A stretch of 45,300 bases of DNA from a virus: IMG/VR virus record IMGVR_UViG_3300034096_000720, positions 1 to 45,300 of that record; one strand, 5' to 3'. Positions within the stretch are counted from its first letter, which is position 1, and each line of letters starts with the position of its first letter. The translations under genes and the position numbers were made by a program. Positions 1 through 45,300 of this stretch are shown piece by piece. Under the pieces are notes generated by a model, which was given only the letters and a program-made list of their open reading frames with translations, searched no databases and had not been told where the DNA came from.

Positions 1-205
1 GATAAAAATTTACGATACATTGTTTCTTTGTTTTGAGATATCAGATGGCACTCATCTATCATTACAAAATCTAGAACTCCAAAAGAATCTGCCTTACGAT
101 ATACAGATTGAATTCCTGCAATCGTTAATGGTTTAACCTCTTTTCGTTTCATCGATGCTGAAAATATTCCAATTGATTCTACTGGTAATCCTGTAGCTGT
201 TGCGT
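1..205. repeat. Terminal direct repeat, left copy
   Basis: These 205 bases recur at 45096-45300. The only difference I found is T at 78 against G at 45173. On the minus strand this changes a glycine codon from GGA to GGC, which is synonymous in the helicase gene. The simplest reading is assembly overlap of a circular or circularly permuted phage genome of about 45,095 bp. Confidence 0.95.
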
Positions 206-428
206 AACCTTTACAAGTATTCTCTGATTGTTCTAATAATTCTTTGACATGGCTGAGTATCATTCCTTTACAATTTGGATTAGCTTCGAATGACTTACGA
301 ATTATTTCTGCCATAACTCGTGTTTTTCCACCTCCAGTTGGAATAACAATTATCGTAGATTTATTTGGCTTGTCTAAATTAAATTGAAACAAAGCATCCA
401 CTGAATCTTGTTGGTATCTTCTAAGCAT
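1..428 (-). CDS. SF2 DNA helicase, N-terminal part (continues at the right end)
   Basis: This is the first part of a superfamily 2 helicase gene opened by linearisation. From the ATG at 428 it encodes a conserved start (MLRRYQQDSV), Walker A PTGGGKT at residues 30-36 and the motif II box DECH further on. Coding continues past base 1 into 45095 and down to 43904, giving about 539 residues in all. The ATG overlaps the stop of the upstream gene (TAATG), and a GGAG ribosome site lies 7 bases before it. Such helicases unwind duplex DNA in replication or repair. The gene sits between dpdA and the primase-polymerase, which suggests a replication role. Identification as an SF2 DEAD/DEAH-type helicase is firm; the exact substrate is not known. 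Confidence 0.93.
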   Translation of the reverse strand, partial: MLRRYQQDSVDALFQFNLDKPNKSTIIVIPTGGGKTRVMAEIIRKSFEANPNCKGMILSHVKELLEQSENTCKGYATATGLPVESIGIFSASMKRKEVKPLTIAGIQSVYRKADSFGVLDFVMIDECHLISQNKETMYRKFL

Positions 429-1123
429 TATAATTCTCCAATATTGTCAAACAATGTTTTATCTTTCATACTGTCGTCTATCTTTCTGCTCCATCTCTTA
501 TATCTTTTTATGACTATTTCTAAGCATTCAGAATATGTCAAATGCGATGTTTCCTTCATGCTTTTTATTGCATAAGCATCCCTCCACCAATTTGTAGAAT
601 CAACAGAACTTATTTTTCTGTATTTTGTATATTCTCTTAATGCCCATCCATGTACATGAATATTATTTGGTATCTTTTCTAGTGTTGACCTTATGAAATA
701 TTCTTTATTACCTCTTGGAGGTATTAATCCTAAACCAATCCATTGATTCCTTTCCTGTGAAATTGTAATCAGATCCTTAAGTAATTCAGGTGGATCTGTT
801 TCATGAAATGTAGGGAAACCTTTAGGAAATTTTTCGTAATTCCTTAATGATTTTCGCCAGTCTCCTGAAATATCATCAAGGCCTGCAATGGCATCAGCAT
901 GCAAAACCCACTTTTCAGACCAATCAGCATAAGCGTCTATATCTATTTTTTTGCCTGTACTGAATTCTGAAAACGCACCTGAATCAATTAATATTCTTTC
1001 AAAGGTTTCTTGATATCCATTCATTATCCAATTACTACAAATAGCAAACGATAATAGTACTGGCATTTCATTCGCCCAAGAAGCTTGTAATTGATTATTA
1101 GGGCTTGACAAATATACTTCCAT
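428..1123 (-). CDS. dpdA: DpdA-like DNA 7-deazaguanine transglycosylase
   Basis: This 231-residue protein resembles the phage branch of the tRNA-guanine transglycosylase family. DpdA proteins of this branch swap guanine in DNA for a 7-deazaguanine base. Visible motifs are DSGAF at 47-51 (the family has a catalytic Asp here), FHETD at 106-110, IGLG at 129-132, HVHGWA at 156-161 and SVDSTNW at 173-179. It is shorter than bacterial Tgt (about 370 residues), as expected for phage DpdA. Its start overlaps the stop of queE (TAATG), so the two are probably translationally coupled. That partnership supports DNA rather than tRNA modification. Which base is inserted cannot be read from the sequence. 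A tRNA-acting enzyme is the main alternative. Confidence 0.8.
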   Translation of the reverse strand: MEVYLSSPNNQLQASWANEMPVLLSFAICSNWIMNGYQETFERILIDSGAFSEFSTGKKIDIDAYADWSEKWVLHADAIAGLDDISGDWRKSLRNYEKFPKGFPTFHETDPPELLKDLITISQERNQWIGLGLIPPRGNKEYFIRSTLEKIPNNIHVHGWALREYTKYRKISSVDSTNWWRDAYAIKSMKETSHLTYSECLEIVIKRYKRWSRKIDDSMKDKTLFDNIGEL

Positions 1124-1722
1124 TAATCAACTCCCCAAGTTTTATGTGCTTGAATACCTAATTTAAAATCCTTCCTAGCTTCTACCCAATCTAAACACAT
1201 ACCTAAAGTTTCAGGTCTTTTATCACATGGGGTAATATATTTATGTATGAATCCTGAAAAATCATAATTAAACCAATCTAGCAAGTTGTTTCCGTTAAGG
1301 TCTGGAACTAAATTTATTTGATTGCCTTCGTGAATCTTTAGGTCGCTAGGTTTACCATGAGGAGATACTGATATAAAATTAAATGGAATTTCTTTGACTT
1401 CTCTGATTCCAGAAGTTGCTAGTGCAAATCTTTTAAATGGAAAATATTTTTGTAACTCCCTGATCAATAATCCAACATCTTGATCTGTTGGTTCTCCTCC
1501 AGTAATCCAAATCCATTCAACTTCTTTATTATCTGTTGTTGACAATTCTGTAACTATGTCAGAAATTGTAAATGTAAGTTTGTTATGGTTGTATTTTGTA
1601 TCACAGAATCTACAACCTACTGAACATCCTGCAAGCCTAAAAAATATCTGTATCGTTCCTAAAAAATATCCTTCGCCCTGCACAGTTTTAAAAATATGTT
1701 TGTCAGCAAATAAAAACTTCAT
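1123..1722 (-). CDS. queE: 7-carboxy-7-deazaguanine synthase QueE
   Basis: A radical SAM enzyme of 199 residues that converts 6-carboxytetrahydropterin to 7-carboxy-7-deazaguanine in the queuosine/archaeosine base pathway. The family signature VQGEG is at 14-18. The cluster-binding cysteines are C33, C37 and C40 in CSVGCRFC (CxxxCxxC spacing), followed by the SAM-binding GGEP segment. I start it at the ATG at 1722, not the GTG at 1728, because that GTG lies inside the AGAGGTG ribosome site. Its stop overlaps the dpdA start, so the product probably feeds DpdA. No FolE, QueD or QueC is seen in this genome, so the host would have to supply 6-carboxytetrahydropterin and perform any later steps. 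Confidence 0.9.
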   Translation of the reverse strand: MKFLFADKHIFKTVQGEGYFLGTIQIFFRLAGCSVGCRFCDTKYNHNKLTFTISDIVTELSTTDNKEVEWIWITGGEPTDQDVGLLIRELQKYFPFKRFALATSGIREVKEIPFNFISVSPHGKPSDLKIHEGNQINLVPDLNGNNLLDWFNYDFSGFIHKYITPCDKRPETLGMCLDWVEARKDFKLGIQAHKTWGVD

Positions 1723-1724
1723 AA

Positions 1725-2105
1725 TCACCTCTTAAGTTTATTAAATCCATTAATGCAATTCATATTCCCAAAATTGTCTTCTTGTTCGTTAATATCAACA
1801 AGAAAAGGTTTATCTAATATGATCGAAAGATCATTTACTTTGATCTCTGTTTGTATCCCGCAAGAACTAACAAGCCTTGCAAATTTTCTTCTTGAATCTG
1901 CCCTAAATTTAGAATCATTTGACCACATATGAAAATTACAATCAACCAACTTTCCTTGATAAGAACCTTGAATGATTTGAATATCGCAAGCAATGTATTT
2001 ATTACCTGCTTTAGATGTTTTTATATCTGCCTTTAGGACCCTAGCTGTGTAAGTTCCTTTAGGTATTGGTTTACATTCTTCTGGTGAAAATATTAGATCA
2101 TCCAT
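1725..2105 (-). CDS. DUF669-like phage replication accessory protein
   Basis: 126 residues that fit the DUF669 pattern: an N-terminal P-x-G-x-Y (PKGTYTARV), then a K-A-G-N-K-Y-I segment, then G-x-Y-x-G-K-L. DUF669 proteins are common beside phage recombination ATPases and are often suspected single-stranded DNA-binding proteins, but their function is not established. A GAGGTG ribosome site sits 4 bases before the ATG. The gene follows a hairpin terminator and overlaps the 5' end of the queE reading region. A shorter-range relationship to the next upstream gene (2162-2587) is apparent from the shared P-x-G-x-Y start. Confidence 0.65.
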   Translation of the reverse strand: MDDLIFSPEECKPIPKGTYTARVLKADIKTSKAGNKYIACDIQIIQGSYQGKLVDCNFHMWSNDSKFRADSRRKFARLVSSCGIQTEIKVNDLSIILDKPFLVDINEQEDNFGNMNCINGFNKLKR

Positions 2106-2117
2106 GAAACACCTCGT

Positions 2118-2150
2118 AAAAATAAAGGGGAAGAACCTTAATTCTTCCCC
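2118..2150 (-). terminator. Intrinsic terminator between two DUF669-like genes
   Basis: On the minus strand a perfect 9-bp stem (GGGGAAGAA with TTCTTCCCC, bases 2127-2135 and 2142-2150) with a 6-base loop is followed by TTTATTTTT at 2118-2126. It lies inside the otherwise continuous minus-strand block, so genes from 2105 onward depend on read-through or another promoter. Confidence 0.85.
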
Positions 2151-2161
2151 AGTTAATAAAA

Positions 2162-2587
2162 TTAAACAGTGTAAAATTTGTCAATGTTTTCGTATACATT
2201 TCCATCTTTTTCACTATTCTTAATCTTAACCATACAAGATTGACCTAAAATAGATTGTGCAGTAAGCTTTTCAAGACCTAAAGCACGATCTAAAGATTGC
2301 CTAATTTTTGCATGAATGTTACATACCTTAGGATTACTATGTCCGTCTTTGATATATAGGGAAAATGTTTTAATCCTACCTCCCATTTCATGTGAGTCAT
2401 CAATTTTAACGGATAAAGAAATCCATCTTTTATCATCCTTTGATCGCATCTCTGCTTTTGTAATTGTGATTGGATAATCACCAGAAGGAAGAACATCGCT
2501 TTTTTGAATTTCTTTTGCTTCTTCAACAGAGAAAATTTCAAAGTCGTCTGATCCATTTCCAAAAGCATCGTAGTTATCAACAGCCAT
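2162..2587 (-). CDS. DUF669-like protein, possible ssDNA-binding protein
   Basis: 141 residues with an acidic N-terminus (residues 1-30), then LPSGDYPITITKAEM, and a later segment NIHAKIRQSLDRALG typical of DUF669-type phage proteins. It probably serves the Sak4-like ATPase encoded immediately upstream: the ATG overlaps that gene's stop (TAATG), so the two are coupled. A single-stranded DNA-binding role is an inference from this pairing and from the acidic tail, which here is at the N-terminus rather than the usual C-terminus. It could instead be a general recombination accessory factor. It is the last gene before the internal terminator. Confidence 0.55.
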   Translation of the reverse strand: MAVDNYDAFGNGSDDFEIFSVEEAKEIQKSDVLPSGDYPITITKAEMRSKDDKRWISLSVKIDDSHEMGGRIKTFSLYIKDGHSNPKVCNIHAKIRQSLDRALGLEKLTAQSILGQSCMVKIKNSEKDGNVYENIDKFYTV

Positions 2588-3348
2588 TATACAGTCTCCT
2601 TTTTAGAACTAGAAAAAATAGAATTGATCTTGTTGACAAAAGCGTCAACAGACATTACACCAGACACTCCAGGGATCCTAGATTTAGCGGTTAGGCCACC
2701 TCTAGGTGTTACTGTTACAGTCCTCTTAACATTGTCTCCTTCCTTTTTAATAATGGATTTACCTTCGTCATCGATCACTAAATCAATTTCGATAAATCCG
2801 ATTAAGTCAGCCCAACTTGTAGCCCACTCAGTCATACTTTTATCGCCACGAACTTGAAATGCAGCATACTCTCCTCTTGTTGGATCGTTGACATTTTTAA
2901 TCGTACTATGAGCCAAGAACCAAACCCCTAGATCCTTTTTAGAACATAGAGAATTAATCGCTAGGCTCATCTGAGTTGAAGCTTCTATCAGCCCTTTACC
3001 ATATCCGCCACACGCCAGAACTATTGAACTAGAATTAGATTGCATACAGATATGTTGATGTAGCAATCGTTCTAGTGCCGTCAAACTATCAATGACTATG
3101 TTCTTATAATCGAATGTTTTGCTTCCAGAAATTTCCTTTATGATTTCTTTAATGGTTACAACAAACTCGTTCCAAGAATTAATCCTGATAGCATCAACAT
3201 CTATACCTGAAATACCATCCTCGATGTTAAGGAATAAAGGTTTTTCAAGTTTTGATCCTAGCGTTGACTTTCCACTTCCTTCTGGTCCAAACAAAACCGC
3301 TTTAGGTTTATTATTAGGACCAAAGTTAATAGGTTTAGAAATATTCAT
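2587..3348 (-). CDS. Sak4-like recombination ATPase (AAA_24 family)
   Basis: 253-residue P-loop ATPase. Walker A GPEGSGKST lies at residues 21-29 (G21 to T29). A hydrophobic strand ending in D-S (NIVIDSLTALER) near residue 90 fits Walker B, and VWFLAHS fits the next core strand. This arrangement matches the RecA-like phage ATPases of Pfam AAA_24, including Sak4 recombinases that help anneal single-stranded DNA. Flanking genes, with RecE-like nuclease and RusA resolvase across the divergent promoter, fit a recombination module. The start overlaps the upstream stop (TAATG), with GGAG 8 bases before it. Recombinase activity is inferred from family and context. Confidence 0.8.
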   Translation of the reverse strand: MNISKPINFGPNNKPKAVLFGPEGSGKSTLGSKLEKPLFLNIEDGISGIDVDAIRINSWNEFVVTIKEIIKEISGSKTFDYKNIVIDSLTALERLLHQHICMQSNSSSIVLACGGYGKGLIEASTQMSLAINSLCSKKDLGVWFLAHSTIKNVNDPTRGEYAAFQVRGDKSMTEWATSWADLIGFIEIDLVIDDEGKSIIKKEGDNVKRTVTVTPRGGLTAKSRIPGVSGVMSVDAFVNKINSIFSSSKKETV

Positions 3349-3803
3349 TAGTCATTCTCCTGTTCATCAATGTTAAAAATTCTAAGTGATACATCATAGT
3401 TGTTGGCTTGAAACCAAGCATGCTTTAGTTTCATTTCATGGTTTTCACCAAAGAAATGTTGGCAACCTAAAGTCAAGATTTCATCAAAAATATCACGATG
3501 AACTGTAATATTAAATTTAGTTTTTGTAGCTAAGATGTTAATAGTTCCAATGATGTCAATAATATTTTCATCGTCAGAATTAAGTTCTTGTCTAATTTCT
3601 GTAACATCAAAAATAGAACGATCAGCAAAGTGACCATAACCCATTTGATTCTTTTCCATCCCTGTGTCAAGAAAAGGTTTCATCATCTCAAAATTGAAAT
3701 CAAGAATTACGATAAGTCCATACCCATCGATTCCAAGATTGTTAAATGTTCTTGACTCGGACGCTAGGTTAAAGATTCTTTTCTTTGGTTCAACAGACGA
3801 CAT
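3348..3803 (-). CDS. Conserved hypothetical early protein
   Basis: 151 residues, not recognised. A mixed alpha/beta protein is suggested by strands such as GYGLIVILDFN and a histidine/phenylalanine segment HFFGENHEMKLKHAWF near the C-terminus. No catalytic motif, membrane segment or zinc cluster is visible. It has a strong ribosome site (AAAGGGAG, 5 bases before ATG at 3803) and its stop overlaps the start of the Sak4-like ATPase, so a replication or recombination role is likely by association only. A large nested hairpin (3828-3888) lies just upstream of its ribosome site. Confidence 0.75.
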   Translation of the reverse strand: MSSVEPKKRIFNLASESRTFNNLGIDGYGLIVILDFNFEMMKPFLDTGMEKNQMGYGHFADRSIFDVTEIRQELNSDDENIIDIIGTINILATKTKFNITVHRDIFDEILTLGCQHFFGENHEMKLKHAWFQANNYDVSLRIFNIDEQEND

Positions 3804-3827
3804 AACAACTCCCTTTAAAGGTAGAAA

Positions 3828-3888
3828 TTGACCAACGGCTGTATGTGTGCCTACGTCCTAGGAAACGATCCTAGTAACCGTTGGTCAA
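3828..3888. other. Nested inverted repeat between two minus-strand genes
   Basis: TTGACCAACGG at 3828-3838 is the exact reverse complement of 3878-3888, and inside it TCCTAGG/TCCTAG forms a second, shorter pairing (about 3856-3874). The right arm overlaps the stop of the 3885-4100 gene. No T-run follows on either strand, so a simple terminator is unlikely; an operator, attenuator or mRNA processing/protecting hairpin is possible. Confidence 0.7.
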
Positions 3889-4100
3889 AGATCATCGAGT
3901 GGGGTGTATTCGCTAATGTCGATCGACATTTTAGCGTTGAACTTTTCTCCAGTGTTATCGCATGCACGAAAATCATGCTTTAAGTCTTTAGGATGAAAAA
4001 TTTGTAATCCATAAAAATTGCGAGCAATCATCAAAAGCTTTTTTTCTTCTGAGCCAGGCTGCAAGTTTGTTGGTTTAGATGCTTCATCTTTAGACATCAT
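3885..4100 (-). CDS. Small hypothetical early protein
   Basis: 71 residues, unrecognised. It is hydrophilic, with a lysine-rich first third and the segment FYGLQIFHPKDLKHDFRACD. It is the first gene of the minus-strand replication block, downstream of the divergent control region. Two adjacent ATGs (4100 and 4097) can serve as start; an AAGGAA ribosome site lies 7 bases before the first. Its stop lies inside the right arm of the 3828-3888 inverted repeat. Being promoter-proximal, it could be regulatory, but nothing in the sequence shows that. Confidence 0.6.
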   Translation of the reverse strand: MMSKDEASKPTNLQPGSEEKKLLMIARNFYGLQIFHPKDLKHDFRACDNTGEKFNAKMSIDISEYTPLDDL

Positions 4101-4270
4101 TGGAGAATTCCTTTTCCATACTCCCTCACCACAAATGAATCTTATAGTTGATCATTAAAAAAGTAAACAGAATTATCATACATTTTAAAAAATAATAATT
4201 TGTAATAATAATAGATACAATAAAATTGTTTTTTGATAATATTTAAAATAGCCAGAAAGCGAGGTGTCAC
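4101..4270. promoter_or_regulatory. Divergent control region between the two early blocks
   Basis: 170 very AT-rich bases separate diverging genes at 4100 (minus) and 4271 (plus). A minus-strand promoter candidate has -35 TTTACT (4162-4167) and -10 TATAAG (4141-4146), with a shorter than usual 15-bp spacer. I could not fix a plus-strand promoter: several TTG and TAAAAT-like hexamers occur before the GAGGTG ribosome site at 4261. The first plus-strand gene encodes a ribbon-helix-helix protein, which could bind here. Confidence 0.45.
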
Positions 4271-4453
4271 ATGGCTAAAAAAAGAGGTACGAAAAAAGGT
4301 GAAAGGGAAAAGCTTTGGATAATTTTCCGCCTTGGCTCAGACCTTAAAAGCAAGATTCATCATCTTGCACTTGCAAAAAATCGTACGATGAATGGTCAGA
4401 CTTTAGAAATTTTAGAAAACTTTTTTAAGGAGAATCATAATGATTCCTATTGA
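4271..4453 (+). CDS. Arc/CopG-like ribbon-helix-helix DNA-binding protein
   Basis: 60 residues. A basic N-terminal arm (KKRGTKKGEREK) precedes a short strand (WIIFRLGSDL) and two helices, the second with ALAKNRTMNGQTLEILENFF. This is the layout of Arc-type ribbon-helix-helix repressors, which bind operators as dimers through the strand. The basic arm also resembles that of Arc. It is the first gene of its block and sits on the divergent promoter, consistent with self-regulation or control of the minus-strand early genes. A GAGGTG ribosome site precedes it by 4 bases. It overlaps the start of the next gene by 14 bases. Confidence 0.65.
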   Translation: MAKKRGTKKGEREKLWIIFRLGSDLKSKIHHLALAKNRTMNGQTLEILENFFKENHNDSY

Positions 4454-5228
4454 GTATTTGTCTCACAGTCGTTTAGAAATGTTTAGAAAAAATCCTACTC
4501 TTTATAAGAAAACATACATAGATAAAGTTACAGAGCGAACTTCATCTCCTGCTATGATTCTTGGAAGTTTAGTTCATTCAATGTTATTGGAACCGGAGAC
4601 GGTTGATGAAAAGTTTGCTGTTGCTCCTATATGTGATAAGCGTACTAAAGCAGGTAAAGAAACTTTTGAAAAATTTCAAGAGACATTGAAACCTGAAACT
4701 ATGATTATTACACACGATGATGTTCAACAAGCTAACAGAATGATTGCTTCAATTCATGAAAACACAGCTTCAAGTTATTTTCTTAATTCTTCTACAATAG
4801 TAAAAGAAAAAGAAATATTAACAGAGGTTGTTTTTGATGCTGCACCAATCAACGTCAAGTTTATTTGTGATCTATATGATACACAAAATAATTGGGTAGC
4901 TGATTTAAAAACAGCTTCCAGTTATGATGTTCTTGACTGGGGTAAAGATTGCGTGTTTAACGGTTACTTCAGACAACTAGCGTTATACCGATTCTGTCTT
5001 AGATCAATGCAAATACCTATCAGGGATTGTTTCCATATCGTTGTAGACAAGAATGAATATCCATCCGCGATGGTTGTTCAGTTTGATAGTTCTGATATTG
5101 ATAGGGCAGAAAACCAAGTGTTTGAAGGAATTAGGGCATTAATTAATGCTCATTCAACAGGTGTTTTTCAGCCTAATTATTACGGAATTATTCCTAAAGT
5201 AACTGCACCAGCTTGGTCATGGAGATAA
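4440..5228 (+). CDS. RecE-like PD-(D/E)XK exonuclease (DUF3799 type)
   Basis: 262 residues with the layout of the RecE/exonuclease VIII-like nuclease domain. Visible are a His in LGSLVHSML (H46), the first catalytic Asp in FICDLYD (D144), the D-x-K of VADLKTA (D155, K157) and the Q-x3-Y motif in FRQLALY (Q179, Y183). Such enzymes resect one strand of duplex DNA to make tails for an annealing recombinase; here the partner is probably the Sak4-like ATPase on the other side of the divergent promoter. The ATG at 4440 overlaps the previous gene, with AAGGAG about 8 bases upstream. A RusA resolvase follows. Confidence 0.85.
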   Translation: MIPIEYLSHSRLEMFRKNPTLYKKTYIDKVTERTSSPAMILGSLVHSMLLEPETVDEKFAVAPICDKRTKAGKETFEKFQETLKPETMIITHDDVQQANRMIASIHENTASSYFLNSSTIVKEKEILTEVVFDAAPINVKFICDLYDTQNNWVADLKTASSYDVLDWGKDCVFNGYFRQLALYRFCLRSMQIPIRDCFHIVVDKNEYPSAMVVQFDSSDIDRAENQVFEGIRALINAHSTGVFQPNYYGIIPKVTAPAWSWR

Positions 5229-5311
5229 GTCTAGATGCGGAGATACATCTAGATGAAACTGGTGAGCTGGTCTTATGTGTCAACTTGTTGTTGGCATTAA
5301 AAGGACAATAG
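5219..5311 (+). CDS. Possible 30-residue peptide
   Basis: A short ORF starting inside the last codons of the RecE-like gene. It encodes an acidic peptide beginning MEISLDAEIHLDETGELVL. It has no clear ribosome site, but translation could be coupled to the upstream stop, which lies just downstream of its start. A second short ORF (5275-5367, beginning MCQLVVGIKR) overlaps it in another frame and has a GGTGAG 8 bases upstream. At most one of the two is likely real. Confidence 0.3.
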   Translation: MEISLDAEIHLDETGELVLCVNLLLALKGQ

Positions 5312-5370
5312 TTTTACCGAGCTATTTAGTAACACACGGCTCACCTTTATTTTTCATAGGAGTTTAATGA

Positions 5371-5760
5371 ATGACTAAAAATTGGGGTACAACTATATTG
5401 TTTACATTGCCCCCTTCTGCAAATAGCTGTTGGCGTAATGTTAATGGTAGAACAATCTTGTCTGCAAAATATAGGCAGTGGAAACTAGAAAACATGCCTA
5501 TAGGTAGCGAAGGTGTATTTTGCCCTGATTACCCTGTTAACATAAATATAGTTGTACGACCTGGGAAAAAGTGGCGTAAGTGTGATCTTGATAATAGAAT
5601 TAAGCCTATCCTTGATCAGCTTAAGAATTGTAAATATCTTAAGGATGATAATTGTGATTATGTTAAAGCTATATCAATAAAGCTAGGTAAAAAAGCAGAT
5701 AATGATTTCGAAAGTTATGTCGAGATTGATATGTTAAAATGTGAAGATTTATCTATATAA
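5371..5760 (+). CDS. rusA: RusA-like Holliday junction resolvase
   Basis: 129 residues, close to the usual RusA length (about 120). Family features are the opening FTLPPSANSCWR, then SAKYRQW, then the acidic cluster CDLDNRIKPILDQLK and LKDDNCD. RusA dimers cut four-way DNA junctions, using conserved aspartates in the D-x-D-N, D-x-L and D-D segments, all of which are present here. In phages it resolves recombination intermediates or branched DNA before packaging. A GGAG ribosome site precedes the start. It follows the RecE-like nuclease in the same block. Confidence 0.88.
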   Translation: MTKNWGTTILFTLPPSANSCWRNVNGRTILSAKYRQWKLENMPIGSEGVFCPDYPVNINIVVRPGKKWRKCDLDNRIKPILDQLKNCKYLKDDNCDYVKAISIKLGKKADNDFESYVEIDMLKCEDLSI

Positions 5761-5790
5761 TGATAGATCAAAAAGTTATGGAATAAAAAT

Positions 5791-6345
5791 ATGAGCAAAA
5801 GGATTTCTCAATCAGAAGCAATTCAAATGGCAACAAGACGATCTTGTTTTTTTATTCGAGAATATACAGGATTAGAAATTATGCCAGAAGAATTGTTTTC
5901 AACTTGCAATGAAGCTATATCTATTTTATCGATGAAATGGGATTCTGAATTAATACCTATTAAAAAAAACCCAGAGTCGATTCTTAATATAGTTTGTTGT
6001 ATGAATGTTATGGAATGGTGCCTTAACAGTTGTGAAATAAAAACTAATTCGAAAGGATATAAATTAAATGCACAAAAGATAAGTGATGAACTTGTAGAAA
6101 TGTCTGTAAATTTTGAAAAAATGTTTCCAGGTTTAATGTCAACAAAAGGGGCAGAAAAATCAATGTATGATGGAGTTTCAGCTACGGCTGAAGCTGTAGA
6201 AACAAAAGGATTTTTTTGGTCAAAAAAGTTGAATGAAAAGATAACAATTCTCATGAGTTTTTACCCAGTGTTACAAATTCATGCGAAACAAAATGCAAAG
6301 CTTTTAGAATTAATGAATTGTTTAACAACCAATAAGGGAGTTTAA
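5791..6345 (+). CDS. Hypothetical protein
   Basis: 184 residues, not recognised. It is mostly helical in appearance, with several cysteines (RRSCFF, FSTC, VCCMN, WCLNSC) in non-zinc-finger spacing, so an intracellular reduced protein is likely. No catalytic motif was seen. Upstream ribosome-site sequence is poor (only GGAA, 10 bases before the ATG). Its stop overlaps the next start (TAATG at 6343-6347), which argues that the two genes are expressed together. Confidence 0.7.
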   Translation: MSKRISQSEAIQMATRRSCFFIREYTGLEIMPEELFSTCNEAISILSMKWDSELIPIKKNPESILNIVCCMNVMEWCLNSCEIKTNSKGYKLNAQKISDELVEMSVNFEKMFPGLMSTKGAEKSMYDGVSATAEAVETKGFFWSKKLNEKITILMSFYPVLQIHAKQNAKLLELMNCLTTNKGV

Positions 6346-6734
6346 TGATGGCTTGTACGATTAATGATGTTATTTATGTAACGAGTGCTGAAGCTAGGAT
6401 AATTCTAGGTATCAGTGCGTCAGCTATGACACATAATATTACGAAACTTATATTTCGCAATGTTATAAACCTAAACGATTTTGATTTTGCTACAAACTTA
6501 CTTGAATCAGCTGGAGTATTATCAGATGATATGAAAATAAGGATCAAGAAGATTACTGATAAGACAAGAGCTACATACTTGATTCCTATCGATCAAGTCG
6601 TAGAAAAAGCAAAAGCATATAAGGAAAAAGAAAACAAAAGAATTGAGCGTAAGCTTAAAAGGATTCAAGAAGCATTGAAACTTGTTAATGAATCTAATGG
6701 TTACACAAACAATCAAATTACAGAAAAGGAATAG
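6345..6734 (+). CDS. Probable helix-turn-helix protein with helical tail
   Basis: 129 residues. The segment YVTSAEARIILGISASAMTH at about residues 11-30 looks like the helix-turn-helix of phage small DNA-binding proteins of the excisionase/MerR type. A long charged helix follows (KAKAYKEKENKRIERKLKRI, about 90-110), probably a coiled coil for dimerisation. No nuclease or ligand-binding domain is present. It may be a transcription regulator, but target and direction of control are unknown. Two ATGs (6345 and 6348) are possible; AAGGGAG precedes both. Confidence 0.5.
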   Translation: MMACTINDVIYVTSAEARIILGISASAMTHNITKLIFRNVINLNDFDFATNLLESAGVLSDDMKIRIKKITDKTRATYLIPIDQVVEKAKAYKEKENKRIERKLKRIQEALKLVNESNGYTNNQITEKE

Positions 6735-6737
6735 CAA

Positions 6738-7046
6738 ATGGAATTGCAAGATTATAAGGACTTTTTTCAGAAATGTACGCAACATATTTCCGATCGAACT
6801 GCAACTTATGGTTCACCAGAAGTTAATTTTAAACATATTGCAAACGCTTGGAGTATCGTTTTAAAGCGAAAAATTACTCCATATGAAGTTTCAATAATGA
6901 TGGTTCACTTAAAGCTTGCACGGCTCGTTAATGATATTCATATTGATTCTATTCAAGACGCAGCAGCTTACCTAGCTATTGCACAATCTTTTGCTAAACA
7001 GGAAGCTGGAATAGAAGAACATTGGTTATCTAAAGTGCAGCTATAA
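6738..7046 (+). CDS. DUF6378-like phage protein
   Basis: 102 residues matching the pattern of a small phage family (DUF6378): R-x-A-T-Y-G at about 20-25, then NFKHIANAWSIVL, then MMVHLKLARLVND, and a C-terminal D-x-x-Q-D-A-A-A-Y-L-A-I-A helix. The helical pattern with paired acidic residues recalls MazG-like nucleotide pyrophosphohydrolases, but the full metal-binding signature is absent, so I do not assign that reaction. It is the last gene of the early plus-strand block and runs straight into a strong terminator. Confidence 0.65.
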   Translation: MELQDYKDFFQKCTQHISDRTATYGSPEVNFKHIANAWSIVLKRKITPYEVSIMMVHLKLARLVNDIHIDSIQDAAAYLAIAQSFAKQEAGIEEHWLSKVQL

Positions 7047-7084
7047 AAAAAAGGATAGGGAAAACCCCTATCCTTATTTTTTTT
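7045..7084. terminator. Bidirectional intrinsic terminator
   Basis: A 10-bp stem (AAGGATAGGG at 7051-7060 with CCCTATCCTT at 7066-7075) and a 5-base loop are flanked by an A-run on the left and a T-run on the right. It therefore works on both strands, ending the converging plus block (4271-7046) and minus block (12637-7094). Confidence 0.95.
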
Positions 7085-7093
7085 ATTTTTATA

Positions 7094-7408
7094 TTAATTA
7101 TCATAATCAAAATCAAAACCTCTGTTAGATTCAGGGTCTATTAATTTTAATTTGATCCAACATTCGCCATTAACTATTATCTGAAGTCCTTTTACATCTA
7201 CGGATAAATTAAAATGATCAGTCAATTTGTGATCATTATGTTTTTCATAAAAATATTCAATCCAACTTTCAAAATCTTCTAAACCATCTCCATCGCTATA
7301 TGCCCTAGCGATAGCACTATCCAAACAGTTCCATTTTTCATCAGCAGCTAATTCAGACATTGCCCAACGGTCTTCTGTTTCTCTTGATACATCGTTACAA
7401 TCAAACAT
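7094..7408 (-). CDS. Hypothetical acidic protein
   Basis: 104 residues from the ATG at 7408. I chose this start over an upstream one at 7462 because AAAGGGG lies 8 bases before it, and the upstream extension would read through the T-rich leader. The protein is strongly acidic (for example DGDGLEDFESW and ending DFDYDN) with a likely small alpha/beta fold. It is the last gene of the minus accessory block, next to the shared terminator. No function recognised. A T8-A-T8 type tract sits directly before its ribosome site. Confidence 0.65.
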   Translation of the reverse strand: MFDCNDVSRETEDRWAMSELAADEKWNCLDSAIARAYSDGDGLEDFESWIEYFYEKHNDHKLTDHFNLSVDVKGLQIIVNGECWIKLKLIDPESNRGFDFDYDN

Positions 7409-7420
7409 AGTAATCCCCTT

Positions 7421-7473
7421 TAAAAAAAATAAAAAAAAACACCTCTTGGCCCTAAACCGCATTTCTGCGGTTT
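7421..7473 (-). other. Hairpin followed by a T-tract (possible attenuator)
   Basis: On the minus strand an 8-bp stem (AAACCGCA/TGCGGTTT, 7454-7473) with a 4-base loop overlaps the stop of the 7452-7628 gene. After 14 further bases comes a T9-A-T8 tract (7422-7439), just before the next ribosome site. The gap makes it an imperfect terminator; partial termination or an mRNA-end hairpin is possible. Confidence 0.55.
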
Positions 7474-7628
7474 AATTCGTTTTGGATTTTTTCGATTTGC
7501 TTCTTGCATTTGTTAATTTGAACGCCGATCATCATGAAATTAATTCTGTCCATGATCATAAAGCTGAGTGCCTGGCTGCTCAATTTTTTGTAATCTTTAG
7601 CCCTTAGAATCGTCTTGTTATTAACCAT
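7452..7628 (-). CDS. Small basic helical protein
   Basis: 58 residues from the ATG at 7628, chosen because AAGGGG lies 7 bases upstream; an ATG at 7655 would add nine residues but has no ribosome site. The protein is basic. Its C-terminal half (KCKKQIEKIQNELNRR) looks like a coiled coil. It is the first gene after promoter 7681-7709. No family recognised. Confidence 0.6.
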   Translation of the reverse strand: MVNNKTILRAKDYKKLSSQALSFMIMDRINFMMIGVQINKCKKQIEKIQNELNRRNAV

Positions 7629-7680
7629 TTTTAAACCCCTTATGTTTTTAGTCAACTGAATTAGTTAACCTTATGAAATT

Positions 7681-7709
7681 ATTCTAAAGATTTGTGTACA
7701 CAATGTCTA
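7681..7709 (-). promoter_or_regulatory. Minus-strand promoter, family member 1
   Basis: -35 TAGACA (7704-7709) and -10 TAGAAT (7681-7686) are separated by exactly 17 bp. The spacer holds the palindrome TTGTGTACACAA, a possible operator. It lies about 50 bp before the gene starting at 7628 and matches two other sites (10464-10492, 12704-12732), each preceded by TG before the -35. Confidence 0.8.
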
Positions 7710-7726
7710 CATCAATTTATAAGATT

Positions 7727-8563
7727 TTATAGTTTATTTTCAATTAATTTCATTCCATAGTTATTAATTGTTTTTTCTATTATTACATTTTTCTTAGGAA
7801 TTAGTTCATTTAACCTGAATGGCTCGTAATTTACATGGTGTTGGTATCTGCCCCATTTCCAGCTGACTGTTACTATTTCCGGATGCTGATCGACTAAAGA
7901 TTGAGCCATCTTTAACCTACCATCGTCTTTATATAGTTCATCAGTATTACCACCTTTCATTGTTAATGTAGGTGCTTTTCCACATAAGAATGCATTGAAC
8001 AAAATCAAACAATAGCCATCCTTTAGTGCGCGGATTGACAGATCAGTATCTTCGTTATATCTACCGCGCCATCTGTGTTTTAAATCATTCCTGATACAAA
8101 TGCAAGAATATATGCGGCTATTCAGATAATACGGTGGAACTTTAGTCCTAGCACATGCAAAATAATCGTAATTAAATCCTGACATTACAACATTTTCGTA
8201 TCGGTCTACAAAATCTTCTGCAGCCCTAAACATTGCTCCTGTTGTAACCTTTATTTTTGCATTCTTATTTAGCCGTTGAAAATCACGAATATTATCATCC
8301 ATAATCCAATGCCGTTCTGCACCAATAGATATAGAATGTTCCCATACCCAATTGCGTGCTGGAATCGAACCTTGACCTAAATTAGAAAACGGAAGTACAT
8401 AAATCTTTTTAGGATCTATCACTTCAGCATACTTATCATATTCTTGAGGTTCGATTACGATATGGTATGGTACGTTCATTTTTTCTAAAGCCTTAGAAGT
8501 CAAACGCGTGTCCCATCTACCTTTGCTAATAATATAAATCGGATGCCTAGGATTATTCATCAT
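7727..8563 (-). CDS. TET-associated-type glycosyltransferase (TAGT)
   Basis: 278 residues matching the phage glycosyltransferase family first noted beside TET/JBP DNA base oxygenases. The opening HPIYIISKGRWDTRLTS (7-23), LPFSNLGQGSIPARNWVWEH (57-76), the metal-type acidic turn HWIMDDNIRDF (85-95) and YNEDTDLSIRALKDG near residue 180 are all characteristic. These enzymes are thought to glycosylate hypermodified pyrimidines in phage DNA. No TET/JBP enzyme or hydroxymethylase is seen here, so the acceptor is uncertain. ATG at 8563 (or 8560) overlaps the methyltransferase stop, with GGAG before it, making the two coupled. Confidence 0.8.
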   Translation of the reverse strand: MMNNPRHPIYIISKGRWDTRLTSKALEKMNVPYHIVIEPQEYDKYAEVIDPKKIYVLPFSNLGQGSIPARNWVWEHSISIGAERHWIMDDNIRDFQRLNKNAKIKVTTGAMFRAAEDFVDRYENVVMSGFNYDYFACARTKVPPYYLNSRIYSCICIRNDLKHRWRGRYNEDTDLSIRALKDGYCLILFNAFLCGKAPTLTMKGGNTDELYKDDGRLKMAQSLVDQHPEIVTVSWKWGRYQHHVNYEPFRLNELIPKKNVIIEKTINNYGMKLIENKL

Positions 8564-9353
8564 TTATCTCCTTCCAGTATGTAGGTCTTGCATTCCATAA
8601 TTTTGTACTTATTTTTTCATACCCGTGAAGTCGCATCTCTGAACCAAAAATCCTTCCAAGCTTTTTGTTTTCTACAAGTTCATCTGCAACAATATAGAAT
8701 GGGAAATGACCTATTGCTTTAGTATTAAATGAATTTGCAGCATATAAATTTTTCGGTGACATATATCTGATTACATCAAATAAATGTTTAATAGGATCGC
8801 TTATATGTTCAAAATATTCACTTGCAAAAACAATGTCTACATCCTTAGGTATGTCTAAAATAGATTCTACAATCTTAAAATCATTTTTTTCGGCTATACT
8901 ATTGCAGATAGAATACTGCATAGTGTTTTTTAAATTTGTTCCAAACACTTCTGCATTAGGAAATAATTGTTTTAATGCTAAAGTTGAAAGCCCTATCCCG
9001 CATCCTAAATCTACGATGACTTTAGGATCTTTTGGAAACAACATAAATTTATTCATGTTTTTAATGTATTCTTTTGAATAAATTGTCCAACATGCAACAA
9101 GTTCAGCTAGGTAATATGGATGATCATAAACTCCAAAATCAGGATTTCCATTTTCGACAGACTTATACCATCTTGATTCTAATTCCTGTCCTATCCTTAA
9201 TTCTTCCCTTAAAGTTTTATCACCTTTTAAATATTTTATGGTCTGAACAATTATTTCTTTGATTTTCAAATCTTTAATACTTAAAACATCATCGACAATT
9301 TTCATAAACGAATCTATCGTTTCTTTTGTACTGCAATTCAAAATGTCATTCAT
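8553..9353 (-). CDS. SAM-dependent methyltransferase (class I)
   Basis: 266 residues with a class I fold signature: motif I VDLGCGIGL at 114-122, an acidic residue after strand 2, and FASEYFEHISDP as the post-strand-4 region. There is no DNA target-recognition domain and no DPPY/NPPY or PCQ motif, so an ordinary restriction-type DNA methyltransferase is unlikely. It lies between the TAGT glycosyltransferase and a small partner gene and overlaps both, so it probably methylates the sugar, the modified base or a precursor in the same pathway. Small-molecule or protein targets cannot be excluded. Confidence 0.75.
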   Translation of the reverse strand: MNDILNCSTKETIDSFMKIVDDVLSIKDLKIKEIIVQTIKYLKGDKTLREELRIGQELESRWYKSVENGNPDFGVYDHPYYLAELVACWTIYSKEYIKNMNKFMLFPKDPKVIVDLGCGIGLSTLALKQLFPNAEVFGTNLKNTMQYSICNSIAEKNDFKIVESILDIPKDVDIVFASEYFEHISDPIKHLFDVIRYMSPKNLYAANSFNTKAIGHFPFYIVADELVENKKLGRIFGSEMRLHGYEKISTKLWNARPTYWKEINDE

Positions 9354-9630
9354 TTCCTTTATCTCCCTTTTCTGGTTCTAATATATATTCCATAACTTTT
9401 AACACTCGTCGTTCGATTTTTGGGAACCAAATGTATTTGGTTGTATATCCAATTTTTTGATCAACAAGTTTAGAGAATTCTTGAACACCTTCTTCTGATT
9501 CAAAATGAACCATTAAAGTTTTCATAGGTTCTTTATTTGGTTGATCAAATTCTGGCATACCTACCCATTCTTTTTCCCATGGCTCAGGTATTTTTTCCAT
9601 AGGAAACAACATCGGTTGATCTTCGCTCAT
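9346..9630 (-). CDS. Conserved partner protein of the glycosyltransferase cassette
   Basis: 94 residues. It has a proline- and tryptophan-rich N-terminus (PEPWEKEWVGMPEFDQ), then a beta strand (KTLMVHFESEEGVQEFSKLV) and a C-terminal YIWFPKIERR segment. I recall similar small proteins beside phage modification genes in other genomes, but the function is not known. Its stop region overlaps the methyltransferase start by 8 bases, and AGGAGA lies 6 bases before its own ATG, so it belongs to the same translated unit. It may be a structural or targeting subunit; this is inference. Confidence 0.6.
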   Translation of the reverse strand: MSEDQPMLFPMEKIPEPWEKEWVGMPEFDQPNKEPMKTLMVHFESEEGVQEFSKLVDQKIGYTTKYIWFPKIERRVLKVMEYILEPEKGDKGNE

Positions 9631-9639
9631 TTTTATCTC

Positions 9640-9816
9640 CTAAAATTTTTCTAGTTTGTTTTTAGACTTGTAAAAATAACCTAAAACATACTTTATGACA
9701 GCTGTTTTAGTGCCAAGGTTGAGGTCTTCCCGTATCCATTCAATTGTATTCATATCATCTTGCGTCAGCTTAAAATGATTTGAAATCTTGAAATTCTTAT
9801 CGCGTTTAGTCTTCAT
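9640..9816 (-). CDS. Small ribbon-helix-helix-like protein
   Basis: 58 residues (MKTKRDKNFKISNHFKLT at the start). A basic arm precedes a strand (FKISNHFKLT) and two helices (DDMNTIEWIREDLN and TKTAVIKYVLGYFYKSK), the layout of Arc/CopG-type DNA-binding proteins. The ATG at 9816 overlaps the stop of the upstream gene (TAATG). It may regulate the promoter family of this block. It could equally be a plasmid-style antitoxin-like protein, but no toxin is seen beside it. Confidence 0.6.
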   Translation of the reverse strand: MKTKRDKNFKISNHFKLTQDDMNTIEWIREDLNLGTKTAVIKYVLGYFYKSKNKLEKF

Positions 9817-10097
9817 TAGAATATATCCGTTGATGTAGGTTTAGATTTAAAAAGAAATACCATATCTTCGCCATGCCAACCACCAACTAAAGTTCCGTCC
9901 CATCCTAATTTATCTGCAAGCTTTATTGCAGATTCAGTATGGAGGTATTCTCGGCTGAATGAATAATCGTAAGCGATTGTAATGCTTACCTTTTTATCAC
10001 TTCCGAGTATAGCTTTGATCCTAGAACCCTTCGTATTAGTGGCTGGCATGTATATGGTTGTTATAAACACGCCATTCATTGTTTCACAAGTTAACAT
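9816..10097 (-). CDS. Hypothetical protein
   Basis: 93 residues from the ATG at 10097, chosen over a GTG at 10109 because the G-rich ribosome site (GGGGG, 5 bases before the ATG) overlaps that GTG. The protein looks alpha/beta, with the short motif GWHGEDMVFLF near its end. No family recognised. Its stop overlaps the next start (TAATG), coupling it to the ribbon-helix-helix-like gene. Confidence 0.6.
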   Translation of the reverse strand: MLTCETMNGVFITTIYMPATNTKGSRIKAILGSDKKVSITIAYDYSFSREYLHTESAIKLADKLGWDGTLVGGWHGEDMVFLFKSKPTSTDIF

Positions 10098-10113
10098 ATT
10101 TACCCCCACCCCT

Positions 10114-10413
10114 TTATAAATTTTTAAAAGTCCAAGGACACATAACCTTAATTTGTTTAATAGTATATCGCGTCATACTATGTCGATCTGTATAACATTT
10201 TGAAATACTATCCCATACAAATATCTTGTCAACTTTTGCAGAATATTTGGCACGATGATCAACCAGTATTCTGTAAAATCCTCTGCTTCGATCCTTCCAT
10301 GGCTTGCAATAAAACATGAAAGATTCTGAAAGCTTCATTTTTTTGTCATCTTCATCCATCCAAAATTCTTTAATGTATGGATCAGTTTCAGTCTGTTGAA
10401 ATTCTTCGATCAT
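10114..10413 (-). CDS. Hypothetical protein
   Basis: 99 residues, no family recognised. The N-terminus is acidic and the rest basic, with several aromatic residues (FMFYCKPWKDRSRGFYRIL). A strong ribosome site (AAAGGGG) precedes the ATG at 10413. It is the first gene after the promoter at 10464-10492, about 50 bases downstream of the -10, so it probably heads a transcript running through the modification cassette. Confidence 0.6.
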   Translation of the reverse strand: MIEEFQQTETDPYIKEFWMDEDDKKMKLSESFMFYCKPWKDRSRGFYRILVDHRAKYSAKVDKIFVWDSISKCYTDRHSMTRYTIKQIKVMCPWTFKNL

Positions 10414-10463
10414 AACTATCCCCTTTGTAAGTTTAGGCCAACCAACATGATCGACCTAATATC

Positions 10464-10492
10464 AGTATATATGAAAGTGTTAACAATGTCTA
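10464..10492 (-). promoter_or_regulatory. Minus-strand promoter, family member 2
   Basis: -35 TAGACA (10487-10492) and -10 TATACT (10464-10469), 17-bp spacer. The spacer begins TTGTTAACAC and contains the palindrome TGTTAACA at the place where member 1 has GTGTACAC. It drives 10413 and downstream genes. Confidence 0.82.
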
Positions 10493-10508
10493 CATTGATC
10501 AATAAATA

Positions 10509-10787
10509 TTAATCAAATCGTTCCTTAGCTATTTCTATGTTATTTTCTTCAAGTTCCTTTATTAGCGAATCTATTACCTTTTTAAGCTTTTTATTGCGTC
10601 TAATGTAATAGCTTTCACTTTGTTGTAATTTTAATACACGCTTCCTTAGTGCTCCAATAGTGTTAAAATTTTGAGTGATTTTCTTCGAATAGCATATTCT
10701 ACAAAGGTTATTGTTATACACGAATTTAAGCAGCTTTTTAGCACAATTACGACATACAGAATCTATATTGGTATTAATCTTCTTCAT
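10509..10787 (-). CDS. Zinc-ribbon and coiled-coil small protein
   Basis: 92 residues. Two cysteine pairs (CRNC at 12-15 and CRIC at about 29-32) form a probable zinc ribbon at the N-terminus, followed by a long charged helix likely to be a coiled coil (NKKLKKVIDSLIKELEEN). A DNA- or RNA-contact or adaptor role is possible, but not shown. It overlaps the upstream zinc-finger gene by 14 bases, with GGAG before its ATG. It ends just before promoter 10464-10492. Confidence 0.6.
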   Translation of the reverse strand: MKKINTNIDSVCRNCAKKLLKFVYNNNLCRICYSKKITQNFNTIGALRKRVLKLQQSESYYIRRNKKLKKVIDSLIKELEENNIEIAKERFD

Positions 10788-11022
10788 GTTCTGCTCCTTC
10801 TTCTTCTTCTACAAAAGAAATTCTACCCATCAACAAAAGTTCTTCAATACCATACACTGTTTTCCGTTCGCAAGTAGGGCATTCTACCTTCCTTGCATCT
10901 GGTTCTAACGAGTCACCGTAATCATCTCCGCAATTTATACATAAGCCTAACATATCGTCAGCTTCGTGTATAAATTCAGATTCTGACATCTCAAACGTTT
11001 TAGATTCTTTCAGATACTTCAT
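10774..11022 (-). CDS. Conserved phage zinc-finger protein
   Basis: 82 residues with a C-x2-C ... C-x2-C zinc ribbon (CINCG near 28-32 and CPTC near 49-52), preceded by an acidic segment (EADDMLGL) and followed by GIEELLLMGRI and an acidic tail. Proteins with this order (E-A-D-D-M-L-G-L-C, E-P-D-A-R, Y-G-x-E-E-L-L) are widespread in phages and are of unknown function. GGGAG lies 6 bases before the ATG. A T-rich tract precedes that ribosome site. Confidence 0.7.
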   Translation of the reverse strand: MKYLKESKTFEMSESEFIHEADDMLGLCINCGDDYGDSLEPDARKVECPTCERKTVYGIEELLLMGRISFVEEEEGAEHEED

Positions 11023-11035
11023 TTCAAACTCCCTT

Positions 11036-11054
11036 TAAAAAAATAAAAAAAAAC
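11036..11054 (-). other. T9-A-T7 tract before a ribosome site
   Basis: On the minus strand a run of T, one A and a second run of T lie directly upstream of AAAGGGAG, as at 7422-7439. A weak stem (ACTA/TAGT) precedes it. It could be a weak terminator or an unstructured ribosome-loading leader. Confidence 0.4.
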
Positions 11055-11064
11055 ATACTACGCG

Positions 11065-11424
11065 TTAGTCGATTTCTAATTCAGAATCATCCCATTCGTA
11101 TGGAACAATTGTCCAAACATCAAGATTACTTGCAAGATTAGGATCAGGATGCGTTTCTGGACATAACTGCCAAGTTAATATCTTAACGCCTTGAACTATT
11201 ATCCGGTGATCTTCCATCAATGTATAAACATTAATGGCTGGACCTAAAGCTTCCCAATCTTCAAAATCTTTGTCTTCAGGTTCAATCTGAATAATCAAGC
11301 TGCCTTCTATATCTTCAAGCTGGCAATACGATGGCAATGGATACTGCGCGGCGTTGCATGGATAATCACCTGGATCATCCCATATTTCTAATCTAATGGA
11401 CAAAGTATTTTTAAGAATCTTCAC
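11065..11424 (-). CDS. Hypothetical protein with GTG start
   Basis: 119 residues, acidic, probably beta-rich (SIRLEIWDDPGDYPCN and EGSLIIQIEPED). No family recognised. The start codon is GTG at 11424, supported by AAGGAAGG 7 bases upstream and by the GTGA overlap with the upstream stop; no in-frame ATG lies near. Tryptophan- and aspartate-rich segments (WEALGP, YEWDDSELE) suggest a compact soluble protein. Confidence 0.65.
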   Translation of the reverse strand: MKILKNTLSIRLEIWDDPGDYPCNAAQYPLPSYCQLEDIEGSLIIQIEPEDKDFEDWEALGPAINVYTLMEDHRIIVQGVKILTWQLCPETHPDPNLASNLDVWTIVPYEWDDSELEID

Positions 11425-11798
11425 TTTTTCACCTTCCTTTTTGATACTGGATGATGGATCGAAATATATGGTATCTTTTCTTGTTCTGTTCTAGTCATTA
11501 CAGAAATAGCAGAATGAATTAATTCTATTACAGAAAAAGGTATAATCATTTCGTATTTCTTCATTGATTTACCATTTTTGCTAGTGGTAGGATAGTACAC
11601 AAGTTGAGGATAAGATGAATGCGTTTGTTTTTCAAATTCCCGTACATCCTTTGCTTTTATTTCCCTTCCCCAAGTGATAAACAATTCATCCTGTATACCC
11701 TCTATTTTGGCCTTACCTATACAGGAACAGCCTAAAAAATAACTTCCGTAGACTGTTCCGTAGTATCTCATTTCTAATACTTTTAAAGCCTTAAGCAT
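11421..11798 (-). CDS. Hypothetical protein
   Basis: 125 residues, basic at the C-terminus (HHPVSKRKVKK). A glycine/cysteine strand (YGSYFLGCSCIGKAKIEG) lies near the N-terminus. No family recognised. AAAGGGG lies 4-5 bases before the ATG at 11798. It is coupled to the following gene through a GTGA overlap. Confidence 0.65.
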   Translation of the reverse strand: MLKALKVLEMRYYGTVYGSYFLGCSCIGKAKIEGIQDELFITWGREIKAKDVREFEKQTHSSYPQLVYYPTTSKNGKSMKKYEMIIPFSVIELIHSAISVMTRTEQEKIPYISIHHPVSKRKVKK

Positions 11799-11825
11799 CT
11801 TTACCCCTTTATTGTTAATAACTTG

Positions 11826-12296
11826 TTAACTCAAAGAAAACCAACAAGGTTTTTCTCTATTCTTCCATGTAGCTAAATGATTTTTAGCTTTCATATAATA
11901 CAGCCTGTATGCTTCGACTGCACAATCTTTTTTATACTCGATCGGCATGGCCTGAGCAAATTTAGTTAACATTCCTTCTGGTATGTTATTACATTTTGAA
12001 TAGCAGTTTTGAATTACATTTTGGCAAGCGTGCTGCTTATTATACCTATATGTATACTCGAAACACAATTCTAATGCAAAATCACATAGCCATCTGAAGT
12101 TATCCCTATTTGCTGCAGCCCATTTAGTGCAAGGATGCTTGATATGTGCCGGCTTATATTCTACATCGTTAAAGCCATTTAGAATCAACGCAGTACATAA
12201 CATCTGAGCTGATTCTAAAGGCATCTTCACAATATGTTTATCTACGTGATACCTAGCCGCTTCCTTGATATCAGTAGATAAAATAAATATATTCAT
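11826..12296 (-). CDS. Conserved phage protein of the MNIF / HVDKH type
   Basis: 156 residues. The pattern MNIFILSTD, HVDKHIVKMPLESAQMLCT, HIKHPCTKWAAANRDNFRWL, YTYRYNKQH, FAQAMP and a C-terminal WKNREKPCWF is shared by a widespread phage family whose function, as far as I know, is not established. The conserved His, Lys, Cys and Trp residues suggest an enzyme or nucleic-acid-binding fold. The ATG overlaps the upstream stop (TAATG). I do not assign a reaction. Confidence 0.65.
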   Translation of the reverse strand: MNIFILSTDIKEAARYHVDKHIVKMPLESAQMLCTALILNGFNDVEYKPAHIKHPCTKWAAANRDNFRWLCDFALELCFEYTYRYNKQHACQNVIQNCYSKCNNIPEGMLTKFAQAMPIEYKKDCAVEAYRLYYMKAKNHLATWKNREKPCWFSLS

Positions 12297-12637
12297 TAAA
12301 CCCTTTCGATTCTACTTTCGTTCAATTCTTGAGATTCCGCTTTTAACTCAGCTTCCAACTCCTTTTTAATTCTCATCCTTTCAGAAATTTGCCAAACTAA
12401 ATCCTTAGCTTCCTGTTCAGTAATATCAGTAAAACCCATCCTCCTATAATAGATTTTTCTGTGCAGCTCTGTAGATTGCTCTTTTGAAATACCCATAATT
12501 TTTGCATCCCTATCGTGTGTCTCGTCTCCCATATGTATATAGCTACACATCATATGTAACCACCTACACTCCTGTGCAGTCAAATCAAGCCTAATCATCT
12601 TTGTTTCTTCTGGTTCTTCATAGTTAATACTCGACAT
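12296..12637 (-). CDS. Hypothetical helical protein, first gene of the accessory block
   Basis: 113 residues, charged and helical; the C-terminal third (ERMRIKKELEAELKAESQEL) is a likely coiled coil. A His/Met/Cys-rich patch (WLHMMCSYIHMGDETHD) lies in the first half and could bind metal, though no standard spacing is present. AAAGGGAG precedes the ATG at 12637. It is the first gene after the promoter at 12704-12732, so it should be among the most expressed of the block. Confidence 0.65.
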   Translation of the reverse strand: MSSINYEEPEETKMIRLDLTAQECRWLHMMCSYIHMGDETHDRDAKIMGISKEQSTELHRKIYYRRMGFTDITEQEAKDLVWQISERMRIKKELEAELKAESQELNESRIERV

Positions 12638-12703
12638 AGCTTATTCTCCCTTTGTGTAATCTACATAGATGGATAAATCAACGTGATTCATCTATCTAGA
12701 ATT

Positions 12704-12732
12704 ATTCTAAAGGTTAGTGGTTACATTGTCTA
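12704..12732 (-). promoter_or_regulatory. Minus-strand promoter, family member 3
   Basis: -35 TAGACA (12727-12732) and -10 TAGAAT (12704-12709) with a 17-bp spacer. It is preceded by the same TG as the other two members. Its spacer (starting ATGTAACCAC) is less palindromic. It lies about 65 bp before the gene at 12637 and heads the whole minus accessory block. Confidence 0.82.
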
Positions 12733-12856
12733 CACTAATTAGCAGTATTTTCAGAATTATTATCAATGTATCTATAGAAGCAAATGCGGTGAATATACTG
12801 TATGGCTATTTTTGTAGCTTATAACAGTGGTTTAATATATCTATAGAAATGGAGTA

Positions 12857-12890
12857 TAAAAAAAATAAAAAAAATAGGTGTCACCCCTAT
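12857..12890 (-). terminator. Terminator-like hairpin with T-tract
   Basis: Read on the minus strand, a 5-bp stem (ATAGG/CCTAT, 12874-12890) is followed by T8-A-T8 (12857-12873). It would stop leftward transcription entering the accessory block upstream of its promoter. The stem is short, so strength is uncertain. Confidence 0.45.
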
Positions 12891-12994
12891 ACCTCTCGTA
12901 TAACGGACCACAGCCGCGTGAGAGTGTAGATAGATATAGAAGGCAGAGAGTAGGAAGGTGTATCTATTGTGTACACATATATCTGTATCTATTA

Positions 12995-13018
12995 TTTTTT
13001 TTTTTTTTTTTTTTTTTT
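12995..13018. repeat. T24 homopolymer
   Basis: Twenty-four consecutive T on the plus strand, the longest run in the window. The exact length may be a sequencing or assembly approximation. Confidence 0.85.
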
Positions 13019-13070
13019 ATATATATACCACTATGAATGAATTTCCCTAATACCAATTATAAATCTATTT

Positions 13071-13124
13071 ATACTCTCGCTTGTCTTAATATATTTATAC
13101 TCTATCTTGTCTTAATATATTTAT
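13071..13124. repeat. 26-bp tandem repeat, two copies
   Basis: Units starting at 13071 and 13097 share ATACTCT, then CTTGTCTTAATATATTTAT, differing only in two or three bases in between. Such AT-rich iterons occur at phage origins or regulatory sites. Confidence 0.8.
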
Positions 13125-13136
13125 TTTTTTTGTGTG

Positions 13137-13156
13137 GACATTTAATAAAAAATGTC
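13137..13156. promoter_or_regulatory. Inverted repeat, possible operator
   Basis: GACATTT (13137-13143) and AAATGTC (13150-13156) are exact reverse complements with a 6-base spacer. The half-site GACAT also occurs within the minus-strand promoter family's TAGACATTGT, so a shared regulator is conceivable. Confidence 0.5.
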
Positions 13157-13337
13157 TATGGATCCTATTAATTTCTGCAGCTGTGCGCTGACGCCCCCTG
13201 GCCACCCTAATTTCTATGAGTAAAATCCTAAAACGTCAACTTTTATTTTTCCTAAAAATTCCTAATCTGTTAACTTCCATATGTATTTACATTTATTTAT
13301 TATATGTTACTATGATAAAATCTAAAGGAGAATAATT

Positions 13338-13637
13338 ATGCCAGCAGACACATCAATGCCAATTTCGCAAACGATACCAGGTACAGTAACAATAGCTGCT
13401 AGCGGAGCAAGCCACATTCACGCATTCACTTTACAGGGAGATGGAGATTGTTCAGTGCAGTTTTTTAAGGCTGACGGAACAACAGCATTAACCGGATTGA
13501 TTCATGTACCTTGCTATCAAATATTTTCGCAAGCAATGCAATCAGTAGGTTTGATTCGTAGCGATGCAGGTATTAAATTAACTGTAGTAGGGAATCCATC
13601 TGGCAAGCTTTCAGGGTTTGTTACTTATAATGCATAA
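13338..13637 (+). CDS. Small structural-type protein before the portal
   Basis: 99 residues, rich in Thr, Ser, Gly and Ala, with a predicted all-beta character (GTVTIAASGASHIHAFTLQG). It is the first gene of the late block, with AAAGGAG 8 bases before its ATG. Small beta proteins next to the portal are often capsid decoration or connector proteins, but no family is recognised here. Confidence 0.65.
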   Translation: MPADTSMPISQTIPGTVTIAASGASHIHAFTLQGDGDCSVQFFKADGTTALTGLIHVPCYQIFSQAMQSVGLIRSDAGIKLTVVGNPSGKLSGFVTYNA

Positions 13638-13652
13638 CCCAAGAATTGAACA

Positions 13653-15443
13653 ATGAATTCTAAAAAAACACCAGATGTCAAAGAATCTATAAGTTATGGG
13701 TCAGGAGAATATTCTTCTGGCTTTGGTCCGTTTTGGAATGACAGCGGGGCGTATAATCCGTTCCAATTTCCTTCTGCCGGGCAAAACGGATGGATTGATC
13801 CTGTTCAGCTTGCGATACGCGATAATTACCTTTCTGGTGAGCAATTACCTGTTTATCTGACTTGGTGGCAGTTAAAGTCAATTCGCGATAGAGCAAGGTA
13901 TGTTTATGCTGTAAATGAGTTTGCACATGGTATTGTAGGCTGTTTTCAGAATTTTGTTGTTGGAGCGACTGGATTTAAATGGCGTGTAGCAAATATTGAT
14001 TTAAGAACACCAGTTCCTGAAGAAATTCTTAAAAGATGCCAAAATACATTGGATATCTTTCGAGAATATAACAATATGGTCGAAGTGGAAAATGAAATCG
14101 TCTATAGGCTACATGTTGACGGCGAAGTGTTCATTCGTAAGTTTCCACAAGCAAATGGTATGTTAGTAATCAGGTTCATAGAACCTGAGCTTGTAAGGGG
14201 CTATGCAACGGATATCGGATCACCAAAAGATTCATTTGGGATTATTGCGGAAGAAGATGATATTAATTCTGTTCTTGGCTATCAGGTTATTGAAAAACCT
14301 TGGGAAACAAAAGAACCTAAATTTATTCCTGCATCAGATATTATTCACATTAAGTTTGGAACGAATGCGAATGCAAAAAGGGGTTTAACTTCCTTTTATC
14401 CAGTATTTCAGAATTTAAACAATTGTGAGGATATCCTAGCTTCAACTGTGACTATGGCAAAAGCTAGGGCGAAGATTGCGATGATTCGCAAAGTATCTAA
14501 TGTTGCTCCTGATTCAATGTCTAACCTTGTAGATTCTACAGTGGATGCAACTATTAACGATAATAATCCAATGACAGGTAGTAACATGAAGCTTGAACGC
14601 TTTGGTTATGGTTCTATCATTACAACTCCTGAAAATATTAGTTATGAATTCCCTGGAGCAAATTTAGATTCAGCAGGTTTGATTGAAGTCCTTCAAGCTA
14701 ACCTTAGATCACTTGCCACTAGATTTGGCATTAGTGAAACGCTTGTTTCTGGTGATGCTTCTAATAATAACTATTCATCCGCATTAATTGCAGAAGCACC
14801 AGCAAGAAGAACCTTTGAGAGATGGCAAGGTATTGTAGGTAGATCACTTGCCGAATGTAGGTTCGAACCAAATAAATCCCTTGCATGGACACAACTTAAT
14901 TTAGCTGCTGAACACGGAATAATACCAAAAGAAATTTTAAAGAATTTAAAAGTTACTGCTGAAGCTTGTTCACTGCAATCTCGCGATCATCAAAAAGAAG
15001 CAGAGATGAACAGAATGTATTTAGATATGGGTGTCAAGTCAATTCAAACAATTAGAAGCGAAGTTGGTTTAGATAACGACACGGAAGCAAGTAACATTAA
15101 CACACATGCTAATATTAAACCTAGTGATCCATCTGCAAAAGCAGAAAAACCTAATGCAGCACCAAACGAAACACCCAATGCAGCACCAGAAGCAAATAAA
15201 CCTGAAGATAATAATGCAGAAGAGGTTCAAGATACTGCTTTGAATGGTGCACAAATAACATCACTTGTAAATGTAGTAACGCAATGTGTACAAGGTTTGT
15301 TACCAATTTCCGCTGGTATGGCTATTGCAAAATCTTCATTCCCACTAATTCCGCAAAGTGTTATTGATGCAATTTTCAAAGATATTGAGGTTAAGAAAAC
15401 ACCTGATCCTGAAAAACCTAAAGTGCAACCTATGGACAAATAA
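13653..15443 (+). CDS. Portal protein
   Basis: 596 residues. The portal forms the dodecameric ring through which DNA enters the capsid. Family features are RDRARYVYAVNEFAHGIVG near residue 75, DGEVFIRKF, the FIEPELVRG strand, DIIHIKFGTNANAKRGLTSF near residue 230, and the tunnel-loop and C-terminal region with ISETLVSGDASNNNYSSALIAEAPARRTFERWQ. The last 130 residues are Pro/Asn/Glu-rich and probably disordered. The ribosome site before the ATG is weak. The protease/scaffold gene follows 25 bp downstream, the usual head-gene order. Confidence 0.85.
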   Translation: MNSKKTPDVKESISYGSGEYSSGFGPFWNDSGAYNPFQFPSAGQNGWIDPVQLAIRDNYLSGEQLPVYLTWWQLKSIRDRARYVYAVNEFAHGIVGCFQNFVVGATGFKWRVANIDLRTPVPEEILKRCQNTLDIFREYNNMVEVENEIVYRLHVDGEVFIRKFPQANGMLVIRFIEPELVRGYATDIGSPKDSFGIIAEEDDINSVLGYQVIEKPWETKEPKFIPASDIIHIKFGTNANAKRGLTSFYPVFQNLNNCEDILASTVTMAKARAKIAMIRKVSNVAPDSMSNLVDSTVDATINDNNPMTGSNMKLERFGYGSIITTPENISYEFPGANLDSAGLIEVLQANLRSLATRFGISETLVSGDASNNNYSSALIAEAPARRTFERWQGIVGRSLAECRFEPNKSLAWTQLNLAAEHGIIPKEILKNLKVTAEACSLQSRDHQKEAEMNRMYLDMGVKSIQTIRSEVGLDNDTEASNINTHANIKPSDPSAKAEKPNAAPNETPNAAPEANKPEDNNAEEVQDTALNGAQITSLVNVVTQCVQGLLPISAGMAIAKSSFPLIPQSVIDAIFKDIEVKKTPDPEKPKVQPMDK

Positions 15444-15468
15444 TTTTTATTAGGTTAGTATTTAAAAT

Positions 15469-17292
15469 ATGAATTCAACATTTGAAAATCCTGTTGATCG
15501 AGAAAACCACATTGTCAGAGGTGTGAAGGTTCTTGGATTTACTTCCGCGAATGGAAGGATTTATGATTTTGCAGCAGTGAAGGAAGCTATTCAAAAATAT
15601 GAAAAGGCTCCTGTAAACAAAGATCACAACATGGAAGAACCTTCCTTTTCTGATCGGCTAGGATGGCTTGAGAATGTTATTTTAGAAAAGGATGGGTTGT
15701 ACGCCGATTTCCATTATAACCCTCATGCAGAAGGTATTGAATCGTTTCTATGGTTCGCTGAACACAATGGGCTTGGTGATGTAGGTTTCTCACATTTAGT
15801 TTCTGGAAAATATTCTGTTGATCCGGATGGTACGGAACGAATCACAAGAATTGACAAGGTTAAATCTGTTGACCTAGTGGCTAACCCTGCTACAACTAAA
15901 ACAATATTTGAATCAGAAGTTAAACCTATGCCAAAAAAGGTAGTTAAGGAAGCAGAATATTTTTCTAAAGGTACAAAAATATCTAAGTCTGATTTAAAAA
16001 GAATAGAAAAAGAATCAGACGCAGCATATAAAAAAGTACAAGATACAGTTTTTAAAACAACTTCTGAATACAGAGCTGCACAAGATAGGGCAAATGTTGC
16101 AAATGAAATGTATCGTGAAGCATTAAAATTATATAATGCTCAACAGAATAAAGGATCTGAATCTATGAAAGAAAACGATAGTGATTTTAAAGTAGTAACA
16201 AAACTTTCTGGTACTAATGATGACCAGGTTTCTAAACGAGAAAAAACTTATGACCTTTATTACAAAGGGAAGTATTTAGGAACTGTTGATGACATTGCAA
16301 AAGTATGGAAGATTGAAAAGGAATACGCTAATAAAAAAGGATCTGAATCTATTAAAGAAGATGATTATGATGATTTAGGTTTAACTGATAAAGAAAAAGC
16401 AGATAACCTTAGAGCAGCAAAATTGCAAGATAGAAAAATGGCTGCATCTAGGAGAAAAAATAGTGGAGATGATGATGGCAGAAGAGGATATGGACCTACA
16501 GGAACTACAAGAACTAATAGGGCAAGGAGACGTGAATCTGTTAAGGAAGCAAAACAACCTTCTACAGGTTCCGAAATGACAGTTAAACAACTTATGGATT
16601 TATTCAAGGATGGTGAATGGGAAGCTTATTCGGATGTGGTTCCTAATAAGTATGTTACACTTTTTAACAAAAGTAAAAACAAAAAAGTTAATATCCTAGT
16701 ACGCGAACAAGGAGATGATGAAATGGACAATAATAAAATGATGGAAGAAGAAAATCCAATGCAAGAAGAAGGTATGCAAGAACCAATGATGGAAGAAGCA
16801 GATGATGTTTACGCAAAAGTAAAAGAAGTTTGTGAAGGGGAAGGTTCTGATGAAGAAAAATCCCAAAAGATTCTTGAAATGCTTGGCCTCTCCGGTGGTA
16901 TGTCCGAAGGTGAAGATGAACCTATGGAAGAAGCAGAAGAAGATCCAGAAGAAAAAGATGGTTCTAAATCTGCTGTTCTTGAAGTCGATGATGAAGAAGA
17001 AGAAGAACCCAAAAAAGAATCTAAATCGGAATTAGCTTCTTTGAGAAAATGGAAAGCTGAAAAGCTTAAGGAAGAAAAGATTGTGAATCTGATTAAAGAA
17101 TCTAATCTTGAACCTACTAAAGTATTCATCAAACAACTTTCTGCAATTGATTCTAAGCTATGGAGTGAAGCAATCAACGATAGGAAGAAAGTTGCCTTAG
17201 TTAAATCTTCCGTTAAACCTATTTCATCTGGTTCGCAATCAAGAAGCGAATTAAGTTACAAACAATTTCTTGAATCCGTATTAGGTAAATAA
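15469..17292 (+). CDS. Prohead protease fused to scaffold, with inserted linker array
   Basis: 607 residues. Residues 1-150 are a phage maturation protease domain: VRGVKVLGFTSANGRIYDF, KAPVNKDHN (probable catalytic His), LGDVGFSHLVSGKY (probable catalytic Ser) and VDLVANPATT. The middle (about 155-430) holds short helical or alpha/beta segments separated by near-identical linkers VVKEA (about 158), ESMKEN (about 233), ESIKED (about 293) and ESVKEA (about 356). The rest is very acidic and ends in a basic coiled-coil scaffold-like part (LASLRKWKAEKLKEEKIVNL). Protease and scaffold are commonly fused in this way so that the scaffold is digested after capsid assembly. The linkers fit a V/I/M-x-E cleavage pattern, which is inference. 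Confidence 0.8.
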   Translation: MNSTFENPVDRENHIVRGVKVLGFTSANGRIYDFAAVKEAIQKYEKAPVNKDHNMEEPSFSDRLGWLENVILEKDGLYADFHYNPHAEGIESFLWFAEHNGLGDVGFSHLVSGKYSVDPDGTERITRIDKVKSVDLVANPATTKTIFESEVKPMPKKVVKEAEYFSKGTKISKSDLKRIEKESDAAYKKVQDTVFKTTSEYRAAQDRANVANEMYREALKLYNAQQNKGSESMKENDSDFKVVTKLSGTNDDQVSKREKTYDLYYKGKYLGTVDDIAKVWKIEKEYANKKGSESIKEDDYDDLGLTDKEKADNLRAAKLQDRKMAASRRKNSGDDDGRRGYGPTGTTRTNRARRRESVKEAKQPSTGSEMTVKQLMDLFKDGEWEAYSDVVPNKYVTLFNKSKNKKVNILVREQGDDEMDNNKMMEEENPMQEEGMQEPMMEEADDVYAKVKEVCEGEGSDEEKSQKILEMLGLSGGMSEGEDEPMEEAEEDPEEKDGSKSAVLEVDDEEEEEPKKESKSELASLRKWKAEKLKEEKIVNLIKESNLEPTKVFIKQLSAIDSKLWSEAINDRKKVALVKSSVKPISSGSQSRSELSYKQFLESVLGK

Positions 17293-17317
17293 ACAAACTA
17301 TTTAAGGAGTTTCTACA

Positions 17318-17788
17318 ATGGCCATTCGATACAGTTTCAATACTACTAATCCTGTTATGGCTGAAGTTGATACAACTTCTGCAATCGCTTTAGGCGATCT
17401 TGTTGCACAAGTTTCAGGTGAAGTAATTTCTGCTGCTGATTTTACTTGGACAACCAACTTAGCAACAACCCAAGAAAATTTTGCAACAGCATTTCTTGGA
17501 ATATCTGGTCAAACTAAACTTGAAGATGTTGAAAAAATCTATGGTAACTCTGTAGCTAATCAAATCAGAATTGATTGCTCCGGTATTTATGAAGGTGATT
17601 ATACAGGGGGTGCCCTTGTTATTGGCGATTATGTTGGCCCTAGTTCCGCTGCTAGTGTACTCCTTCCACAATCACTTGTTAAAGTTGCAACTGCTGCTTT
17701 AGCAATTGGTAGGGTTGTAGAATCTTTAGCTGGAAATGGAACTGTAAAATTCCAATTGCTATCATCACTTAATTCAGTATCCCGTTAA
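17318..17788 (+). CDS. Capsid decoration-like protein
   Basis: 156 residues, Ala/Thr/Val-rich and all-beta in appearance. The pattern ALGDLVAQVSGEVISAADF, then ATAFLGISGQT, then GDYVGPSS recalls phage head-decoration proteins of the DUF2190 type, which trim the capsid surface. It lies directly before the major capsid gene, the usual place for such proteins. AAGGAG precedes the ATG. The decoration role is inferred from pattern and position. Confidence 0.6.
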   Translation: MAIRYSFNTTNPVMAEVDTTSAIALGDLVAQVSGEVISAADFTWTTNLATTQENFATAFLGISGQTKLEDVEKIYGNSVANQIRIDCSGIYEGDYTGGALVIGDYVGPSSAASVLLPQSLVKVATAALAIGRVVESLAGNGTVKFQLLSSLNSVSR

Positions 17789-17820
17789 ACAAACTTTTTA
17801 ATTTTTAGGAGATTTTGAGA

Positions 17821-19041
17821 ATGAAGAATCTAGGAAAAAAGCTTAAAGCATTTGGCAAACAAAATGGTGTCTTGAAAACTAAAACCTACTTAGCAGAATC
17901 TATTGCCAAGGGTGATATTAGTTTGAGAAACATTTCCCTTCGAGGCCTTGCAGAAGGTATTGTTGGCGATGATTGGGCCGAAAAGATGCAACGCTTCAAC
18001 GGGCCTGATCGAGTGTTTATGGAAGCATCTGAAGCGGTTGACGCAAGTAACTTTGCAGCAATCACAGGTCAGATTCTTATCACTACTGTTCAGGAAAAAT
18101 ATAAACTTGCAAATTTGATTGGCGATGAATTGGTGCAAACAATTCCCGCTGGTCAAAATCTTTCAAGTGAATTAATTCCTTGGTTATCTGATATCAGTCC
18201 TTCACCTGATGTTGTTCAACCCGGTATGCCATATTCACAAACTCAATTTAGTGGTAACTATGTACGAATTCCAGCAATCGAAAAGGTTGGTAGAATTTGT
18301 GCAATTACTGCTGAAATGATTTATTCTGATAAAACTTCCCAAGCTTTATCTAGTGCTGAATCGGTTGGAACTTATTGCGGTTTAGTTCGCGAGGAACGAA
18401 TTCTAAATACCGTATTAGGTTTAACAGGAAGTTATGTTTATGGAACTGCTGTAGGTGCAGAATCTACTCTAAACACCTATAGCACTACAGCACAAGCTGG
18501 TATGACTTTTGGATTCATTAATAAGGTTACATCATATGCTTTGAGCAATTGGTCAAGCATTAACACGCTTGAACAACTGTTCTACAATATGAAGGACCCT
18601 AATACTGGAAAACCTATTCATATTTTTGAACCAGGTGCAATGTCCATGCTAGTTATGCCATTCCAAAGATATACTGCAAGCAGGATTTTAAATCCTCAAA
18701 CAGTTACTAAGAACGGGCCTTTTGCTACTAGTGGTGATGTTGAACAGCTTGAAAGTCCAAATCCTTTGGATACTAATTACAAGATTTTGACTTCTGCTAA
18801 CGCAAGAAATCTTCTTGTAACTAGTGGTGTTGCAGCATCAACAGCAGACAAGTATGTGTTCCTTGGAAACTTTAAAAAGGCTTTTGTATGGCGCGAAGCG
18901 AAGCCACTTGAAGTCGTCCAAGCTCCTGCAAATAATTGGGCGGAATTTAATCAGGATATCACGGTTGCTATTAAAGCATCGTGGTGGGGGTCTTGCGGTG
19001 TTATGGATCCTCGTTATGTGGTTCAAGGTTTACCCGCTTAA
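17821..19041 (+). CDS. Major capsid protein
   Basis: 406 residues from the ATG at 17821 (AGGAG 9 bases upstream; a TTG six bases earlier is less likely). Capsid features are a charged helical N-terminal region of about 60 residues (a delta-domain-like scaffold), then DRVFMEASEAVDASNFAAITGQ, TVQEKYKLANLIGDELV, and the helix-rich E-K-V-G-R core with EEMIYSDKTSQ-like spacing. The HK97-type fold is expected from the gene order portal, protease, decoration, capsid, though sequence alone does not prove it. A strong terminator follows, which typically lifts capsid mRNA above downstream genes. Confidence 0.85.
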   Translation: MKNLGKKLKAFGKQNGVLKTKTYLAESIAKGDISLRNISLRGLAEGIVGDDWAEKMQRFNGPDRVFMEASEAVDASNFAAITGQILITTVQEKYKLANLIGDELVQTIPAGQNLSSELIPWLSDISPSPDVVQPGMPYSQTQFSGNYVRIPAIEKVGRICAITAEMIYSDKTSQALSSAESVGTYCGLVREERILNTVLGLTGSYVYGTAVGAESTLNTYSTTAQAGMTFGFINKVTSYALSNWSSINTLEQLFYNMKDPNTGKPIHIFEPGAMSMLVMPFQRYTASRILNPQTVTKNGPFATSGDVEQLESPNPLDTNYKILTSANARNLLVTSGVAASTADKYVFLGNFKKAFVWREAKPLEVVQAPANNWAEFNQDITVAIKASWWGSCGVMDPRYVVQGLPA

Positions 19042-19062
19042 TCTACGGGTTAACCCCTCAAG

Positions 19063-19099
19063 ACCTGTACGGTTATTCCCTTTTCCGTACAGGTTTTTT
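19063..19099 (+). terminator. Intrinsic terminator after the capsid gene
   Basis: A perfect 10-bp stem (ACCTGTACGG at 19063-19072 with CCGTACAGGT at 19085-19094), 12-base loop and T-run 19094-19099. It lies between capsid and connector genes and probably gives partial termination. Confidence 0.95.
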
Positions 19100-19117
19100 C
19101 TTATTGGAGTATTTGCA

Positions 19118-19330
19118 ATGCCTACACCCGCTGAAAATATTCTTACCATTCGAGATAATTATATTGCAGCATTGTTAGCAGATTCTGCAAATCCTCAACC
19201 CTCATATTCTTGGGAAGGTGTTAGCGTTTCTAGAACTGAATGGAGACAACAACAACTTTTGAATGTAACGGAATGCAACAAGGTAGCAGCAGCATTAAAC
19301 CCCCAAGAATTCCGTACTCAATTCATGTAG
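19118..19330 (+). CDS. Small head-tail region protein
   Basis: 70 residues from the ATG at 19118 (TGGAG 8 bases upstream, just after the terminator). The start MPTPAENILTIRDNYIAALL is helical, followed by SYSWEGVSVSRTEWRQQQLL. Longer open frames upstream overlap the capsid gene and are ignored. Position after the capsid suggests a head completion or connector role, not shown directly. Confidence 0.65.
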   Translation: MPTPAENILTIRDNYIAALLADSANPQPSYSWEGVSVSRTEWRQQQLLNVTECNKVAAALNPQEFRTQFM

Positions 19331-19338
19331 GAGTGTTT

Positions 19339-19662
19339 ATGCCTACTTTAGACTTATCGCAAGAATACAATGTTTTTGACAATCCTGAAGTTCTTGTTTT
19401 AGTTAATCCCGCTGGTGATACGGCAACAACTAATTACGGGTATCGTAGAGCAATTACAGTTGCTTACCAAGATCAATCAGGAGTTATGAAAGTTGAAAAC
19501 ATTACTAAATTTTTAGTTTGGAAAACTAATATAACCCCATTAGTTCCGCAAATTGATTGCGAAATAACTGATTCAAACGCTGAAAAATACTATGTAAATA
19601 GTGTAGATAATCAGGGAAATCAAGAATATTACGGTTTAGACTGTACTAGGAAAAGCAGCTAA
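19339..19662 (+). CDS. Head-tail connector-like protein
   Basis: 107 residues from the ATG at 19339, preceded by TAGGAG that overlaps the previous stop; an earlier in-frame ATG at 19240 lies inside the previous gene and has no ribosome site. It looks beta-rich (GYRRAITVAYQDQSGVMKV). The place in the gene order fits a head-tail adaptor or stopper. No family recognised with certainty. Confidence 0.6.
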   Translation: MPTLDLSQEYNVFDNPEVLVLVNPAGDTATTNYGYRRAITVAYQDQSGVMKVENITKFLVWKTNITPLVPQIDCEITDSNAEKYYVNSVDNQGNQEYYGLDCTRKSS

Positions 19663-20138
19663 TGCAAAAAGTAATGAAAACAAATCGGCCTATAATGACA
19701 GCAAATCCCGCTGACCGTTATACTACGATTGAAGATACTTTAGCAACAAATTTAGCTGCATTAGGTTACACGGTATACAAAAGAAAAGGTGCTGTAATTC
19801 GTGAAACAGATGTGTTTCCATCTGTAGTTGTTTCCCCTTCTGATGATGGTGAAGAATTAGGTGTAGAAACATTTGGTGGTATTGTTGAATTCCTTTATAA
19901 CTTTAGGGTTTATTATATTCAGACTTATACAAGGGATTTAGAATTTACTGATCTTGAAGACCGTTACAAAATAAGAAAAGAAATTTATAGGATTAATCAA
20001 TTTGCTGGTTCTATAAGTCCTACAAGAATTTCCATCAAAGGTATTCAACCTTTTTCAATCAATGGACAACCACAAACTGTTTACAATGTTACGGGTTTTA
20101 GGGTACAATATGGTTTTATAGAACAAGGTTTGGTTTAA
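19662..20138 (+). CDS. Tail completion-like protein
   Basis: 158 residues. The N-terminal helix (RYTTIEDTLATNLAALGYTV) followed by a beta domain (VFPSVVVSPSDDGEE, FLYNFRVYYIQTY) fits small tail-terminator or head-tail joining proteins that sit just before the tube genes, but it is not a clear match to a named family. The ATG overlaps the previous stop (TAATG). Confidence 0.55.
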   Translation: MQKVMKTNRPIMTANPADRYTTIEDTLATNLAALGYTVYKRKGAVIRETDVFPSVVVSPSDDGEELGVETFGGIVEFLYNFRVYYIQTYTRDLEFTDLEDRYKIRKEIYRINQFAGSISPTRISIKGIQPFSINGQPQTVYNVTGFRVQYGFIEQGLV

Positions 20139-20152
20139 CTAGGAGAATTAAA

Positions 20153-20653
20153 ATGCCAGTAGATAATATATTTTTGACAGGTAAAATTGCTTTGTTTGAT
20201 TTAACTAGAACAGATGGAGTTGTAGGTACTGGTACACTTCCAGTTACTACTGCAACCATTGCAACTAAAATTGAAACACCTGAATCTTCTTCTTATGCTT
20301 CAGGTGGTTACACGGAATTAGTTCTAGGAATTCAATCAGCAGAAATTACGGTAGAAATTCTTTATGATAAAGTTGCATTGCCTCCAATATTTGCTGGTAT
20401 GAAAGCAGATGTTACTTTGTCTCCTACTGGTGGTAGGTCTGCATTTCTTGCATCATCTCCAACAAGTACACAAGCTACTTTAGGAACAAATGAATATTTA
20501 GCTTATGCGGGTGATCCTTTAACTTTTAATTTTGAAAATTGTACTGTAACGCAAGTTACTTACGATATGCCTGTAAAGGATCTTCAAAAAGTGAAGCTAA
20601 CTTTAATTCCTTCAGCAAGTCCAGAAGTAAATTTTAGTGATGTAGCATTCTAA
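20153..20653 (+). CDS. Tail tube-like protein A
   Basis: 166 residues, beta-rich. It shares with its downstream neighbour the pattern S-A-E-I-T-V/L-x-x-L (IQSAEITVEILYD near residue 62) and a C-terminal NCTVTQVTYDMPVKDLQKVK segment. Position before the chaperone and tape measure genes points to a major tail tube protein or a copy of it. AGGAG lies 7 bases before the ATG. Confidence 0.65.
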   Translation: MPVDNIFLTGKIALFDLTRTDGVVGTGTLPVTTATIATKIETPESSSYASGGYTELVLGIQSAEITVEILYDKVALPPIFAGMKADVTLSPTGGRSAFLASSPTSTQATLGTNEYLAYAGDPLTFNFENCTVTQVTYDMPVKDLQKVKLTLIPSASPEVNFSDVAF

Positions 20654-20676
20654 ATTTAATTTAAGGAGTTTATACA

Positions 20677-21057
20677 ATGGCTGTTTTATCAGGTAGACTT
20701 GGTTCAATTGATTTTGGTGCATTAACAAACATTCCAGCAACAAACATTTCAGTTAATTCAAAAGCTGAAGTTGTTGACACAACTAATTTTACAGGTTTAG
20801 GTTTTGATTCTCATGCAATTGGTATGTATTCCGCTGAAATAACTTTAGACCTGTTAGAAGTTAATTCTGGTTTCGGATTGAAACAAGGTCAATCAGGAAC
20901 TGTAACAATAAACGATGGTGACGATGTAACACCCGGTGCAGTTACTATTACTAATTGCCTGATCACAGGTATTAATTATGATGCTGGTGCAAAAGATATC
21001 CAAAAAATGTCTATTACATTAGCAACTAAAGGTGCTTATTCTATCATTGTTGGTTAA
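20677..21057 (+). CDS. Tail tube-like protein B, paralogue of A
   Basis: 126 residues. YSAEITLDLLEVN and NCLITGINYDAGAKDIQKMS align with the matching segments of the gene before it, so the two are probably an ancient tandem duplication. One may form the tube and the other a decorated or tip version. AAGGAG before the ATG. The roles are inferred from position. Confidence 0.65.
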   Translation: MAVLSGRLGSIDFGALTNIPATNISVNSKAEVVDTTNFTGLGFDSHAIGMYSAEITLDLLEVNSGFGLKQGQSGTVTINDGDDVTPGAVTITNCLITGINYDAGAKDIQKMSITLATKGAYSIIVG

Positions 21058-21072
21058 ATCTAAGGGGGAAAA

Positions 21073-21495
21073 ATGGCAGATTCAGTAGGAAATATTTTGA
21101 ATTCATCTGGTGAAGGTTCACAAACGATTGAATTTAAGGGGAAAAAATATACTGCAAGTTTGATTACTCAAAAAGTAAAAGCTGATTTTGAAAAGTCGAT
21201 GGAAAAAAAAGCTTTAGATTCAATTTTTACTTTGAAGGATCGGCTTGAACCTGTTGAATTTCGAGAAGCTGTAAGCGGTGTTACTCGTGATATTGCTTCA
21301 GGTGTTTATTCTTTTGGATCTGAAAATTGTGTAGCGTTTTTAACAACTCCTGTAGGTGTTTTAACATTCGCTTCAATACTTTTTTCTGCTCCTGAAAATG
21401 AAATGCAAGATTTAGTTCTTTCTGAAAAAGAAAGATTTGAAGCAGTAATGGAAATCGTAAGGGAAAAAAGTTTCCCAAACGCAAGGAGGGAGTAA
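21073..21495 (+). CDS. Tail assembly chaperone, short form (G-like)
   Basis: 140 residues, mixed charge, helical, placed between tail tube and tape measure genes as in lambda gpG. Near its 3' end the zero-frame sequence T TTC CCA AAC (21471-21480) is a double slippery site, with a nested hairpin 4-7 bases downstream. A fraction of ribosomes should shift back one base and make a longer fusion (see 21441-21845). AGGGGG precedes the ATG. The chaperone coats the tape measure during tail assembly. Confidence 0.85.
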   Translation: MADSVGNILNSSGEGSQTIEFKGKKYTASLITQKVKADFEKSMEKKALDSIFTLKDRLEPVEFREAVSGVTRDIASGVYSFGSENCVAFLTTPVGVLTFASILFSAPENEMQDLVLSEKERFEAVMEIVREKSFPNARRE

Positions 21496-21845
21496 GTTCA
21501 TCCAAAAGATATGAACCTATTCCCCCTCCAAATTTAATTAATTACTATGTTCACTTAATGGATAAACCTTATCTATTAAGGCCTTGGGAGATAGAAAAAT
21601 TAACCGATATGCAGATTGTTGAACTGTACTACAGAAAAAGAGATGATAAAGGAATACCACTAGAAATAAACGATGAAAAGCATGAATGGGATACTAGGAA
21701 AAAGATAGTTGCAGAAGATGTTATGATGTTCAACAAGTATCAGAATTTTATGAAAACGGGTTCTATGTTAGGTGGTTCACCCAAGCAATTGAATAAATCT
21801 TGGGTTGATAAATTTGGAAAAATACCGGAAAAACCAAATGGCTAA
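21441..21845 (+). CDS. Chaperone extension (T-like), made by -1 frameshift
   Basis: The -1 frame relative to the G-like gene is open from 21441 to 21845, well upstream of its first ATG at 21558, and no ribosome site precedes that ATG. After the slip the extension adds about 122 residues, giving a fusion of about 257 residues. The extension includes RPWEIEKLTDMQIVELYYRK and DEKHEWDTRKK, helical and charged, like other T-domain proteins that contact the tape measure. Separate translation from 21558 is less likely but possible. Confidence 0.8.
   Translation, partial: SSNGNRKGKKFPKRKEGVSSSKRYEPIPPPNLINYYVHLMDKPYLLRPWEIEKLTDMQIVELYYRKRDDKGIPLEINDEKHEWDTRKKIVAEDVMMFNKYQNFMKTGSMLGGSPKQLNKSWVDKFGKIPEKPNG
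21471..21529 (+). promoter_or_regulatory. Programmed -1 frameshift signal
   Basis: Overlapping heptamers T TTC CCA (21471-21477) and C CCA AAC (21474-21480) both fit X-XXY-YYZ in the zero frame. Downstream, GGAGGG (21485-21490) pairs with CCCTCC (21524-21529), and inside it GTTCAT (21496-21501) pairs with ATGAAC (21511-21516). The zero-frame stop (21493-21495) lies within this structure. Confidence 0.85.
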
Positions 21846-24678
21846 AGATATTCCAATTGATTCCGGTTCAGATTTTACAGCAGATGTTGTAAAAGCTGTT
21901 GAAGCAATTGCCCAAAACATAAAGAATTCATCAACCGCTTTTACAGGTAATTTTGATAAAGTTTCTAATTCAATTAAGACAATGCAAAAAGCGGTTGTAA
22001 CTTCTGTTAAGCAGATTAAATTAGTTGCACCAGTAAATAAAAAAGATGTTAAGAAGGAAGAAACAAAAGATTTAACATCTGAATTTTCAAGAATTGTAGA
22101 CGCAATTCAGAATATAAAATTAGTTTCACCGGTTGAAAAACAAATCAAAAAAGAACCTGAGAAAAAAAAATCAAAATCTGAAAATAAAAAAGATACTATA
22201 AAAGAAAAAGAATCTAAGGCTGTTAAACCTAAAGATCCTATAAATTATACGAAGCCAATTTCATCAGGTTTTAAATCAATCATTACAGCAATTGCAACCT
22301 CAACAAAGCAAGTTATATCAGCAATTTCTAAAATCAAATTAGGTAAAGAATCTAAAGAATCTGTTAAAGAATCTTCCGAAAAATCATCTAAAGAATCTAT
22401 TAAAGAATCTAAAAAAGAATCTGTTAAAGAATCTAAAAAAGAATCTGTTAAAGAATCTAAAAAAGAATCTGTTAAAGAATCATCTAAGGAATCAGTTAAC
22501 AAGTCTATTAAAGAAAAATCATCTAAAGAGTTGATTAAGGATAAATCAGTTAAGGAGTCAATCAAGGATAAATCAGTTAAAGAATCTAAAGAAACAATCA
22601 AAGAATCTTCTAAAGAATCTAAAAATAAATCAAAAGATTATTCAAAAGATATTTCTTCAGGTTTTAAATCTGTAACAACTTCTGTAAAGGATATGACAAA
22701 AGAAATTGTTGCATCTGTTGGAAAAATAAAACTAGATGTTGGTAAACCTGAGAAATCAAAAGCAGAAAAGAAAAAAGAAACAGAAGGTAAAGCAAATTTT
22801 GCTGAAGATATTTCTTCCGGTTTTGCTTCTATTGTTACCTCTGTTTATGAAGCATCTATACTAATTACTAACGCTGTTCTTGAAATTGGAACAGAGATTG
22901 TAAACGAATTAACAAAAACTAAAAAACAACCTAAAAAAGAAACTCAAGAAAAAAGCGGGCCTGATTTTACTCCTGATTCATCTATGAGTGAAAAAGAAAA
23001 ATCAGTTATTAAAAAAGAAGGTTACAAAGATAAATCAAATAAAGAACAACCTAAAGCAAAAGGTATTTCAATAGCTAAAGCAGTTATTGAAATTCAACAA
23101 GCAATTATCGTTTTAGGTAAAGGAAAAGAAGAAGATAAGAAAAAAGATAAGAAAAAAGATGTAAGTACAGGAAAAGATAAGAAAAAAGATGTAAGTACAG
23201 GAAAAGATAATTCAATAAAATCGATTTTTGAAGATGTCAAAAGCACTATAAGCAGCTTTATGAAAGGTAATAAAGCTGAAGGAATTAAAAAAGCAAAAGG
23301 TATTGTTGGAAATGTTATACAAAACAAAACAAGTAGTTTAATGGGTGGTGGTAAAAGTTCGCCAAAAATGGGAATTAAATCAGGTGTTGGTGCTGCTGGT
23401 GGTATTGGTGGCAAGATTGGAGGGCCAGCATTAGCACTTTTAGGTGCTGGAATTTCAAAACTAATGCAAGGTGCTGGAATTGCTGCTACTGCTATTAAAA
23501 AGCATGGGATAGAACTTGCAAAAAAAATACCCGGTGCAGATAGAATTATTAAAGGTTCTTTAGTTGATGGTAAAGGAAATAAAGCTGCAAAAAAAGTTGG
23601 TAGTAAAATTGGTGGTTCTGTTGGTGCAGAAGCAGCGGGTGCAGCAGCAGCGGGTTTAGGAATGGCTTTGAATTCTGTTACAGGTGCAGTTGGTATTGCT
23701 TCAGGTGCAATCGGAATGTTTGGTTCATACATCGAAAAATCTAACCCTGCATTGATGGAACAATTTGGAATTATCCTTAACGATTTAGGTGGTGTTATTG
23801 GTCGATCTCTTGCACCAGTAATACAAACACTATTACCTTTGTTTCGCCAATTTGCCGATTATATTGATTATGCAATGAAGTTAATCCAACCTTCCATTGA
23901 TGTTGTAATTAACGCATTTAAAGCATTAGCCGGGCCTCTAATGGAAGCGGGTGCAACAATTTTAAAAGTGTTTGCTCCTGTATTAGTTTTTGCTGCAAAA
24001 ATTCTTGAAGGTTTAGTAATTATTGTTACTCCCTTGATTGATGCTTTTTCGGAGTTTCTTGAAATAATTGGTGAAATGTTTACATCATTTTTTGAAGGTG
24101 TTGGAATAACTGAAATTATGATGAATGGTTTTAAATTAATGTCTGATGCTGTAAAGATTTTAGTAGGTGCTATAGGTTGGGCATCTGGTGCATTCTATCA
24201 GGTAATAGGTGCAGCAATAAAAGGTATTGGAACTTTGATTGATTGGATTCCCGGTACAGGTGATTTAGGTAAAACATTAATGAAAATGGGGGAAGATGCT
24301 GATAAAGCTGGTGCAAAATTAAGGGAATCAGGTGCTGATATGATTTCTTCAGGTTTAACAGGTAAAGAAAGAGATAAAAAACCTCCTAAAATTAAACCAA
24401 ATGCTTCAATAGGTGCTGGTGTTAAAGAAGCTCAAGAGGTTTCAATCTCAGGTATTGGTGATGATATCCGTAAATCGGCAATGATGGCAGGGCAAGGGCA
24501 AAAAACACAAGAACAAGCTTTAAATGATATTAGTAAAAATCTAGAAAAGAACAATTTAGCAGCAGCAGTTGCACAAGGAATGATTGAAGCACAAACAAAA
24601 ATGGGTGATAAACCACAAGGATTTAAAAACGATACTGAATATTCTGGTTCTGGTGGTTCTTTTGAAGCACCATCATAA
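21838..24678 (+). CDS. Tape measure protein
   Basis: 946 residues from the ATG at 21838, which overlaps the chaperone stop. It sets tail length. Residues about 100-440 are charged helical sequence, with lysine/glutamate/serine repeats (KESVKESK units, near 165-260) and a second repeat (KKDVSTGKD, near 438-456). Hydrophobic, glycine/alanine-rich segments follow, for example near 515-560 and 595-635, and about 700-760, as in tape measure proteins that reach the host membrane. No peptidase or transglycosylase domain was recognised. The protein fits a tail of roughly 140 nm by the usual 1.5 A per residue rule. Confidence 0.88.
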   Translation: MAKDIPIDSGSDFTADVVKAVEAIAQNIKNSSTAFTGNFDKVSNSIKTMQKAVVTSVKQIKLVAPVNKKDVKKEETKDLTSEFSRIVDAIQNIKLVSPVEKQIKKEPEKKKSKSENKKDTIKEKESKAVKPKDPINYTKPISSGFKSIITAIATSTKQVISAISKIKLGKESKESVKESSEKSSKESIKESKKESVKESKKESVKESKKESVKESSKESVNKSIKEKSSKELIKDKSVKESIKDKSVKESKETIKESSKESKNKSKDYSKDISSGFKSVTTSVKDMTKEIVASVGKIKLDVGKPEKSKAEKKKETEGKANFAEDISSGFASIVTSVYEASILITNAVLEIGTEIVNELTKTKKQPKKETQEKSGPDFTPDSSMSEKEKSVIKKEGYKDKSNKEQPKAKGISIAKAVIEIQQAIIVLGKGKEEDKKKDKKKDVSTGKDKKKDVSTGKDNSIKSIFEDVKSTISSFMKGNKAEGIKKAKGIVGNVIQNKTSSLMGGGKSSPKMGIKSGVGAAGGIGGKIGGPALALLGAGISKLMQGAGIAATAIKKHGIELAKKIPGADRIIKGSLVDGKGNKAAKKVGSKIGGSVGAEAAGAAAAGLGMALNSVTGAVGIASGAIGMFGSYIEKSNPALMEQFGIILNDLGGVIGRSLAPVIQTLLPLFRQFADYIDYAMKLIQPSIDVVINAFKALAGPLMEAGATILKVFAPVLVFAAKILEGLVIIVTPLIDAFSEFLEIIGEMFTSFFEGVGITEIMMNGFKLMSDAVKILVGAIGWASGAFYQVIGAAIKGIGTLIDWIPGTGDLGKTLMKMGEDADKAGAKLRESGADMISSGLTGKERDKKPPKIKPNASIGAGVKEAQEVSISGIGDDIRKSAMMAGQGQKTQEQALNDISKNLEKNNLAAAVAQGMIEAQTKMGDKPQGFKNDTEYSGSGGSFEAPS
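22340..22630 (+). repeat. KES-rich repeats in the tape measure gene
   Basis: Degenerate repeats encode K-E-S-V/I/K units. Three near-perfect 24-bp units start at 22414, 22438 and 22462. The repeated part may change tail length by recombination. Confidence 0.85.
23146..23205 (+). repeat. 30-bp tandem repeat in the tape measure gene
   Basis: Two identical 30-bp units (23146-23175 and 23176-23205) encode a 10-residue lysine-rich unit with the motif KKDVSTGKD. Identity at DNA level suggests recent duplication. Confidence 0.88.
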
Positions 24679-24687
24679 GGGGAAAAT

Positions 24688-25983
24688 ATGCCAACGATTC
24701 CTATAGGTTTAGAGACAGCTTGGGTTGATGATACAATTGCTGAAAGAATTGGCAGTAGTTCACCCAATTCAGCATCATTTAATTCTGATGGTAATTCTAG
24801 AGCATCAATGACATATATTGTTGATGGATTTGGAACAGATTTGGCACAACAAAACCCATTAGTAGCATTTTGCCAACAAGCTTTAGGAACAACAAAAATA
24901 AGCCAACTTTTTAACGATGGATCTTTAGAACGATCTTCGCCAATGGCACACCCTCAATATAGATGGCTTTACGCTGATAGTATTTCTTCAATTCGTGGCT
25001 TAGGGTTACTTCGAGAATCGCAAGAAGATCCTTCTTCCCCTTTAGTTTCTTGGGATACTGCATCAAGCACTTCCTATCAATTAACAGCACCATATTTTGC
25101 AATTTATGCTAAATATGAAGTTACAGTTGAATTTGGACCTAGGCCTTACCTTGCAATTAATGATCCAACGATGTTGGCACTAGAAGCAGAACACCCTGGT
25201 GAATATGCAATCATTGGGCCTGATAATACTTATTCAAAAGATGATGGAACACAAATAACAATTGCTGGTTCTCCATTCCGTGAATATATGCGTTTTACAA
25301 CATTCACAACGGAAACATCAGCAGAATATTTAACCCTTAAAGGTGGTCAATTTCAGTTTGTTTCTGATGTTACTGATCCCCCAATCAATGGAACAACTAT
25401 TCCCGGTTTCTTTGGAAAAACTTTAATTCCAAAAACAACTATAAAAATAACTTGGTTTGATGTTCCTTATAATTTTGTAGATCCTAATTCAACAGCATCA
25501 ACAAATATTTATCAAGGTTTAGGAAGGGTAAATCAAAATTGGTTTTATGGTTTTGCTCCCGGTGAATTATTATTTGTTGGGTTTTCTAATACGCAAAAAA
25601 TGCGAAATCAATTTGATGTATTTGATTATTCTTTAGCTAATGCAGCAGATTTACCTGATATAAACACAATACTTTTAACTGATATTACTTTTAACTTTTT
25701 ATACATTCCTATTTTCTCTTATGACAAAACAGGAAATATTTATCCAGCATCACCAACAGGGGTTATAAATTCACAAAATCTTTCCTATGTAAACGCTGGA
25801 CATAATTTGGCAATGTCGAACGCAAACAAAAAATATTACCCTGTAGTTTCCTTAGATGTTCCTCCTAATCCATTACCAGAAAATTGGGATAAAACAGAAA
25901 AAAAACCTATTTATCCTAGTTACCCTTTTGAATTAATGTTCAACGCTTTGCCTTATATCATGGCAGAAGAACCAACGGAATAA
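24688..25983 (+). CDS. Tail tip / distal tail protein, unclassified
   Basis: 431 residues, beta-rich, soluble, directly after the tape measure, where distal tail or baseplate hub proteins lie. Segments such as YIVDGFGTDLAQQNPLVAF, YEVTVEFGPRPYLA and PKTTIKITWFDVPYNFVD suggest a beta-sandwich structural protein. No lysin domain is visible. AGGGG lies before the ATG. I do not recognise a family, and the role is from position only. Confidence 0.6.
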   Translation: MPTIPIGLETAWVDDTIAERIGSSSPNSASFNSDGNSRASMTYIVDGFGTDLAQQNPLVAFCQQALGTTKISQLFNDGSLERSSPMAHPQYRWLYADSISSIRGLGLLRESQEDPSSPLVSWDTASSTSYQLTAPYFAIYAKYEVTVEFGPRPYLAINDPTMLALEAEHPGEYAIIGPDNTYSKDDGTQITIAGSPFREYMRFTTFTTETSAEYLTLKGGQFQFVSDVTDPPINGTTIPGFFGKTLIPKTTIKITWFDVPYNFVDPNSTASTNIYQGLGRVNQNWFYGFAPGELLFVGFSNTQKMRNQFDVFDYSLANAADLPDINTILLTDITFNFLYIPIFSYDKTGNIYPASPTGVINSQNLSYVNAGHNLAMSNANKKYYPVVSLDVPPNPLPENWDKTEKKPIYPSYPFELMFNALPYIMAEEPTE

Positions 25984-25993
25984 AAGGAAAATT

Positions 25994-26344
25994 ATGAACG
26001 CTGGAACATACAATATAATTTGCGAACAAGGTGCAACATTTCAACGAATAATAACGGTTGTAAATGCTGATGGAACTTTACCGGATTACAATACTTCAAC
26101 TGCAAGAATGCAAGTAAGACCAACAGTAGAATCGGCAACAATAATAATTGAATTAACAACTGAAAACGGAAGAATTACATTATTAGATAATACGATTACC
26201 TTAGATATTCTTGCAGATGATACAACAATTCTTGCTGCTGGTGCTTATAAGTACGATTTAGAAATTGAAACAGGTGCAGATGTAATTCGATTAGTTCAAG
26301 GAAATTTTACAGTTTCACCTGAAGTTACAAGGGTAAACCCATAA
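25994..26344 (+). CDS. Small beta-rich tail accessory protein
   Basis: 116 residues. It follows a pattern seen in many phage tail clusters: G-T-Y-x-I-x-x-x-Q-G-A-T-F at the start, R-M-Q-V-R-P-T near 37-43, NGRITLLDNTITLDI, GAYKYDLEIETG and a C-terminal GNFTVSPEVTR. Such proteins are usually predicted to connect baseplate and fibre. The function has not, to my knowledge, been established. The next start overlaps its stop (TAATG). Confidence 0.7.
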   Translation: MNAGTYNIICEQGATFQRIITVVNADGTLPDYNTSTARMQVRPTVESATIIIELTTENGRITLLDNTITLDILADDTTILAAGAYKYDLEIETGADVIRLVQGNFTVSPEVTRVNP

Positions 26345-27507
26345 TGGCTAATACAGATATTTTTGCAAGGGTTATTGTTAATGAAGACCCAGTTAAAGCA
26401 ACTGTTGTTGTACCTCAGATTGTTGCAACAATTAACGATCCATCTTCAAAAGTTGTTATCAATAATGATTCTTCTGTTGCTGTTTTTAGGTATGTCTCTT
26501 TTACTCCTTCTTCTTTTTCTGTTGGATTGACTGCTCAAAACAATATTTTTTCTGTTTTAAATTCCCCTGTTACTTCTCAAGGTGTTATTGATTTAAGTTT
26601 TATTTCACAAGGGCAAAATACTTTTCTTGCAGCTTCATCAACTAAAAATAGTGTTCCTGATTTTAGAAAAATAACACAAGCAGATTTACCAAATTTATCA
26701 GGAACTTATTTAACTTCTGTTTCACATAATGGAACGCTTACAGGTGATGGTACAACAGCATCACCGCTTCAAGTTGTTACAGGTGGTTCTGTTGGCACAG
26801 TAAATTCAGTTGCAATGACATCAACAGATTTTACAATTTCCGGTTCTCCTATTACTAATTCTGGAACTATAGTTGCAAACATTACTGCAACAGGTGTTTC
26901 TTCTGGAACTTATGGTAGTGCAACACAAGTTCCAATTATTACAGTTAATGCAAAAGGTCAAGTAACAGATGCAACTACAACATCAATTTCAATACCAACT
27001 CAAGGTTTAACATCTGTTGGAATTCTTTCAGCAAGTTTAACTGTAACAAATTCTCCAAGAACAACAGATGGCAACATAACTTTGGAAACTGCTCCAACTG
27101 GAGTAACTACAGGTGTATACGGAAGCAATTCATCCATTCCACAAATTACAATTGGGCCTGATGGTAGAATAACATCAGCAGTAAATTTATCTGTAGGAAC
27201 TCCCGGTAGTGGTATTGGTACAGTTACATCTGTTGGATTAGTTTCATCGACATTATCTGTAACTTCTACACCAATTACTTCTAATGGATTTCTAGCGGTT
27301 GATCTTTCTTCTTCTGGTGTAATTGCTGGAACATATGGAAGCTCAGTAAATATCCCTGTTTTTACAGTTAATTCTTTTGGACAGATTACTAGTGCTACAA
27401 CATCAATTATTAATGTTTCAACATTAGGTAATCTTGATGGTGGTACAGCAAATAGCGTATATTTGATAACACAAAATGTTACTGGTGGCGATGCAAACGG
27501 AGTTTAA
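26344..27507 (+). CDS. Tail fibre-like protein 1
   Basis: 387 residues, Ser/Thr/Gly-rich, low in charged residues, built of beta repeats such as VGTVNSVAMTSTDFTISGSP and GTVTSVGLVSSTLSVTSTP with ITTNGT-like ends. This composition is typical of phage fibre shafts. No enzymatic domain seen. It lies between the small tail protein and a second fibre gene, and its start overlaps the previous stop. Confidence 0.75.
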   Translation: MANTDIFARVIVNEDPVKATVVVPQIVATINDPSSKVVINNDSSVAVFRYVSFTPSSFSVGLTAQNNIFSVLNSPVTSQGVIDLSFISQGQNTFLAASSTKNSVPDFRKITQADLPNLSGTYLTSVSHNGTLTGDGTTASPLQVVTGGSVGTVNSVAMTSTDFTISGSPITNSGTIVANITATGVSSGTYGSATQVPIITVNAKGQVTDATTTSISIPTQGLTSVGILSASLTVTNSPRTTDGNITLETAPTGVTTGVYGSNSSIPQITIGPDGRITSAVNLSVGTPGSGIGTVTSVGLVSSTLSVTSTPITSNGFLAVDLSSSGVIAGTYGSSVNIPVFTVNSFGQITSATTSIINVSTLGNLDGGTANSVYLITQNVTGGDANGV

Positions 27508-27510
27508 AAC

Positions 27511-28818
27511 ATGGCAATTGAAATCCAAATTAGGCGAGATACAGCAGCAAATTGGACAAGTGTTGATCCTACTTTAGCACAAGGCGAATTTGGTTTAGAA
27601 ACAGACACGAACCAATTAAAAATTGGTGATGGTGTTTTGGCTTGGACTGCTTTAGCTTATTTTGGTGGTAGTGGAAATCCGTTTGATCAAGATTTAAATA
27701 CTACAGATGCAGTTGTGTTTGCTGGATTAACAAACAATGCGATTATTTATCCAACTGTAGACGGTACAGCAGGGCAAGCAATTGTAACTGATGGTGCGGG
27801 AAATTTATCATTTGCAAGCGGTGCAAATCCCTTCGATCAATCACTTAATATTGCAGATGCTGTATCTTTTACCGGATTAACAAATAATTCAATAATCTAT
27901 CCATCTGTAGATGGAACGGTTGGTCAAGTAATTGTTACGGATGGTGCAGGGAATTTATCTTTTGCATCAGCAGCGAATCCATTTGATCAAAGTTTGAATA
28001 TTGCAGATGCTGTATCATTTACCGGATTAACCAACAACTCAATTATATATCCAACATCTGATGGTACAGCGGGTCAAGTAATTGTAACTGATGGTGCTGG
28101 AAATCTTTCATTTGCATCAGCAGCGAATCCATTTGATCAATCGCTTAACATTGCAGATTCTGTATCTTTTACTGGATTGACCAACAACGCAATTATCTAC
28201 CCAACCTCTGATGGAACGGTTGGTCAAGTAATTGTTACAGATGGTGCTGGAAATCTTTCATTTGGTAGTTATTTACCGCTGGCTGGCGGTGCAATGGATG
28301 ATACTGCAATAGTCACACTTAGCAACATTGGAACGGATAGAGATACGGAAATAGGTGGTTGGGGATTAGGAACGCAAAAAACTTCCGATAATGATTATTC
28401 TGCAACTTTTGAATACGATCAGATTTTAATTAAAGATGGAACGCAAACAACAACCATAAAAACAAATACCATCACTACAGGTGGAAGCTATATTGAGCGA
28501 CAAGTTGCAGCAAGTTTTACCGCTGGAACTCTTACATTAGATTGTAATTTAGCAAATGTTTTTACACACGCACTTACAGCAAATGTAACAACAGTAACAA
28601 TTGACAATATTCCAATTTCTGGATTAGCTATTGGAATCACTTTAATTTTAGAAGCTGATGGAACTCAAAGGACAATTACTTGGCCAGCATCGTTCCTCTG
28701 GTCTGGTGGAACTGCACCAACAATTACCGCAACTAATGCAAAAAAAGATGCAATAGTATTTATGACTTATGATGGTGGAACAAATTTCTTGGCGTTTGTG
28801 GCAGGGCAAAATTTATGA
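27511..28818 (+). CDS. Tail fibre with four internal repeats
   Basis: 435 residues. The N-terminus (EIQIRRDTAANWTSVDPTL, GEFGLETDTNQLKIGDG) is the short adapter found on many phage fibres, including the Mtd-type N-terminus. Four consecutive 50-residue units follow (residues about 56-255), each starting NPFDQ and ending AGNLSF. The C-terminal part is a beta domain with VTTVTIDNIPISGL. The repeats probably form a trimeric shaft. The stop overlaps the next start (ATGA). Confidence 0.82.
   Translation: MAIEIQIRRDTAANWTSVDPTLAQGEFGLETDTNQLKIGDGVLAWTALAYFGGSGNPFDQDLNTTDAVVFAGLTNNAIIYPTVDGTAGQAIVTDGAGNLSFASGANPFDQSLNIADAVSFTGLTNNSIIYPSVDGTVGQVIVTDGAGNLSFASAANPFDQSLNIADAVSFTGLTNNSIIYPTSDGTAGQVIVTDGAGNLSFASAANPFDQSLNIADSVSFTGLTNNAIIYPTSDGTVGQVIVTDGAGNLSFGSYLPLAGGAMDDTAIVTLSNIGTDRDTEIGGWGLGTQKTSDNDYSATFEYDQILIKDGTQTTTIKTNTITTGGSYIERQVAASFTAGTLTLDCNLANVFTHALTANVTTVTIDNIPISGLAIGITLILEADGTQRTITWPASFLWSGGTAPTITATNAKKDAIVFMTYDGGTNFLAFVAGQNL
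27676..28275 (+). repeat. Four tandem 150-bp repeats in the fibre gene
   Basis: Units begin at 27676, 27826, 27976 and 28126 and remain in frame. The middle two are most alike. Gain or loss of units would change fibre length. Confidence 0.88.
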
Positions 28819-30542
28819 TAAGCAGAATGTTAATGATGTGTGCAAATGCGGGTGGTTCACCACCCCCATGTATTGATGGGTTTTTAAGTTATGTAAATAA
28901 TTACTACTTTAATTATGGTGTTGCAGATATAACAATAACGCAAGATTTAACTAGCTTATATGCTCTAGATTATGCTGATTTTAAAATTAAATGGTATGAT
29001 CGAAATGTAACAACTGGTGCAATTACAATTGCTAATTCCTTTTCAACCCTGAGTGAATATCCTGATTTTATTTTAAGTTCGCCTCTTGATGCAAATAATG
29101 TAGTCCAAAATGTTTATGTTTGGTCTAGAACCGTTGACAATACAAATTTATATTATATAAGCACTTACGAAAGAACTCCAAACGCTGGAAGCTGGCAATT
29201 AGATTTAATAGATAAAACTCAAGTCAATTTAAGTGGTGCAGAATTTTACGGTAAACCAATATTAAGTCCAAACGGAAGTAACGCATATTCATTAGGTAAC
29301 ACCACTAACTACCAAAATCAACAACCAGTTATAATAACTTATGGTTCACCTCCTAATAGTGGAATGTATGTTCAAAGTGTTTTAAATCTTCAAACAATTG
29401 GCAATGGTAATTCAATAGAAATTTCACCAAATGGAAAACATTTATATATGTTTGGTTCTACTAACCAATATGGATCGAATGAACTTAGAATTTTTTCTAG
29501 AAATTTATCAACTGGAATTCTTACTTTCATTAGTCCACTTTCAACATTAAACAGAAGTTATATAACAGCAAAGCTTTTGTTTTCTCCTGATAGTTTGTCT
29601 GTTTATGTTGTTGATACAAGTTCTTCAGGGCCATCATATTCAACCATAGATAAATATTCTCGAAATGATTCAACAGGTGCGTTAACCTATGTTTCGACAT
29701 TTTCAACAGGTGTTGATATTAGAGATGCAGTTATCTCTAAAAATGGGGAGAGTATTTACACAGAAAATATTCCGTTTTTGTCTCACTATATAGTTTCTTC
29801 AAACGCAATTACTTTTTCTGATAGTGTGGCTTTATCTCAATTTGGAATTACAAATGGGTTAACAGTTAGTTATGACAGCAAGTTCCTTTATCATCCAGAT
29901 ATCACGAATAATATGCCATATTTTTCTACAGATGTTTGCCCATCTATAACTTTTAAATTTGTTGCAGAAAATGATCCTAATAGTGTTTACTCTATTTCTG
30001 CTGTCGAACTAGGGATGGTTAACGGAAAAAAATTCTTTTCGCAAATTGGAACCCCTGCAAATTATTCTAGTCATATATTTTGGAACGGAACTTATTGGTT
30101 TTATAATCGTGGAAATGGAACAACAATATATTTTAACTCAACCGATTCAGAATTGCCTCCTAGCGGATTGTGGCAACCAGCTAGTGATCTTCCCCCCGGC
30201 CCTTGGATTCCCGCCCAAGGATTTACAACTGGTACATTAACTTACGAATATATATACACACCTCCATTTGTAGAACCTGATTATTTGTGTGTAACTGGAA
30301 ACTCTGGATATAATAATCCTTCTTTTAATGGTCAATATTATGGCTATGGGGGTGCTGGCTGGGTTCACATTGGAGTTTCGTGGCAGACAAATGACGGAAG
30401 CACTATATCAAATAGTGCTACATTTTATACTCAATCAACTTCTGCATACGAATCTACTACAGGTTTAACTGGATTCTACGACAGCTTAGATACAAATATT
30501 TTTGGATATCCAGCACCAACAGTATCTTTAGGAAGTTGCTAG
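28815..30542 (+). CDS. Beta-propeller-like tail protein
   Basis: 575 residues. Residues about 60-390 carry repeated blades with the pattern I-S-P-N-G-K-H-L-Y-M-F, then S-R-N-x-S-T-G-x-L-T-x-I/V-S, then FSPDSLSVYVVD, resembling lactonase-type (YVTN) beta-propellers. The last 180 residues are aromatic, Gly/Ser-rich and look like a receptor-binding beta domain (YGYGGAGWVHIGVSW). A host-binding role in the tail tip is likely. No catalytic residues were identified. Its start overlaps the previous stop (ATGA). Confidence 0.65.
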   Translation: MISRMLMMCANAGGSPPPCIDGFLSYVNNYYFNYGVADITITQDLTSLYALDYADFKIKWYDRNVTTGAITIANSFSTLSEYPDFILSSPLDANNVVQNVYVWSRTVDNTNLYYISTYERTPNAGSWQLDLIDKTQVNLSGAEFYGKPILSPNGSNAYSLGNTTNYQNQQPVIITYGSPPNSGMYVQSVLNLQTIGNGNSIEISPNGKHLYMFGSTNQYGSNELRIFSRNLSTGILTFISPLSTLNRSYITAKLLFSPDSLSVYVVDTSSSGPSYSTIDKYSRNDSTGALTYVSTFSTGVDIRDAVISKNGESIYTENIPFLSHYIVSSNAITFSDSVALSQFGITNGLTVSYDSKFLYHPDITNNMPYFSTDVCPSITFKFVAENDPNSVYSISAVELGMVNGKKFFSQIGTPANYSSHIFWNGTYWFYNRGNGTTIYFNSTDSELPPSGLWQPASDLPPGPWIPAQGFTTGTLTYEYIYTPPFVEPDYLCVTGNSGYNNPSFNGQYYGYGGAGWVHIGVSWQTNDGSTISNSATFYTQSTSAYESTTGLTGFYDSLDTNIFGYPAPTVSLGSC

Positions 30543-30551
30543 AAATTACTA

Positions 30552-30579
30552 TTTCAATTTTAATTTTTTGAGTTATAAT
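30552..30579 (+). promoter_or_regulatory. Promoter candidate before the holin-like gene
   Basis: -35 TTTCAA (30552-30557), 16-bp spacer, -10 TATAAT (30574-30579), about 27 bp before the ATG at 30606. The -10 is a perfect consensus; the -35 is weak. Confidence 0.5.
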
Positions 30580-30605
30580 TGATTAGATTTTGGGAGTAAT
30601 AAAAG

Positions 30606-30875
30606 ATGTTTGCAGATATAAACTTCATAGATATTTTTGAAAAGTTTGGAGTTTCTTTAGGTTTTCTAGTTTTCATGTTATGGACAACTTACAAAGGTTT
30701 TGGATGGCTTGGAAGTAATATATTATTACCATTACACCAAAGACATATGGTATTTATAGACCGTCTTGAAAGCTCAATAAATGAAGTTACTAAAGTACAA
30801 ACTGAATCAATGCGAATCTTGGCAGAAGTTCTAAACCATACAAAAACTTTAAGAAAGGACTCTAAAAATGATTAA
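30606..30875 (+). CDS. Small membrane protein, holin-like
   Basis: 89 residues with one strong membrane segment (VSLGFLVFMLWTTYKGFGWL, residues about 15-35) near the N-terminus and a charged helical C-terminal half (DRLESSINEVTKVQTESMRIL) ending KKDSKND-like. Size and layout fit a type III-like holin or a membrane-anchored lysis or injection helper. A good ribosome site (GGGAG) and a private promoter precede it. No endolysin is recognised beside it. Confidence 0.55.
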   Translation: MFADINFIDIFEKFGVSLGFLVFMLWTTYKGFGWLGSNILLPLHQRHMVFIDRLESSINEVTKVQTESMRILAEVLNHTKTLRKDSKND

Positions 30876-31176
30876 GTTTCCAGACTCGTTGCCAATGGAT
30901 TCTATTCTTTTGGTTATAAATAAAATCAAAGGTACAAATGAACCATCTAATAAAGAATTTGCGGAAGCTATTTGGAATATCGTTGGCTATGCAGCTAATC
31001 AGACTATACCGGAAGATAAAACGATTATTGGCGAAGTTCAAGATTTGAACCTTGAAGATTTTGCAGCAATTTTAGAACAAGCAATCACAATGAAAGATTC
31101 TCCTGAAGTTACTAAACTTCCTTGGGCAAATATTCTAAAGATTGGTTTAAAGCTTTTGATTTCGATTTTTTTGTAA
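30868..31176 (+). CDS. Hypothetical protein with hydrophobic C-terminus
   Basis: 102 residues. The N-terminal helix pair (LPMDSILLVINKIKGTN, FAEAIWNIVGYAANQ) precedes acidic sequence and a hydrophobic end (ILKIGLKLLISIFL) that could insert in the membrane, so a lysis accessory role is possible. It overlaps the holin-like gene by 8 bases. The stop lies after a T7 run just before an HNH reading frame in the +1 frame. Confidence 0.6.
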   Translation: MIKFPDSLPMDSILLVINKIKGTNEPSNKEFAEAIWNIVGYAANQTIPEDKTIIGEVQDLNLEDFAAILEQAITMKDSPEVTKLPWANILKIGLKLLISIFL

Positions 31177-31453
31177 TAGGGGATCGGATTGGCACAAGGT
31201 AAGAAATAAGTATTTAGAAAAGTATCCAACTTGTGCATCTTGTTTAGAAGTCGATCCCAAAGTTTTACAGATTCATCATGTAATACCTTTTTCAGTAAAT
31301 GAAAATTTAGAATATGATGAATCTAATTTAATAACGCTTTGCCGTGAATGTCATTTTCTTTTTGGTCATTTAAAAAATTGGCGATCTTTTAATAAGTGGT
31401 GTCGAACAGATTGCAAAACAATGTCTGAAAGAATAAGGAATAGACCATGTTAA
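31160..31453 (+). CDS. HNH endonuclease ORF without a usual start codon
   Basis: The frame ending at 31453 encodes a typical phage HNH nuclease: DWHKVRNKYLEKYPTC, then a CASC pair, VLQIHHVIPF (catalytic His region), NLITLCRECHFLFGH and NWRSFNKW. It has no ATG, GTG or TTG between the in-frame stop at 31157-31159 and the CASC region. AGGGG at 31178-31182 sits where a ribosome site would be. Expression by +1 frameshifting from the preceding gene, a rare start codon, a sequence error in the T7 run or loss of the start are all possible. Such nucleases often aid packaging or mobile DNA. Confidence 0.6.
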   Translation, partial: FRFFCNRGSDWHKVRNKYLEKYPTCASCLEVDPKVLQIHHVIPFSVNENLEYDESNLITLCRECHFLFGHLKNWRSFNKWCRTDCKTMSERIRNRPC

Positions 31454-32073
31454 ACATCGTTTTATTAGTGTTTCTTCAAATACCTACTATAGACCTACCC
31501 GCAAAGGTATCCGGTCAAATAGGTGCTTTTATAACGATCCCTGCAAGAACAGAAGCGAAATCTGTAAAATGGGTTTCGGTTGATAAGGGATTGAATATTT
31601 TCCCTGTTGATCTTCTTAAAGATTCAAAAACCTTGATTGTTACGGCTCAATCTGAAGGTTCTTACAGAGTGTTTGCCTATGCTGGAAATGAATTTGGGCC
31701 TTCTGATCCAGCATTTACAACAGTTTTAATTGGTGAAAATCCTGAACCTATTCCAGTTAATCCAACCGATTCAGATATTACAAAAGCAGCATCAAAGGAA
31801 GATAAAGAAAAAGTAAAATGGTTATCAATGTTCTATTCTCAATTGTCTACGGATATCCAAAAACCTGAATATGAAACTTTAGGAAGTGTTTTTAAAACAG
31901 CTAAAAAAACAATTGATGATAAATTTAAACCTGAAGAATTATCTAATCTAAGAAGTGTTATCGGTAAAAGGTTAAATGAAAAACTTCCTAAAGATTCTGA
32001 ATTAAAACTTACACAAGATGTTAAGGATTTATTAACATCAACATTTCTACAAATTTCTAAGGAGTTAAAATAA
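31447..32073 (+). CDS. Ig-like secreted-type protein
   Basis: 208 residues. A short hydrophobic start (MLNIVLLVFLQ) may act as a weak export or anchor signal. Residues about 18-95 look like an Ig-like beta domain (VSGQIGAFITIPARTEAKSV, SYRVFAYAGNEFGPSDP). A proline-rich hinge and a charged helical part follow. I recall similar phage proteins in planctomycete-related data, but function is unknown. It lies before the papain-like protease gene, to which it is coupled (TAATG). Confidence 0.6.
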   Translation: MLNIVLLVFLQIPTIDLPAKVSGQIGAFITIPARTEAKSVKWVSVDKGLNIFPVDLLKDSKTLIVTAQSEGSYRVFAYAGNEFGPSDPAFTTVLIGENPEPIPVNPTDSDITKAASKEDKEKVKWLSMFYSQLSTDIQKPEYETLGSVFKTAKKTIDDKFKPEELSNLRSVIGKRLNEKLPKDSELKLTQDVKDLLTSTFLQISKELK

Positions 32074-33032
32074 TGGATGAACCATTTGGAGGTTTTAAAA
32101 AACCTGTAAAAGTTGCAAACAAATTTGGTTGGTTTCCGATTGAATTCCAACCTCAAGAACTTCAAGATAAATTTAATGCAACATTAGTTCCATTTATGAT
32201 TTCAGGGGAAGATGTTGAAGCAAAAGAAGCTTTGTTATATAAGGTAGTTAATAAAGCTTGTGGCTATGATTTTTTCCCTTGGAATCAAAAAACTGGTTCT
32301 TGTGTTGCTCAAGGTGCTTTGGCAATGTTAGCCACATTGCAAGCTGTTGAAATCGTAACACTAGGACAATCTTACGAAGAATTTAGAATTCCATTCATTT
32401 TATATAACTATGGTCAATCTAGATCCCGTGGTGGTCTTCGTGGTAGTGGGGAAGGTTCTTTTGGTTCATCAATGGCAGAATCATTAAATGAAGATGGTTG
32501 CCCTCCCCTAGATCCTAGTTACCCTCAACCAATTAAAGAATCTGATGGTTCTTTCACATTTGGTGCTGCTGCTGAAATGGCTTGGTCAAATGGAGATAAA
32601 CCACCAATCAATTTAAAAGATAAAGCTAAACATTTTAAAATAGAATCAACAAGTAAACTTGTAAATGCTTTACAAGTCAAGCAAGCTTTGACGCATGGAT
32701 ATCCAATAACCATTGCTTCTAGTTGGTGGGGATTTAGTGATTTAAAAGTTAAACCATCTGGAACACCATCAATTCAATTAGCTTCAAGAAATCAATCTTG
32801 GGGGCATCAACAATCATGTTTGGGATTTACTACACATCCTGAATTTGGTCTAATATTCCTAATCCAGAATTCTTGGGGTAATTCTCATGGAACATCACCC
32901 GGTAATTTTGGAGAACCAAAGGGATCATATTGGATAAATGAATCTGATATGGATCGAATTTGCAAAGAAGAAGTGTTTTCTTTTTCAAATTTTGACGGGT
33001 ATCCAGCAAGAATTATTGACTGGAATTTGTAA
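32073..33032 (+). CDS. Papain-like cysteine peptidase (C1 type)
   Basis: 319 residues with the C1 peptidase triad in order: C77 in NQKTGSCVAQG (oxyanion Gln at 72), H245 in WGHQQSC and N266 in QNSWGN. The region around residues 115-140 is Gly/Ser-rich, as in the family's substrate loop. Papain-like peptidases are unusual in phages. Placed after the holin-like and Ig-like genes, it might act in lysis, envelope penetration or structural protein processing. No signal peptide or transmembrane segment is seen, so where it acts is unclear. An AAGGAG site precedes the ATG. Confidence 0.8.
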   Translation: MDEPFGGFKKPVKVANKFGWFPIEFQPQELQDKFNATLVPFMISGEDVEAKEALLYKVVNKACGYDFFPWNQKTGSCVAQGALAMLATLQAVEIVTLGQSYEEFRIPFILYNYGQSRSRGGLRGSGEGSFGSSMAESLNEDGCPPLDPSYPQPIKESDGSFTFGAAAEMAWSNGDKPPINLKDKAKHFKIESTSKLVNALQVKQALTHGYPITIASSWWGFSDLKVKPSGTPSIQLASRNQSWGHQQSCLGFTTHPEFGLIFLIQNSWGNSHGTSPGNFGEPKGSYWINESDMDRICKEEVFSFSNFDGYPARIIDWNL

Positions 33033-33053
33033 CTTTTTTGAAAGGATTCAGCA

Positions 33054-33245
33054 ATGTTTTCATTAATTTTGGCGGTTGGTTTTGCAATTGATTTACCTGT
33101 TCGTGGTGGTAGCTGTTCTGGTGGTCAATGCTCTGCTGTAACAGTTGAGAAGAAAATTGAAAAGAAGGTTGAAATAAAAGTTCAATCTAATAATCGTAGT
33201 AGGTTCGGGAAAATTAAATCCCGTTTTGTTCGTTCGTGTTCCTAA
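33054..33245 (+). CDS. Small secreted-type protein
   Basis: 63 residues. A short hydrophobic start (MFSLILAVGFAIDLP), then a Gly/Ser/Cys segment (RGGSCSGGQCSAV), then a lysine-rich part (KKIEKKVEIKVQ) and a basic end. It looks like an exported or membrane-linked peptide, perhaps a partner of the protease before it. GGAT-type ribosome site. No family recognised. Confidence 0.5.
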   Translation: MFSLILAVGFAIDLPVRGGSCSGGQCSAVTVEKKIEKKVEIKVQSNNRSRFGKIKSRFVRSCS

Positions 33246-33260
33246 TGAAAGGGTGTTTTT

Positions 33261-33518
33261 ATGAATCCTCAAATGATGGGTGGTCAACCGGGAATTCCTG
33301 TTGCACATCCTTCCCTAGATATTTTCGCAAGATTTATCAAAGGGGAAGCAACTAGGGAAGAAGCTGTAAATGCTTTTGCTGATTATGTAATGACTGGTAT
33401 CAGGGGAATTCCTGTTCCAGAAATTGATTTAGCAAAATCTGTTTTATCTACTGAATCTGGTAATTTCATGCAATATCCCCAAGTGATTCAATGTATGGCT
33501 TTGCTGATTAAGGGTTAA
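33261..33518 (+). CDS. Small hypothetical protein
   Basis: 85 residues, mostly helical, with a Met/Gly/Pro-rich N-terminus and LDIFARFIKGEATREEAVNAF. No family recognised. AAAGGG lies before the ATG. It ends just before a strong terminator. Confidence 0.6.
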   Translation: MNPQMMGGQPGIPVAHPSLDIFARFIKGEATREEAVNAFADYVMTGIRGIPVPEIDLAKSVLSTESGNFMQYPQVIQCMALLIKG

Positions 33519-33543
33519 TAAATGGGGTTATTTTAAGTTATAA

Positions 33544-33574
33544 TAGAACACTAGATTGTTAGTGTTCTATTTTT
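33544..33574 (+). terminator. Intrinsic terminator
   Basis: 10-bp stem TAGAACACTA (33544-33553) and TAGTGTTCTA (33560-33569), 6-base loop, T-run 33570-33574. It separates the small-gene cluster from the large fibre-type genes. Confidence 0.92.
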
Positions 33575-33590
33575 ATTTAAGGCAAAAATC

Positions 33591-34991
33591 ATGCGAATAC
33601 AACCTGTACAGGGAAGCGGAAGTAATGTTGGCTTTGATGCTGCTACAGGTTCTATTACAATTTCAAATGAAGGTTTAACACCATTTGTTTACCTAAGGGT
33701 AAATAACAAAATACCTTTTCGTGGTGTAACTGTAACTAATGGCGGTGCTGGTTATGAAGAAATTCCTGATGTAACTATTTCCGGTGGCGGTGGTACAGGT
33801 GCAACTGCAAAAGCATACATCAACAATGGTGTTGTTACATCAATAGCATTAGTTAATGAAGGTTCTGGATATACAGAAGATGCAGATGTTTACATAGATC
33901 CTCCAACCGGAGAAGATGGAGTCCAAGCTGAAGCAACAGCAGTTCTTGAAGGTGCATCAGGATATTATTTATTTTATGATTTCTATGAAGTATCTTGGAA
34001 CGGTACAGATTTTGAGGAAGTTATTGGTGGTTTGTTCGCTGATTTTGATACTAGAGAAACTTGTCCTAAACTTTATGCAATGCCTTACGATATCGATGAA
34101 CCAACTAATCAAGGTAATTTTGCTGGCAATGTAGGTGTATCAGGTCAAGGTTTAGTTTATGTTTCTAGATATCGTGGTACAGATTCAACTGATGGTAGAG
34201 ATGTTTACGAATTCCTTAGAAGTTTAGATCCTTCTTCAAAATGCTTTGTAACTATAGAGGAAACAGGAATTCAGAACGGATATTATCCCGCTGCTGGATT
34301 TGATACACTTTCTCAATCTTCCGCAAACATGGGTTTGTTTTGGGCTAAAGATATTAACGGTGGTGAATTAGTTTCTGGAAGAAATTATGTTGGTTACTAT
34401 GTTGGAACATCTTTTAACCCATATCCAAGTGATCCAATAAATTCTGATCCAAGGCCGATAGTAACTTTATTAAATTCGCTTGTTGCCGGGCCAACAGGTA
34501 TTACTGTTGTTACGGATACAACTTGTGTAAATGGAGTTCTTGCAAATACTTATGCAACTATTTATCCATCTGAAACATTACAGATTGCTGAAGACACAAA
34601 GAAAAGTTTTATAAGTTTAAATGATACTCCTTCTTCTTATGCTGGTGTTGCAAACTATTATGTTGCTGTTAATCCAACTGCAACAGGTTTAAGTTTTACA
34701 TCTACTTTACCTTCTTCAACTGTTATTCCTTCAATGTCTTTTATTAATTTAAAAGATTGCCCTAGTTCTTATTCTGGAACAGCAAGCAAAATAGTTACTT
34801 CAACAGGAAACGGTTTAACATTTACAACCGCTGCATTTACTACACCAACAGATTCTTCAATCATACCTAAACAGGGTGTATTAAATTCAACGATACAATT
34901 TAAACTTGTTAATGACGAATTAACTCCCGGTGCAAATAAATATTACGGAACTAATTCAGCGGGTGTTAAAGGTTGGTATGATCTACCATAG
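33591..34991 (+). CDS. Tail protein with glycine-rich beta repeat
   Basis: 466 residues. Near residues 45-95 it carries a repeat with pattern [20 protein letters not shown] then GATAKAYI, G-x-V-x-S-I, shared with the next gene. The C-terminal half has two copies of a common fibre unit ([17 protein letters not shown] and [16 protein letters not shown]). Low charge and many Ser/Thr/Gly/Tyr fit a surface fibre or tail tip protein. Its ribosome site is AAGG, 10 bases before the ATG, after the terminator. Confidence 0.7.
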
Positions 34992-34999
34992 GGGAAATA

Positions 35000-37900
35000 A
35001 TGGCATATAGACCTACAAACAATATTAAAGAAAATGTAATTCATCGAAATACAATCTTTGATGGTCAAGGAATGGTATCTTGTTGCACTTGTGGATATTG
35101 CATTAAAAGAAATGAAGAAGCAACTTTAGAACTAACTAATTTTAAAGCAGCACCCTCAATTGTTAATGAGAATTCTATTGGATCAACAATAATAGAATTT
35201 TCTGATTATATGATTCCAGTAGCAAACAGCAGTTTTAATGGATATGTTTTAACACCAAATCCAATACCACAAAGTGAAAACCCAACAGGTTTAGCAGATG
35301 GATTAACTTATTATCCATTTTTAAACTGCGATGGAGAAACAACACAAAGAGCATATTTATATTATGATGTTTATTATGGGCAATTATACCCTCAAAGTTA
35401 TTGGAAAATGCCATCTTATCCAAATGAAAAAACCGCCCATCCTTATGGTGTTTCTGTTGAAATTGGAACAGATGGATTATTTTTTAATAATCAAAATCTT
35501 TTTTATTTTACTTATTTTTATGAAAATGGATTTTCAAAAAATTCTTATTTAAATAAATTTAATTATTCAAATGGGAATAATTCTGGTTCATACGATCTTT
35601 TTTTAAATTACATAACTAATCATGATTTTAGTGTTGATGGAATTAACGCTGATACAGAATGTACAAATAATGTATTAAAAATAATAGATCCTGTTTTTTA
35701 TCTTGATGTTAGTGGATATTCTTTTTCTTATTTGCATCCTGATTATAATCTTGTTTATTCTAATTTAAATATATATCCAAACAGTAGTACAATAATAGAT
35801 CCCCAATGTCCTACTGGATCTCAAGTTTTTTGGTCTTATGATTTTTTTACAAGATCAAATACACCTATATACAAAGATGGATATATTTTAAATAATTTTA
35901 GCATTAATAAAAATGGAACTTTTTCATCTAGATTAAGTGTAATTAATAAAAACATAGGATGGTATCAAGAATTTATGTCAATTTATCTCTATCCATATTG
36001 GGTACAAACAAAAAGAGAATCAAGATATTTTGTATCAGCTTACCCAATAATGGCTTCTACTTTTTTTGATAATCAAACTTTAAATACTTATGGAAAAAAT
36101 GGAGTTTTTTCAGACCCTTATATTAGTTATTCTCAATATAACTATTATGATATTTGTGGAAATCTTGAAGAAGTTTTTTTTGGAATTTATAAAACACCTA
36201 TTTATTTTGGTGATTATATTTACAATTATTATGATGCTCCAAATCAACCAACACTTCCATTAAGTTATACAGCTTCAAAAACAAATAGAACCCAAATGTT
36301 AACTACTACAGATTCAACAGGTAGAACAACATTAACAATTAAAAATGTTTTATGGACTGGTAAAACACTTTTAACAAATAATTATGTTCATAATTCTGTA
36401 CCTATAGTTACTATTTCTGGTGGTGAAGGAACTGGTGCTACAGCAAGGGCAACTATTAACGGTGGTAAAGTAATATCACTATTAATTGTAAATAGTGGTT
36501 CTGGTTATACATCTGCTCCTATAGTTACTATTTCTGGTGGTAGTGGAACAGGTGCAACTGCATCTGCAACTATTTTTAATGGTTCAATTCAATCTTTAAA
36601 TGTAACTAATGGGGGTACAGGTTATAATAGTCCTAAACTTGCATTAGGTACAATCCCCTTATACTATGACGCAATTTTAAAAGGTGGTTTTGAATCTGAT
36701 ATTATTGTTTCTTTTCAAAGTGTTCCATATTGTCAGTTGATAAATATTCCAGACAGATTAAAAAAAGTTACTGAAATAAAAGTTAATTTTGAAAACTACG
36801 AAAAAATACCTCAATCAAATATGATTAATTATGATATGGCATTAAGATATTTTCAAGATACCCCTTTAGTTGGTTTAGGTGCTGCAAATTATACACCGCA
36901 AATGTTTAATCAATCTATGATACAAATGGCTTTTACATTTCAAGGATATTCTTTAGGTGGGTTTTTTAGTCCATATTCATATTATGGAATTCAAGAATTT
37001 GAAAACATTGCTTTTTTACCCCCTAATGTAAATGAAAATAATGAGTTTTTTGTTAGAAAAGATTCAGCATCAAACACATATTTTAATGTAATAAAGAAAA
37101 ATATAATTGAAATAGATCCTCCTGAACTTGTTTCTTATGTTGCAAAAGCTGGAAGGGTTTATCCTGATTTTGGTGTTCCTGATAGATTCAAAAGTTGTTT
37201 ATTAATTAACGGTGATCCTGATGTTTGGAAAACAGGAAATGAAGTTCAATTTATTGGATTAGATTACTTAGTTACTAATGGTGGTTCTGGGTATACATAT
37301 GTTCCTACTGTTACACTTTCTGGCGGTGGTGGTACTGGTGCAACCGCAACTGCAACTATTAGCGGTGGTAAAGTTGTAGCTGTAACAGTTGTTAACAAAG
37401 GAAAGAATTATACATCAAATAAAAATGTAGTTATTTCAGGTGGTGGCGGTAATGGTGCAACTGCTGTAGATATAACTTTTACCCCGTTTTATTCTATCTA
37501 CATGGAAGAAATTAAAGATGAAAAGCAGACTGCTGGACAATCATTAATTAGAATTGCAACAACTTTGCAAAATGCGAATGATGGAATTTATATTCCTAAT
37601 GTTGGATTAGAAACACTATACAAAGATAAAAGTTTATCAGTTAAATTTCTTTCAAATTATAAAGATGTATCAATTAATAATTTGCCAAGATATGAAAATG
37701 TAAACCCAAACAATATTGATATAACTAATGTTAATGCAGATATTCTAGGTGCTTCATATTCTTCAAGTATTAATTATCCAACTTCATTTAATAGTAAATT
37801 TAATTTTTCTTTTTCTACATCAGGTACAGGTGGTTTTTATGATGACCCTAGACAATTAATTATAAAGTTTTCTATGCCAGCATCTTTTCCTAATAATCCA

Positions 37901-38443
37901 ATATATTTAGAAAATTTTAGTTTTGATGGCCCTACATGGTATATAGATACCAATATAAATCGAAATTTTGAAATTATATCATTAAGCCCATTAAAAATAA
38001 AATATTTTAAAATGAAATTTGATAACTATCACAATACAAATGCAAGAACTTATTATTCATTTTTTTATTACAATTTTCCAAGAACAAATATAAATGTAAC
38101 ATTTCCTTGGTCTGATATTGAATCTAATTTAAGTGGTGCATTACTTTTGGGTTTTCAATGTGATGTAATTATTGAAGAAGTTGTAAACGAATTTATTGAA
38201 GAAGCATTGCCACTTGAATTTAATCAAATTCTTGAAGGTGTTCAATATATTGAAACATCAAACTTGATGAATTCCAGAACACCAATGCAAATGATTAACC
38301 CTGAGCAATGCGAACACATTGGAAAAGTAATCGACAGGAAAGATTGTAACTGCCCTAAAAAGTGGGTTAGGTTATGTGATGTTCATGGGAAAACGGACTG
38401 GAAGAAATGTATGCAATGCAAAGATTTTAAAGTGTCTGAATAA
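35000..38443 (+). CDS. Large receptor-binding-type tail protein
   Basis: 1147 residues, rich in Asn, Tyr, Ser and Phe, very low in charge. Residues about 470-550 and 755-830 carry the same glycine-rich beta repeat as the previous gene ([20 protein letters not shown] type). The N-terminus has a Cys cluster (CCTCGYC near 28-34) and the last 45 residues a second ([19 protein letters not shown], then C-x2-H-G, C-x2-C) that could bind metal. It is probably a receptor-binding or tail spike protein; no polysaccharide lyase motif was identified. AGGGG before the ATG. Confidence 0.68.
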
Positions 38444-38447
38444 AACT

Positions 38448-38480
38448 TTTCCCCCTGACGCAATTCTACTTTGGGGGAAA
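38448..38480. terminator. Hairpin between converging genes
   Basis: TTTCCCCC (38448-38455) pairs with GGGGGAAA (38473-38480), 8-bp stem, 17-base loop. A-rich sequence lies to the left, but there is no real T-run to the right, so it would mainly act on the minus strand, if at all. It lies between the large tail gene and the converging minus-strand pair. Confidence 0.5.
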
Positions 38481-38540
38481 TTCGCCTCAGGAAATTGCTA
38501 AAACAAGTCCTAGAATTATTCAGACACAAAACCAATTATA

Positions 38541-38852
38541 TCAACCTTGTTTCTTTTCGTCTTCATCAATTACAGAATTATGTAAAACGATCCCGCCCGG
38601 CCGCATGGATTTCATTAATCCATCTGTAGGAGAACCCATAATGATTTCAATTTCATGTTTATCATCATGTCTGCAGTCTAATGTAGTTTGCATCTTTAAC
38701 GCTTCTAACAGCATTTTAGCAGCTTTTACATTACCTTGCCTTGTTTTTCTTGTAAGCATATCTACAATTAGTTGAATGTGTCCTTTAGTAATACACATTG
38801 CATATTCACGCTTGAGATCAGCAATATGTCTGTAGTATGGGTTTAAATACAT
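38541..38852 (-). CDS. Hypothetical protein in a minus-strand pair
   Basis: 103 residues. Helical first half (HIADLKREYAMCITKGHIQLI, RQGNVKAAKMLLEALK), then a His/Asp stretch (DCRHDDKHE) that may bind metal. No family recognised. AAGGA lies about 12 bases before the ATG. It follows the other minus-strand gene directly and sits between the late structural block and the terminase genes. Confidence 0.6.
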   Translation of the reverse strand: MYLNPYYRHIADLKREYAMCITKGHIQLIVDMLTRKTRQGNVKAAKMLLEALKMQTTLDCRHDDKHEIEIIMGSPTDGLMKSMRPGGIVLHNSVIDEDEKKQG

Positions 38853-38854
38853 GA

Positions 38855-39394
38855 TTATTTTTTCCTTGTACCTCTGACTGATTTCATTCGTATTTTTGTA
38901 GGAATGTAATTGAATCCTGATTTCTTTAATTGTCCCTTCCTTAATTGCTTATTCCCTATTCTTCCTGTTGAAGTTGTTTTACTTCTTCTTTTTATTTTTG
39001 ATTTACCATGATTTTTTCTTGATACGATTGAATAATCTTTTAAAGCTGGTGTTCCTACACCATACCAATAAATCTTTCCTCCCCTAGCCTTCTTATCGAT
39101 CCATGTAACAAAAACCTTCTGACCTACCCTTGGATAGATGTAAGCAACAGATCCTGTTTTTACACGCATTACAACGGATCCTGATTGGCTATTCTCGATT
39201 GGGAAATATTCTAAAACTTCCATCCATCTTGAATTAATCTTTTTAGGTATACCTACATACTCTTTGCCTAGTTTAACAATCTTACTAGGATTACCTAATC
39301 CACCTTTAGAGAAAACATCAGACCTTCTACGAATCAAACTTTTGGCTTTGATTACATTTTTAAGCTTTTCAATCGTAGAATATAAATCAGCCAT
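38855..39394 (-). CDS. Basic hypothetical protein
   Basis: 179 residues, very basic (many Lys and Arg in the last 50: HGKSKIKRRSKTTSTGR, RKGQLKKS, RGTRKK). A central beta-rich part (VVMRVKTGSVAYIYPRVGQK, KIYWYGVG) may be a small folded domain. The basic tail suggests DNA or RNA binding, but no motif proves it. AGGGAT precedes the ATG. It diverges from the terminase genes. Confidence 0.65.
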   Translation of the reverse strand: MADLYSTIEKLKNVIKAKSLIRRRSDVFSKGGLGNPSKIVKLGKEYVGIPKKINSRWMEVLEYFPIENSQSGSVVMRVKTGSVAYIYPRVGQKVFVTWIDKKARGGKIYWYGVGTPALKDYSIVSRKNHGKSKIKRRSKTTSTGRIGNKQLRKGQLKKSGFNYIPTKIRMKSVRGTRKK

Positions 39395-39395
39395 A

Positions 39396-39423
39396 TTTAC
39401 AATATCCCTATAAATGTTAAAAT
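39396..39423 (+). promoter_or_regulatory. Promoter candidate for the terminase genes
   Basis: -35 TTTACA (39396-39401) and -10 TAAAAT (39418-39423), 16-bp spacer, about 40 bp before the ATG at 39465. A short palindrome TGTTA-ATAA-TAACA (39430-39443) follows just after, a possible operator. Confidence 0.5.
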
Positions 39424-39464
39424 AATTATTGTTAATAATAACATTATTTTAAAGGTAAGTAAAT

Positions 39465-39653
39465 ATGCTAGAAAAAGCAGGTGCAGATTGGATGGTTGAA
39501 GCTATTTTAGCTTTTGAACAAAAAGATCATCCTAAGAGTGTAGCAGCAAGTTTAATCTATATTTCTGAAACTTTAGAAATGATGAGAATGCTTTTAGATC
39601 CTGAAACTCCAGAAGGTGTAGAATTCCCTGGCGGGAAGGAATTTCCTACATGA
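39465..39653 (+). CDS. Small hypothetical protein before small terminase
   Basis: 62 residues, helical and acidic (MVEAILAFEQKDHPKSVAAS, ETLEMMRMLLDP). No family recognised. AAAGG lies before the ATG. Its stop overlaps the next start (ATGA). Position suggests a packaging accessory role. Confidence 0.6.
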   Translation: MLEKAGADWMVEAILAFEQKDHPKSVAASLIYISETLEMMRMLLDPETPEGVEFPGGKEFPT

Positions 39654-40108
39654 TCGAACCAGATACATTTTATGAGATGTTAGAAAATATCCAACATGGT
39701 GTTGATATTAAACTTGCTATGAAAGCATTTGGAGTTTCTAAAAATGATTTAGAACATTGGCACAAAGTCGAATGTATTAAAGCAAAAGCACAAGCCACAA
39801 TAGCAATGCAGAAAATAATTAACGAACACGGTGCTGAGGATTGGAGAGCAATGCAATGGATCATTGAAAGAAATAACAAGGCAAAAGAAAATGAGCAAAA
39901 CATCGAAATCGCAATTAACAAACAAATTGCTAAAGAATTGGCAAAAGGTATTATTGAATCCGGCTTTACAGGATCAGTTAGATCAAATAAAGATTCTGAA
40001 GGACTTTCGGGAAGCGAACAGGAAGGTTATTCAGATCCCGAAGAACCCTCGGGCGTATTGCGATTACCTGAAAATAAAATTAACAAATCAACAGATGGAA
40101 ATTTTTGA
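39650..40108 (+). CDS. Terminase small subunit-like protein
   Basis: 152 residues. The first 95 residues look like a small terminase DNA-binding region: a helical start (FYEMLENIQHGVDIKLAMKAFGVSKNDLEHW, helix-turn-helix-like) and a helical body ending DWRAMQWIIERNNK. The last 45 residues (Gly/Ser/Glu-rich) are read from the same DNA as the start of the large terminase gene in another frame and look unstructured. It recognises phage DNA and stimulates the large subunit in related systems. Position directly before terL supports the call. Confidence 0.65.
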   Translation: MIEPDTFYEMLENIQHGVDIKLAMKAFGVSKNDLEHWHKVECIKAKAQATIAMQKIINEHGAEDWRAMQWIIERNNKAKENEQNIEIAINKQIAKELAKGIIESGFTGSVRSNKDSEGLSGSEQEGYSDPEEPSGVLRLPENKINKSTDGNF

Positions 40109-41444
40109 AGCAGTTGCGAATGGTTCTAGAAAAGTTTTAGTTCGGTCTGCTCATAATCAAGGTAAAACATTTCTTTGTGCAGTTATTGCTTCTTGGTTTC
40201 ATGACCATTTCACTCCTTCTGAAGTTCTTATATCTGCTCCAGTATCTCAACAAATACGGGATGGTGTTTTTAAGGAACTTCGAAGGGTTCGTTTAGGTGA
40301 CCCGAATTGGATGCCTAAAGCAAACAGGTTAGAAAAATCACCTTCGCATTATATTCAAGGTTTAACTGCACAAAAAGCAGATGCATTTCAAGGAAGGCAT
40401 TCAGCAGGTGGTTTGTGTATTCTTTTTGATGAAGCTTCAGGAATTGAACCTGTTTTTTGGGAACGAGCAGAATCAATGCTTTCAGCTAGCAAAGAAAATT
40501 GTTTATGGTTCTGCATCTTTAACCCTTATGATTCATCTTCACCAGCGTATTTTGCAGAACAAAATTCAGAATGGAATGTATTTCATTTATCAGCACTTGA
40601 TCATCCAAATATTGTTTATAAGCAAGACTTAATAGCTGGAGCAATTAACTATGAATATGTGACGAACCGCTTAAAAAACGAATGCAGATCGGCTATGGAC
40701 GGAGAGGAAAGCGAGCCTGGATATTTTGAATTTGAAGGTAAAGGTTGGATGGTAGAAGATCCTTTATTCGATATTCAGGTTCTTGGAAGATATCCAACTA
40801 AGGCGATTAATTCAGTTTGGTCCGCACTGTGCCTAAAACAATTACTTGATCCAATAGAAATGAATGAAAATTGGTCAATTCAAATTGGTGCAGATCCCGC
40901 CCGCTTTGGTGATGATCGATCTTGTTTAGTTGTTCGCAAGGGTAGTTGCATTCTTGAAATGAAAGAATATCGTGGTTTATCAACAAAAGAATTTGCAGAG
41001 AAGATAAAAGAATTTTGCAATAAATATGCTAGTAAAAACCAACCTGAATATAAAATTCCTGTGCTAATTGATGAAGGTGGTGTTGGTGGTGGTGTTGTTG
41101 ATAATCGTGGTCAATATCTGTTCTATGGTGTTAATTCATCATCTGAAGCAGTACGATGGAGAGAATTTCCTAATACCCGATCTTCCCTATGGTTTGAAGC
41201 CTCAGAACTTGCAATTGAAGGAAAGATATCTATTTCAAGATTACCTATCAATGAACGGGAAAAACTTTGCGAAGAACTTAGAACCCCTATTTATGTTGTA
41301 GATTCTATTGGCAGAAGGGTTGTAGAGTCTAAAGAAGTAATGAAAAGAAGGTTGAAGCATTCCCCTGATATTGCAGATGCTTTCAACCTTTCATTGATGG
41401 CAATTCCTAAAATTGGAATTGAAAAGATCATTGGGAATTTGTAA
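39891..41444 (+). CDS. terL: Terminase large subunit
   Basis: 517 residues from the ATG at 39891 (AAGG about 10 bases upstream). Packaging ATPase and nuclease: a variant Walker A RSAHNQGKT (85-93), Walker B LCILFDEAS, and the nuclease part with GADPARFGDDRS near 333-344, LIDEGGVGGGVVD and HSPDIADAFNLS. The N-terminal PRAYCDYLKIKLTNQQMEIF segment matches the family start, so translation must begin upstream of it, inside the small terminase gene: 218 bases overlap. The stop end overlaps the converging primase gene by 17 bp. Confidence 0.9.
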   Translation: MSKTSKSQLTNKLLKNWQKVLLNPALQDQLDQIKILKDFREANRKVIQIPKNPRAYCDYLKIKLTNQQMEIFEAVANGSRKVLVRSAHNQGKTFLCAVIASWFHDHFTPSEVLISAPVSQQIRDGVFKELRRVRLGDPNWMPKANRLEKSPSHYIQGLTAQKADAFQGRHSAGGLCILFDEASGIEPVFWERAESMLSASKENCLWFCIFNPYDSSSPAYFAEQNSEWNVFHLSALDHPNIVYKQDLIAGAINYEYVTNRLKNECRSAMDGEESEPGYFEFEGKGWMVEDPLFDIQVLGRYPTKAINSVWSALCLKQLLDPIEMNENWSIQIGADPARFGDDRSCLVVRKGSCILEMKEYRGLSTKEFAEKIKEFCNKYASKNQPEYKIPVLIDEGGVGGGVVDNRGQYLFYGVNSSSEAVRWREFPNTRSSLWFEASELAIEGKISISRLPINEREKLCEELRTPIYVVDSIGRRVVESKEVMKRRLKHSPDIADAFNLSLMAIPKIGIEKIIGNL

Positions 41445-43869
41445 CAACTAAATACATAGACCCTGGACCATTTGAATCCTTTTTTTTGCGTACGCTAATT
41501 TCATTTGTGTCTTGAAGGTATCTAATAGCATCATCAACACTTTGCCCATTGTGAACTATTTTTCTTAAAAGTTTCTTTGCATCTATCATTCTTATTCCTA
41601 TAATCCCTGGCTCAATTTCCTTAGATGAATTAGAAATCATAGTCAACAATTTATCTGTGATTTCTCCAAACTTTGTATCTGAAATCATTACTGTGTTTGC
41701 AGTCTGGCGTTTATTTACTTCAACAACAAAATTAAATCCAGCAGTGATCGCTTCAAGTGAAAGATTTTTTGCATCTATGTTTCTTGAAAGTTCCCATAAA
41801 CAACCTATCTTTAATGCTAATTCTGGAAGTCTTGCACAAGATGATGCTTTTTCTTCTTCACCTTTTCTTTGATATTCAGTATACATATCATCATTTTTCC
41901 AAACTTGTTCTCCAAAATATTCTAATGCTTCTGAAGTAAGTTCTAAAATTTTTGAATCATTTTCTACCTTGTTTAAAATCTCATTTCCAAATTCCTTTTC
42001 TATTTCTAATTCTTCTACAAATGCTTTTGTTTTTCCTGCAATAAGGTTTTCGTTCATCATTAAAAGTTTTGTTGCAGTGTCTATAAGATATCTTGGAATT
42101 GGTTCTTGACTTGAAATTCCAAATAGGTTCATTCTACCTCTAATAGATGCTTGAAGAATCAACAACCTATTGTAGAATCCTGATCTGAGCATTTTAGGAG
42201 ATAGTGCCTTAAAATATTCTTCTGGCGTTGATGAAGTCATAACAGAAAGAAATGGATAACGAATAAAATTTTCTTCTGATTCATCTCCAGCTCTGGCCCT
42301 TTTCTTAATGTAATTTGCTGTAAACAATTCTAGCATTGTTCCCATGATATCCGAGAATCTTACATCACCTGACTTTGCTTTTTCAAGATCAAAAGCACCT
42401 TCATCTGCCATTAGGAATTTTGGACCTTGCATGACTTTTTCTTCAAGACCTTCTCGCGATCCTACTTTTGTCATTAGCAGATCACCGCAATCAATTTCCA
42501 TGCAAATTCTAGCGTTCAACTTTCTTGGGAAATCTTTTCCATTAGCCGTTAAACCTAATACGACAATGTATAGGTTTAATTTCATTTCACCTGGACCCAT
42601 TATTGATCTTCCTACTAATGCAGAAAACAATCCTAATGCTGATGCTACAGCTATTCTTTTTTCTGGATAAAGTGCATTTCGCATACAGTAATCTACATAA
42701 ATATCAATCCAGCCAGGAAACGAAATAGAATCATCTGGAACTACATCTAGGAACTTTTTAGTCTTTATCTTTGAATTAGTTGCATCCTTAAAATCAAAAT
42801 CTTCCCAACGAGTTTCATCAACTATTTCAGAATCATCTGCAGGGCAATATTTATCAAATATTTTTTTATAAAACGCTTTGAATTCTCTTGATCCAGGATT
42901 CCATCCGCGAGACAAGCAAAATACATAATCTTTTGTCAAAGGCATATTCGAAGGTAATCTCCAGTCTAAAGGACTAAAATTCCAATATCTATCTAAACCT
43001 CCTGACTTTGATCCAGCTACAGCATTAGGTGCTGATCCAGTAGAATCAGGATGCCAACAAATAAAATAGTCTGGTCTGACTTCAGTAAGCCGATATGATT
43101 CAGGAAGAACTTCATTCCAAGATGTTTCTATTCTCCACTGTTCTAACGCGCTTTTCTTATCTATCTCATACTTATGAATGGGATCGGGATTTACAGTATT
43201 AAATTTCTTAATTGATTTTTCATCATATGATTGTGCAAAAGACATCAAGAAATCATGTTCTTCAGCATTAAGCAATGGAATTGTATCTACAGAACCAAAT
43301 ACCATTGTATATGGTTTAACAGTTCCATCAATCTTAGATATAGCTTTAGAAAAAAATCCAACAACATAACCTCCAGCTCCTCTGGTTTCAATTATTGGTG
43401 GTGCAATTAATTTATGAGAACCTCTTGCCTTTGCTTCTACACACCAAGCTTTTGAATTCTCTGTTGACATCATTGCAAGTTCTTTACATTTACTTTTACC
43501 TAAAGGAAGATAATAAAAAATATGTAGACCTTCTGATGGAGTTGTTTCAACGCATCCTTTTAATTTATTACCTAAATTAGTATTACTTATGTTAAGTTCA
43601 TCAAGAAATGTTTTAGCTAATTTAGGGCAATCAATATCTAAACATTCTAGGTCCTTATCTTGATTAGGAACTGGACCACAATTAATTGCAATTCCAGCTA
43701 CAAGAGGTTGTCCAAAATCTATCTCAATTTCTTTTTCTGATTGAGGTTTTGTACGCAATTCAACAATTCGATTTGCTCTTTTAATTACAGGCGTCTTGTC
43801 AGTTTTTGTAGAAAAAACACTGAGCCCTTGTTTGCGAATCTTTAATGCTTCTTTTTTAATGTCATCCAT
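41428..43869 (-). CDS. Primase-polymerase / DUF3987 helicase-like protein
   Basis: 813 residues. N-terminal primase-polymerase domain: the acidic LECLDID at 74-80 (metal-binding D-x-D) and PSEGLHIFYY at 111-120 are characteristic. A middle region (about 210-340) is not recognised. The C-terminal half is DUF3987: a P-loop-like GLTANGKDF near 440, LMADEGAFD (Walker B-like), MTSSTPEEYF and a final winged-helix-like part (IDAKKLLRKIVHNG). The P-loop has D in place of S/T after GK. It probably primes or replicates the genome with the helicase encoded directly upstream. No other DNA polymerase is seen. Its 3' end overlaps terL by 17 bp. Confidence 0.8.
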   Translation of the reverse strand: MDDIKKEALKIRKQGLSVFSTKTDKTPVIKRANRIVELRTKPQSEKEIEIDFGQPLVAGIAINCGPVPNQDKDLECLDIDCPKLAKTFLDELNISNTNLGNKLKGCVETTPSEGLHIFYYLPLGKSKCKELAMMSTENSKAWCVEAKARGSHKLIAPPIIETRGAGGYVVGFFSKAISKIDGTVKPYTMVFGSVDTIPLLNAEEHDFLMSFAQSYDEKSIKKFNTVNPDPIHKYEIDKKSALEQWRIETSWNEVLPESYRLTEVRPDYFICWHPDSTGSAPNAVAGSKSGGLDRYWNFSPLDWRLPSNMPLTKDYVFCLSRGWNPGSREFKAFYKKIFDKYCPADDSEIVDETRWEDFDFKDATNSKIKTKKFLDVVPDDSISFPGWIDIYVDYCMRNALYPEKRIAVASALGLFSALVGRSIMGPGEMKLNLYIVVLGLTANGKDFPRKLNARICMEIDCGDLLMTKVGSREGLEEKVMQGPKFLMADEGAFDLEKAKSGDVRFSDIMGTMLELFTANYIKKRARAGDESEENFIRYPFLSVMTSSTPEEYFKALSPKMLRSGFYNRLLILQASIRGRMNLFGISSQEPIPRYLIDTATKLLMMNENLIAGKTKAFVEELEIEKEFGNEILNKVENDSKILELTSEALEYFGEQVWKNDDMYTEYQRKGEEEKASSCARLPELALKIGCLWELSRNIDAKNLSLEAITAGFNFVVEVNKRQTANTVMISDTKFGEITDKLLTMISNSSKEIEPGIIGIRMIDAKKLLRKIVHNGQSVDDAIRYLQDTNEISVRKKKDSNGPGSMYLVVTNSQ

Positions 43870-43903
43870 AACAAATACATCCCTTTACATATATAAAATA
43901 CAT

Positions 43904-45300
43904 CTACACGGATACCTTTTCAAACTGATAGGAATCGATCTGGTAATAACCTTTTTCGTTTTTATGTGCTATTATAGATATCGGCCTAGGTAATGTATTT
44001 AAAAAATCCATTGATTGGATTTTAATTTTATCTAAATGCCAATGATGCCTAGGTAAATTTAAGGTTAAACCTTTCAACCATTTCCACAATGAAAATTCTA
44101 ACCCTGGCTTTAACGAATGATATGATCTAATTAAATCGCCAGAAAATGTTTCATGAGTTTCCATGATGCATGGTTCAGCTTGTGGGTGCTTCCTATATAT
44201 CGAATAAGCCGTTGCCACTATCTCAAATTCTCTGGGTTTTCTTCCATTCATAATATCCCCTTGACTTTGCGTTCCGCTAAGTTTAGACGATATTTCTGGT
44301 ATCTCATGCTTTGGCTTTATGTAACCGCATGAAGGACATACAGGTATGTGAACTTTGTACACTAATTTACATGCTGGGCATTTTTTTACTTTAGCCGCTG
44401 GAATTTCCATTCCTTTAGCGTCAACTTCAATCTGATCTATACACCCATGTCGTAAAGCATTGTCGCCGTAATCAAGCACTAAGCAGTTTAATTTGCCTTG
44501 ATTGAGTCTAAATCCGCGACCCACCATTTGATACCATAGACCCTTACTCATTGTAGGTTTCATCACTACTACACAATCTATGTTAGGTGCATCGAATCCT
44601 GTAGTTAATACTGCAACATTTACGAGCCATTTGATTTTGTTTTCTCTGAAAGAATTAATTGTAAATTCTCTAATTTCTAAAGGAGTTTCACCAGTTATAA
44701 GGCTGCAACTTTGGTTTTGCTTTTTAAGTTCTTCTAAGATCATTTCAGCATGTCGAACTGAAGTCCCAAACACTAAAACTGAATTCCTATCTTTAGCTTT
44801 TTTAATTGCATCATTAACTCCAGTATAAACTAATTCCTCTGTTTCAAGAATTTTGTTAAGGTCAGAATCTAAAAATTCACCTCCTCTTATTCTTACCTTT
44901 TTTAAATCTGGAGAATCAGCACCCATTGTAATTAAAGGTGATAGATATCCATCCATTATTAAATCTTTAACGCCAATAGCATAACAGCAATCATCAAATG
45001 TTTTACCTTCACCAAATATAATTCCAGATTGAAGTCTGTATGGTGTAGCAGTGAGACCTATCACCTTAAGGTTTGGATTTCTAATTTTAAGACAAGATAA
45101 AAATTTACGATACATTGTTTCTTTGTTTTGAGATATCAGATGGCACTCATCTATCATTACAAAATCTAGAACGCCAAAAGAATCTGCCTTACGATATACA
45201 GATTGAATTCCTGCAATCGTTAATGGTTTAACCTCTTTTCGTTTCATCGATGCTGAAAATATTCCAATTGATTCTACTGGTAATCCTGTAGCTGTTGCGT
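43904..45300 (-). CDS. SF2 DNA helicase, C-terminal part and repeated section
   Basis: This continues the helicase gene that starts at base 428. It holds DECH (motif II), TATPYR (motif III), LVFGTSVRHAEMI (IV), TTGFDAPNIDC (V) and YQMVGRGFR (VI), then a four-cysteine zinc ribbon (CPAC and CPSC) and a C-terminal domain of about 150 residues, in total 539 residues when joined across the circle. Bases 45096-45300 duplicate 1-205. The zinc ribbon after motif VI is also found in phage helicases of this type. The primase gene follows 34 bases downstream. Confidence 0.92.
   Translation of the reverse strand, partial: ATATGLPVESIGIFSASMKRKEVKPLTIAGIQSVYRKADSFGVLDFVMIDECHLISQNKETMYRKFLSCLKIRNPNLKVIGLTATPYRLQSGIIFGEGKTFDDCCYAIGVKDLIMDGYLSPLITMGADSPDLKKVRIRGGEFLDSDLNKILETEELVYTGVNDAIKKAKDRNSVLVFGTSVRHAEMILEELKKQNQSCSLITGETPLEIREFTINSFRENKIKWLVNVAVLTTGFDAPNIDCVVVMKPTMSKGLWYQMVGRGFRLNQGKLNCLVLDYGDNALRHGCIDQIEVDAKGMEIPAAKVKKCPACKLVYKVHIPVCPSCGYIKPKHEIPEISSKLSGTQSQGDIMNGRKPREFEIVATAYSIYRKHPQAEPCIMETHETFSGDLIRSYHSLKPGLEFSLWKWLKGLTLNLPRHHWHLDKIKIQSMDFLNTLPRPISIIAHKNEKGYYQIDSYQFEKVSV
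45096..45300. repeat. Terminal direct repeat, right copy
   Basis: Matches 1-205 except for G at 45173 (T at 78), synonymous in the helicase. See the left copy. Confidence 0.95.

Follow-up and report, generated by a model that had tools for sequence, protein, structure and literature searches.

A conserved candidate −1 frameshift signal at CCCAAAC in a putative tail assembly chaperone gene of a metagenomic virus lineage

Introduction

The slip site of phage lambda is of the G_GGA_AAG type. Frameshifting by −1 in the tail assembly chaperone genes is conserved among tailed phages, with lambda gpG and gpGT as the reference pair (Xu, Hendrix and Duda 2004, as cited in PMC5009743). Haloarchaeal tailed viruses also shift between g and t, at G_GGA_AAC in HCTV-1 and A_AAA_AAC in HCTV-2, signals that have been termed mammalian-like (PMC5009743). 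In Escherichia coli, the IS3-family and dnaX signals combine a heptamer with a downstream stem; rules for the distance and stability of such stems have been given, and the best motifs have AAG as the A-site codon (PMC4066793).

The locus described here resembles lambda G/GT in its position between the major tail and tape-measure genes, in having a second, overlapping ORF in the −1 frame, in carrying an in-phase XXXYYYZ heptamer shortly before the first ORF ends, and in the predicted synthesis of a long and a short product from one start. It differs from lambda in that its proteins show no recognisable resemblance in sequence to any known chaperone family, in that CCCAAAC takes the place of the lambda-type heptamer, and in its strong, conserved nested stem 3–7 nt downstream, the register of which is lineage-specific. 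With HCTV-1 and HCTV-2, it shares an AAC A-site codon in a tail chaperone gene; those viruses are, however, archaeal and have another first codon, and the likeness is one of features. Like the IS3-family and dnaX signals, it consists of a heptamer and a downstream stem, whereas those signals typically have AAG or AAA in the A site, and an upstream Shine-Dalgarno stimulator is tentative here. It appears to be a known kind of phage strategy, found here in proteins without a match among named families.

Gene layout and relatives

The window covers the complete 45,300-base record of an uncultivated, presumably freshwater virus, and the features of the G/GT locus and its flanking genes given below lie on its plus strand. 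The gene order is major tail protein (20677–21057; weak match to phrog_1407, E=1.6e-4), G/GT, and tape measure protein (21838–24678, 946 aa; weak match to phrog_1535, E=6.2e-4), with two overlapping ORFs between the flanking genes, the second in the −1 frame. The first, a G-like tail assembly chaperone ORF in the 0 frame (21073–21495, 140 aa), ends in AGG GAA AAA AGT TTC CCA AAC GCA AGG AGG GAG TAA, the stop codon (21493–21495) falling at the stem. The −1 frame was expected from the initial annotation to be open from 21441, and this was borne out, with a TGA just before it (21438–21440) and a stop at 21843–21845. Counted from the slip, the T extension (21480–21845) comprises 121 codons plus the stop, giving a predicted GT fusion of 257 aa, and the tape measure gene overlaps the last 8 bp of T.

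A search of IMG/VR with G retrieved 48 loci, and profiles of G and T extended these to approximately 60 distinct IMG/VR contigs, with more scans adding almost nothing. One further relative, L057, came from a metagenome-assembled ‘Proteobacteria’ bin. Wherever the loci examined had a complete G, the T part followed in the −1 frame with an identical overlap. Neither G nor T had a tblastn match in 50,697 isolate phage records, that is, there was no cultivated relative in that collection; the absence of isolates, together with the sample codes, suggests that the lineage is aquatic.

The proteins had no usable match in PHROGs, Pfam or NCBIfam, the only repeated weak match of G being phrog_15590, of unknown function (best E=0.0023). 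The predicted model was mostly helical (mean pLDDT 74); Foldseek retrieved no match in the PDB and, in BFVD, two uncharacterised phage proteins with ~26% identity, the only kind of protein that the model resembles. For T by itself, the prediction was of low quality (mean pLDDT 65). As neither family nor fold searches put a name to the protein, the chaperone assignment was made by gene order and architecture, which point to a probable chaperone function. The designation of this ORF as a tail chaperone gene therefore holds as regards its position and G/GT organisation, and finds no counterpart among named families or folds.

The slip site

Two overlapping heptamers, TTTCCCA (21471–21477) and CCCAAAC (21474–21480), are present as first described, both in X_XXY_YYZ phase with the 0 frame AGT TTC CCA AAC. 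Their conservation was assessed in 38 nucleotide-distinct sequences. CCCAAAC (C_CCA_AAC) was intact in 37 of them and TTTCCCA in only 12, because the latter needs a Ser codon ending in T. The codons of the slip site were invariant: TTC in 35 out of 35 sequences (TAC in the three with Tyr), CCA in 37 out of 37 and AAC in 38 out of 38. Elsewhere in the same genes, TTC, CCA and AAC account for 24%, 38% and 21%, respectively, while TTT, CCT and AAT reach 76%, 51% and 79%. Third-position changes were counted on a tree built without the slip region. None was found at the Phe/Tyr, Pro or Asn codon; amino-acid-conserved codons elsewhere averaged 4.7 changes each, and only 1 out of 69 of them showed zero. 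The neighbouring upstream Ser codon underwent approximately 12 third-base changes, and all six Ser codons are used.

After a slip on CCCAAAC, neither the third base of TTC nor that of CCA is decoded in a separate −1 codon, and the heptamer itself best accounts for their being fixed. Two constraints act on the final C, as the next −1 codon (Arg; Leu in L111) begins with it. Being intact in 37 out of 38 relatives without synonymous change, and followed by a stem that covaries, the CCCAAAC signal is not a product of chance; on this comparative evidence, CCCAAAC is the selected site. The single relative with a broken heptamer, L030 (3396–3466, on a 4.4-kb metagenome contig), reads CACAAAC, with Pro replaced by Thr (ACA codon). 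It could be a mutant, a strain variant or a sequencing error.

The initial annotation had also raised the possibility of two slip positions. Use of TTTCCCA besides CCCAAAC would change the product by a single residue (SFPK-R instead of SFPN-R). The two heptamers are in phase in the window, and U_UU.C_CC.A is listed among the E. coli motifs that shift above 0.10% without stimulators (PMC4066793). However, TTTCCCA has been gained or lost approximately five times on the tree, on top of its presence in 12 out of 38 sequences, and it is impossible where Phe is replaced by Tyr (Ser-Tyr-Pro-Asn, in L050–L055 and the L105–L114 clade). No selection keeps it, so any use would be incidental, and we regard a second slip site as quite improbable. 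In E. coli, TTTCCCA might nevertheless slip measurably although selection kept CCCAAAC, because the list of motifs selected as shifty in that species contains U_UU.C_CC.A and lacks C_CC.A_AA.C (PMC4066793). A search of a library of phage frameshift papers, covering sources other than the heptamer table of Xu 2004, returned no relevant paper on CCCAAAC.

Upstream of the slip site, the sequence AGGGA (21460–21464) includes an Arg codon that is only AGG or CGG in 38 out of 38 sequences, whereas AGA and CGT also occur in the other conserved Arg columns. AGGGA or CGGGA is always present, 9 nt before the slip site. In bacterial signals, an optional Shine-Dalgarno-like sequence lies 6–17 nt before the motif, in listed forms such as GGAG (PMC4066793). 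The listed forms occur in some relatives only, and the window itself carries none. Tentatively, AGGGA/CGGGA may act as a weak Shine-Dalgarno-like stimulator.

The stimulatory stem

A nested two-stem structure 4–7 bases after the heptamers had been proposed, and folding confirmed it. The outer stem pairs a 5′ arm at 21484–21494 (21484–21486 and 21488–21494) with the 3′ arm TATTCCCCCT at 21518–21527, and encloses an inner stem formed by GTTCAT (21496–21501) and ATGAAC (21511–21516). Depending on the pair from which it is counted, the structure starts 3 nt (first A-U pair, 21484), 4 nt (first G-C pair, 21485) or 7 nt (core, 21488) after CCCAAAC. The minimum free energy of 21484–21527 was −18.5 kcal/mol, compared with −8.4±2.0 kcal/mol for dinucleotide shuffles (z=−5.0; 0 out of 200 shuffles as stable), and, compared with all 65-nt windows along the late region (24,800 starts), the stem ranked within the most stable 1.1%. 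It falls within the distance and stability ranges given for bacterial −1 frameshifting, namely a downstream structure 4–10 nt after the motif with at least 7.6 kcal/mol (PMC4066793). A search of Rfam gave no match.

We compared the 65 nt following the heptamer with synonymous recodings that kept the protein and were weighted by codon usage. The minimum free energy was below the recoding mean in 28 out of 29 distinct sequences (mean z=−1.9), which are related and do not amount to 28 independent tests; the stem of L010 was no better than its recodings. The outer stem occurs in three registers, found in (1) the window, L009 and L047–L049, (2) L037–L045 and (3) L010–L035 with the L105–L114 clade; because the registers differ, one consensus stem common to every lineage was rejected. 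Within group (3), both sides have changed in 5 out of 10 pairs, and 94% of cells pair. Its covariation score of 0.299 was reached by 0 out of 500 shuffles and by no slid register. The window's own group shows little variation; there, pairing in the core of the outer helix is complete (100%), and one pair has been compensated. The inner helix has been swapped among relatives for differing complementary sequences, such as GTTCAT/ATGAAC and TTCCG/CGGAA. Selection has thus acted on the stem as well as on the heptamer.

The 3′ arm of the outer stem encodes part of PIPPPNL in the −1 frame (21513–21533 in the window). Its conserved proline codons double as stem sequence, so coding and RNA structure share bases, and the repeated CCN codons probably let the register slide. 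Pausing at the polyproline (PPP) was considered as a stimulator and set aside, as it lies ~15 codons past the slip and conservation is what speaks for it.

Translation of the T extension

T could also be translated independently of G, from the in-frame ATG at 21558–21560 or by termination-reinitiation after the TAA at 21493 by means of AAGGAGGG. All relatives keep the Met at 21558 (LMDKPY), and AAGGAGGG, at 21483–21490, is a strong Shine-Dalgarno-like sequence. As noted at first reading, however, no ribosome site precedes this ATG: its Shine-Dalgarno duplex energy in the window is +1.0 kcal/mol vs −9.9 kcal/mol for the G start. Among relatives, most T ATGs are at approximately +1 kcal/mol and the best reaches −3.3 kcal/mol, none of them convincing, against −4.9 to −9.9 kcal/mol for G starts. 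Furthermore, the protein read in the −1 frame is conserved before as well as after 21558, and the frame is coding directly downstream of the slip (PIPPPNL, LMDKPYLLRPWEI); variation in this frame shows a codon-position periodicity of 16:9:34. As for reinitiation, AAGGAGGG is not kept in relatives (AAGAAGG, AAAGAGG), lies inside the stem, and is followed, up to 21558, by no ATG, GTG or TTG in the T frame. Independent translation would also leave the frozen codons of CCCAAAC unexplained. It is, therefore, highly unlikely, and internal initiation at 21558 was rejected.

The frames might instead be joined by transcriptional slippage at the A6 run (21464–21469), which lies inside the 0/−1 overlap, or by a sequencing indel. 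The run is not conserved, most relatives having GATAAATC, and slippage there was discarded. Because the identical frame offset recurs in ~60 loci from many metagenomes, an assembly error is excluded. We consider this explanation extremely unlikely. Given the conserved −1 protein, the lack of a convincing Shine-Dalgarno at the T start and the unconserved A6 run, −1 frameshifting is the only well-supported route to T, and the gene model should show T as an extension reached by frameshifting instead of an ORF that starts at 21558.

Frameshifting by −1 in a tail chaperone gene, as put forward by the initial annotation, is, thus, strongly supported by comparative evidence for this locus, which the major tail and tape-measure genes flank. 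Programmed −1 frameshifting very probably yields G (140 aa) and a little GT (257 aa) as lambda-like tail chaperones. Most ribosomes would read G to the TAA at 21493, ending the 140-aa product. In a minority, pausing at the nested stem while CCA occupies the P site and AAC the A site, both tRNAs would slip back one base onto CCC AAA; reading would continue to 21845, giving the 257-aa fusion, joined at ...REKSFPN-RKEGV.... On the lambda model, G would coat the tape-measure protein and the T part would recruit the major tail protein. The slippage, its efficiency and the chaperone function are inferred; the efficiency may be low, as C_CC.A_AA.C is outside the E. coli shifty list. An improbable, more far-reaching reading is that an unnamed chaperone family has fixed bacterial frameshifting on CCCAAAC with an Asn AAC A-site codon, on which E. 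coli ribosomes may shift inefficiently, keeping stem strength while the register moves between lineages, in a host whose ribosome or tRNA-Asn is perhaps unusually slip-prone.

The relatives provide ~60 natural versions of one frameshift signal, with a frozen slip site and a stem free to change register, a comparative set useful for asking what a stimulatory stem must keep. The locus also indicates that a G/GT chaperone pair can be recognised in phages where sequence search fails.

Wider gene context

Terminase and portal genes are usually neighbours. In the window, the large terminase gene (phrog_2, 39831–41444) lies ~25 kb downstream of the portal gene (13653–15443), a distance suggesting that the record may be circularly permuted or its gene order rearranged. 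The best matches of the portal protein among isolate records were Helicobacter prophages, with ~23–25% identity.
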